A stretch of DNA of 40,563 nt, taken from assembly GCA_018693105.1 (NCBI GenBank), contig JABHLN010000018.1, positions 1 through 40,563 on the forward strand, given 5' to 3'. Positions 1 to 40,563 of the stretch are shown in pieces (the stretch's first letter is position 1; each line of letters begins with the position of its first letter). The stretch is from Desulfobacterales bacterium (lineage in GTDB: Bacteria; Desulfobacterota; Desulfobacteria; Desulfobacterales; SURF-7). A model generated the notes under the pieces. The model worked only from the letters and a program-made list of their open reading frames with translations, was not told the origin of the DNA and ran no database searches. Made by a program: the position numbers and the translations under genes.

Positions 1-1
1 A

Positions 2-106
2 AAAAATATGGGTGCAGATACTTCATTGGCAAAAGCTACTGAAAAATTTAATCTCAATTTAAATAAGAACAATTTAAATAAATATTTAAAATATCTTAAT
101 AAATGA
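2..106 (+). CDS. C-terminal tail of an unidentified protein (truncated by window start)
   Basis: One frame is open from base 2 to a TGA at 104-106 and would encode a lysine- and asparagine-rich tail of about 34 residues (including ...GADTSLAKATEKF...). No family can be recognised from so little. It may be the end of a gene starting before the window. Low complexity and AT-richness mean a chance open frame is also possible. Confidence 0.35.
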   Translation, partial: KNMGADTSLAKATEKFNLNLNKNNLNKYLKYLNK

Positions 107-320
107 CATACACCAGATATATGCCTGCCAAAACATCAAACGATTATCGATTTGATGTATTATTTCGCAATAGCTGTATCAAACAAAGAAAAAACTTGTA
201 CAAAGCGGTTGTTTTTTTTATGTTCAAAAAAAACCGAGTAGGAATATTAAATGGCATTGATTTTTTGTGCCTTTTGCCAAATCTTTATATAATTAATAAT
301 ATATTATTCAGGAGATAAAA
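107..320. other. AT-rich intergenic stretch, no gene recognised
   Basis: A 71-codon open frame (103-318) crosses this stretch, but its composition is unlike a protein, it has no ribosome binding site and it ends where the next gene starts, so I do not call it. The last bases carry the AGGAGA ribosome binding site (about 311-316) of the following gene. Confidence 0.5.
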
Positions 321-983
321 ATGGCTGAGAACAACAACGACACCAAGTCATGTCCATATTGCAGCGAAACTATTAAATCAGAAGCAATTAAGTGCCGGTA
401 TTGTGGTGAAATGCTGGAGAACCATACAATACCGACAAACACACAACCAGAAGTAAAAGGAGTAGAACGTTCTGTCCATTTTAAAGGCAGCCCATCATTA
501 CTTATACTGACAGGTATTATTTTAAAAGCAATTGTCGGACTTACGGCAATATTTTTCATAGCTTTTTTCCCGTTAACCTGGCTTGGGGGCCTTGCAAATC
601 TTAAAATTGTACTTTTATTCGGTCAATACCGTTTGTGGGTATCATTGATAATTACGTTCATCCCAATGTTAATAATCGCTTATAAGTTTTTTCAGGTAAA
701 ATCCATAATCTATTCAATAACAAATGACCGACTCGAATTTGAGACAGGAATATTTTCCAAAGAGATATCAAATCTTGATCTTTTCCGTATCAAAGATATT
801 AATCTTAACCGCTCACTTATTGACAGAATTTTTGGAATAGGAACTATTTACCTTGTCACATCGGATACAACCCATCCTGAATTCGTACTTCACAAAATCA
901 GGAAATCGCGGGATGTTTATGATATCCTTAAGCGGTTAAGCCTTGATGCGGATAAAAAAAGAGGAGTAATTCATTACGAGTAA
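321..983 (+). CDS. Zinc-ribbon plus bacterial PH (YdbS-like) domain membrane protein
   Basis: A 220-residue protein. Residues 11-29 form a zinc ribbon with two CxYC-type knuckles (CPYC and CRYC). A short linker leads to two hydrophobic segments (about residues 57-82 and 100-123), then a domain resembling the bacterial PH (bPH2, YdbS/YdbT-like) fold, recognisable by the 'SITNDRLEFETGIFSKE' stretch and the following 'LFRIKDINLNRSLIDRIFGIGTI'-like pattern (split here: 'LFRIKDINLNRSL', 'IDRIFGIGTIYL'). This bPH2 motif set is typical of small inner-membrane proteins of unknown biochemical role. The start at 321 has AGGAGA six bases upstream. It appears monocistronic, with a weak hairpin over its stop codon. 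Confidence 0.85.
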   Translation: MAENNNDTKSCPYCSETIKSEAIKCRYCGEMLENHTIPTNTQPEVKGVERSVHFKGSPSLLILTGIILKAIVGLTAIFFIAFFPLTWLGGLANLKIVLLFGQYRLWVSLIITFIPMLIIAYKFFQVKSIIYSITNDRLEFETGIFSKEISNLDLFRIKDINLNRSLIDRIFGIGTIYLVTSDTTHPEFVLHKIRKSRDVYDILKRLSLDADKKRGVIHYE

Positions 984-997
984 ATTCTACTCTTTTT
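978..997 (+). terminator. Possible weak intrinsic terminator
   Basis: GAGTA (978-982) pairs with TACTC (988-992) across a 5-nt loop and is followed by TTTTT. The stem includes the stop codon of the preceding gene. Only five base pairs with one or two G-C pairs, so weak. Confidence 0.35.
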
Positions 998-1083
998 AGA
1001 AAAATTAATATTTTTTGCGGTTCAGAGAAGAATTTTTATCATAGAACCTGGTAAATTGGGAAACAGGAAAATTTTACTTTATC

Positions 1084-2655
1084 ATGAATAACAATAAGGT
1101 CCTTCTCATTCATCCCCCGGTTTCAAAACCATGCGAACCCCCTCCGGGTATAGCTAAACTTGCCGGAGCGCTTAAGAAATATCACATTGAGGTTAACATC
1201 ATCGACTCCAATCTTGAAGGGATGATGTATCTAAACCAGCTCCCTCTCCAAGCAGACGATACATGGACTCACCGGGCGTTTTCACGAAGAAAGCAAAACC
1301 TTGAGATAATAAAGAGAACAAAAACATATCAAAACCCTGACAGATACAGGCAGGCAGTTTTCGAACTGAACCGTATACTTCAAATACACGGACGAAATGC
1401 AGGGGTCAATATAAGCCTTACAAATTACCAGCAGCCTGACCTTTCACCTGTCATAAGTAGTGACCTTATCACAGCATATAAATCTCATGAAAAAAATCTA
1501 TTTTTCCCATATTTTGAAAAAAGATTACGGGAAGTAATTACTAATGATAATCCAGGCATTATCGGTTTCTCAGTGAACTTTTTAAATCAGGCTTTATGCG
1601 CATTTGCCATGGCCGGATATTTAAGAAAAGTAACAAGAAATATACAAATTATTATGGGCGGTGGTTTAATTACTTCATGGAAAAGACAGCCTGCCTGGAT
1701 AAATCCTTTTGAAGAAATCATAGATCATTTAATAGCCGGCCCCGGTGAAGATGCAATTTTAGCTCTTGTTGGAAAAAAAAATTATGGGAAGGAAGGTAAT
1801 GGTGAGGGATATCATGGAGAGGATTATCATAAAGACCACATTCTCCCTGATTTTGATAAATTAATATCAAATCAGTACCTGTCACCAGGATTGATTATCC
1901 CCTTCAGTGCATCATCCGGGTGTTACTGGGGGAAATGCTCATTCTGCCCTGAAACAGCGGAAAAAAATTTGTATGAGCAAACACCAAAAAAAATTGTAAT
2001 ATCACAGTTAAAACAACTTACAAACCGGTATAGTCCTGCTCTTATACATTTAACAGATAATACTTTAAGCCCGTCACTTTTAAAGGAAATGGCAATTGAT
2101 CCGCCGGGTGCACCCTGGTATGGTTTTGCCAGAATAACCAATCACCTTACAGACATTGGTTTCTGCATGGCACTTAAAAAGTCCGGCTGTGTGATGCTGC
2201 AAATCGGCCTGGAATCAGGTTCTCAGAATGTAATAGATGCTTTCAAAAAAGGGATAGATTTAAAAATAGCAGAAAAGGCTTTGGCCTGTTTAAAACAGGC
2301 CGGAATTGCAACCTATGTTTATCTTCTATTTGGTACTCCAAGTGAGACTGAAACAGACGCATTAAAAACACTTGATTTTACCGCACAGCATTCGGACAAC
2401 ATATCTTTTTTGAATCTGTCGATATTTAACCTGCCTATATACAGTGAGGAAACAAATAGTTTGAATACATCTCATTTTTATGCCGGGGATCTATCATTCT
2501 ATAAAAACTTCAATCACCCCTCGGGATGGAACCGCAATAAAGTGCGTGAGTTTCTGGATAAAAGATTCAAACGCCATCCGGCCATTGCTCCAATATTGAG
2601 AAATGATCCGCCGGTCTTCACATCAAACCACGCAGCGCTTTTTTGTATACATTAA
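1084..2655 (+). CDS. B12-binding-type radical SAM protein
   Basis: A 523-residue protein. The N-terminus ('KVLLIHPPVSKP...PPGIAKLAGALKK') and 'GIIGFSVNF...IQIIMGGGL' have the Rossmann-like cobalamin-binding fold of B12-dependent radical SAM enzymes, but I do not see the DxHxxG cobalamin-ligand motif. The radical SAM domain begins at about residue 275. Its cluster motif is C280-x4-C285-x2-C288 (GCYWGKCSFC), a spacing used by some members in place of CX3CX2C. 'MLQIGLESGSQ' and 'YVYLLFGTPSETE' are typical later motifs of the barrel. Between the two domains a Gly/Tyr/His-rich low-complexity stretch lies near residue 240. Substrate cannot be told from sequence. It stands alone, convergent with the SnoaL-like gene. 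Confidence 0.85.
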   Translation: MNNNKVLLIHPPVSKPCEPPPGIAKLAGALKKYHIEVNIIDSNLEGMMYLNQLPLQADDTWTHRAFSRRKQNLEIIKRTKTYQNPDRYRQAVFELNRILQIHGRNAGVNISLTNYQQPDLSPVISSDLITAYKSHEKNLFFPYFEKRLREVITNDNPGIIGFSVNFLNQALCAFAMAGYLRKVTRNIQIIMGGGLITSWKRQPAWINPFEEIIDHLIAGPGEDAILALVGKKNYGKEGNGEGYHGEDYHKDHILPDFDKLISNQYLSPGLIIPFSASSGCYWGKCSFCPETAEKNLYEQTPKKIVISQLKQLTNRYSPALIHLTDNTLSPSLLKEMAIDPPGAPWYGFARITNHLTDIGFCMALKKSGCVMLQIGLESGSQNVIDAFKKGIDLKIAEKALACLKQAGIATYVYLLFGTPSETETDALKTLDFTAQHSDNISFLNLSIFNLPIYSEETNSLNTSHFYAGDLSFYKNFNHPSGWNRNKVREFLDKRFKRHPAIAPILRNDPPVFTSNHAALFCIH

Positions 2656-2700
2656 ACCCGGCCCGGAAAATTTTGATCATATTCATGCAGGTACCGGGTT
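2655..2700. terminator. Possible bidirectional terminator between convergent genes
   Basis: AACCCGG (2655-2661) and CCGGGTT (2694-2700) form a seven-base inverted repeat with a long loop, located between two convergent genes. There is no clean T-tract on either side, so the call rests on position and pairing. Confidence 0.35.
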
Positions 2701-2719
2701 CTATCTACTCGGCCTTATA

Positions 2720-3145
2720 TTATGTGTTTTGAGTCCATGTCGAAGTGAGCTTTAGTTTGCATATCTTCCAACCTTCAGGAGTCTTCACTACTTTATTCGA
2801 ATAATACCCGCCGACTGTAAAAATACTGTCAGCGTTGTAATGCTGTGCCTGCAGATATGCTTCATATGATGCTTCATCACCGTTAATATTTATAACATGG
2901 TTGGTAATAATATGCTGGGTTGATTCAAAAGTACCTACAAGAGTGAAGGCCTGATCAACCCATTCATCTGCTGAAATCTTTTTTGGACCTTCAATTTCCA
3001 TAGATGTAAAATCAATTTCTACCTCATCAGTAAAACATGAGCGGTATAACTCCTTATCTCGCATATCAACACCTGTTGCATATTTTAAAGAAGTATCTGT
3101 GATTTCCATCCGGTCAACAAGCATTTGCAATTTTGTTTCGTCCAT
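2720..3145 (-). CDS. SnoaL-like (NTF2-fold) domain protein
   Basis: A 141-residue single-domain protein. The pattern 'RMEITDTSLKYATGVDMRD', 'YRSCFTDEVEIDF', then 'STQHIITNHVININGDEASYEAYLQAQHY' and the closing 'GGYYSNKVVKTPEGWKICKL' is typical of the SnoaL_4 branch of the NTF2-like cone fold (steroid isomerase, scytalone dehydratase, dioxygenase beta subunit relatives). Size fits the family (120-160 residues). The His of 'STQHIITNH' lies where many members place a catalytic or pocket residue. Actual substrate is unknown. GGAGGG lies just upstream of the ATG. Confidence 0.8.
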   Translation of the reverse strand: MDETKLQMLVDRMEITDTSLKYATGVDMRDKELYRSCFTDEVEIDFTSMEIEGPKKISADEWVDQAFTLVGTFESTQHIITNHVININGDEASYEAYLQAQHYNADSIFTVGGYYSNKVVKTPEGWKICKLKLTSTWTQNT

Positions 3146-3288
3146 TATCCCTCCATATATTACATGTTTTGGGTATCAGTTCTTCCTTTTGTTATATTTA
3201 TTAAAAATATAATATTGAGCTTAAATATTTCTTTTTATTAAATAAATGTATTAATAAACTGCACAAATACACATTTAAGGACTATGTT

Positions 3289-5682
3289 TCAACATTCATC
3301 AAGAACTTTTCTTACTATTTCAGCTATTTCATTTTTAGCAAAGGGCTTCATAATAAAATCCCGGATTCCCGAATCACGAACTTTTTCAGGAGTAATAAGT
3401 TGACTGTATCCACTGCAAAGAATAATTGGAATATCATCTCTAATATCCAAAAGCTCTCTTGACAACTCAATACCTGTCATAAAGGGCATTGTCATATCGG
3501 TAATAACAAGATTAAAATCTTCAGGACAACAGCGAAATAATTCAATTGTCTGTTTTGGATTTTTTGATGTTGTCACTTTATATCCCAATCGTTCTAGAGT
3601 CCTTTTCCCGGAGTCTAAAAGGTCTTCTTCGTCATCTATAAAAAGTATACTTTCATCTCCTGATCGAACAGGCTTTTTCTTTTCTTTCTTAAAAGTGCAT
3701 TTCTTATCTGTTATTGGTAAAAGAACCTGAAAAACGGTTCCATTCCCTTCCCGACTATCAACTGTAATAGCTCCCCCTATGTTCATAACAATGCCGTGAA
3801 CAACTGAAAGTCCTAACCCTGCACCTTTACCTGTTTGTTTTGTTGTAAAAAAGGGATCAAAAATACGATCAATATTTTTAGTTGGAATACCATGCCCACT
3901 GTCTTTAACTATCAGTTTTAAATACAAACCCTGTTCAAGCCCTGATATTTTTTGTTCTTTTCCAATATATTCATCATTTATTTTTATATTGAGAACTCCT
4001 CCCTTGTCTTCCATTGCATGAGCAGCATTTGTGCAAAGATTTAAAACAAGTTGCTGAATCTGTGTTGAATCAGCTTGGATAGAACCGGTATCATAAGGAA
4101 CATCATATCTTATATCAATCGTAGAAGGGATAATGGACCTCAACATTTTTATTGTTTCAATAACAACGGGGCCAATATTAATTTCTTTATATTCAGCCGT
4201 AGATGCTCTACTGAACATTAATATCTGCTTAACAAGCTCTTTTGCACGGTGACTGCTTTTAAGCACCTGCTCTATGGAATACCTGCAATCAAAGTTTTCC
4301 GGCAATTCATCATATGCAAGTTCCGAATTCATAATAATGGAACTAAGAATATTATTGAAATCATGTGCAATGCCACCTGCGAGGGTTCCCAGAGCTTCCA
4401 TTTTATGTGTCTGCTGAAGTGTTGCTTTAAGTTGTTCCTTTTCCTCCTCAGCAATTTTACGTTCAGTGATATCACGTGTAACTCCGTATATACCAACAGC
4501 TTTCCCATTCTCGTCAATCTCAAATGAACTTCTTATTTCAGTCCACATTAAAGATTTATCTTTTCGATATTGTTGTATTTCAAGAACTGCTGGTTTTTTA
4601 TAATCACCTGTTCTCCGAGCCTCTATAAGGTTTTGATTAAAGACACGTTCAACCTCTTCCATTGATGAAGGAGGAACAAAATCAAACATAGTCAGTTTTT
4701 TAATATCATCCACCGGCCAATCCATCAGTTTCTCTATAGCAGGGCTCAAATATTTGAAATTAAAATCCATATCGAGGCTCCAGATAATATCATCTATATT
4801 TTCTGTCATTAACCGGTATTTATTTTCACTTTTTTCCAGCTCTTCCAATGCCTGTTTGAGCTTTGTTATGTCAATCCCTATATTCCATGACGCCCACCCA
4901 GGAATCGGATGTTCTTCAGAAAGGTTCGACCATAAAACTATTCTTTTTTTTCCGTCTTTCCGAGCTAGTGAAAATTCAAGATTCCTAAAATTTCCTTCCT
5001 CCTTTTTTATACTGGACTCAATTTTTTTTCTATACTGTTCATTAGGAATCATCATTTCTAATGCCTTAGAATTATCTATCACTTCTTCAGCTAAATAGCC
5101 TATTACATTTTCACATTCCCGATTCCAGACAATGATATTGCCTCCCTCACCGAAAGCAGCCACCATAACAGGCATATTCTGCACTACCAGCCGCATCCGC
5201 TCTTCACTTTCCCTGAAGTCTTTTTCAACCTTCTTCTGGTGTGTGATGTTTTGGGATTTTGTATAAACAAAAGTCTCTCCACTCAGTTCAATTATCCTTG
5301 ATGAAACAACAAACAAAATACGTCTGCCTTCTTTTGACAATAAAGTAATTTCAATGTCGTCCATCTGTCCGGCTTTACGTAATATAGAAAAATATTCCTC
5401 AATCTCATATCGGTTTTCTATGATATCCAGATCAAGTAATTCCTTGTTAAGAATCTCTTCTTTTTTATACCCCAAAGTATCAAGAAAAGAATCGTTACAT
5501 TCGATAATTTTGCTGTCTGACAATCGGGAAATTGTACTGGCATTTGGGCCTGACATAAAGACCTTGGTAAATTTTTCTTCGCTTAATCGTAAAGATTCTT
5601 CCAGTTCATTTAACCGGGCAGCTTTTTTTTCAAGCGCATCTACTCTAAGTTCAAGTTCTTCATATGTAGGCTTTTGGTACAT
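3289..5682 (-). CDS. Hybrid sensor histidine kinase with three PAS domains and a C-terminal receiver
   Basis: A 797-residue cytoplasmic hybrid kinase with no membrane segment. Order: short coiled coil (1-35), PAS1 (about 30-145), PAS2 with PAC (about 160-275), PAS3 with PAC (about 290-405), a coiled-coil linker, HisKA with the H-box 'GGIAHDFNNIL' (phospho-acceptor His440), and an HATPase_c domain with N-box 'LCTNAAHAM' and G-boxes 'DSGHGIPTKNIDRIFDPFF' and 'GKGAGLGLSVVHG'. A CheY-like receiver follows from about 675, with phospho-acceptor Asp729 in 'LVITDMTMP' and 'IMKPF'. PAS domains suggest soluble, redox or small-ligand sensing. It is divergent from the response regulator at 6423, with a family 1 repeat in between, so it may or may not work with that regulator. 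Confidence 0.93.
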   Translation of the reverse strand: MYQKPTYEELELRVDALEKKAARLNELEESLRLSEEKFTKVFMSGPNASTISRLSDSKIIECNDSFLDTLGYKKEEILNKELLDLDIIENRYEIEEYFSILRKAGQMDDIEITLLSKEGRRILFVVSSRIIELSGETFVYTKSQNITHQKKVEKDFRESEERMRLVVQNMPVMVAAFGEGGNIIVWNRECENVIGYLAEEVIDNSKALEMMIPNEQYRKKIESSIKKEEGNFRNLEFSLARKDGKKRIVLWSNLSEEHPIPGWASWNIGIDITKLKQALEELEKSENKYRLMTENIDDIIWSLDMDFNFKYLSPAIEKLMDWPVDDIKKLTMFDFVPPSSMEEVERVFNQNLIEARRTGDYKKPAVLEIQQYRKDKSLMWTEIRSSFEIDENGKAVGIYGVTRDITERKIAEEEKEQLKATLQQTHKMEALGTLAGGIAHDFNNILSSIIMNSELAYDELPENFDCRYSIEQVLKSSHRAKELVKQILMFSRASTAEYKEINIGPVVIETIKMLRSIIPSTIDIRYDVPYDTGSIQADSTQIQQLVLNLCTNAAHAMEDKGGVLNIKINDEYIGKEQKISGLEQGLYLKLIVKDSGHGIPTKNIDRIFDPFFTTKQTGKGAGLGLSVVHGIVMNIGGAITVDSREGNGTVFQVLLPITDKKCTFKKEKKKPVRSGDESILFIDDEEDLLDSGKRTLERLGYKVTTSKNPKQTIELFRCCPEDFNLVITDMTMPFMTGIELSRELLDIRDDIPIILCSGYSQLITPEKVRDSGIRDFIMKPFAKNEIAEIVRKVLDEC

Positions 5683-5812
5683 GAAAACACCATAGTTTAT
5701 AAATTAAGACGGATTGATTTATATCTTTTTTTAACTACCACCACAAAAGGTAATTATTTACAGGTGGATTTTATCTAATCTGACAACCTACAAAATAGCA
5801 ATAATAATTCTT

Positions 5813-5964
5813 GATGGCGTCGTAAAAAGTCTCCATATACTGCGTTATAGAGTTTGGCCAGACGTTCGACATACTACATGTATGCCTTCACGCATAGCCA
5901 AACGCTATGCCTTGTATATGAAGATTTTTACTTAGCCATTGGTTATACTTTTTAAGAATTCATC
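5813..5964 (+). repeat. Family 1 terminal-inverted-repeat element, full-length copy (about 152 bp)
   Basis: Starts GATGGCGTCGTAAAAAG and ends with the imperfect complement of that sequence (TTTTTAAGAATTCATC). Inner parts GTTCGACATACTACATGTAT and CTTAGCCATTGGTTAT recur at 31520-31671 (inverted) and 35073-35199. It carries no ORF, as in MITE-like non-autonomous elements. An internal stem pairs GCATAG with CTATGC. Confidence 0.85.
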
Positions 5965-6422
5965 ATTCTTGATCGTTTTGTTAAAATATATACTTCTTCT
6001 TCGTTTTACTATCAATAAGGATTCAACATACTCCTTGCCTTCACTCCTGATCAACAGCTATTTGTAGTACTTGACCGGCTGCAGCCTTGTTACTTATCTA
6101 TCTGCATTGGTTTTTATGAGTGATCATTCTTGATAAGTGAAAACATATTAGGACCTGAATTCAAAGATTAAAAGTCAATGATATTTTATCAGTTGTTAGA
6201 CTTCCGGCTAAAACACGAAAAAACATAAACTAATTATACTACCTCTATTTGATTTCATAACACAATTGTGTTAACGTATTTATAATAAATTCAAGAAAAA
6301 ACATAGTTCACCATATTTTTACTATGGGTTAAAACTGTCCAGCTCAATATATTTTATCAAAAATTTAAATAATAATAATGTTAAATTATTCCCTGCAATA
6401 ATTTTTTTTGTCGAGGCATAAA
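5965..6422. other. AT-rich divergent intergenic region, no gene recognised
   Basis: Together with 5683-5812 this is the spacer between the divergent kinase and regulator genes. It should contain promoters for both, but I cannot place convincing -35/-10 boxes. GAGG at 6412-6415, seven bases before the ATG at 6423, is the ribosome binding site of the regulator and favours that start over the TTG at 6408. Confidence 0.5.
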
Positions 6423-7451
6423 ATGAAAAATGTTCTGATAGCAGACGATGATCCTGTTTTTTTAAGACTTCTGGTAAATTCTCTTAAAGAGTATCAGCAC
6501 GAATTTAAAGTATTAACAGCAAAAGACGGTAAGGAAGCAATGTTTGTTCTTTCAAACGAACCTATTTCCCTGTTGATCACTGATATAATAATGCCTGAAG
6601 TGGACGGGTTAGAACTACTTGCTTATGTAAGTGAAAACCATTCAGCTACTTCATGCTATGCAATGACAGCATACGGCACACCTGAAATAAAAAAACAGAT
6701 CCCAAGAGATATTCTTAAATTCCTCAACAAACCGTTCCCCATGGACGAAATCGGCCCGGAAATATTAAAAACACTCAAAAAAGATACTCCGAGCGGACTT
6801 ATTTTCGGAATATCAGTGACAAGTTTTCTTCTTATGCTCGAATTGGAAAAGAAAACATGTCTTTTTGAAGTCACCTTCCCAAATGAAACCAAAGGACTGG
6901 TATACTTCAAGAAAGGTGTTATACAAAATGCCGTGTATGAAGGTTTGAAAGGTGAAGAAGCTATTATTGCAATAATTGTTCAGGGTAAAGGCAAGTTCCG
7001 TTTCAAAACACTGACTGAAATAAAGATACCAATGCTTATAACCAAGGATCTTACCCAGTTGATAACAGAAGCAAAAAGTCAAAGCTTGAATAACAGCATT
7101 AATAATGAGGAAAATGATACACCTGATAACGACGGACCTGAAAATAAACTGAATCTTTCCGGAATATTTCATAAAATAGATGATGGTCAACGCGGAAAAA
7201 TTATAGTTATGAATATTTCCCGTATAGGTATTCAATTTAAACTTGAAGTTCCCCATAGCTTCCATAAAGACGCGAAGCTTATACTTGAATTTACCCTTGA
7301 CGATAAGCTCAAATCTGAAGTCAGTAAAGAGGTGGTTGTACAATCGGAGACAGACCTTTGTATAAATGCTGAGTTCAGTATAAAAAATCATTATGATAAG
7401 CTTGGCCCTTACCTGCTATTCAATAATCTCAGCAATCAGGAACTGTTTTAA
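6423..7451 (+). CDS. Response regulator: receiver, DUF4388 (PATAN) and PilZ-like C-terminus
   Basis: A 342-residue protein from the ATG at 6423. Residues 1-120 are a CheY-like receiver: acidic pair 'ADDDP', phospho-acceptor Asp54 in 'LLITDIIMP', and the Lys of 'LNKPFP'. Residues about 125-225 match the DUF4388/PATAN module ('SFLLMLELEKKTCLFEVTF', 'GLVYFKKGVIQNAVYEGLKGEEA'), common in Desulfobacterota and Geobacter two-component proteins. After an Asn/Asp-rich linker the last 100 residues ('RGKIIVMNISRIGIQFKLEV') look like a degenerate PilZ domain. The RxxxR arginines needed for c-di-GMP are not clearly present, so nucleotide binding is doubtful. No DNA-binding domain is visible. The likely role is protein-level signalling (motility, polarity or surface behaviour). 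Confidence 0.85.
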   Translation: MKNVLIADDDPVFLRLLVNSLKEYQHEFKVLTAKDGKEAMFVLSNEPISLLITDIIMPEVDGLELLAYVSENHSATSCYAMTAYGTPEIKKQIPRDILKFLNKPFPMDEIGPEILKTLKKDTPSGLIFGISVTSFLLMLELEKKTCLFEVTFPNETKGLVYFKKGVIQNAVYEGLKGEEAIIAIIVQGKGKFRFKTLTEIKIPMLITKDLTQLITEAKSQSLNNSINNEENDTPDNDGPENKLNLSGIFHKIDDGQRGKIIVMNISRIGIQFKLEVPHSFHKDAKLILEFTLDDKLKSEVSKEVVVQSETDLCINAEFSIKNHYDKLGPYLLFNNLSNQELF

Positions 7452-7633
7452 TAAATAAGACCCAAAAAATTATTACACCTCCAATACCCTGACCCCGTAT
7501 ATAGAATCTTTGATACTCTTCTTTTGACACCAATATATCTTTAAGATATACGTAATCATTCAGGAAATCTTTTTATACTTGAATGGAACTTTTCTGGAAT
7601 TTTTCATATATTTCTAAAAAAATGGAGAAAAAG

Positions 7634-8740
7634 ATGTCGAGCAGATGGGAAGTAATTGTAATCGGAGGAGGCCCCGGTGGGGCATTGGCAGCAAAAAAAT
7701 GTGCTGAAAAAGGTCTTAGTACCCTTTTACTTGAAAAAAAGAAAATGCCGCGTGATAAATGCTGCTCAGGTATGGTCATGGGTACATGGATACAAGATAT
7801 TATCAAAAAAGAATTCGGTGAATACCCGGATGACATGAAAAATGATACTGAAAATCTTAATGGATATGCTGTACATGTTCCAGGAGAGCCGGTTCAGGAT
7901 CTGAATATCCATACTCCTGCAATCTGGAGAAAAATACTTGACACATGGATGTGCAAAAAGGCTGAAGAGCAAGGTGCTGAACTCCGGGATTCAATGCGGG
8001 TAACCAGCGTAAAAGAAATAGACGGCAAATGTATAGTAATTGTAAAAAAAGACGGAGAGCAAATCGAACTGGAGTCAGAATTTGTTATCGGAACTGACGG
8101 TGCCAATTCAGTTGTGAGAAGATCTTTGTTTCCTGACTTTAAGCCTAAGCGTCTTATCGGCTATCGTGAATGTTATGAAACACGAATCAATATGCCGGAA
8201 AATCGCTTCAATATAATTTCGCCGCTTAACAGGTTTCCGATTTTTTTTATTCATTATAAAAAGAATTATATGTTACTTGAGGGTATGGCCCTTGAAGGTA
8301 TGCTTAACGAAACAATCGAAAATGCAAGACAATACCTGATCCAAAACCATGAAATGAAATCTGACATAAAGCCTTTATGGCGGGATGGCTGTGCTACTCA
8401 CGTAATGTACAAAGAGCTTTCAACAAAAGTCTTTAGACCTGCAAAAGGTAATATATTAATTGGAGGAGATGCTGCGGGGATGAACATTCCGGTAACGGGT
8501 GAAGGTCTTGGAGCCTCTATAAAGAATGGATATGATGCAGCAATTGCAGTTATTGAATCAAAGAAAAGCGGCAAACCGGCCGAAGAAATCTATCTTAATG
8601 CCATTGATGAGCTTCTTGAAAAATACCATGACATATTTACTTATGGTCTCAGGGTCGGCAATGCATTAAAGAAAAAAGATTACAAGGAGTATTCAAAATC
8701 ACTTGCAGAGTCCTGGGAATATGCCCTTACTATATTATAG
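7634..8740 (+). CDS. Geranylgeranyl reductase family FAD-dependent oxidoreductase
   Basis: A 368-residue flavoprotein. The N-terminal dinucleotide-binding motif 'VIVIGGGPGGALAAKKCAEK' is followed by 'RDKCCSGMV', the family's conserved Cys region near the isoalloxazine. 'VIGTDGANSVVRRSLF' and 'LIGGDAAGMNIPVTGEGLG' are the GD motifs of the p-hydroxybenzoate hydroxylase/GGR fold. Such enzymes reduce prenyl double bonds or act on quinone and lipid substrates. The specific substrate here is unknown. I chose the ATG at 7634 because GGAG lies seven bases upstream. In-frame ATGs at 7583 and 7622 would only add residues ahead of the first beta strand. The hotdog thioesterase gene follows 52 bp later on the same strand. 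Confidence 0.87.
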   Translation: MSSRWEVIVIGGGPGGALAAKKCAEKGLSTLLLEKKKMPRDKCCSGMVMGTWIQDIIKKEFGEYPDDMKNDTENLNGYAVHVPGEPVQDLNIHTPAIWRKILDTWMCKKAEEQGAELRDSMRVTSVKEIDGKCIVIVKKDGEQIELESEFVIGTDGANSVVRRSLFPDFKPKRLIGYRECYETRINMPENRFNIISPLNRFPIFFIHYKKNYMLLEGMALEGMLNETIENARQYLIQNHEMKSDIKPLWRDGCATHVMYKELSTKVFRPAKGNILIGGDAAGMNIPVTGEGLGASIKNGYDAAIAVIESKKSGKPAEEIYLNAIDELLEKYHDIFTYGLRVGNALKKKDYKEYSKSLAESWEYALTIL

Positions 8741-8792
8741 ACTGTATTTTTTTTCATTATTAGAATAATAATCTTTATATCTCGGAGGGGAA

Positions 8793-9248
8793 ATGACCGG
8801 CAATAGAACATTACAGGATAACTGGCCTACGGGTACATGCTATGGATGCGGCCCTGCAAACCATAAAGGCCTTCAACTAAAAAGCAGCTGGTCAGATGAC
8901 GGCCGGTTTATTATAGCAGCATACAAGGCAGATTTAATATACAATTCAGGGATGCCTGGTGTTATGTATGGGGGTACAATTGCATCTCTTATCGACTGTC
9001 ATAGTATCTGGGCAGCCATGGCTTTTGGATACAGATTTGAAAACAGGGAAATGGGAAGTGAACCTACTTTCGCCTTTGTGACAGGAGAGCTGAATATAAA
9101 GTACATTAAACCGACACCTCTTGATAAAACTATTCACCTGAAAGCCTGGGTTGAAGGTGATATCGGTAAAAAAACCAAGGTATTATGTGAACTAGGACCT
9201 GAAGGTGATATCACAGCAACCGGAAAGGTAACTGCCGTAAGGATTTAA
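8793..9248 (+). CDS. PaaI-type hotdog-fold thioesterase
   Basis: A 151-residue protein. 'CYGCGPANHKGLQLKSSW' at residues 15-32 is the start typical of the PaaI/YbgC-like acyl-CoA thioesterases. 'GVMYGGTIASLIDCHSIWAA' contains the HGG-like central helix motif (here YGG in place of HGG) with an Asp in the catalytic helix. 'TGELNIKYIKPTP' is the conserved strand of the hotdog fold. Such enzymes hydrolyse acyl-CoA or aryl-CoA thioesters. A strong Shine-Dalgarno (GGAGGGG, about 8784) sits six bases before the ATG. It probably forms a unit with the flavoprotein upstream. Confidence 0.88.
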   Translation: MTGNRTLQDNWPTGTCYGCGPANHKGLQLKSSWSDDGRFIIAAYKADLIYNSGMPGVMYGGTIASLIDCHSIWAAMAFGYRFENREMGSEPTFAFVTGELNIKYIKPTPLDKTIHLKAWVEGDIGKKTKVLCELGPEGDITATGKVTAVRI

Positions 9249-9433
9249 TTATCATCCCGCGATCATACTACAATCATGGAAAACCAAATTTATATCCATT
9301 TCACCATGTACTTGCAGCCCAAAATGTCAATTTTTTATTCTTTATTAACCAAAAACCAGGATTGAAGAACATGGTTCAATAATACATCAAATACCAACAC
9401 AAAAGATCACAATACAATGAGCGGTATATTTTT
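9249..9433. other. Short intergenic stretch between convergent genes
   Basis: No gene, repeat or clear terminator hairpin found. Confidence 0.4.
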
Positions 9434-10009
9434 TTACCCGTTTATTTTTTTCAATAGCCAGGCCATGTTTCGGCCAAGAGTCTTCATTGTATTAATACCT
9501 TCATCATCAGAAGCAACTTCACCCTTATCCTGACCAATGCCCATATTCCAGTAGCTGGACCCCGGAATTATCATCTGATTGATGGTAAAGAAGTGGTTTA
9601 TGGTGTCGAAAGCATGTATGGATCCTGCTCTTCGTACTGCGACAACCGCCGCACCGGCTTTTCGCATGAAATGATAGTTGTTTGCAATAGCAACCATGCC
9701 GGCACGATCAATGAGTGCTTTTATTTCCGTGGTAACATCTGCAAAATATGTCGGCGAGCCTAAAATAATACCGTCAGCGACGAGCATCTTGTCAATGCAT
9801 TCATTTAAAAAATCTTTATCCTGAGCACAATGATGATTATTATTAGTGAAGCAACTCATGCAGGCTATACACCCTCCAAGCTTCTTTCCTGCTAATTGTA
9901 CAATTTCCGTTTCAATATCTTCTTTATTAAGTTCCTCAAAAACATTGCCTATCAAGACATTTGTATTCCCTTGCTTTCTTGGGCTTCCGTTAAATGCAAC
10001 AACTTTCAT
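9434..10009 (-). CDS. NADPH-dependent FMN reductase / flavodoxin-family (iron-sulfur flavoprotein-like) protein
   Basis: A 191-residue protein with the flavodoxin-like phosphate-binding loop '[12 protein letters not shown]' at residues 6-17. The family's 'CIACMSCF' cysteine motif (about 47-54) is the pattern seen in iron-sulfur flavoproteins of anaerobes. Here it lacks the full four-Cys spacing by eye, with one more Cys ('HHCAQD') a few residues on. '[25 protein letters not shown]' is the FMN isoalloxazine loop. The predicted role is two-electron transfer using FMN. The next gene downstream (same strand, 10101-11327 lying upstream in transcription) is an Fe-S aldo/keto reductase, which suggests a shared redox role, but the 91-bp gap holds a repeat fragment. 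Confidence 0.88.
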
Positions 10010-10053
10010 AGATATTTACTCCTCTCATAGAAAATAATACTAATTATAAAATT

Positions 10054-10090
10054 GATGAACTATTAAAAAGTATAACCGATGGCTAAGTAA
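10054..10090 (-). repeat. Family 1 repeat fragment (one end only)
   Basis: Starting with GATGAACTATTAAAAAG, about 37 bp match the right-hand end of the family 1 elements (TATAACCGATGGCTAAGTAA compares with the complement of 35162-35182). The remainder of the element is absent, so this is a truncated or decayed copy between two co-directional genes. Confidence 0.7.
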
Positions 10091-10100
10091 TAATATCCAC

Positions 10101-11327
10101 CTACACTTTTTTTGATTTACGCAGGATGCTTCTTCTTTGGAAACCTAGTATTTTCATTATAATCCAACCGATTATCTTCATGGCCCTACCTTCAAACTCT
10201 TTTACTACATCTTCAAGGAGTTCCTGGACAGGTAATTGCTGAGGACAGGCATCTTCACATTGACCGCAATTTTCACACTGAGATGCAAAGCCGGTGTTTC
10301 CAGAACCGGAGGAATCTCCCAAACGGGAAAGATAAAATATTTTTGATGAATTATCGTTAAAAAGATATTTGTTGTTATAGAACTCAAAACAGGATGGTAT
10401 GTCAACTCCTGCAGGACATGGCATACAATAGCGACAGCCGGTACACCCCACTTTTGTCAGCTCCATATATTTATCTGCTACTCTTTCAACTATCTTCAAT
10501 TCTTTATCAGTAAGCGATTCCGGTGTAGCTTCATCGGCAATACGAATATTTTCTTCAATATGTTCTTCCACATTCATGCCTGAAAGAACAACTGTAACCT
10601 CGGGATGGTCCCATACCCAACGAAGAGCCCATTCGGCCGGAGATCGCTTGACTTCAGCCTCATCCCATATTGCCTGAACCGAAGGCGGCACTCTGCCTGC
10701 TATATTCCCGCCCCTTAAAGGTTCCATAATAACTACACCTAATCCTTTTGCTGCAGCATATTCAAGCCCTTCAGTACCCGCCTGAATATTCTCGTCAAGA
10801 TAGTTATACTGGATCTGGCACATATCCCAGTCATAATCATCAACAATTTCCTTAAATGCCTCTTTATCTCCATGAAACGAAAAACCTGTATGACTTATTC
10901 TTCCATCCGCTTTTGCCTTATCAAGAAAATCACATACGTCCATTTCTTTCAGCTGTTTCCACAAGTTACCGCTAAGGCCATGGCAAAGGTAGTAATCGAT
11001 CTGTTTTGTATTAAGATTATTGAGCTGAACATTTATGACCTTGTCCATATCATCCCGTGATTTAACATATAATGACGTTAATTTTGTGGCCAGCTTGACC
11101 TTTTCCCGATATCCGTCAGTCAATGCCCTACCGAGAAAAGTCTCGCTGCCCCCCAGATGATAAGGTATGGCAGTATCAAGATAGTTAACACCATTATCTA
11201 TAGCATGGCGAACTTGCTCAGTAGCTCTCTCTTCATCAATTTTTCTTTTTTTTTGGGGTAGACGCATACATCCAAAGCCAAGTATTGAAAGTTCATCTCC
11301 TGTTTTTTCCATCTTGCGATATAACAT
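10101..11327 (-). CDS. Aldo/keto reductase with C-terminal 4Fe-4S domain
   Basis: A 408-residue protein. The N-terminal 280 residues are the aldo/keto reductase TIM barrel. 'LGFGCMRLPQ' is the first strand, and the catalytic tetrad is visible as Asp51, Tyr56 ('DTAIPYH'), Lys82 and His116 ('YYLCHGL'). The C-terminal part carries 'CTGCRYCMPCPAGVDIP' and 'CENCGQCEDACPQQLP', two Cys-rich motifs expected to bind [4Fe-4S] clusters. This ferredoxin-tailed AKR type is common in anaerobes; physiological substrates are mostly unknown. The ATG has GGAGAAAG upstream. It is a clear paralogue of the gene at 18383 with extra C-terminal 'RRSILRKSKKV' basic residues. Confidence 0.92.
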   Translation of the reverse strand: MLYRKMEKTGDELSILGFGCMRLPQKKRKIDEERATEQVRHAIDNGVNYLDTAIPYHLGGSETFLGRALTDGYREKVKLATKLTSLYVKSRDDMDKVINVQLNNLNTKQIDYYLCHGLSGNLWKQLKEMDVCDFLDKAKADGRISHTGFSFHGDKEAFKEIVDDYDWDMCQIQYNYLDENIQAGTEGLEYAAAKGLGVVIMEPLRGGNIAGRVPPSVQAIWDEAEVKRSPAEWALRWVWDHPEVTVVLSGMNVEEHIEENIRIADEATPESLTDKELKIVERVADKYMELTKVGCTGCRYCMPCPAGVDIPSCFEFYNNKYLFNDNSSKIFYLSRLGDSSGSGNTGFASQCENCGQCEDACPQQLPVQELLEDVVKEFEGRAMKIIGWIIMKILGFQRRSILRKSKKV

Positions 11328-11600
11328 AAACTTTCTCCTTTTTCTCAGTATTGTTTCCTTCTAAACCGTACTGAGACTTGTTAACGTTAAATGCATATAC
11401 TATTTAAGAGCTACATTATTCGGTGATATGGTCGAAACACAAAGAAATACAGGTTTATCGGGATTTGCTTTATGAATGGGGATTTTTACACAGAGTATAT
11501 AAATATGTCAATATTCAAATAGACACATCATATTTAATTTATTCAGGTGTTTAGTGAGTTCAGACTATAATGACACTTTTTTACAGGGCAATCATACGCC
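11328..11600. other. Intergenic region, no gene recognised
   Basis: The stretch lies between the minus-strand aldo/keto reductase and the minus-strand C25 peptidase. It should hold the reductase's promoter. No convincing boxes, repeat or ORF seen. Confidence 0.4.
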
Positions 11601-11663
11601 AAAAGATTAAAATAAAGGTTCGATGAATCAGACCACTACTATTATAGATCTAACCACCGAACC
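11601..11663 (-). terminator. Intrinsic terminator of the C25 peptidase gene
   Basis: On the minus strand, GGTTCG (11663-11658) pairs with CGAACC (11622-11617). Inside it TTAGATC pairs with GGTCTGA (with two G-U pairs). The T-rich TTTATTTTAATCTTTT follows. It starts 22 bp after the stop codon of the peptidase gene. Confidence 0.6.
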
Positions 11664-11685
11664 AAAAGGTTTATTGAGAATAATT

Positions 11686-14600
11686 CTATCTGACCCTGAG
11701 AGCTGGATCCCCAAGAAGAGTGTACACATCAAGCTCAATTTGAGCCCCTCCTATTTCGGAGAGTTTTTCAAGCGATCGGAGTACAATATCTCCAAGTACC
11801 GGCTCTTTATCCACAAGCATCGCTTTCATAAATTCTTTTCCAAGAACCAGTGCATGTGAATTATTGGAAAGTCCGGTTGGTGCCCACACCGCGATTGCAC
11901 CGCCACTATCGTGCATAACAAGGCTCTCTCCAAGGTTGTCATACCCGGGCCAGGTGAACTTGTTCACAAGGCAGGTCAGAGCTGTCAACACAGGCAGCCT
12001 GTCTCCGTTGTTAAGAAGCGGCATATCAAATGATGTCAACAACCCATCATACCACCCATAAACCCCTATGAGGTAAGGTGCACCATGACCGATATAGTTT
12101 ATCAAAAGAGCACCATTGTTAAACCCGTTTAATGTAAGGTTCTTAGCCTGGTTGAAAGTGTAATCCGACATATATACCTTACTGATTGAGTACTCAGGTG
12201 ATATCATGGAGGCCAGAAGATCACTGTTTGCAGTGAAATCCCCTCCAGGCTCCGGATTATCGGCAATCATCATCACATTACCGGACCACGGGCCATTTTC
12301 ATAGTCAATTATTTTATTGATCATCATGCCCAGTTCATCAGGCGTTATTACCGGCAACCGCCCAACTGCCATTTCCGGGACTCCGTCACCTCCCATGACA
12401 TCCCCATACCGGTTGTCTGATGCAAAAAGGCCGTCCGGGGTTCCCACCATCATTGCCGGAATTAAATTATCATCAAAACCTTCTATATTTTTATAGTCAT
12501 ATGTACCGTTACCGGCCAGAAGTACATATTCTGGAGCGTTGTCCCAGTTAGAATACGCATACGCAAGAAATGACCTTATCGCATGCGGTGTGGCAACACC
12601 GTTGTTAAACTCATCATAAATATCTTCAAGGGAGACTACCATTGTATCAAGTCCCTGCCCGCTTCGATAATACGCAAGCTCCCATGCAATATCCGTAAGA
12701 AATGATGGAGATATAATCACATAATCTGCCCTGTTTGAAGAATCCGCCAGATTGGAAGGAACATCCGCAAACGCATTATCCACTGAAATTACTGCATCCC
12801 CGGTAACAGCCAGATAAACCGATTCAGAAGATGATGTGTCAAAACCAACCATGTAACCGTTTTCTCCGGTTTCAATGTATTTTACGTCAATAAACACAGG
12901 CCTTTCAGGGTTAGTAATATCAAAAACCATAATATCAGAATCTGAAAAACCACTCACTATAATAACGCTTTCATTTCCGGAAAATATCAGGGTGTCATCA
13001 TGGGCCGTATACAGGCTTTGATATTCCAGTTCAATAGAATCAACAGTTATATAATCGAATCCAATACCGGTATCAGTTACTCCGGATATTTCCACAGTAT
13101 TCTCACCTTCTTTCATTAGTGCCTGATCAAAAGGAATGACAATAGTCTCCATATCTGTTCCATCCCATCGGGCATCACCAACCACCTCACCATTCAAATA
13201 TACAAAAACATGATGTTCCATCTCTATCTCAGTTTCAAAAACAGCCCGGAGCATAATTGAAAGACTGGCCGTATTCAATACTTCCGAAACACCGTAAGTA
13301 TAAACCGTAAAAGGAGTTTTATAGATGTATGGATCATCGGGATCGGGGTAATCACTCCAGACCTCATCCCACATCCAGTTATCCACTTCAGGATCAGTTG
13401 AATAATCCAGCATTGAAAAGATATCCTTCTCTTCATGAACCTTTCTTGTGAAAGTCTGATAATCTGTGGCCGATACAGGGGCTTTGCCTTTTACGGCCTT
13501 CATTTTAAGACCTTTTCCCATATCAAGCCAGTAGATATTATCCGATGCATATATGCTTTCAATCGATTGGCCATAAAAATATATGCCGGAATTGTCCCGG
13601 ACATTATGCCAGGCTACATCATCTCCCTTGTTACTCATGGAAAACCGTTTTTTCTTTATCATTTTTCTGACGTTCTTTAATGATATATCGAATAACTCGG
13701 AAATCAATGAAGCATCCAGGTAATACAATCCGTCCTCTTGAACCGGTATTTTCACCCGATCTCCAACTCTTTTCAATTTTCTATTTTTTGAAGCCTTCCG
13801 GGCTTTGTGAGCAGCCTTTAGACGCCCCTTTCCTATTTTAGCCTTGGGATTTGATTTCTTTTTGAATCTTTTATCACCCAGCAACGGCTGGTTTTCTTCG
13901 ATACCGGACTCAGCTACAGTAACTGAAAACGGGCCGTAAGAACGTTTTTTCCCACCAAATTCCAGCTCCACAAGTTTATACTTATAAGTACTACCCACAA
14001 GTGCCGTATTATCAATAAATGTGTACACACCTCCCTGGGGGGAATGAATAAGTCCCGGAAGCAGTTTCTCATTCAAACGCTGAAATTTCCTCTTAGAGCC
14101 TGATTTACGATGTTTATTTTTTTCCTTAAAATCCGATTTACGATAAAGGTGAAAACCTAATGTTCCGATTTCTGAAGCTGTTTTCCACTCAACAACCACA
14201 TCGTTATCCGAGGCATATGCTTTAAAGGAAGATATAACCACAGCAGTAACAACCGCTTCTATGCTAAGGGATTTTGTTCCGTAAACCCAATCTTCTGGTT
14301 CGTCACTATCCAGTCCGTCAGTTACCCTTCGAATAACCTCACCCGGTTCTATAATTCCAATGTTGCCGTTCTCATCTTCGTCATCAACATTTCTGAAAGC
14401 ATTATCCAGCCATATCTCCCCGGTAACAGCATCTTGATCATCACTCTTAAAATCAATACTGTTGTTTATCAGTGTGCTCCATGCCACAAAATCAACTATT
14501 GTTTCTGTTTCGTCATACAGAGATATCTGGTCAGCAGGATCGGCGTCTCCGGGATCACCTAGAAGATCTGGGTAAGCTTCCGGACATGGTGGGTCTTCTA

Positions 14601-17403
14601 CATCCGGCGGCAACGGAGGGGTGCCGGTAATGAATGCATATAAAACATACTCCCCTGAAATAGAGTCATATTTCTCCTCGTAAAATTCCATAACAATTTC
14701 AGACATAATTACTATATAAATCTTTTCCCCCGGACCGAGAAGAATATCCAAACTGTCGAATTGAGGGATAGTATAACTAAAATCGTCCCCGTCTCCTACA
14801 GTATAACCGGTAACATTTACGCTTTCTCCTGATGCATTATATAGCTGGACATATTCAGGATCCCAATAACATGAATCCGGATCCGGATCATAATCGACAA
14901 CAACCTGATCAGGATGAAACATGACCTCATTGATTACAATCGGGGGCGCATTAAACAAAGCTGTATCAGTCTTGTTATCATTCGAAGGATCGATGTCTCC
15001 GTCCGTACAATCTTCATAGGAAACCGTCAGGCCATCCCTGTGGGAAGCCTCCAAAAGGTTGTTATCTACAGTATAAACACCGCTGAATGCTGCCGCCATC
15101 AACGGATTTGAATTAAAAGAGATATCAGTCCGGTCAGCGCTCAAGTTATTGTCAAGTGTCAGTTGAGTGTCGGAATCCACACTTACCACGGAATAGATCC
15201 CCACATCAGGTCCCGTGGCAATAACAAACTTGTCACCGGGTGATACTTCAGAAAGAAAAGCGGATGAAGCTGATGTGACTATTGCAGAACCGTTCGTTGT
15301 GATCAGATCGTTTTTTCGATTCATATATATACCGGAACCTGTAAAGATTTCCGTCATAAGAATAGTTTCAGAATCGCCTGTATCACTTGTTATAGTAACT
15401 GGCATTGTACCGCCGCAGGTGTATGAATTATCTTCAACCTTTATAAAAACCGGCTGTCCCGCTTTATATATATCTATATCAAGAGTGCCTGCACCGTTAG
15501 TAAAATAAACCCTCCCTGCATCATTTTTTGTAAACAAAAGAGCAGTGTCGGTATAATCAGTACCGTTATATGTAAAAGTTACGGTTACAATTCCCTGATC
15601 CAGATCTTCCCAAAGACCATCTTCCGGGTCGGCTGTTCCGTCATGGATCTTTGCATCAAGGCCGCCGGTTAAAAAGAATATACCGGTATCAGGCCCGGTT
15701 TCAGTTAGTGTAACGGTCTGGGCATCGGAACCTGTAAGTACAACCTGAATGGTATTTACAGTGTTTGGGTCAGTGTTAGAATCATAGTGATATACGGTAA
15801 CATAAATCTTGTCACTATCTACAGGGTCAGTAAATATACAATACTCTCCAGTATGGCTTCTGTCAGCTCTTGTAAACTGGATAAAAGGCACCCCGGACCC
15901 TAAAATAACAGCATCATCCGTGTAAGTGTCTGATGCGGCATTTGTATATGAATAAATGATTGTCTGACCTGAATACCCTTCAAGATTATCGTCATCATCA
16001 TTTCCCATGGTTTCGGTTACTATAAGTTGATCTCCAGGATATGTAGTAAACGTTATAATATCCCCGTCGGAAGGTGAATCTTCATATAGTGTGAAATTAA
16101 TTCCATCTGCTGTAGATATATATTCTATTCCGGCTGTTACATCCGGATGATTTCCTCCTGAAATACTACCAAAAACATCCCATGTACCGGTTGCGCTGTC
16201 ATAAGTAAGGGTCCAGTCCTCCCCCTCAGTGATAATCGAAGTACCAACATATGAGATCCAGCCGTTTTGTAAGTCAGACGAAACAGGCTTACTGGAACCT
16301 CCAAAGTTTGTAAAAACCCCGGAAGCGGGTCCTGATTCGGTAAGGGTAACAATCTCGTCATCGCCTGTGGCAGGATTGGTTACAGTAACTATTACAGTTT
16401 CAACAACATTGGAATCTGTGTTGGCAAAGACATCCTTTAGGTAAAGATATATATCGTCTCCGGCTGAATAAAAATCAACCTGATCGTGATTAATATCAAT
16501 GAAATACATTTCCGGCTCACCGTTTGATTTTATAACATCACCAAAATTAATCGGGTCGTTTTCAGTTAGGAAATCAAGATCTGTCATGAAATCTTTTTGA
16601 AGTGGATTTGTATTTGATGCACTTGTTGAAAAGACAAACCCCACCGGTGAATTAGGCATCAGAACCTGATTTCCCGAAAGGTCATTAAATGCGGTCATAG
16701 GTACCTGTATATCTATAAACCAGTCACCGGTGCCGTCATTGACCTCTCTTACACGGGTATGTGAAAGACTACCTGTTGTTCCAATATTATCGGCTGTAAA
16801 TTCTTCAACTTTTGCAGCTACAGGGTCCACTATTTCCTGACTATTGCTGTTGTCGTAAAGAATCTGAAGCTGATCGTATTTGTTATTACCCTGTGCAAAG
16901 GAGCCGTTAAGGTCAATCCAAAACTCCTTATAACCGTCACCATCTACATCGAGAAGTACATTCCAGTGATAGCTGGTAAAATCGGTCTTATTGGCCTGTG
17001 TCCCGGAACGTGGATCTCCGCTTAAACGCATTGTAAATAAAACATAATCATCTTCAAGTGACAGAGGATCATTAATATCATAGGGTGTTCCACCGTCAAA
17101 ATAACCGTAGGAAGGTGTATCAAATGGTCCGGGATCGGAAGTACTCGAACCGGAAGCAAGGTCAATTGAAGAAGGAGATACAGCTGCACCGCCATTTGAG
17201 CTATCTGATGAACCTTCCTCATCAGAAACAGGAGCACCGTTAAAAGTATAGGGAATTGTAAACCCTGAGGGGGGTTCAAAATTCGACCAGTCGGTTGCCG
17301 TGTCAGTAAATGATGCTTCTGCTTTAAACGGAAACAGGATAGTAATAATCAAAAATGATAAGATTGTCGGTATCCATGTTTTTTTCAATATATTTGTAAT
17401 CAT
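11686..17403 (-). CDS. Very large secreted protein with C-terminal gingipain-like C25 peptidase domain
   Basis: 1905 residues from the ATG at 17403, chosen because AGGTG lies upstream and the product then begins with a Sec signal peptide ('MITNILKKTW', a hydrophobic core, 'FKAEASFTD'). Residues about 25-330 include 'LLDVDGDGYKEFWIDLNG'. Residues about 330-800 hold repeated beta modules marked by 'VTLTESGPASGVF', 'VTLTETGPDTGIF' and 'MTEIFTGSGIY'. A lamin-tail domain ('IVINEVMFHP') starts at about 820. An FN3-like module ('VEWKTASEIGTLGFHLYRKS') is near 1070, then a very basic linker near 1150-1230. The last 400 residues are peptidase C25: His1773 in 'NYIGHGA' and Cys1811 in 'LTCLVNKF', 38 residues apart. 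It ends right after 'LGDPALRVR', with no recognisable sorting domain. Probably an extracellular or surface protease. Confidence 0.9.
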   Translation of the reverse strand: MITNILKKTWIPTILSFLIITILFPFKAEASFTDTATDWSNFEPPSGFTIPYTFNGAPVSDEEGSSDSSNGGAAVSPSSIDLASGSSTSDPGPFDTPSYGYFDGGTPYDINDPLSLEDDYVLFTMRLSGDPRSGTQANKTDFTSYHWNVLLDVDGDGYKEFWIDLNGSFAQGNNKYDQLQILYDNSNSQEIVDPVAAKVEEFTADNIGTTGSLSHTRVREVNDGTGDWFIDIQVPMTAFNDLSGNQVLMPNSPVGFVFSTSASNTNPLQKDFMTDLDFLTENDPINFGDVIKSNGEPEMYFIDINHDQVDFYSAGDDIYLYLKDVFANTDSNVVETVIVTVTNPATGDDEIVTLTESGPASGVFTNFGGSSKPVSSDLQNGWISYVGTSIITEGEDWTLTYDSATGTWDVFGSISGGNHPDVTAGIEYISTADGINFTLYEDSPSDGDIITFTTYPGDQLIVTETMGNDDDDNLEGYSGQTIIYSYTNAASDTYTDDAVILGSGVPFIQFTRADRSHTGEYCIFTDPVDSDKIYVTVYHYDSNTDPNTVNTIQVVLTGSDAQTVTLTETGPDTGIFFLTGGLDAKIHDGTADPEDGLWEDLDQGIVTVTFTYNGTDYTDTALLFTKNDAGRVYFTNGAGTLDIDIYKAGQPVFIKVEDNSYTCGGTMPVTITSDTGDSETILMTEIFTGSGIYMNRKNDLITTNGSAIVTSASSAFLSEVSPGDKFVIATGPDVGIYSVVSVDSDTQLTLDNNLSADRTDISFNSNPLMAAAFSGVYTVDNNLLEASHRDGLTVSYEDCTDGDIDPSNDNKTDTALFNAPPIVINEVMFHPDQVVVDYDPDPDSCYWDPEYVQLYNASGESVNVTGYTVGDGDDFSYTIPQFDSLDILLGPGEKIYIVIMSEIVMEFYEEKYDSISGEYVLYAFITGTPPLPPDVEDPPCPEAYPDLLGDPGDADPADQISLYDETETIVDFVAWSTLINNSIDFKSDDQDAVTGEIWLDNAFRNVDDEDENGNIGIIEPGEVIRRVTDGLDSDEPEDWVYGTKSLSIEAVVTAVVISSFKAYASDNDVVVEWKTASEIGTLGFHLYRKSDFKEKNKHRKSGSKRKFQRLNEKLLPGLIHSPQGGVYTFIDNTALVGSTYKYKLVELEFGGKKRSYGPFSVTVAESGIEENQPLLGDKRFKKKSNPKAKIGKGRLKAAHKARKASKNRKLKRVGDRVKIPVQEDGLYYLDASLISELFDISLKNVRKMIKKKRFSMSNKGDDVAWHNVRDNSGIYFYGQSIESIYASDNIYWLDMGKGLKMKAVKGKAPVSATDYQTFTRKVHEEKDIFSMLDYSTDPEVDNWMWDEVWSDYPDPDDPYIYKTPFTVYTYGVSEVLNTASLSIMLRAVFETEIEMEHHVFVYLNGEVVGDARWDGTDMETIVIPFDQALMKEGENTVEISGVTDTGIGFDYITVDSIELEYQSLYTAHDDTLIFSGNESVIIVSGFSDSDIMVFDITNPERPVFIDVKYIETGENGYMVGFDTSSSESVYLAVTGDAVISVDNAFADVPSNLADSSNRADYVIISPSFLTDIAWELAYYRSGQGLDTMVVSLEDIYDEFNNGVATPHAIRSFLAYAYSNWDNAPEYVLLAGNGTYDYKNIEGFDDNLIPAMMVGTPDGLFASDNRYGDVMGGDGVPEMAVGRLPVITPDELGMMINKIIDYENGPWSGNVMMIADNPEPGGDFTANSDLLASMISPEYSISKVYMSDYTFNQAKNLTLNGFNNGALLINYIGHGAPYLIGVYGWYDGLLTSFDMPLLNNGDRLPVLTALTCLVNKFTWPGYDNLGESLVMHDSGGAIAVWAPTGLSNNSHALVLGKEFMKAMLVDKEPVLGDIVLRSLEKLSEIGGAQIELDVYTLLGDPALRVR

Positions 17404-18382
17404 AGTTTTCACCTGTACTATTAAAAACTTACTTAACAGTCTGTTATACATTATATTCAAAAACCCACCCGGTATCAATACGATATCAAAAAGATTCAAA
17501 TTATGAAGACCCGAACTATAAAGATCAGAACTATGTTTTGAAACCATATTAAATTTAGATTTAAGCTGTCCTTTAAACATTGTGTCCCTATGAGACATTT
17601 TCAAGGAGCAAATAATTTATTCAAAATTGTTAAAATCGCACTTCTGAATAAATAAAGCTTAAATATTGTCACCTTAATATTCTTTTTATTCACATAGTTA
17701 ACCATTCCATATTTGAAACTTTTCTTTAAACTTGAATAGAATTTTACATTTTTAAAAAGTTCTCTGTTATTTATCAAAAACCTAATAAAGCCTATAAGAT
17801 ATTAATGCATAAAACATGCCACTAAAAGAAGCATATACATTAATACCCAACAACTTAATCCTATCATTTTGTATTTTTTATAGATTCACTTCTTTTAATG
17901 CATTAATGGGGGTATAGTTAAGAGCATGTTAAAACTTTTATTCTACATCATTCTTGTCGCAACACCTTAAAGTTACATTAAATTAATAGATAACTACAAA
18001 TAGTTGCACCTGCGAATTACAATTATTGTAGTATGTGCCGGGGCTTATTTTATCAGAAGTCTTAAAACAAAAATGAATAAAGCATCTAAATATTTATGAA
18101 GAACCAGCATTAATTGAATATGTTTTTACATTCAAAACTTAGAGAAAAGTAAACAATTGTTCTAACAAGTAACCATCTCTATTATGTATTTTCCGGGCCC
18201 TAAAATTCGACCGTGAGATGCTGCAACCTCATCTCATGTACCGGTTAATATTTGACATAAAATCTGGTGACAGTTATATATTCTATCATAAAATTACAAG
18301 TTCTTATCATTTATCTTAAACGCATATCACATAATAAATTTAATGGTTATTTTCAAAGGCAACTTCGATAAAGGAGAATACG
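17404..18382. other. Long divergent intergenic region, no gene recognised
   Basis: 979 bp of AT-rich DNA between the divergent C25 peptidase and aldo/keto reductase genes. The open frame continues upstream of 17403 to 17604, but that part encodes no signal or domain and lies ahead of the signal peptide, so I treat it as leader. AAAGGAGA (18370-18377) is the ribosome binding site of the gene at 18383. Imperfect inverted pieces (ACATGC near 17815, GCATGT near 17924) occur but are too weak to call. Confidence 0.5.
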
Positions 18383-19633
18383 ATGTTATATAGAAAAATG
18401 AAAAAGACAGGAGACAAACTTTCCGTACTTGGTTTTGGCTGTATGCGTCTCCCTCAGAAAATAGATGATAAAGGTGCAGTAAAAATTGATGAGAAGCTTG
18501 CTACCAGACAGCTTAGATATGCAATAGATTGTGGTGTTAATTATGTCGACACTGCTATTCCCTACCATATGGGAGAAAGCGAACCTTTTCTTGGTCGAGC
18601 GCTATCTGATGGGTATAGAGAAAAAGTGAAGATAGCCACAAAACTTCCACCGTGGTTAGTCAAAACAAGAGAAGATATGGATAGATTTCTTGATGATCAG
18701 CTAGAAAGACTAAAAACTGATAGTATTGATTATTATCTCGTTCACGGACTCGACGGCAATATTTGGGAAAAAATGAAAAGCCTCGATGTATTCGGTTTCC
18801 TTGATAAGGCAAAAGAAGAAGGCCGCATTACGAATGCAGGATTTTCCTTCCACGGTGATAAAGATGCCTTTAAAAAAATCATAGATGACTATGATTGGGA
18901 TTTTTGCCAAATTCAGTACAATTATCTTGATGAAAACAATCAGGCTGGAAAAGAAGGGCTTGAATATGCATTCTCAAAAGACGTTGGAGTTATCATAATG
19001 GAACCGCTTCGTGGAGGAAATCTTGCAAGGAAAGTCCCGGCTCAGATTGAATCCATCTGGAACGAAGCAGAAATAAAAAGATCACCTGCTGAATGGGCTC
19101 TCAGATGGGTATGGAATCACCCTGAAGTCGCCTCGGTACTTTCGGGAATGAATGAAGACGAACATGTAGAGGAAAATATTAGAATAGCTAATGAGGCATA
19201 TCCCGAATCCCTGACAGAAAAAGAACACCAACTTGTTAAAAGGGTTGAAGAAACCTATAGAAAACTCATGAAAGCCGGTTGTACCGGATGCCAGTACTGC
19301 ATGCCCTGCCCGTCCGGTGTGGACATTCCAACCTGTCTTGAAGTATACGACAATCTGCATATGTTTGGTGATGAAATAACTGCGAAGTTAGTTTATTTCA
19401 CACGTGTTGCAGGTGGCCAGGACGGAGAGCCTGCAAACGCTTCTCTATGTGAAAACTGCGGCCAGTGTGAAGATGCCTGCCCACAGAAGCTTCCAATTCA
19501 GGAGCTTCTTGAAAAAGTTACTATTGAACTAGAAGAAAGCGGCTCAAGCCCGCAGGCCGGTTTAGGAGATGCCTATGAAATATTCAAAGATGCAGGATTT
19601 CTTGCAATTAAAGATGATAAAACAGAAGAATAA
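18383..19633 (+). CDS. Aldo/keto reductase with C-terminal 4Fe-4S domain (second copy)
   Basis: A 416-residue paralogue of the protein at 10101-11327, similar along its full length. Tetrad: Asp56, Tyr61 ('DTAIPYH'), Lys87, His121 ('YYLVHGL'). Cluster motifs are 'CTGCQYCMPCPSGVDIP' and 'CENCGQCEDACPQKLP'. Differences are a five-residue insertion near residue 28 and a different, acidic C-terminus ('GDAYEIFKDAGFLAIKDDK'). AAAGGAGA upstream supports the ATG at 18383. A strong terminator hairpin follows about 50 bp after the stop, so it looks monocistronic. Two diverged copies in one neighbourhood suggest an older duplication followed by specialisation. Confidence 0.92.
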   Translation: MLYRKMKKTGDKLSVLGFGCMRLPQKIDDKGAVKIDEKLATRQLRYAIDCGVNYVDTAIPYHMGESEPFLGRALSDGYREKVKIATKLPPWLVKTREDMDRFLDDQLERLKTDSIDYYLVHGLDGNIWEKMKSLDVFGFLDKAKEEGRITNAGFSFHGDKDAFKKIIDDYDWDFCQIQYNYLDENNQAGKEGLEYAFSKDVGVIIMEPLRGGNLARKVPAQIESIWNEAEIKRSPAEWALRWVWNHPEVASVLSGMNEDEHVEENIRIANEAYPESLTEKEHQLVKRVEETYRKLMKAGCTGCQYCMPCPSGVDIPTCLEVYDNLHMFGDEITAKLVYFTRVAGGQDGEPANASLCENCGQCEDACPQKLPIQELLEKVTIELEESGSSPQAGLGDAYEIFKDAGFLAIKDDKTEE

Positions 19634-19684
19634 GGAGGTATTATTAAAAGTTATTTCATTCGGTAAACTTTCTCATTTCAAAGA

Positions 19685-19720
19685 TGCATACCTGTAACAG
19701 GTATGCAGATCAGATTTTTT
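19685..19720 (+). terminator. Intrinsic terminator between convergent genes
   Basis: A perfect 10-bp stem TGCATACCTG / CAGGTATGCA with the 3-nt loop TAA (19685-19707), followed by a TTTTTT run ending at 19720. It sits 52 bp after the stop of the aldo/keto reductase. The oppositely oriented membrane-protein gene ends at its right edge, so it may serve both. Confidence 0.75.
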
Positions 19721-20336
19721 ATCCAAATATGTTAATAAACGCAAGAATAGTTAATAACGTTGAAGCTGACAGCCCTATTAAACCAAATATAATAGGTTGT
19801 TTATAAACAATTGTATCAATGTCATGGTTTGCGGAACCAAGTTTATCTACAATCGGTTGAGTAGCAAACCATGTATTCATTTTTTCTTCCAATGTTTTTA
19901 ATTGTGAAGCGGCAAAAAGCAAAAACAAGCCAATAACCAGGCTTAAAAAACCTACAATTTTTCCAAGTATTGCCATGAAATTTAATAAAATATCAATCAA
20001 TGCTGAATATTTACCCGGATTAATAAAGATCCCGGCAAAATTACCTGTATCGAGTCTAAAAAATAAAAAAAACAGGACAATAATTGAACCGATTATCAAG
20101 GACAAACCGGCTAAGACGTTGTGGCGATAGGCAAATTTATCAGTTTGAATATATTTATCCAAATGAACCAGGTTTTTTTCAACATCAAAATATCTGTTAA
20201 ATATTTTGCCTAAACTCAAAGTTAGACCAGGTGAAAATAATAGCAGAACAGATAAGGCAATACCGGAAAAACCAAAAACAAGAGTTAATATCTCAACCGT
20301 CTGAAAAACAATTTCCCATAATATGTCCATTACCAT
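19719..20336 (-). CDS. Four-helix integral membrane protein of unknown function
   Basis: 205 residues with four hydrophobic segments: about residues 10-36, 72-92, 112-144 and 180-203. The soluble loop between the first two ('FNRYFDVEKNLVHLDKYIQT') and the stretch 'LKTLEEKMNTWFATQPIVDKLG' are polar. I do not recognise a family with certainty. It is the last gene of a minus-strand run (EFR1 ferredoxin, MerB-like selenoprotein, this gene), but a 327-bp gap with a repeat fragment separates it from the selenoprotein gene, so cotranscription is uncertain. Confidence 0.8.
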   Translation of the reverse strand: MVMDILWEIVFQTVEILTLVFGFSGIALSVLLLFSPGLTLSLGKIFNRYFDVEKNLVHLDKYIQTDKFAYRHNVLAGLSLIIGSIIVLFFLFFRLDTGNFAGIFINPGKYSALIDILLNFMAILGKIVGFLSLVIGLFLLFAASQLKTLEEKMNTWFATQPIVDKLGSANHDIDTIVYKQPIIFGLIGLSASTLLTILAFINIFG

Positions 20337-20663
20337 ATCCCCCGGTTGTTATTAAAATTTAACTACAAAGACAAAATCGATTTTGATAGAAACAGTCCTG
20401 CTAATTTTAATTATCAGTTTGGTAATATTTCAGTTTTTATAGGACTTGAATAAAAATACACGTTTTAAAGGTCATTTAACTAAACAGAACGGGTTTAATT
20501 TGGAATCGAAATTCACATAATCGAAATTAAAAGAAGATGTTATTAACACAGCTCATTAAATATTAATATATTGAGTATCAAATTTCTAAAAAGATGACAA
20601 TAATGATTTTACTCTCGGCCAGAATGACCACGAAAGGTATCCCCCATCGTTAGAAGAATAAAT
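20337..20663. other. Intergenic region with a family 2 repeat fragment
   Basis: No gene seen. It contains the repeat fragment at 20441-20476 and presumably the promoter of the membrane-protein gene. It lies directly downstream of the MerB-like gene's final stop codon, and I see no clear terminator hairpin there. Confidence 0.5.
20441..20476 (-). repeat. Family 2 repeat fragment
   Basis: GGACTTGAATAAAAATACAC followed by GTTTTAAAGGTC resembles the outer end of the full family 2 copy at 27925-28066 read on the opposite strand (GAACTTGAACAAAAATTTAC ... CAAAGGTCTC). Only this end is present. Confidence 0.5.
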
Positions 20664-21416
20664 TCACATTAACCCAAGCTTCTGTCCAATTGATAGGCCG
20701 AACTTTTCCAAAAACCCCAGCTTCCAGTATGATCCTGCATTTTCGATTTTGTCCAGTGATGCGATCATTTCTTTTGAATATTCATCCATACACGAGAAAA
20801 AGTCCGGATCCCTTCTATTTCTAAAATATGAACTGCAAAAGAACTCCATCAAAGAATTCAAAGAAATTATACCTCCCTTTCTTTTCTCCTGGAAACCTTC
20901 CCAATTACGAAGATGTTCTTCCGACCGGAAGAAATTCATCGTACTTCATGAGTAAGCCCATTTCATCGCCCATCTTCCAATTGGAACAGAGACATAACCT
21001 ATAAGACCTTCGGGTTCTTCTCCGATAATCTTTCCGTCCTTAACTTCAACCCGAATAGACTCACCACAGTCAAGACATACCGAATCGATTCTTATTGTCT
21101 TTCCAGGAAAAAGCCAGCAGACCGCCAGCGATTCAAACGCTCACTGGCCGAACCACTTCTGCATACCGTCAATTGTCAAGCGGTATTGAGTCGGGAGATT
21201 GTTAAAAGGCGCAAATGATACGATAGTGTCTGTTTTTGGATATAGCCATCCAGGGAAACCAAATGTTGAGAAGAGTTCATGAAGAGCTCTTCTGCCTTCT
21301 GAAGGAGGCACTCCAAGTTCGTTAGCGATTTCCGTATAGTGTGGAGCCTGTCCGGTGGAGATCAACCGCTCTATTATTATATTAAACGTCTGGTCCAACT
21401 GGCTTGTTTCCGGCAT
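20664..21416 (-). CDS. MerB-like (organomercurial lyase family) selenoprotein with two selenocysteines
   Basis: A single 250-codon frame from the ATG at 21416 (GGGGAGG eight bases upstream) to TGA at 20664-20666, interrupted only by two in-frame UGAs at 21141-21143 (residue 92) and 20946-20948 (residue 157). Residues 1-90 include a winged-helix-like part ('YTEIANELGVPPSEGRRALH') and 'FAPFNNLPTQYRLTIDGMQ', as in the MerB family. Then 'KWFGQ-U-AFES' aligns with classical MerB 'YAWC96ALD', 'IDSVCLDCGE' with the Cys117 region, and 'WAYS-U-STMNFFRSEEH' with 'SFC159CHVHFF'. So both catalytic Cys positions are UGA, Glu95 sits at Asp99 and Cys114 at Cys117. The spacing is 65 residues against 63. Each UGA has a SECIS-like hairpin. 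MerB cleaves C-Hg bonds; whether this protein does so is inference. The 179-bp gap upstream separates it from the EFR1 gene. A double-nonsense pseudogene is the main alternative, and I consider it unlikely. Confidence 0.88.
20912..20948 (-). promoter_or_regulatory. Selenocysteine UGA codon 157 and its SECIS hairpin
   Basis: UGA at 20948-20946 is followed after 19 nt by the tetraloop GGUC (20926-20923), closed by a perfect seven-pair stem UUCUUCC (20933-20927) / GGAAGAA (20922-20916). Beyond a 3-nt AAU bulge the lower stem GAUG (20940-20937) / CAUC (20915-20912) adds four more pairs. The GGU in the apical loop is the SelB-recognition feature of bacterial SECIS elements. Confidence 0.87.
21113..21143 (-). 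promoter_or_regulatory. Selenocysteine UGA codon 92 and its SECIS hairpin
   Basis: UGA at 21143-21141 is followed after 17 nt by the loop GGUCU (21123-21119), closed by GCUGGC (21129-21124) and GCUGGC (21118-21113): six pairs, two of them G-U. The E. coli fdhF SECIS, as I recall it, also has a GGUCU loop followed by GC, 18 nt after its UGA. Part of an outer A-U helix can form below a small internal loop. Confidence 0.85.
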
Positions 21417-21455
21417 GTTTTTATCCTCCCCTGATATAAAAAATTGATATAAAAA

Positions 21456-21467
21456 TTTGATATCAAA
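21456..21467. promoter_or_regulatory. Palindromic candidate operator TTTGATATCAAA
   Basis: A perfect 12-bp palindrome 40 bp upstream of the MerB-like start codon. Related pieces (TTGATAT at 21444, GGTATCAAATATC near 21541) lie in the same gap, suggesting a regulator-binding region. No regulator can be named. Confidence 0.35.
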
Positions 21468-21595
21468 AAGAAAAAACAACCCAAGATACTTGAAGAAAGA
21501 ATTATTAGAAGTGATTAATTATAAATGTTTTTTATATTTTGGTATCAAATATCTTTGGAGATAACAATATTAATTTTATAGCACCAGGTCTTTAG

Positions 21596-22414
21596 CTATT
21601 CCTTCAAACGCCCTGTAGCAGCCACCATTTTTTTAACATTGATCCCCTTGTTGTAATATTCAGGACCGGCTGATGATATTCGCCATGCATTAGTGGGACA
21701 GATATTAATACACCCACAGCATCCTATACACAGTTCATCATTATATTTTATCTCTTCAACATTGGTAATAGCTCCGGAAGGACACATGACAACACAAAAA
21801 TTACAATTTGTACAATCCTCTTTAATAAAAGTCCGTTTCCCCAATGCCCCCTTTGGTCCGTTCCTTTTTCCTGAAACACCTATCCAGTGAAAAAGGCTCA
21901 AGGGATTAAAGAACAGCGTTCTTTCCCTTACCCCTCCCACCATATTTTTTCCAATAAATGATTCAACACGAGCTAATGATTTTTCATCAGGTTTAGTTTT
22001 CTGATTTACCCAGGCGAACCATTTTGCCAGAGGAATGTAGCTTGTCCTGGACCTTATGACCAGATGATTAACAAGATCAATATTCTTTTCAGACAACAAT
22101 CGTCCTGCTACAAAGGATGTATTAGCAGGAGCGCCTGAACATGTAATAATTGCAAGGGCTTTCTTATTAACAGGCTGTATAGGCATATTGTCTATAAAAT
22201 CTCTTACAGGAACAGGGACATAAAAGGCATAAACCGGAAATACAAAGAGAAATAAATCTGATTGGTAACTTTCATCTGTAGGCGACAGGATAGAGCAGGC
22301 TGTTACATTATAATTATTTTTTGAAAGAACATTACAGGCTCTTTCAACGCATGCAAATGAATTACCGGTCTGACTATACCAGAAAACCGTAACCTTTTGA
22401 TTCTCTTCCCCCAT
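21596..22414 (-). CDS. EFR1-type protein: flavodoxin-like domain plus two 4Fe-4S ferredoxin motifs
   Basis: A 272-residue protein. Residues 8-18 ('VFWYSQTGNSF') form the flavodoxin-like FMN phosphate loop and 'FVFPVYAFYVPVPVRDFIDNMP' the second flavin loop. The C-terminal part has two classical cluster motifs, 'CTNCNFCVVMCPSGAI' and 'CIGCCGCINICPTNAW', each CX2CX2CX3CP. Such EFR1-family proteins are short soluble electron carriers of anaerobes combining FMN with two [4Fe-4S] clusters. It lies upstream of the MerB-like selenoprotein gene on the same strand (179 bp gap), so it might supply electrons or thiol/selenol reducing power to it. That link is inference from position only. Confidence 0.92.
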   Translation of the reverse strand: MGEENQKVTVFWYSQTGNSFACVERACNVLSKNNYNVTACSILSPTDESYQSDLFLFVFPVYAFYVPVPVRDFIDNMPIQPVNKKALAIITCSGAPANTSFVAGRLLSEKNIDLVNHLVIRSRTSYIPLAKWFAWVNQKTKPDEKSLARVESFIGKNMVGGVRERTLFFNPLSLFHWIGVSGKRNGPKGALGKRTFIKEDCTNCNFCVVMCPSGAITNVEEIKYNDELCIGCCGCINICPTNAWRISSAGPEYYNKGINVKKMVAATGRLKE

Positions 22415-22593
22415 GATTTTCCCCTTAATAATATTATTGGAATTGTCCTTGAAAATATTCCCTAAATCTCTATCAATATCAAGAAATATTTCAATATATT
22501 TACTTTTTTCTATTAATACTTTATTCTCTGGTTATTTTAGCAAAATAAAACCAAATACTTTCATGAAAGAACTGAACATGTTTGGGCTGAATT

Positions 22594-24237
22594 ATGACAC
22601 CTCCCCATTTTAAAACCGCCATAAAATATTTTGATTATCTTGCAAAAAAATTTCCTGTCATGTGTGCCAGTGATGAATTCCATTTTCTCCCAAGGGCTGA
22701 AAAAGCCTCAGATTATTACGACAAATTAGATAACCTTGAAGCAGAATCACTTTTCGAAACGATTAATGTACTAAAAGAGTTTCAAAAAGATTTTTCATGT
22801 ATGGCAGATAATGAAAACGATCTTGAAAATCTTATCGATCTCGAATTATTAAAGGCAAATATTGCCGGAGTTCTTATAGAGCTTGAAAGAAATCTTTCCT
22901 GGCAGCACAACCCCTTGCTGTATATAAAAATCGCTTTCATAGGATTGGATCATGCATTAACAAAACCTTTTTCAGATCCTGAAGAATTGATTGAAAGAAC
23001 AATCTCCCGCTCACATAAAATTCCCGGATTAATGACCCAGGCAGTTAATAATATAACGACAATCTCTGATACATATTATCATGCCGCCATAGCAATGCTT
23101 GAAGATTGTGAAATATATCTTTCTGAAACTGTCAAAAATATACCGGTAGGTAAAAGCAGGGATCTGGTCACTGCACTTAAAACTATCGCATCATCCCTTA
23201 TATCCTTTAAAAAATTCCTTGGCTCAATTAAACCTGTTCAACATCGGGAGTTCAGCGAAACATCACTAAAATCAAACCTTAAGGATCATTTTTTATCTTC
23301 GAAAAGTCCGGACGAAATCTATATGATTGCCGTTGATGAACGACAGAGCATTTCAATTGAATTAGAAAAGCTTAGATCACAAATCGATCCCGGGAAATCA
23401 TGGCAGGAACTGTATAGCTCATTTTATCCATCAGAAGCAAAAAACAAAGACCTGTTTTCCCTATACAGGGGCGAGATGGAAAAAATGCTGCAATTCTTTA
23501 ACGAGAAGGGTTTGGGAAAGGATATTCTCTTTTCACCGGTAGAAATAGAAGAAACGCCTGCCTATCTCAGGTCTGTTCGCGGCACAGCATCTTTTGGAGC
23601 TGCCTTCAGCACCGATAAAAGGGAAAAAAGTTACTTCTATATCTCTATTCCTCAGCCCGGACAAAAAAAACCGGAAGAAGCAGACAATCTCGAAAAAAGA
23701 TTTAATCGTGAATACAAATTTCTCACAGCCCATGAGATAGTACCCGGCCATCATTTGCTGGATTCTGTTCGAAGGCGGATAAAAAACCCGATTCGACGGC
23801 AAATAGAATCTCCTCTCTTTTATGAAGGATGGGCAACCTATGCTGAATCGCTATTGATAAAATACGGATATGTCGATACCCCGATTGAAAAACTTGTTTA
23901 TTACAAGAGAAGGCTTTGGAGATCGGCCCGATGTATCATAGACTCAGGCATGCCTTCCGGCAAAATAAAAAAAGACAATGCAGTCGTACTATTAACCGCC
24001 TCAGGGTTTTCACAAAAGGAAGCTGAAAACCAGATATATCGTTTTCAGTTGAATCCCGGTTATCAATTATGCTACAGCTTAGGGCAATATGAAATAAGTA
24101 AATTACAAGAAGCATACGGCCACCTTATGCCGGATGAACTATTTCACGCCTTCTTGCTGGAGGGAGGACAGCTTCCATTCCATTTGATTGAAAAAAGACT
24201 CCAGTCTATTAATTCCGGTTTTATTAAAGGGAGATAA
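22594..24237 (+). CDS. DUF885 family zinc-metallopeptidase-like protein
   Basis: 547 residues, mostly helical. The family signature is 'TAHEIVPGHHLLDSV' (HExxxGHH, His380 onward), followed about 30 residues later by 'FYEGWATYAESL', which provides the second metal-ligand region. 'NPGYQLCYSLGQYEISKL' near residue 490 is also typical of DUF885 proteins. These resemble M32/M3-type carboxypeptidases, but few have been tested. Length is close to the family norm (550-600). No signal peptide, so cytoplasmic. The start codon has only a weak upstream site. The stop is two bases before the ATG of the ATP-grasp gene, which argues for translational coupling. Confidence 0.88.
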   Translation: MTPPHFKTAIKYFDYLAKKFPVMCASDEFHFLPRAEKASDYYDKLDNLEAESLFETINVLKEFQKDFSCMADNENDLENLIDLELLKANIAGVLIELERNLSWQHNPLLYIKIAFIGLDHALTKPFSDPEELIERTISRSHKIPGLMTQAVNNITTISDTYYHAAIAMLEDCEIYLSETVKNIPVGKSRDLVTALKTIASSLISFKKFLGSIKPVQHREFSETSLKSNLKDHFLSSKSPDEIYMIAVDERQSISIELEKLRSQIDPGKSWQELYSSFYPSEAKNKDLFSLYRGEMEKMLQFFNEKGLGKDILFSPVEIEETPAYLRSVRGTASFGAAFSTDKREKSYFYISIPQPGQKKPEEADNLEKRFNREYKFLTAHEIVPGHHLLDSVRRRIKNPIRRQIESPLFYEGWATYAESLLIKYGYVDTPIEKLVYYKRRLWRSARCIIDSGMPSGKIKKDNAVVLLTASGFSQKEAENQIYRFQLNPGYQLCYSLGQYEISKLQEAYGHLMPDELFHAFLLEGGQLPFHLIEKRLQSINSGFIKGR

Positions 24238-24239
24238 TA

Positions 24240-25616
24240 ATGAAAGATTTTTTAGGCTACCATTCAGAATGGAACCTCGGCAGTCCCGGAGGATGGGATT
24301 ATCAAAGGATCACCCAGATTATCGGAAAAGCTGTCTGGAAAAAACTCAATAACATTAAACCTGCAGGTGTAAATCTTGATTTTGATCACCCCACATTGTT
24401 TCCGGTATACGGTTTTATTGAAATACTTGTTGAAGCACATCGTGCAAGAGAAGGAAGCAACCCGGGCCTTATCGCAGTAATTGCCGAGGAAGAAACCCTT
24501 GAAGATGTTACGGAAAATATAAATCTTGCAAAACACCTGAACAAAATCGAAGGCATCTCAGGCATTCTGGCCGCCCCCCATGAACTGGAATTGAGTAAAG
24601 GAAATGTTTGCTATAGAGGTAGGCCCATATCAATTATTTTTATGGACTTTAATACAGATGTACTACTGGCTCAACACCGCATTCACAACCTTGCCCCCCT
24701 CCTCCAGGCAGTTAGGGAAGGCAGAGTAATCAATCCTCGTGGTACAGAACCGATTAATGTCAAAAGCATGTTCGAAGTTGTAGGACAATATGAGAATCGT
24801 TTCCACAGTGAAACTGTACAGCGAACACCCTGGACACGACAATTTTATCCCCGGGCCACCGAAGGACCAAAAAATGAGAAAATAGATAACCTAATAGAAT
24901 GGACTTTATCTAAATGGGACAATCTGGTGCTTAAACCCGAAAGAGGTTATTCCGGCTATGGAGTAAGGGTTGGAGGAGTAAACAAAGACCCTGAAGAAGC
25001 TGTAAAAAGGGCCATGAGAGACGAGGCCTATATTGTTCAGGAAAAAATACCACTCCCGCTTTGGGCCGAAGACATACCGGTTCTTGAATCAGATAATATA
25101 TGCCTCAACAGATTTCAGACAGATTTTCGCTGTCTTATTGGACCAAAAGGACTGATTGGATTCCTTGGCAGATATGGTGATGTACCAACAAATGTAGGGA
25201 GCGGAGGAGGTGTTCAGCCTCTGGCTATCCTTAATTCCGATATGAGCGTGCGTGATGCGGTCAAACGTGTAAATGAAGCAATAATGAGCATTGGATACGA
25301 TGACCTTGCTGAAGTTATGGAGATGCAGGGGAAAATGGCTATGGAACATGACTTTACCTATCTTCTGGGACCAATAAAAATTGCCATGAGGCCAAGAATA
25401 ATAACTCTTAACCAGATTGAATCCCTGAAAAAATATGGGGAAAATTTATGGTCCGACTGTCTTTTACTCGAAAGAATGTGGCTCGATGGAGAACTGAATG
25501 ATATTGTCAATATCGAGGAAGAAGAACTTGAAATCACTCGATTTCAACCATGGGGAGGCTCACCTGCAATTATCGCATCGGACGGACTGTTCAGTTTCGG
25601 AGCAAACCCGGAGTAA
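24240..25616 (+). CDS. ATP-grasp fold protein (circularly permuted ATP-grasp-like), function unknown
   Basis: 458 residues, cytoplasmic. 'NLVLKPERGYSGYGVRVGG' near residue 225 is the ATP-binding Lys/Gly-rich loop of ATP-grasp enzymes. 'EAYIVQEKIPLPLW' (about 265) is the adenine-contacting strand, and 'TDFRCLIGPKGLIGFLGRYGDVPTN' resembles the metal-binding end. 'NLDFDHPTLFPVYGFIEILVEAHRA' near residue 45 is like the N-terminal part of circularly permuted ATP-grasp or glutathionylspermidine-synthase-like proteins. I expect carboxylate-amine/thiol ligation, but no substrate can be named. It is packed between a DUF885 peptidase (two bases before) and a methyltransferase (two bases after). Confidence 0.72.
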   Translation: MKDFLGYHSEWNLGSPGGWDYQRITQIIGKAVWKKLNNIKPAGVNLDFDHPTLFPVYGFIEILVEAHRAREGSNPGLIAVIAEEETLEDVTENINLAKHLNKIEGISGILAAPHELELSKGNVCYRGRPISIIFMDFNTDVLLAQHRIHNLAPLLQAVREGRVINPRGTEPINVKSMFEVVGQYENRFHSETVQRTPWTRQFYPRATEGPKNEKIDNLIEWTLSKWDNLVLKPERGYSGYGVRVGGVNKDPEEAVKRAMRDEAYIVQEKIPLPLWAEDIPVLESDNICLNRFQTDFRCLIGPKGLIGFLGRYGDVPTNVGSGGGVQPLAILNSDMSVRDAVKRVNEAIMSIGYDDLAEVMEMQGKMAMEHDFTYLLGPIKIAMRPRIITLNQIESLKKYGENLWSDCLLLERMWLDGELNDIVNIEEEELEITRFQPWGGSPAIIASDGLFSFGANPE

Positions 25617-25618
25617 TT

Positions 25619-26398
25619 ATGAGTTTTAAAATCGACCCCGATTGGTGGAAAACCATGTTCGATGAAGTATATCTTCTTACGGATGCCAGATCTGTTTGCG
25701 ATGAAGATATTACCAGAAAGGAAGTTGATGTTGTTTGCGAACTGCTTCAATTGAATTTTGATCACGATATAATGGATCTTTGCGGGGGTCACGGGCGACA
25801 TTCCTTTGAATTATATTCAAGGGGATACAAAAATTGCACTATACTTGATTATTCTAAATATTTAATTGAACATGCCATGGTTCAGGCTTCTGAAAATAAC
25901 TACAACATTAAGTTCATTAGGTCTGATGCACGAAACACAGGTATTCCTACAGAAAGTTTTGACCATCTGCTTATTATGGGAAATTCCATGGGGTACATTC
26001 CTGAGAAAAAAGCAGATATTCACATCCTTGAAGAGGCCTATCGAATGCTGCGCCCTGGCGGGTGGATTCTGGTTGATGTTACAAACGGCACAGCTATCAA
26101 AAACGCATTTAATCCAAATGCATGGCATGAGATCGGTGAAGATATTATAGTATGCAGACAACGTGAATTATTAAACGACCGAATCAATGCCCGTGAAATA
26201 GTTCTAAGCAGGAAAAAGGGATTAATTCGTGACAGAAATTACAGGATAAGGCTTTACGATTCTGAAAGCCTATCTATGATTCTTGAAAATTCAGGATATA
26301 AAAAAGTATCTATCCATAAGGGGATAGAAATGCATAGGGCAAAAGGAGATTATGGTTTCATGAATCATCGTATGATTGCAACCGGTCAGAAAGTATAG
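25619..26398 (+). CDS. Class I SAM-dependent methyltransferase
   Basis: 259 residues from the ATG at 25619, chosen because GGAG (overlapping the previous gene's last codons) lies just upstream and the longer frame from 25550 overlaps the ATP-grasp gene by 67 bases. 'IMDLCGGHGRHSFELYSRG' at about residue 48 is motif I (SAM binding), 'CTILDYSKYLI' motif post-I, 'FIRSDARNTGIP' motif II and 'LRPGGWILVDVT' motif III. Substrate unknown. Translational coupling to the ATP-grasp and DUF885 genes suggests that it modifies the same product. Confidence 0.87.
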   Translation: MSFKIDPDWWKTMFDEVYLLTDARSVCDEDITRKEVDVVCELLQLNFDHDIMDLCGGHGRHSFELYSRGYKNCTILDYSKYLIEHAMVQASENNYNIKFIRSDARNTGIPTESFDHLLIMGNSMGYIPEKKADIHILEEAYRMLRPGGWILVDVTNGTAIKNAFNPNAWHEIGEDIIVCRQRELLNDRINAREIVLSRKKGLIRDRNYRIRLYDSESLSMILENSGYKKVSIHKGIEMHRAKGDYGFMNHRMIATGQKV

Positions 26399-26469
26399 AA
26401 GAATAGAAGAGTTCGGATGTTCTTGAAATATTATGCCATATCCTTCATAATAATATTGGAGAAAACTTA

Positions 26470-26751
26470 ATGAGCACAATACGACAAAAGATGATACTGG
26501 CACTTGAAGAAAAGCAGATGACTGCAAAAGAGCTTTCAAAAGAGCTGAAAGTTTCGGAAAAAGACATATATACTCACCTTTCACATATACAAAAAACGAT
26601 AAAACCCCAGAAAAAGAAGCTTCTGGTTGAACCTTTCCAGTGTCTGGTATGCGATTTTGTTTTCAAAGAAAGAAAGCGTCTAACACGCCCGGGCCGTTGC
26701 CCTGAATGCAAACAGGGGCATATCAGCCCCGCAGCATACCAAATCAAGTAA
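26470..26751 (+). CDS. Small HTH plus zinc-ribbon transcriptional regulator
   Basis: 93 residues. Residues 5-45 form a winged-helix/ArsR-like HTH ('MTAKELSKELKVSEKDIYTHLSHIQK'-type; key part 'TAKELSKELKVSEKDIYTHL'). Residues 57-80 form a zinc ribbon with 'CLVC' and 'CPEC' knuckles. This HTH-Zn-ribbon layout is more often noted in archaea and in anaerobic deltaproteobacteria. GGAG lies eight bases upstream of the ATG. It may regulate the surrounding plus-strand run. Confidence 0.82.
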   Translation: MSTIRQKMILALEEKQMTAKELSKELKVSEKDIYTHLSHIQKTIKPQKKKLLVEPFQCLVCDFVFKERKRLTRPGRCPECKQGHISPAAYQIK

Positions 26752-26764
26752 CCGGAATATCATA

Positions 26765-27913
26765 ATGAAAAAATTCGATTTTGATATATTAATAAACCGT
26801 AAAGGTACTGACAGCCTAAAGTGGGGGCTTTATAAGTCGAACGACATTACGCCTCACTGGGTGGCTGATATGGACTTTCGGTCGCCTCCTGCAATTATCG
26901 ATGCACTTCACCAACGTGTTGAACATGGCATTTTCGGTTATTCCCTGCCACCTGTGGAACTTAAAGAAGTAATAATAAAAAGGATGGATGAGCTTTATGG
27001 ATGGAAGATTGAACATGATTGGATAGTATGGCTTCCGGGCCTTGTGACCGGTCTTAATGCGGCTTGCAGGGCGATAGGTGAGAAAAACGATGATGTCTTA
27101 ACCACTGTCCCCATATATCCCCCCTTTCTTTCAGCTCCGAAAAACTCGGGAAAAAATCTTGTTACTATTCCCATGACAGATAACGGCATATACTGGGAAA
27201 TTGATTTTGACAGACTGGAAAAGGCGATTAGTCTGAAAACAAAGCTGTTCCTTCTTTGCAACCCGCACAACCCTGTTGGTCGTGTTTTCAAAAAAGAAGA
27301 ACTTACAAAATTGGCTGAAATCTGTGACAGGCACGGGATTTTTATATGCTCCGATGAGATCCATTGTGAACTGGTTCTGGATAAAGACTTAAAGCACATA
27401 CCAACAGCGACACTGGATAATGAGATTGCCCACCGAACAATAACTCTTATGGCGCCCAGCAAGACTTTCAATATACCGGGAATAGGTGCTTCATTTGCAA
27501 TAATATCCAATAGAAAAATCCGGAAAAGTTTCAAACAGGTTATAGACGGTATTGTACCCCATGTATCTTTTTTCGGGTTTACATCCATGCTCTCAGCCTT
27601 CAGGGACTGTGAGGACTGGCACATAGAATTGCTTGAGTACCTGAGGAAAAACCGTGACATTATTGAAAATGCTTTAAAAAACTTTCCAGGTGTTTCCATG
27701 CATCATGTGGAAGCAACTTACCTTTCATGGATTAATACATTGAACTCAGGTATAAAGGATCCTGCATCTTTCTTTGAAGAAGCAGGCGTAGGACTTTTTG
27801 ACGGCAAATTCTTTAAAGGCCCAGGTTATGTCCGTATGAATTTTGCCTGCCCTAAAAGTATGCTTGAGGAAAGCCTTGAAAAAATGCGGCTCGCCCTTGA
27901 GAATCGATTATAA
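26765..27913 (+). CDS. PatB/MalY-type PLP-dependent C-S lyase (aminotransferase fold I)
   Basis: 382 residues. The opening 'DILINRKGTDSLKWGLY' and 'PHWVADMDFRSPPAIIDALHQR' are characteristic of PatB/MalY cystathionine beta-lyase-like proteins. 'NPHNPVGRVF' is the aminotransferase-fold substrate loop, 'CSDEIHCELVL' includes the PLP-ring Asp, and Lys233 in 'APSKTFNIPG' is the Schiff-base lysine. The expected reaction is beta-elimination from cystathionine or other S-conjugates, giving a thiol, pyruvate and ammonia. The gap to the HTH-Zn-ribbon gene is only 13 bp. A family 2 repeat starts 12 bp after its stop. Confidence 0.9.
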   Translation: MKKFDFDILINRKGTDSLKWGLYKSNDITPHWVADMDFRSPPAIIDALHQRVEHGIFGYSLPPVELKEVIIKRMDELYGWKIEHDWIVWLPGLVTGLNAACRAIGEKNDDVLTTVPIYPPFLSAPKNSGKNLVTIPMTDNGIYWEIDFDRLEKAISLKTKLFLLCNPHNPVGRVFKKEELTKLAEICDRHGIFICSDEIHCELVLDKDLKHIPTATLDNEIAHRTITLMAPSKTFNIPGIGASFAIISNRKIRKSFKQVIDGIVPHVSFFGFTSMLSAFRDCEDWHIELLEYLRKNRDIIENALKNFPGVSMHHVEATYLSWINTLNSGIKDPASFFEEAGVGLFDGKFFKGPGYVRMNFACPKSMLEESLEKMRLALENRL

Positions 27914-27924
27914 TAAAATATAAG

Positions 27925-28066
27925 GAGACCTTTGAAAAATGTAAATTTTTGTTCAAGTTCAAGAAAGGCGAAAATTTTAACCAAAGGAATACATTGAGTA
28001 TTTCGAGGATTAAAATTTGAGCCTGACGAAGAAATTGGACAAAAAGGGACATTATGCAAAGGTCTC
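27925..28066 (+). repeat. Family 2 terminal-inverted-repeat element, full-length copy (142 bp)
   Basis: Perfect 10-bp terminal inverted repeats GAGACCTTTG (27925) and CAAAGGTCTC (28057-28066). Inner landmarks are TTGTTCAAGTTCAAG, ACATTGAGTATTTCGAGGAT and TTTGAGCCTGACGAAG, which recur in the copies at 40240 and 40453. Without an ORF, so a MITE-like element. Its right end is eight bases before the Shine-Dalgarno and start of the next gene. Confidence 0.87.
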
Positions 28067-28078
28067 AAAGGAAGAAAA

Positions 28079-28864
28079 TTGTTTATAGTTGCAGACAACA
28101 TTCAAATTACAAATAAGCTATTAGAAAAAGCGGTTAGAAAGGAAGATCCTTATCCGATACAGCAGTTGGTAAAAAAATGTGAATCAGCAGGTGCGGAGGC
28201 TATTGATATCAATTCCGGGCCTGTAAGTCAAAACCCCGGAAAGATGGCTTTTCTCGTTCAAGTAATCCAGGATGTTACTGATCTTCCTGTCCTTTTGGAC
28301 TCTGCAAATCCGAAAGCGATAGAGGCAGGACTTAAGGCAAGCAATAAAACTGCAATAATCAACGGTGTCTCTCTGGAACCTGTGAAACTTGAATCAATCC
28401 TTCCCCTTGCAAAAGAATATGGTACAGATATCATAGGGTATCTATTAAACCCCGATAGTAGTGTGCCACCGGATATGACCGGACGTCTTAATGTTGCGGT
28501 GGAACTATTTGAAAAATGTCTTGATGCAGGAATCGATACGGAAAAGCTTATAATTGATCCCATAGTTGCTCCGGTAATATGGCAGGACGGTAATATTCAG
28601 GACATGGAAGTTTTAAACGTCATAAGGCAGCTCCCGGACCTACTGGGCTTCCCGGTAAGAACCATTGCAGGATTATCGAACCTTACTACAGGCAAAGGTA
28701 TTAAAGAAAAAAAACTACTTCTGGAAAGAACCTATCTGCCGATGCTTGCAGCATCGGGACTTAATTATATTCTTATGAATGTATTTCATTTGGAATCGGT
28801 AAAAACAGCTGTTGCTTGCAGAGAATTGATGAGCAACGGAATATTTACCTGGGAAAGTGTTTAA
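28079..28864 (+). CDS. Pterin-binding methyltransferase-type protein (DHPS/MeTr fold)
   Basis: 261 residues of a TIM barrel of the dihydropteroate synthase / methyltetrahydrofolate methyltransferase superfamily: 'GAEAIDINSGPVSQNPG' (pterin-binding Asp/Asn), 'LPVLLDSANPKAIEAGL', 'AIINGVSLEP', 'LIIDPIVAPVIW' and 'VRTIAGLSNLTTG'. The set fits the methyl-H4folate:corrinoid methyltransferases (AcsE, MtrH-like) better than folate-synthesis DHPS. There is no corrinoid-binding domain, so a separate corrinoid protein would be the partner. The start is the TTG at 28079, since AAGGAAG lies five bases upstream and the protein then begins 'FIVADNIQITN'. truA follows after three bases. Confidence 0.83.
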   Translation: MFIVADNIQITNKLLEKAVRKEDPYPIQQLVKKCESAGAEAIDINSGPVSQNPGKMAFLVQVIQDVTDLPVLLDSANPKAIEAGLKASNKTAIINGVSLEPVKLESILPLAKEYGTDIIGYLLNPDSSVPPDMTGRLNVAVELFEKCLDAGIDTEKLIIDPIVAPVIWQDGNIQDMEVLNVIRQLPDLLGFPVRTIAGLSNLTTGKGIKEKKLLLERTYLPMLAASGLNYILMNVFHLESVKTAVACRELMSNGIFTWESV

Positions 28865-28867
28865 TCA

Positions 28868-29611
28868 ATGCTTAAAAACCACAAACTCATCATTGAATAT
28901 GATGGCAGCGCCTATCATGGATGGCAGCGCCAGAAAGAAGATATAACAATTCAGGCAGAGATAGAAAAAGCCCTTTCTATAATGACCAGACAAAAAGTCA
29001 CCCTTCATAGTTCAGGAAGAACTGATGCAGGTGTTCATGCCTATGGTCAGGCGGCACATTTTTTATGTGATACAAACCTGAATTCGGAAATTTTTCAAAA
29101 AGGGCTAAACAGCCTTCTGCCCGACGATATTATTATCAGGGAATGCACGGAAGTGGATGAAAATTTTCATGCAAGGTATAATGCGAGAAGTAAAACATAC
29201 GGGTATAGAATACTAAACAGGGAACTTCCTGCCGCAATCTATAGAAATTATGCCTGGTATATAAGAAAAGAACTTGATGTAAAAAAAATGCAGTCCGCTG
29301 CAAACCATATTATAGGCGAACATGATTTCAAAGCATTTGAAGGGACCGGAAGTCCAAGAGTACATACAATAAGGAATGTGACTGCTGCCTGCTTTTCAAA
29401 AGAGGAAGATAGTTATATTGTCTTTGAGATCGAAGCAAACGGTTTTCTGAGATATATGGTAAGAAATATCGTGGGAAGCCTTGTGGATGTTGGCCTGTAC
29501 AAAACCACTCCTGATGATTTCAAAAGGATCCTTTTATCTAAAAATCGCAATCAGGCAGGGCTGACGGCTCCTCCTCAGGGGCTGTTTTTAATAAAGGTTG
29601 ATTATATATAG
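28868..29611 (+). CDS. truA: tRNA pseudouridine(38-40) synthase TruA
   Basis: 247 residues, the usual TruA size. 'IEYDGSAYHGWQRQ' is the N-terminal signature, and 'SSGRTDAGVHAYGQ' holds the catalytic Asp53. 'NGFLRYMVRNIVGSLVDVG' is the conserved RxVR-type segment. It converts U38-U40 of the tRNA anticodon arm to pseudouridine. It starts three bases after the methyltransferase-type gene's stop, without its own strong ribosome binding site, so the two are probably translated together. Confidence 0.95.
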   Translation: MLKNHKLIIEYDGSAYHGWQRQKEDITIQAEIEKALSIMTRQKVTLHSSGRTDAGVHAYGQAAHFLCDTNLNSEIFQKGLNSLLPDDIIIRECTEVDENFHARYNARSKTYGYRILNRELPAAIYRNYAWYIRKELDVKKMQSAANHIIGEHDFKAFEGTGSPRVHTIRNVTAACFSKEEDSYIVFEIEANGFLRYMVRNIVGSLVDVGLYKTTPDDFKRILLSKNRNQAGLTAPPQGLFLIKVDYI

Positions 29612-29612
29612 C

Positions 29613-29650
29613 GCCCGTCCAGAAACGACTAATTCGGCCGGTTTCCGGGC
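29613..29650. terminator. Possible bidirectional terminator between truA and the ClC channel gene
   Basis: GCCCG (29613) and GAAAC (29622) pair with GTTTC (29641) and CGGGC (29646-29650), with a 4-nt bulge on the 5' side. The genes on either side converge. No T-tract follows, so efficiency is unclear. Confidence 0.4.
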
Positions 29651-29659
29651 ATACACTAT

Positions 29660-31504
29660 CTAACCAGAATCACTCCTCATTTTCTTTATCTTCTTATTGT
29701 AAAAGTCATTAAGAGATTTTCTGTTCAACATTCCAATTAATGAACTGTGATCGTCTTCCATTACTACCGGAAGACTGTCGATATTTTTCATTGTCAATTT
29801 TTCATGAACGGTATTCAGATCTTCTGACGGAGTAGTATAAATTATATCGGTTGTACAAAGGTCCTGCATAACAACAAGCGCCTCAATCTCAGGGGTAAAA
29901 AGGACACCTCTTATATCAGTGCTTGAAAAAATCCCTGCCATTTTGTCATTTTTATCCATGACAGGGAAATAATGCTGTTTTGTTCCTGAAAAAAAACTTT
30001 TAAACTCTAAAAAAGTCATATGCTGGGGAACACGGGCAACATCCTTTATAAGGTGATTAAGGTCATGAACCGTCATCGCCCTCATGATATCAACCATTAT
30101 TTCCCCTGAATGAGCAGGAGAATCGATCTTTCTCTTCACCTGTTTCTCATAAATAGACCACTTTTGTGAAAGGAGATAGCATAAAGAGCATACAAGGAGA
30201 CTTGGAAGAAGAAGATGATATGAGTTTGTCATCTCGCTGACAAAAATTATTGTAGAGATCGGTGTATTGGAAACAGCAGTAAAAAAACCGGCCATACCGA
30301 CAATTACAAATGCACCGGGGTGGGTTACAATACCTGGCATAAGTGAATGAAATATAATTCCTATAACACCACCCATTGCTCCGCCGATGACAACTGACGG
30401 ACCGAAAACACCACCACTACCACCTGATCCTATGGAAAATGAGGTAGTAAATATTTTTCCAATTGCAAGAATAAGTAATACCTGCACGGAAAGTTCAATG
30501 GGAAACCCTTCAATCGGTGTCTGTGTTATTGCATGTTGAATATAGCCGTATCCGAACGCAAGAGTAAATGGAAAAAAGAAACCGATTGTTCCTGTACAAA
30601 GTCCACCCACAGCAGGCTTGAAATGATTTGGTATTTTTAATGATTTGAATATTTTAGTAATACCGTAAAAGGATTTTATATAAAAAATCCCGGTAAGGAC
30701 AAGAACAAATGATAAAATGATATAAGGTCCGAGCTCTAAGGGGTTTCGAAACACAAAATCAGGTGCTTCAAAAAGAGATCCCCAGCCGCATACGAGACAA
30801 AAAATACAATACGCAACAACAGATGAAATCCCTGCAGGGATGATTACTTCGGATTCAAACTCAGGGTCTCTATACAATACTTCTGCTGCAAAAAGAGCCC
30901 CTGCAAGCGGGGCCCTGAATATACTCCCTACACCCGCGCCAATCCCTGCAGCCATCATTATTCTGCGATCACGATTGGATAGTTTCATTTTTGTAGCTAA
31001 AAACGAGCCAAATCCGGCTCCAATCTGTGCTATCGGGCCTTCTCTTCCACCGGATCCACCGGTAGTAAGAGTTATTGATGAAGCAATGGTTTTAATAATC
31101 GGAACAATACCTCTAATATGCCCACCCTTTGTATGATACGCATCAATAGCGGCATCCGTACCATGGCCTTCAGCTTCCGGGGCAAATGTGTATACAAGCC
31201 AACCGCTGACAAGCCCGCCCAAAGCAGGTAAAAAAAGAAGCATCCACCGATTCGAGGGTAATACAGGCTTTAAGAGCCCTGATTCCTCACCAGCAGGAGA
31301 TGGAGGACGGTAGCCGGCAATTAAATCCATGAAATAATGCATACCCAGGCTGCACAGATAATGAAAAACAATTGAACCCAGCCCTGCAATAACCCCGATA
31401 ATGATAAAGTATGACAGCCATCTGCCGGCCTTGGCCAGATTTTCACGGTTATCAATACCGGTCAAAGATTTTATGCTGTTTCTGAGGCGTAAAATAAATT
31501 TCAT
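29660..31504 (-). CDS. ClC-type chloride channel/antiporter with C-terminal CBS pair
   Basis: 614 residues. About 10-12 membrane helices cover residues 30-440. Selectivity-filter motifs are 'GSGGREGP' (150-157, with Glu155 at the position of the gating glutamate of ClC-ec1) and 'GSGGSGGVFGPS' (about 355-366). An N-terminal loop ('GYRPPSPAGEESGLL') is external. The cytoplasmic C-terminus (about 475-605) holds two CBS domains ('IMRAMTVHDLNHLIKDV', 'LCTTDIIYTTPSEDLNTV'), which often bind adenine nucleotides. The gating Glu suggests an H+/Cl- antiporter, though channels share it. The gene runs co-directionally after the aminotransferase, with a family 1 repeat in the gap. Confidence 0.93.
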   Translation of the reverse strand: MKFILRLRNSIKSLTGIDNRENLAKAGRWLSYFIIIGVIAGLGSIVFHYLCSLGMHYFMDLIAGYRPPSPAGEESGLLKPVLPSNRWMLLFLPALGGLVSGWLVYTFAPEAEGHGTDAAIDAYHTKGGHIRGIVPIIKTIASSITLTTGGSGGREGPIAQIGAGFGSFLATKMKLSNRDRRIMMAAGIGAGVGSIFRAPLAGALFAAEVLYRDPEFESEVIIPAGISSVVAYCIFCLVCGWGSLFEAPDFVFRNPLELGPYIILSFVLVLTGIFYIKSFYGITKIFKSLKIPNHFKPAVGGLCTGTIGFFFPFTLAFGYGYIQHAITQTPIEGFPIELSVQVLLILAIGKIFTTSFSIGSGGSGGVFGPSVVIGGAMGGVIGIIFHSLMPGIVTHPGAFVIVGMAGFFTAVSNTPISTIIFVSEMTNSYHLLLPSLLVCSLCYLLSQKWSIYEKQVKRKIDSPAHSGEIMVDIMRAMTVHDLNHLIKDVARVPQHMTFLEFKSFFSGTKQHYFPVMDKNDKMAGIFSSTDIRGVLFTPEIEALVVMQDLCTTDIIYTTPSEDLNTVHEKLTMKNIDSLPVVMEDDHSSLIGMLNRKSLNDFYNKKIKKMRSDSG

Positions 31505-31519
31505 TCTATTTCAAATCGT

Positions 31520-31671
31520 GATTAACTATTAAAAAGTATAAATAATGACTAAGTAGAAATCTTCATACAAAAGGCATAGCGTTTGGATAGGCGTGAAGGC
31601 ATACATGTAGTATGTCGAACTTCTTATCAACCTCTATAACGCAGTAGATGGAGACTTTTTACGACGCCATC
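31520..31671 (-). repeat. Family 1 terminal-inverted-repeat element, full-length inverted copy (152 bp)
   Basis: The reverse-complement counterpart of 5813-5964, with landmarks GGCATAGCGTTTGG, ATACATGTAGTATGTCGAAC and GACTTTTTACGACGCCATC. Its right end (31659-31671) supplies the last four codons and the TAA stop of the aminotransferase gene. The other end lies 16 bp upstream of the ClC start. Confidence 0.88.
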
Positions 31672-32972
31672 AAATCTTCAACCCCTTTGAGAATGATATC
31701 AAACAGTTCCTCAACATCATCAATTTCTAAGCATGAAAAAGCGACCCTTAAATTATGTTTGCCAAGAGCAATAAGGCCAACACCGTACTTATCAAGAAGG
31801 TGGACACGCAAAGATTCAGCTTCAACGGTCTTTAGTTTGATGCACATAAAATATCCCGAATTAAAAGGATAAACATCCCATGCATCACGGTATTTCTGAT
31901 TTAAAAGGACCTCTTTTACCCTCAAAGCACGTGCTTTCAGAATCTCATATTTTTCTTCTTTCTCTGCAGGGTATTTTTCATCCATCATGGATTTTAATAC
32001 AATAGACTGCCCGATATGGGAAGCATTTGAGATGTTCCCCCTTACGCAACCGGCTGTTTTCCTTTCAAGGGCGTCATATAGTTTACCGGAATCACCGAGA
32101 ACTGGATTACCATAAGTAATAAAACCAACACGAAGGCCCCATACGTAATTTTCCTTAGTTGCTCCGTCAAGTTTGACAGCAAGCAGCCTTTCATGCCGAT
32201 CGCATATAAGTGAAAAAAGAGATTCCTTTAATGTTTCCTCTTCATAAAAAAGACCAAAATAGGCATCATCGCATACGGCAATTACATTTGTACCGTCTTC
32301 TGCAATTCCTGTTAGGATATCTGCGATCCTTTTCCCCTCTTCAGTTGTTATAGTATAACCGGTCGGATTATGGGGGAAATTCAAAAGAACAATTATCTTA
32401 TCACGTTTTGAAGCTTCTTCCTTTAGCTTTTTCTCAAACGCATCAAGATTATATCCTCCATTTTCATTGAAGATGGAATAGTTTGATATAGTTGCTCCCT
32501 TCCTGACACTTAAAATCATATTATAGTTTCCCCAGAACATATCCGGAAGAATTACAACATCACCCGGATCAATCCACACATCGGCAAAAACACTTATTGC
32601 ATGAGTTATTCCGGAGACGACAACAGGGAGACTATTTTGTTTCCCTGATAATGACGGATTCTTTTCAAGAAGAGATTTATTCCACAAATTCCGTATATCA
32701 GGCAATCCAAATGAAGGGGCATAGGTCAAGGATTCCCTGGACTCAAAATCACCCATAATATCCATAACTGAGGAAAAATGCATAATCCCGCCCTTTTCCA
32801 TGGCAATACCGATAGTTGCATTTATTTTATGAGCCTTTTCTTTTGCCTCGGCACTCTGGAGTAATATTCCTTTTGGGAAAAACAGATTTTTCCCTATTTC
32901 AGAGAGCATTGAAAAAATTTGCGGGTTTGCCTCTTGAATATCCTGATTAAGTTGCTGTGCTATTTCATTCAT
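31659..32972 (-). CDS. PLP-dependent class I/II aminotransferase
   Basis: 437 residues. 'LTYAPSFGLPDIRNLWNKSL' is the substrate-binding N-terminal part, 'VVSGITHAISVFADVWIDPGD' the cofactor phosphate region, 'LLNFPHNPTGYTIT' (198-206 core) the aminotransferase signature, and 'VCDDAYFGLFY' the PLP-ring Asp and Tyr. Lys273 ('DGATKENYVWGLRVGF') is the Schiff-base lysine. Substrate is not evident. The last residues 'LMAS' and the stop codon are encoded by the end of a family 1 repeat, so the native C-terminus has probably been replaced. Confidence 0.9.
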   Translation of the reverse strand: MNEIAQQLNQDIQEANPQIFSMLSEIGKNLFFPKGILLQSAEAKEKAHKINATIGIAMEKGGIMHFSSVMDIMGDFESRESLTYAPSFGLPDIRNLWNKSLLEKNPSLSGKQNSLPVVVSGITHAISVFADVWIDPGDVVILPDMFWGNYNMILSVRKGATISNYSIFNENGGYNLDAFEKKLKEEASKRDKIIVLLNFPHNPTGYTITTEEGKRIADILTGIAEDGTNVIAVCDDAYFGLFYEEETLKESLFSLICDRHERLLAVKLDGATKENYVWGLRVGFITYGNPVLGDSGKLYDALERKTAGCVRGNISNASHIGQSIVLKSMMDEKYPAEKEEKYEILKARALRVKEVLLNQKYRDAWDVYPFNSGYFMCIKLKTVEAESLRVHLLDKYGVGLIALGKHNLRVAFSCLEIDDVEELFDIILKGVEDLMAS

Positions 32973-33561
32973 ATTATTTTTCCTGTATAAAAAGTAATAA
33001 ATTCAAGATAAAAATATACGTTCAATGGACTTTAAGTATTCACCCTATAATGGAGTTAGATCTCCGGCATATTAATATACAAACACCTGAATTATTAGCC
33101 GCTAATCATCACTAATTATAGTGGTTTATTCATTTATTGTGTGTTTTGCTCTTAACTCAACATATTATTAACACAATAAATTCAAGTCAAATAGAATAGC
33201 AAAGATGATTCCTGTTGTAAATTATTAATTGACCAATGAGGGGAAAATTTTATTTCTGAAATATTTTGAATGATGGATTAGATTTTCAGGTTATTTTTTT
33301 TACTGAAAAAAATGTACCGTAAGATACAGTCTTAGAGACCTTTTGGATAAGGTTAATTATTACCTGATTTCTCAATCAGTGAAGATTCAACCCGCCATAT
33401 GCTTATAACCATAAAACACTCAATGTATTCATAGGGTTAATACAGCTATGGCGGGATAGGTTGCCCGGTGTGAAAAACCGGTATTTTAGATTGAAACTTG
33501 AATAAAATTGAACGTTTCCCGAAGTTCTCTCTAATTATCCCGGTTTATACGAATTATAATA
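32973..33561. other. Intergenic region with a degenerate repeat, no gene recognised
   Basis: AT-rich except for a GC-rich patch near 33391-33480. No protein frame seen. It includes the family 2-like degenerate copy (33334-33525) and an inverted repeat CCCGCCATA (33391-33399) / TATGGCGGG (33447-33455). A hairpin CCGGT/ACCGG follows at 33465-33481. Confidence 0.5.
33334..33525 (-). repeat. Degenerate, enlarged family 2 element
   Basis: Three landmarks of family 2 appear in order: GAGACCTTTTGG (33336) at the start, ACTCAATGTATTCATAGGGT (33418) in the middle, and GAAACTTGAATAAAATTGAAC near the end. The middle contains extra GC-rich sequence with an inverted repeat. Assignment is by eye and the ends are approximate. 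Confidence 0.45.
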
Positions 33562-33840
33562 TTATGCCCCACCGCGTTTTGAAGCTTTAAGTGGATTAAG
33601 TTTAACCTTCTTTTCTGTAGATTCAACTTTAACATGAGTCGCAAGGTTGCAATTCCCGTTTTTCCACTTTGCTACAGGTTCCGGGCATGCTTTACAGTAC
33701 CAGCCTGAAGATAATTCTGTAGTCCGTTTACAGCCTTCACATTCTTCAATTACCTGGTGACATACACCACCGTTATAGGAGCATCCGCTTGAAGTCATAA
33801 AGGGACATTCCACATCTTTTTTAATCGTTGTACAAATCAT
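33562..33840 (-). CDS. PxxKW family cysteine-rich protein
   Basis: 92 residues with 11 cysteines: 'ECPFMTSSGCSYNGGVCHQVIEEC', 'CEGCKRTTE' and 'GWYCKACPEPVAKWKNGNCNLA' (cited in parts). 'PEPVAKWKNGNC' gives the family its PxxKW name. These small proteins are common in Desulfobacterota and probably bind zinc or an Fe-S cluster. Function is unknown. It appears monocistronic. Confidence 0.88.
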   Translation of the reverse strand: MICTTIKKDVECPFMTSSGCSYNGGVCHQVIEECEGCKRTTELSSGWYCKACPEPVAKWKNGNCNLATHVKVESTEKKVKLNPLKASKRGGA

Positions 33841-34091
33841 TTTAATACCTCTAAAGTTATATTATATATTGCAAAATAATAGGGGCTGATGTAATTGCCC
33901 CCTTTACGCTATAAAAAATTTCATTCTTTTAATTGTATTTAAAAAACTTGTCAAGAAAAATATTATTATTAGTAAAAAAAAGAACTCTTGATTTTAAATA
34001 TAAAAATTGGCAATTTGACTGTTTAGAGACTTGTTCTTAATATAAACTAAAGATAAACAAAAAATCCGCATTTTTATAAGGTAAAATATAT

Positions 34092-35063
34092 ATGATCATC
34101 CAAGACGCAATTGAAGTCCTGAAAATTGAAGCCGACGCAATACTTAAACTCATTGACCGAATCGACGGTAATTTTACAAAAATGGTCGAGATGATTTACA
34201 ACTCTGACGGCCGTGTAATTATTGGGGGCATCGGCAAGTCAGGTATAATAGGCCAGAAAATTGTTGCTACCCTTAACAGTACCGGCTCAAGATCAATATT
34301 TCTTCATCCGGTTGAAGCAATGCATGGTGACCTTGGAATTGTATGTAAAAATGATATATTCCTTGCCCTTTCAAATAGCGGGGAAACGGATGAAATAAAC
34401 ATACTTGTTCCGGCCATAAAGGAAATTGGGTGTCCTGTTATAGCATTTACCGGAAATATCGAATCCTCACTTGCAAAAAGCAGTGATATTGTAATAGATG
34501 TAAGCGTTGACAAAGAAGCTTGCCCGCTAGGACTTGCCCCGACAGCAAGCACGACAGCAGTGTTGGCAATGGGTGATGCCCTTGCTGTTGCCCTGATTAA
34601 TAAGAAAAAGTTTAAATCAAGCGATTTTAAAAAAATTCATCCCGGGGGTCTACTTGGCCAGAGGCTTTCATCAAAGGTAACGGAAATAATGTTACCGGAA
34701 GATTCAGTTCCGTGGGTTTCTAATAATTCATCATTCCAGGAAGCTATTGAAATAATGAACCGGTTTGAGCTTGGAGTGACACTTATTCTCGATTCAGAGA
34801 AAAATCTTAAGGGAATAATTACTGATGGAGATATTCGACGTCTTGTTGCAGAGAAAAAAGTATTAGATAGCCTCTCGACTGAAGATGTAATGACAAAAGG
34901 CCCTCTGACAGTCGCAAGTAACATGCCTGTTTATGACGCGCTGAATATTATGGAACAGCACCAGATAACTGTACTTCCGGTAATAAACAAACGAGGACAG
35001 GTTAAAGGAATCATTCACCTTCACGATATCCTCGGAAAGGGTGCATTCAAATTCAACGGTTAA
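34092..35063 (+). CDS. kdsD: Arabinose-5-phosphate isomerase (KpsF/GutQ/KdsD family)
   Basis: 323 residues. The N-terminal SIS domain has 'RVIIGGIGKSGIIGQKIVATL', 'LHPVEAMHGDLGIV' with the His of the active site, and 'LALSNSGETDEI'. 'GLAPTASTTAVLAMGDALAVAL' and 'HPGGLLGQRL' are also invariant. Two CBS domains fill residues about 205-320. It isomerises ribulose-5-phosphate to arabinose-5-phosphate, the first step of Kdo synthesis for LPS. With waaA further along this supports a Gram-negative outer membrane. A family 1 repeat begins nine bases after the stop. Confidence 0.94.
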   Translation: MIIQDAIEVLKIEADAILKLIDRIDGNFTKMVEMIYNSDGRVIIGGIGKSGIIGQKIVATLNSTGSRSIFLHPVEAMHGDLGIVCKNDIFLALSNSGETDEINILVPAIKEIGCPVIAFTGNIESSLAKSSDIVIDVSVDKEACPLGLAPTASTTAVLAMGDALAVALINKKKFKSSDFKKIHPGGLLGQRLSSKVTEIMLPEDSVPWVSNNSSFQEAIEIMNRFELGVTLILDSEKNLKGIITDGDIRRLVAEKKVLDSLSTEDVMTKGPLTVASNMPVYDALNIMEQHQITVLPVINKRGQVKGIIHLHDILGKGAFKFNG

Positions 35064-35072
35064 TTATACTTT

Positions 35073-35199
35073 GATGGCGTCGTAAAAAGTCTCCATCTAC
35101 TGCGTTATAGCTGTTGATCAGAGGTTCGACATACTACATGTATGCCTTGTATATGAAGCTTTTTACTTAGCCATCGGTTATGCTTTTTACGAGTCCATC
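35073..35199 (+). repeat. Family 1 terminal-inverted-repeat element, shorter copy (127 bp)
   Basis: Begins GATGGCGTCGTAAAAAG and ends CTTTTTACGAGTCCATC, its near-complement. It lacks the inner segment present in the copies at 5813 and 31520 (about 25 bp including CACGCATAGCCAAAC). It lies between kdsD and the phosphofructokinase gene. Confidence 0.87.
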
Positions 35200-35298
35200 A
35201 TACTTTGAATATCTAAATATCTATATCTAATAGATACAGCCTGATATACGAAGAAGGATATATGTAAAAGACTTATATTTCATTACTGAGGGGGTATT

Positions 35299-36618
35299 AT
35301 GATAGATACTTCTATTGACACGACAGTACTAACACTCGGCGAAGCAAAAATAACATCACCAATTCAAACAAGAGAGATAGACAAACACCATTTTATATCT
35401 GATGATGATAAAGTTCTTATATATATTAAAAGCAAGATAATTAAAGAATTTAATGAAGAAAAAGTCCCTATACCCGCCTTCGAGCTCGCAGGTCCGAGGA
35501 GTAAAATATACTTTGATCCAAGCAAGGTAAGATGTGCTATTGCAACATGCGGCGGACTTTGCCCGGGTCTCAACGATATCATACGCTCTATAGTGCTGGA
35601 ACTTTATCACGGTTATGGTGTAAGGAATATCTATGGTATAAAATATGGTCTTCAGGGTTTTATACCCAAGTATGGTCATGATGTTGTTGATATGACACCG
35701 GATATGGTCGTCAATATTCTCGATATGGGGGGGACGATCTTAGGTTCTTCAAGAGGACCACAGGAAATAGAAGAAATAATCGACTCACTTGAAAGAATGA
35801 ATATCGGTATCCTTTTTATGATAGGCGGTGATGGAACCCTTATGGCCGCAACTAAAATTGCCGGCGCCATAGATGAGCGAGGTCTTAAAACAAGCATTAT
35901 CGGAATCCCCAAAACTATTGATAATGACATATATTTTATTGCAAAATCCTTCGGCTTTGACACTGCCGTGGAAGTGGCAACAAGTGCAATAAAAGGTGCC
36001 CATAATGAGGCTGAAGGATACCCCAACGGTATAGGACTAATAAAACTGATGGGCAGGCATTCGGGTTATATAGCTTCAACAGCTGTCCTGGCACAACAGG
36101 ACGTTAACTTTGTACTTATCCCTGAAATAGATTTTGACATTGAAGGACCTGAAGGGTTTCTTGCCGAACTTGAAAAAAGACTTAGAGATAGAAAACATTC
36201 CGTGATTGTTGTTGCCGAGGGAGCAGGTCAGAAATACTTCGAAGGTAAAGATGATGAATGGGATGCATCAGGAAATTTGAAGCTGAAAGACATCGGAGTG
36301 TATCTTAAAGAAAGAATTGCAGACCATTTTAATAAAAAAAATATTGAAATATCGCTCAAGTACATTGACCCAAGTTATATGATTAGAAGCCTTCCTGCAA
36401 ATGCTAATGACAGCGTATTCTGCGGATTCCTGGGGCGTGATGCAGTCCATGCCGGAATGGCAGGTAAAACAAAGATACTTATAGGCCACTGGAACAACCA
36501 TTTCGTTCATGTCCCCATGGAACTATCAGCAGGCAAGCGCAAAAATGTTACTCCTGACGGAAAACTGTGGAGAACAGTACTTGAATCAACCGGTCAGGGG
36601 CATCTAAAAAACGATTAG
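35299..36618 (+). CDS. 6-phosphofructokinase, TP0108-type
   Basis: 439 residues, longer than the classical 320-residue PfkA. The N-terminal 80 residues are an extension. 'TCGGLCPGLNDIIRSIV' is the nucleotide loop, and 'GGDGTLMAA' (176-184) has Gly179 where PPi-dependent enzymes have Asp. 'IPKTIDNDI' has Lys205 where classical ATP enzymes have Gly, plus catalytic Asp208. The Gly/Lys pairing is that of plant, trypanosome and TP0108-type enzymes, most of which I recall as ATP-dependent. It phosphorylates fructose-6-phosphate. GGGGG seven bases upstream supports the ATG. Its TAG stop is at the edge of the family 3 repeat. Confidence 0.9.
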   Translation: MIDTSIDTTVLTLGEAKITSPIQTREIDKHHFISDDDKVLIYIKSKIIKEFNEEKVPIPAFELAGPRSKIYFDPSKVRCAIATCGGLCPGLNDIIRSIVLELYHGYGVRNIYGIKYGLQGFIPKYGHDVVDMTPDMVVNILDMGGTILGSSRGPQEIEEIIDSLERMNIGILFMIGGDGTLMAATKIAGAIDERGLKTSIIGIPKTIDNDIYFIAKSFGFDTAVEVATSAIKGAHNEAEGYPNGIGLIKLMGRHSGYIASTAVLAQQDVNFVLIPEIDFDIEGPEGFLAELEKRLRDRKHSVIVVAEGAGQKYFEGKDDEWDASGNLKLKDIGVYLKERIADHFNKKNIEISLKYIDPSYMIRSLPANANDSVFCGFLGRDAVHAGMAGKTKILIGHWNNHFVHVPMELSAGKRKNVTPDGKLWRTVLESTGQGHLKND

Positions 36619-36753
36619 AAGCTATCTCAAAAAAAGGTTAGGGTTCCTGGCAAGGCACAAAGTGGCGAGAAAGCGGAGCCGCTGTAGTATGTGAGCATTT
36701 AGAGCCGCTTTGTAACGCCGCCAGGGTACTTGGATTTATTTTGAGAGCTTCTA
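36616..36753. repeat. Family 3 terminal-inverted-repeat element between convergent genes
   Basis: Ends TAGAAGCTATCTCAAAA (36616) and TTTTGAGAGCTTCTA (36739-36753) are imperfect inverted repeats. Inside, CAAAGTGGC pairs with GCCGCTTTG and CCTGGC with GCCAGG, so the element can fold end to end and might act as a terminator. Its first three bases are the phosphofructokinase stop codon. The waaA stop lies immediately beyond its other end. Confidence 0.8.
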
Positions 36754-38043
36754 CTACAGGTGTTTGCATATAACAGCAGTATGTTTGCCTGCGGCACCTT
36801 TATTTGACATTACAGCCCTTCTTGCTAAGTCCCCTATACTATCAGCCTCTTTTTTATTTAAAAGATAATACCTGACTTTTTCAGTAAGGTCATGCCCATT
36901 TTCGACCTGAATCCCGCCCTTAAACTGTTCAAGAAGATCTTTTGCTCCAAGGAAATCATCCATATAAGGGCCATAAATTACAGGTTTGCCCCATACTGCT
37001 GCTTCAAGTACGTTCTGGCCTCCAAGCGGTACAAGGCTTCCACCACAAAATGCGATGGTAGCTATGCTGTACAAATCCTGAAGTTCACCGATTGTATTAA
37101 CAATAACTACAGGCGATTTTCTCTCTGCTACTTTGAGTTCAGTGAAAAGCTGGCATTGACACCCATACTCCCTGACAATTGTTTCTACTTGATGAGTTCT
37201 TTCTATATGCCTTGGAGCGATCACAAGAATTGTATCAGGAAAATCCTTAAGAACCTCCATATATGTATCAAGTATTATTTTCTCTTCACCTTTTCTTGTA
37301 CTACCTGCTACAAAAACGGTTTCTCCGCCTTTTAAATTAAAAATACCCTTCATTTTCAGATTAATTTCAGGAATTGTCTGGCGAACAAGAAGATCATATT
37401 TGGCATTTCCGTTCACTTCAACTCTTTCAAGAGGGGCTCCGATTTTCCGGATTCGCTCGGCATCTTCCTTTCCAATCATGCTGAATGCATCGATACAACT
37501 TAAAGTATATTTCATTAATTGTTTAATTAATATGTATTTTCTTATTGAACGAACCGAAATCCTGCCATTAACTATCATAGTTCTGATGCCCATTTTATGT
37601 GCCTGAACCAGCCAGTTCGGCCAGATTTCAGTTTCAATACATACCAGTATATCAGGTTTAAATGCCGATAGCGATTTTCTAACAGATAAAATAAAATCAA
37701 CAGGCGCATAGACAAAAGTAACATTTCCTTTAAAACTTTTAATGGATAGTTCATGCCCTGCAGTTGTTGTTGTTGAAACGATTATTTCACATTCAGGAAG
37801 TTGACTGTTTATTGATTCAATAATGGCGCCTGCAACCTTTACTTCTCCTACCGAAGCAGCATGTAGCCATATCCTGGGTACCCCTGAAATCGATGCTGCA
37901 GGCACATTTATATATATCCCCAGCCGTTGCAGAAGTCCTTTTCTGTGCTTACCGGTAATTAATGAGTAAAGAAGAAAAAAAGGGAACAATAATAGAAAAA
38001 GGATCGATCCGGTAAAAACATATAATAGGTAAGGAATATTCAT
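36754..38043 (-). CDS. waaA: 3-deoxy-D-manno-octulosonic acid transferase (Kdo transferase)
   Basis: 429 residues, the usual KdtA/WaaA size. An N-terminal membrane anchor (residues 5-28) is followed by 'GLLQRLG' and 'IWLHAASVGEVK', in which Glu67 is the catalytic base. 'FVYAPVDF' and 'VCIETEIWPNWL' are conserved in the N-terminal GT-B half. 'VFVAGSTRKGEEKIIL' and 'FCGGSLVPLGGQNVLEAAVWGKPV' form the CMP-Kdo binding half. It transfers Kdo to lipid A. The membrane-bound enzyme works downstream of KdsD, encoded nearby. The ATG is 18 bp after the stop of the lipoprotein gene, so the two are likely co-transcribed. Confidence 0.95.
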   Translation of the reverse strand: MNIPYLLYVFTGSILFLLLFPFFLLYSLITGKHRKGLLQRLGIYINVPAASISGVPRIWLHAASVGEVKVAGAIIESINSQLPECEIIVSTTTTAGHELSIKSFKGNVTFVYAPVDFILSVRKSLSAFKPDILVCIETEIWPNWLVQAHKMGIRTMIVNGRISVRSIRKYILIKQLMKYTLSCIDAFSMIGKEDAERIRKIGAPLERVEVNGNAKYDLLVRQTIPEINLKMKGIFNLKGGETVFVAGSTRKGEEKIILDTYMEVLKDFPDTILVIAPRHIERTHQVETIVREYGCQCQLFTELKVAERKSPVVIVNTIGELQDLYSIATIAFCGGSLVPLGGQNVLEAAVWGKPVIYGPYMDDFLGAKDLLEQFKGGIQVENGHDLTEKVRYYLLNKKEADSIGDLARRAVMSNKGAAGKHTAVICKHL

Positions 38044-38061
38044 TAATAATGTTAATAAGAT

Positions 38062-40239
38062 TTAATTAAGATCCAGTTCAAGAAATTTTTTACCTTTTAT
38101 TTTAAGTAGATACAGCTCCTTTTGCGGGTCTCCTTTTTCGTCAAAGGAGGTATAGCCTGTTACCCCCCAAAAGCCGTTCATATTAATCAGTTCGTCCTTT
38201 ATTGCATTTCTGTATCCTATATCCGAGCGGCTTATCAATTCAAAAAGTATCATTGCAGTATCATAAGCAACCGCTTCAATAAAGCCCGGTTTTTCATCAA
38301 AAGCATATTCAAAGGTTTTAACAAATTCTCTCACCATTTCAAAAGAGCTTTCAGCAAAAAATACTTCCGGTATTATTGCACCCTGGACATGCTGTCTTGC
38401 CATTTCAATCAGCCGGTTCGAATGCCATAAGTTTGTTCCAAGAAGAGTTACATCCTTAACATCATGGAATGCCAGCTGGGGAAGGATAAGCCCGACCTTT
38501 TCAGGACCGTCAGGTATAAATACAGCATCAAAATCTACTATCGCCTCAGGCTCTTCATCTACTTCTGCATCCTCACCTTCCTCATTTTCGGATTCTGAAA
38601 AAACTATGCTTATTTCATCCTGGTTTAGATATATAATCCTGTGTAAACCTGATATTAAATCAACCCCTTTTATCTCAATATCAACGGTAAATTCATCATC
38701 CAATTTTTCCCCGATCTGGTTTTCGTCTTCTAATTTTTTGTCATCAGATTTTTCATAGCCCACCTGTTTACGAATACTATCAGCAATCCTGGCATCAATA
38801 TGCAGGTTATATGTCTCCTTAATATAAACTGTTATCGCATTATTCATTTCACCGGCTTTTTTCAAGTCTTCAGGAATTTCATAATAAAGCCCGGCTAACT
38901 TTTTTATTTGGTCAGCAAAATCTCCACCCCCATGGGCATCATAAGATTCAACCCCAACAATCTCACCACCGTATGATAGGACCTCATCCCAGAACGTATT
39001 CATAAATGTAATTCCGTATTTTTCATCCGGATAAAGAACGGCAAATCTTTTCAGACCAAGTTTTTCAGTAGCATAAGATACAATTTTTTTAACCTGCATC
39101 TCTGTAGTAAGAAAATTTCTAAAAACAAAATCTCCGATTTCATTTATATTTTCTTTCCCGGAAAGTGATATTACCGGTATGCCCTTCTCCTGAGCTTTAG
39201 TAGCTATTGTTTCTACTGTGCCAAGTCCGATCATCGCAGCAACATTCTCATCGGCAAGCTCCTGTACTGCAAGTGCTGCTTTTTCGTCATTTGATTCGGT
39301 ATCTTTCAATATAACATTTATTGGCGTTATACTTTCCTGAGATGTAAATCTGTTGACAGCAAGCATTATTCCCCGTTCAGCCTTACGTCCATAAATACCG
39401 TTTTCACCGCTTATAGGAAGAAGGCAGCCTATAGAATAACGATTATATTGTGATTGGAAATTTATCTCCTCTATAAGGTTCTGCGCACTATAAAATTTTT
39501 CGTGACCGGGATATTTTGTAAGCAATATTGAGAGCGCTTTTTTGGCGTCATCATATTTCCTTTCATTAAATTTACTAAGTCCCTGCTGATATAAAAGGGA
39601 ACCTTTCAAAGTATCATTGTCCAAACGTTCATAAAGAGCCACAATCTCAGTTGGCGAAAGAAAGGCAGCAGCCGTTTCAATTTTTAAAATCAGTTCTTTT
39701 CTTTCGATTTCTGTTGCACTTCTATACGCCTTTGAATATGAAAAAACAGCGTCCGGAGGCAACTCCCCGGCAAGGTACGCATCACCGATAATTGTATGTT
39801 TCCTCACAATATACGAACCGTATAATCTGTCGTCACTGATCATCCCAGCCTGTTCAATAACATCGTCAAACCTGCCTTCATCATAGTAGGTAGCAAGTAT
39901 GTTTAAAGTACATTCCGGTACAAAAAGGCTGTCAGGATATTCATTGATCAGCCGTTTGTATGACCGACGAGCATTTTCATAATTATTGCCAACGGAATAT
40001 ATCGCTCCAATTTTCATAAGTGCAGCAGGAGCAAGCGGAGTTTTCGGATATATTGCAAGGTAGTCGTTATACAGTATAAATGCCTGGTCGTATTTTTTTG
40101 AGTAAAATTCTTTTTCTGCTCTGGCAAAAAATCTGTCTTCAGGGCCGTTTTTTATCGCGATCCCTTGAATGGCTTTGTTTTGCATGCATGAACATAAGGA
40201 AACCATAACAAGCAAAATCATAATGAAACTTTTTAACAA
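38062..40239 (-). CDS. Lipoprotein with TPR and periplasmic-binding (LpoA/amino-acid-binding-like) domains
   Basis: 725 residues from the TTG at 40239, which gives 'LKSFIMILLVMVSLCSC', a lipoprotein signal with lipobox LCSC. The ATG at 40221 is the alternative but leaves no basic n-region. Residues about 35-260 are TPR-like ('AEKEFYSKKYDQAFILYNDYLA', in parts 'AEKEFYSKKYDQAF' and 'ILYNDYLAIYP'). From about 295 a Leu/Ile/Val-binding-type fold starts ('YSIGCLLPISGENGIYGRKA'). This is the layout of penicillin-binding-protein activators such as LpoA. An acidic insertion ('SENEEGEDAEVDEEPEA', plus 'KSDDKKLEDENQIGEKLDDE') breaks the second lobe. The open frame continues upstream to 40482, but that part is repeat-derived. 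Confidence 0.82.
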   Translation of the reverse strand: MLKSFIMILLVMVSLCSCMQNKAIQGIAIKNGPEDRFFARAEKEFYSKKYDQAFILYNDYLAIYPKTPLAPAALMKIGAIYSVGNNYENARRSYKRLINEYPDSLFVPECTLNILATYYDEGRFDDVIEQAGMISDDRLYGSYIVRKHTIIGDAYLAGELPPDAVFSYSKAYRSATEIERKELILKIETAAAFLSPTEIVALYERLDNDTLKGSLLYQQGLSKFNERKYDDAKKALSILLTKYPGHEKFYSAQNLIEEINFQSQYNRYSIGCLLPISGENGIYGRKAERGIMLAVNRFTSQESITPINVILKDTESNDEKAALAVQELADENVAAMIGLGTVETIATKAQEKGIPVISLSGKENINEIGDFVFRNFLTTEMQVKKIVSYATEKLGLKRFAVLYPDEKYGITFMNTFWDEVLSYGGEIVGVESYDAHGGGDFADQIKKLAGLYYEIPEDLKKAGEMNNAITVYIKETYNLHIDARIADSIRKQVGYEKSDDKKLEDENQIGEKLDDEFTVDIEIKGVDLISGLHRIIYLNQDEISIVFSESENEEGEDAEVDEEPEAIVDFDAVFIPDGPEKVGLILPQLAFHDVKDVTLLGTNLWHSNRLIEMARQHVQGAIIPEVFFAESSFEMVREFVKTFEYAFDEKPGFIEAVAYDTAMILFELISRSDIGYRNAIKDELINMNGFWGVTGYTSFDEKGDPQKELYLLKIKGKKFLELDLN

Positions 40240-40390
40240 TGTTGATTTTTTTTCAAGTTCATAAAATGCAAAATTTCTAACCGGATGAAAACATTGAGTC
40301 GCTATGGGGTAACTCTTTATCGCTTCACTTTGTGAAAAATTTGAGTTTAACGAAGACATTCGACAAAAATTGGTGTTTTTCAAAGGTCTC
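40240..40390 (-). repeat. Family 2 element with an internal insertion
   Basis: Landmarks TTTCAAGTTCATAAAATG, ACATTGAGT, TTTGAGTTTAACGAAGACAT and terminal CAAAGGTCTC (40381-40390) match the copy at 27925 in the same order. About 40 bp between ACATTGAGT and the next block (CGCTATGGGGTAACTC...) are extra. The left end is decayed, merging into the lipoprotein start region. Confidence 0.72.
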
Positions 40391-40452
40391 ATAATAAGAA
40401 AGTTTGATTTCATGTTCACTATCCGGTTAGGTAGTGTCCATCCAGAAATGGC

Positions 40453-40563
40453 CTTTTTGCCCAATATCTTCGTTATGCTCAAAAAATAATCCTCGGAATA
40501 TCAAACATATGCCTGTGGTTATTTTTTTCGCATGCCTTGATCTTGAACAAAAATCCTCATTTC
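40453..40563 (+). repeat. Family 2 element, opposite orientation, cut by the window end
   Basis: ATATCTTCGTTATGCTCAAA, AATCCTCGGAATATC, TGTGGTTA and TTGATCTTGAACAAAAATCC match in order the reverse complement of 27925-28066. It therefore faces the neighbouring copy at 40240-40390 head-on. Confidence 0.75.

Follow-up and report, generated by a model that had tools for sequence, protein, structure and literature searches.

The window, by which we mean the whole 40,563-nucleotide stretch of a Desulfobacterales draft genome that was analysed, carries a relative of the organomercurial lyase MerB in which both active-site cysteines are apparently encoded as selenocysteine (Sec). That this gene is real and conserved is strongly supported by comparison of its sequence with its relatives. 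It is on the minus strand, where it runs from an ATG at 21416 down to 20664; read in that frame it has 250 codons and a terminal TGA. The only internal stops are two TGAs, at codons 92 and 157. An earlier note on this DNA had described one frame broken by two UGAs alone, never by UAA or UAG, and this was confirmed for the minus strand, which the note had left unstated; the plus-strand frame at 20664-21416 has 12 stops. The normal ribosome-binding site that it reported is also present, and its spacing of 65 residues between the UGAs, against 63 in MerB, was reproduced. The features are as follows.

20664..21416, minus strand: two-UGA MerB-superfamily gene, 250 codons plus TGA stop (reading frame and Pfam; kept in 32/32 aligned loci)
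21425..21432, minus strand: ribosome-binding site AGGGGAGG, ending 8 bases before the ATG
21141..21143, minus strand: predicted first Sec codon, UGA, codon 92, at MerB Cys96 (UGA in 32/32 aligned and 79/80 masked-scan relatives; MerB alignment)
20946..20948, minus strand: predicted second Sec codon, UGA, codon 157, at MerB Cys159 (UGA in 32/32 aligned and 80/80 masked-scan relatives; MerB alignment)
21066..21077, minus strand: C114-x-x-C117 motif, with C114 at MerB Cys117 and C117 extra (invariant in the 31-row alignment A1)
21113..21129, minus strand: SECIS-like hairpin 1, 6 bp, GGUC apex, +14 to +30 nt from the first base of UGA 1 (pairs, frozen codons)
20916..20933, minus strand: SECIS-like hairpin 2, 7 bp, GGUC loop, +15 to +32 nt from the first base of UGA 2 (pairs, frozen codons, own fold)

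Standard calling of open reading frames (ORFs; ≥90 aa) splits the two-UGA gene into two pieces, at 21141-21479 and 20664-20939. A gene for an EFR1 family ferredoxin lies 180 bp upstream on the same strand. Elsewhere in the window are two similar aldo/keto reductases with C-terminal 4Fe-4S domains (10101-11327, minus strand, and 18383-19633, plus strand) and a 1,972-aa ORF (11686-17604, minus strand). Rfam at its gathering scores gave no match anywhere in the window.

With TGA read as Cys, the Pfam MerB family (PF03243) spans both UGAs with an E value of 2.3e-20 (73.3 bits versus a gathering score of 27). The scores with the NCBIfam MerB models NF009710 and NF033555 were below their cut-offs (44.6 of 193 and 35.5 of 200 bits). 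In an alignment of the family profile with MerB, codon 92 corresponds to Cys96, Glu95 to Asp99, Cys114 to Cys117, and codon 157 to Cys159 (MerB residues were counted on the C160S chain 3f2g). The UGAs thus fall where the earlier note had placed them, the second match being ambiguous by one residue in wild-type MerB chains because of a HMMER gap at the Cys159/160 pair. The accessible part of PMC8261052 gives Cys96, Asp99, and Cys159 as strictly conserved and catalytic; at these positions the window's protein would have Sec, Glu, and Sec.

An AlphaFold model made from the 31-row alignment, with TGA as Cys, had a mean pLDDT of 91.9 and a pTM of 0.87. When the model was compared with the PDB by Foldseek, 11/11 matches at an E value of 0.001 or better were MerB or MerB2 (query TM-scores of 0.46 to 0.60), and the PDB matches of the family profile were five distinct sequences, again all MerB or MerB2. 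MerB2 (PDB 5c17) was both the best sequence match (5.4e-18) and the structure with the highest query TM-score (0.60). Both the gathering score and the Foldseek result place the protein in PF03243, and, judging from the model, it very probably has the MerB-superfamily fold. It resembles MerB (PF03243; PDB 3f0o and 3f2f) in its predicted fold, in its metal-ligand positions and their near-equal spacing, and in having an equivalent of Cys117, but differs in having apparent Sec for both Cys, Glu for Asp99, and no mer operon. The C114/C117 motif is invariant in all 31 rows of alignment A1; a divergent copy, L121, is without it.

Both UGAs are conserved. UGA is found in both columns in 32/32 aligned relatives, which are 25 members of a first clade (the window's gene and others 43 to 69% identical to it) and seven loci of a second clade from six genomes. 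Six of the second-clade loci, which are in A1, share 21 to 23% identity with the window's protein; L072, the seventh, is truncated at a contig end. The number of residues between the UGAs is 63 in six of these seven genes, as in MerB, and 62 in L072. A search across the order gave matches in 43/389 genomes at an E value of 0.001. Left out of the order-wide alignment were fragments (in G113, G054, G314, G141, G299, and G200, and smaller ones), Cys-containing paralogues (in G244, G111, G105, G221, and G276), the SaoL of G152, the Cys MerB-like match of G208, and other weak matches. Across the phylum, 45/395 genomes had matches, and in 23 of them, including the window's, the gene was full or nearly full length with two TGAs. 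Some copies were fragmentary or frame-split (G747, G760, G534, and G407), which may be due to assembly errors or decay.

In a scan of 84,980 species genomes, for which X replaced the residue at both Sec positions of the query, we kept the best 80 of 297 relatives and read their codons by script (73) or by eye (7). Among these best 80, 79 had UGA at both sites and one had TGC/UGA. The exception, L208, is a first-clade gene from a Nitrospinae MAG that retains most bases of the first hairpin. Most of the best 80 records are deltaproteobacterial by name; single records are labelled Nitrospirae, Nitrospinae, Spirochaetes, Poribacteria, Abyssobacteria, Lambdaproteobacteria, and Acidimicrobiia. A plasmid collection yielded three records with 26 to 29% identity, annotated as merB or alkylmercury lyase family, and a six-pattern scan of genome contigs, one pattern of which required a Cys codon at the first site, yielded no relative. 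Because the UGAs are conserved in 32/32 aligned relatives and in 79 of the best 80 relatives of the masked scan, a chance origin of both is excluded. The gene thus has what is looked for in a bacterial selenoprotein, a conserved in-frame UGA at the position of a catalytic Cys. The earlier note had proposed a search for homologues with Cys or UGA at both positions, and had named UAA, UAG, or unrelated residues there as evidence against its reading; among the full-length relatives examined, the two codons were never UAA or UAG and never stood for anything but Sec or Cys. Disabled close copies, which it would likewise have counted against itself, were not seen among the nearest relatives, although a few other copies are fragmentary or frame-broken.

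The protein sequence is under purifying selection throughout. In the 25 first-clade genes pN was lower than pS in 300/300 pairs in each of three segments; the median pN/pS values were 0.245/0.765 before UGA 1, 0.262/0.708 between the UGAs, and 0.371/0.709 after UGA 2. In the same 25 genes, synonymous codons are frozen just after each UGA. From +3 to +7 after UGA 1 these are GAA (23/24), TCG (22/22), CTG (23/25), GCG (20/25), and GTC (22/25), and from +6 to +9 after UGA 2 they are TTC, CGG, and TCG (each 25/25) and GAA (24/25). The mean probability that the same codon is used at conserved residues was 0.60 versus 0.30 expected at +5 to +12 after UGA 1 and 0.84 versus 0.41 expected at +5 to +11 after UGA 2; elsewhere in the gene it was 0.40 to 0.43 versus 0.36 to 0.38 expected. 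When 67 seven-codon windows were scored, the 14 highest started between −1 and +7 codons from a UGA.

A bacterial SECIS is a hairpin just after the UGA with G residues at its apex. Such a hairpin follows each UGA here, the first being weaker in single folds. Since some genomes occur in two collections, we counted the hairpins by distinct sequence (73 from 97 loci for UGA 1 and 70 from 98 loci for UGA 2, with the 7 loci read by eye left out). Of the 73 distinct sequences for UGA 1, 72 or all 73 form each pair of hairpin 1, and GGUC stood at +20 in 59/73, the other 14 having no exact GGUC there. Of the 70 for UGA 2, between 64 and 70 form the individual pairs of hairpin 2, and GGUC stood at +22 in all 70. 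The outer pair of hairpin 2, which joins the third base of a Glu codon to the first base of a Phe or Leu codon, covaries: there were 36 C-G, 24 U-A, 4 U-G, 4 C-A, and 2 other combinations (P = 1.9e-10 by Fisher's test on the first four classes, uncorrected for kinship). Covariation is limited because the hairpins overlap conserved protein and barely vary. In folds of 48 nt of the window's own sequence hairpin 2 forms and hairpin 1 is not the minimum-energy structure; for most second-clade genes, too, single folds show hairpin 1 weakly or not at all. Of the eight lowest mean folding energies among 224 windows of 27 nt along the aligned gene, seven belonged to windows starting 2 to 5 codons after a UGA, and the lowest of all to a window starting two codons before UGA 1. 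There, at 21113-21149 (minus strand), bases upstream of UGA 1 can pair with the strand of hairpin 1, which would place the UGA in a loop.

Of the Sec-decoding genes that the earlier note had named, those searched for are present in the window's genome: selA (611 bits; cut-off, 268), selB (380 bits; cut-off, 242), and selC, the tRNA-Sec (75 bits; gathering score, 47), were all above their cut-offs, so the lack of selB and selC that would have told against Sec was not observed. Of 53 genomes with two-UGA genes, 38 had a tRNA-Sec at 69 bits or more. Among the other 15, selB was above its cut-off in 12, and in G091, G217, and G124 (89, 73, and 84% complete) neither tRNA-Sec at 69 bits nor selB at its cut-off was detected; a repeat search of the 15 for tRNA-Sec gave one more, in G153, at 55.5 bits. 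However, 15/19 genomes without a two-UGA gene also had a tRNA-Sec at 69 bits or more. Thus, Sec decoding is widespread among these bacteria and does not set carriers of the gene apart.

The genome is a draft of 171 contigs, and two in-frame stops could mark a pseudogene or an assembly error; some copies elsewhere are indeed frame-broken. However, the same two UGAs recur in dozens of genomes, with UAA or UAG never in their place in the loci read, and purifying selection continues after both. UGA conservation and pN below pS led us to reject this explanation, to which we give hardly any weight. Equally improbable is a genome-wide reassignment of UGA to another amino acid, such as tryptophan, which would also put UGA in frame. 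The gene's own stop is TGA, ORFs in the standard code fill the window, paralogues have Cys at the aligned position, one close relative has TGC, and tRNA-Sec and selB are present; we rejected reassignment on these grounds. The two-selenocysteine MerB homologue that the earlier note proposed is strongly supported by the conserved UGAs, the hairpins under selection, selA, selB, and tRNA-Sec, and the predicted MerB fold, and we consider it nearly certain from the sequence that the gene is translated into a protein with two Sec residues.

A MerB relative with one Sec has been described. SaoL (NF040728) is in the MerB superfamily and has Sec at the second metal-binding position. The part of PMC13188914 available to us lists it as an "alkylmercury lyase MerB-like protein" with motif CU and one Sec, attributing it to Haft and Gwadz 2023; in that part only some selenoprotein families have two Sec, the MerB-like entry having one. 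In contrast to this listing, both positions in the window's protein are apparently Sec, and its family is a supported clade separate from SaoL. The residue preceding Sec157 is Ser in the window's protein and Ala, Ser, or Thr among the 25 first-clade genes. We rejected SaoL as the identity of the window's gene, which scored 46 bits with the SaoL model against a cut-off of 140, falls in a separate clade, has no CU motif, and has two predicted Sec. Among other sources, the accessible part of PMC9312934 lists a MerB-like selenoprotein with no motif, and that of PMC2398784 names mercuric transport proteins, the words "merb" and "lyase" being absent from its main text. Neither "merb" nor "mercur" occurs in PMC8318568, and the terms sought were absent from PMC5029168 and PMC12013277. 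Our literature search, which was incomplete in coverage so that an earlier mention is possible, found no two-Sec MerB in print. The earlier note's statement that it knew of no described example holds for the second Sec and the separate family, but not for a MerB-like selenoprotein as such. Because the single-Sec SaoL was already described, the novelty lies in the second Sec and the separate family.

In a tree of 49 rows (L082, also chosen, was lost from it), the first clade has 25 rows, of which 24 are Sec/Sec and L208 is Cys/Sec (support, 100/99). The second clade has seven rows, all Sec/Sec (support, 100/98), and stands apart from the first. A third Sec/Sec protein (L135, 982-1734, minus strand) is very divergent, lies on a long branch elsewhere, and was found in one genome only. 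Cys MerB-like proteins, five of which in the order are 27 to 33% identical to the window's protein, form a separate clade; most have a longer C-terminus, and none has Sec except L124, at the second site. This L124 (Cys/Sec) belongs to a clade of nine, of which eight are Cys/Cys, and its sister L125 is Cys/Cys. The two (L124, 2992-3675; L125, 968-1867) are very close, with UGA in one and a Cys codon in the other at the second metal site. To fit the starred branches, the Sec/Sec state must have changed at least twice, with the root and the long branches unsure; consequently, double Sec in the MerB superfamily may have had more than one origin or have undergone repeated losses. No Sec/Cys combination occurred among the loci read. 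Of the Cys/Sec proteins, L074, L131, and L133 pass the SaoL cut-off (165, 148, and 175 bits) and L132 fails it (55 bits). One genome, G152, carries both a SaoL above the cut-off, with one Sec (L074, 6264-6905, minus strand), and a two-Sec gene (L037, 1525-2226, plus strand).

We found no constant neighbour gene among 876 naively called ORFs at 74 loci, and no mer operon or conserved mer neighbours around the two-UGA genes in the loci examined. The most widely shared neighbour clusters occurred in 12, 8, and 8 of the 74 loci and were not beside the window's gene. Aldo/keto reductases, forming one BLAST cluster, were near the two-UGA gene in 5/74 loci, in no fixed orientation. At eight loci (L154, L158, L174, L180, L184, L185, L186, and L191; five of these records bear the name Syntrophaceae) members of a more or less complete redox cassette come after the gene on its strand, namely C_GCAxxG_C_C, CCG, FAD-oxidase, and Fe-S/CCG genes (Pfam names from L186).

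A link to mercury through MerA was not supported: MerA was above its cut-off in only 3/72 genomes tested (G469, G434, and G306), and the match in the window's genome, at 426 bits, was below the cut-off of 454. Genomes with MerB yet without MerA are described in the accessible part of PMC8261052, so a missing MerA does not by itself exclude a lyase. The methylation gene product HgcA is encoded in the window's genome on contig C6 (2083-3060, minus strand; 432 bits versus a cut-off of 275), and in our hand-picked set it was above the cut-off in 37/53 two-UGA genomes versus 10/19 others. Order-wide, at an E value of 1e-60 or better, HgcA was found in 18/25 genomes with full-length first-clade genes versus 151/364 of the other genomes (P = 0.003); when the second clade and six genomes with fragments were added, the counts were 27/37 versus 142/352 (P = 0.0002), and for the second clade alone they were 4/6 versus 165/383 (P = 0.41). 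The odds ratio for the first clade was 3.6 to 4.2, with kinship and completeness uncontrolled. Within the family of the window's genome the association was absent (2/3 versus 7/9). For these two reasons, the association of the two-Sec family with HgcA is only suggestive.

What the protein does can be approached through MerB, which according to the accessible part of PMC4525700 carries out H+-assisted Hg-C cleavage, with Cys159, Cys96, and Asp99 acting in metal removal. In the window's protein, SelB and tRNA-Sec would decode each UGA with the aid of the SECIS hairpin just downstream, and in the predicted fold Sec92 and Sec157 would be the two metal ligands, with Glu95 taking the place of the proton donor. 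Most likely, the two selenolates would then grip an organometal such as methylmercury; Glu95 would protonate the carbon, the hydrocarbon would depart, and the metal ion would stay on both selenolates until removed by small thiols, by sulfide, or by C114/C117. Release from two selenolates may be too slow for turnover. Another point against a lyase is that 24 of 25 first-clade genes have Glu where MerB has Asp99; the remaining one, L041, and the second clade have Asp. MerB2 also departs from Asp99, with Ser there, but its ligands are Cys, unlike those predicted for the window's protein; same-phylum Cys/Cys MerB-like proteins (e.g., L068 and L125) have Glu at the acid position, as does the window's protein. 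Overall, the function would most likely be Sec-based cleavage or binding of a soft-metal-carbon compound. We put lyase activity on an organometal or soft metal at roughly an even chance, and the complete reading, a two-Sec member of the MerB superfamily decoded through SECIS and SelB that cleaves organometals as MerB does, at somewhat better than that.

Two other functions on the same scaffold deserve consideration. The protein might be a redox selenoenzyme that has no organometal substrate but forms a Se-Se bond and exchanges electrons with the C114/C117 dithiol. Two predicted selenols at the ligand positions together with a CxxC in 31/31 rows would suit such an enzyme, as would the C_GCAxxG_C_C, CCG, FAD-oxidase, and Fe-S genes after the gene in a minority of loci and the lack of a mer operon. 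However, the neighbour clusters occur in 12, 8, and 8 of 74 loci, none of them beside the window's gene, and every MerB-like protein read has kept Glu or Asp as the acid residue; we regard this redox function as unlikely. A sink or sensor that holds Hg(II), Cu(I), or a similar soft metal tightly without turnover seems, if anything, more doubtful. Selenolates bind soft metals more tightly than thiolates do, and the N-terminal helices of the model weakly resemble DNA-binding domains (LexA-type matches with E values of 0.15 and worse). Against this, the N-terminal region is also part of MerB, and a sink would have no need of the acid residue that is conserved beside the first Sec. Sec-based organometal cleavage is the reading that we prefer.

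In this family both metal ligands of one active site are apparently Sec. Mercury and selenium chemistry are linked. Ordinary gene prediction likely cuts short the genes of a two-Sec MerB-like family present in dozens of bacterial genomes, and because ORF calling splits the gene in two, surveys of MerB that rely on Cys or on intact ORFs would probably miss it. A further possibility, which we offer tentatively and think less likely to be right than wrong, is that the family is a widespread and overlooked organometal lyase of anaerobes in which a selenolate pair replaces the thiol pair and MerA is not needed. Sulfate-reducing and syntrophic bacteria, many with hgcA, would use it to cleave methylmercury or another organometal, and the double-Sec sites would possibly have two or more origins. 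The combinations Cys/Cys, Cys/Sec, and Sec/Sec all occur among the relatives, a natural series for testing what advantage two selenolates have over two thiols. If the compound cleaved is methylmercury, there may be an unrecognised route of demethylation in bacteria that often carry the gene for methylation.
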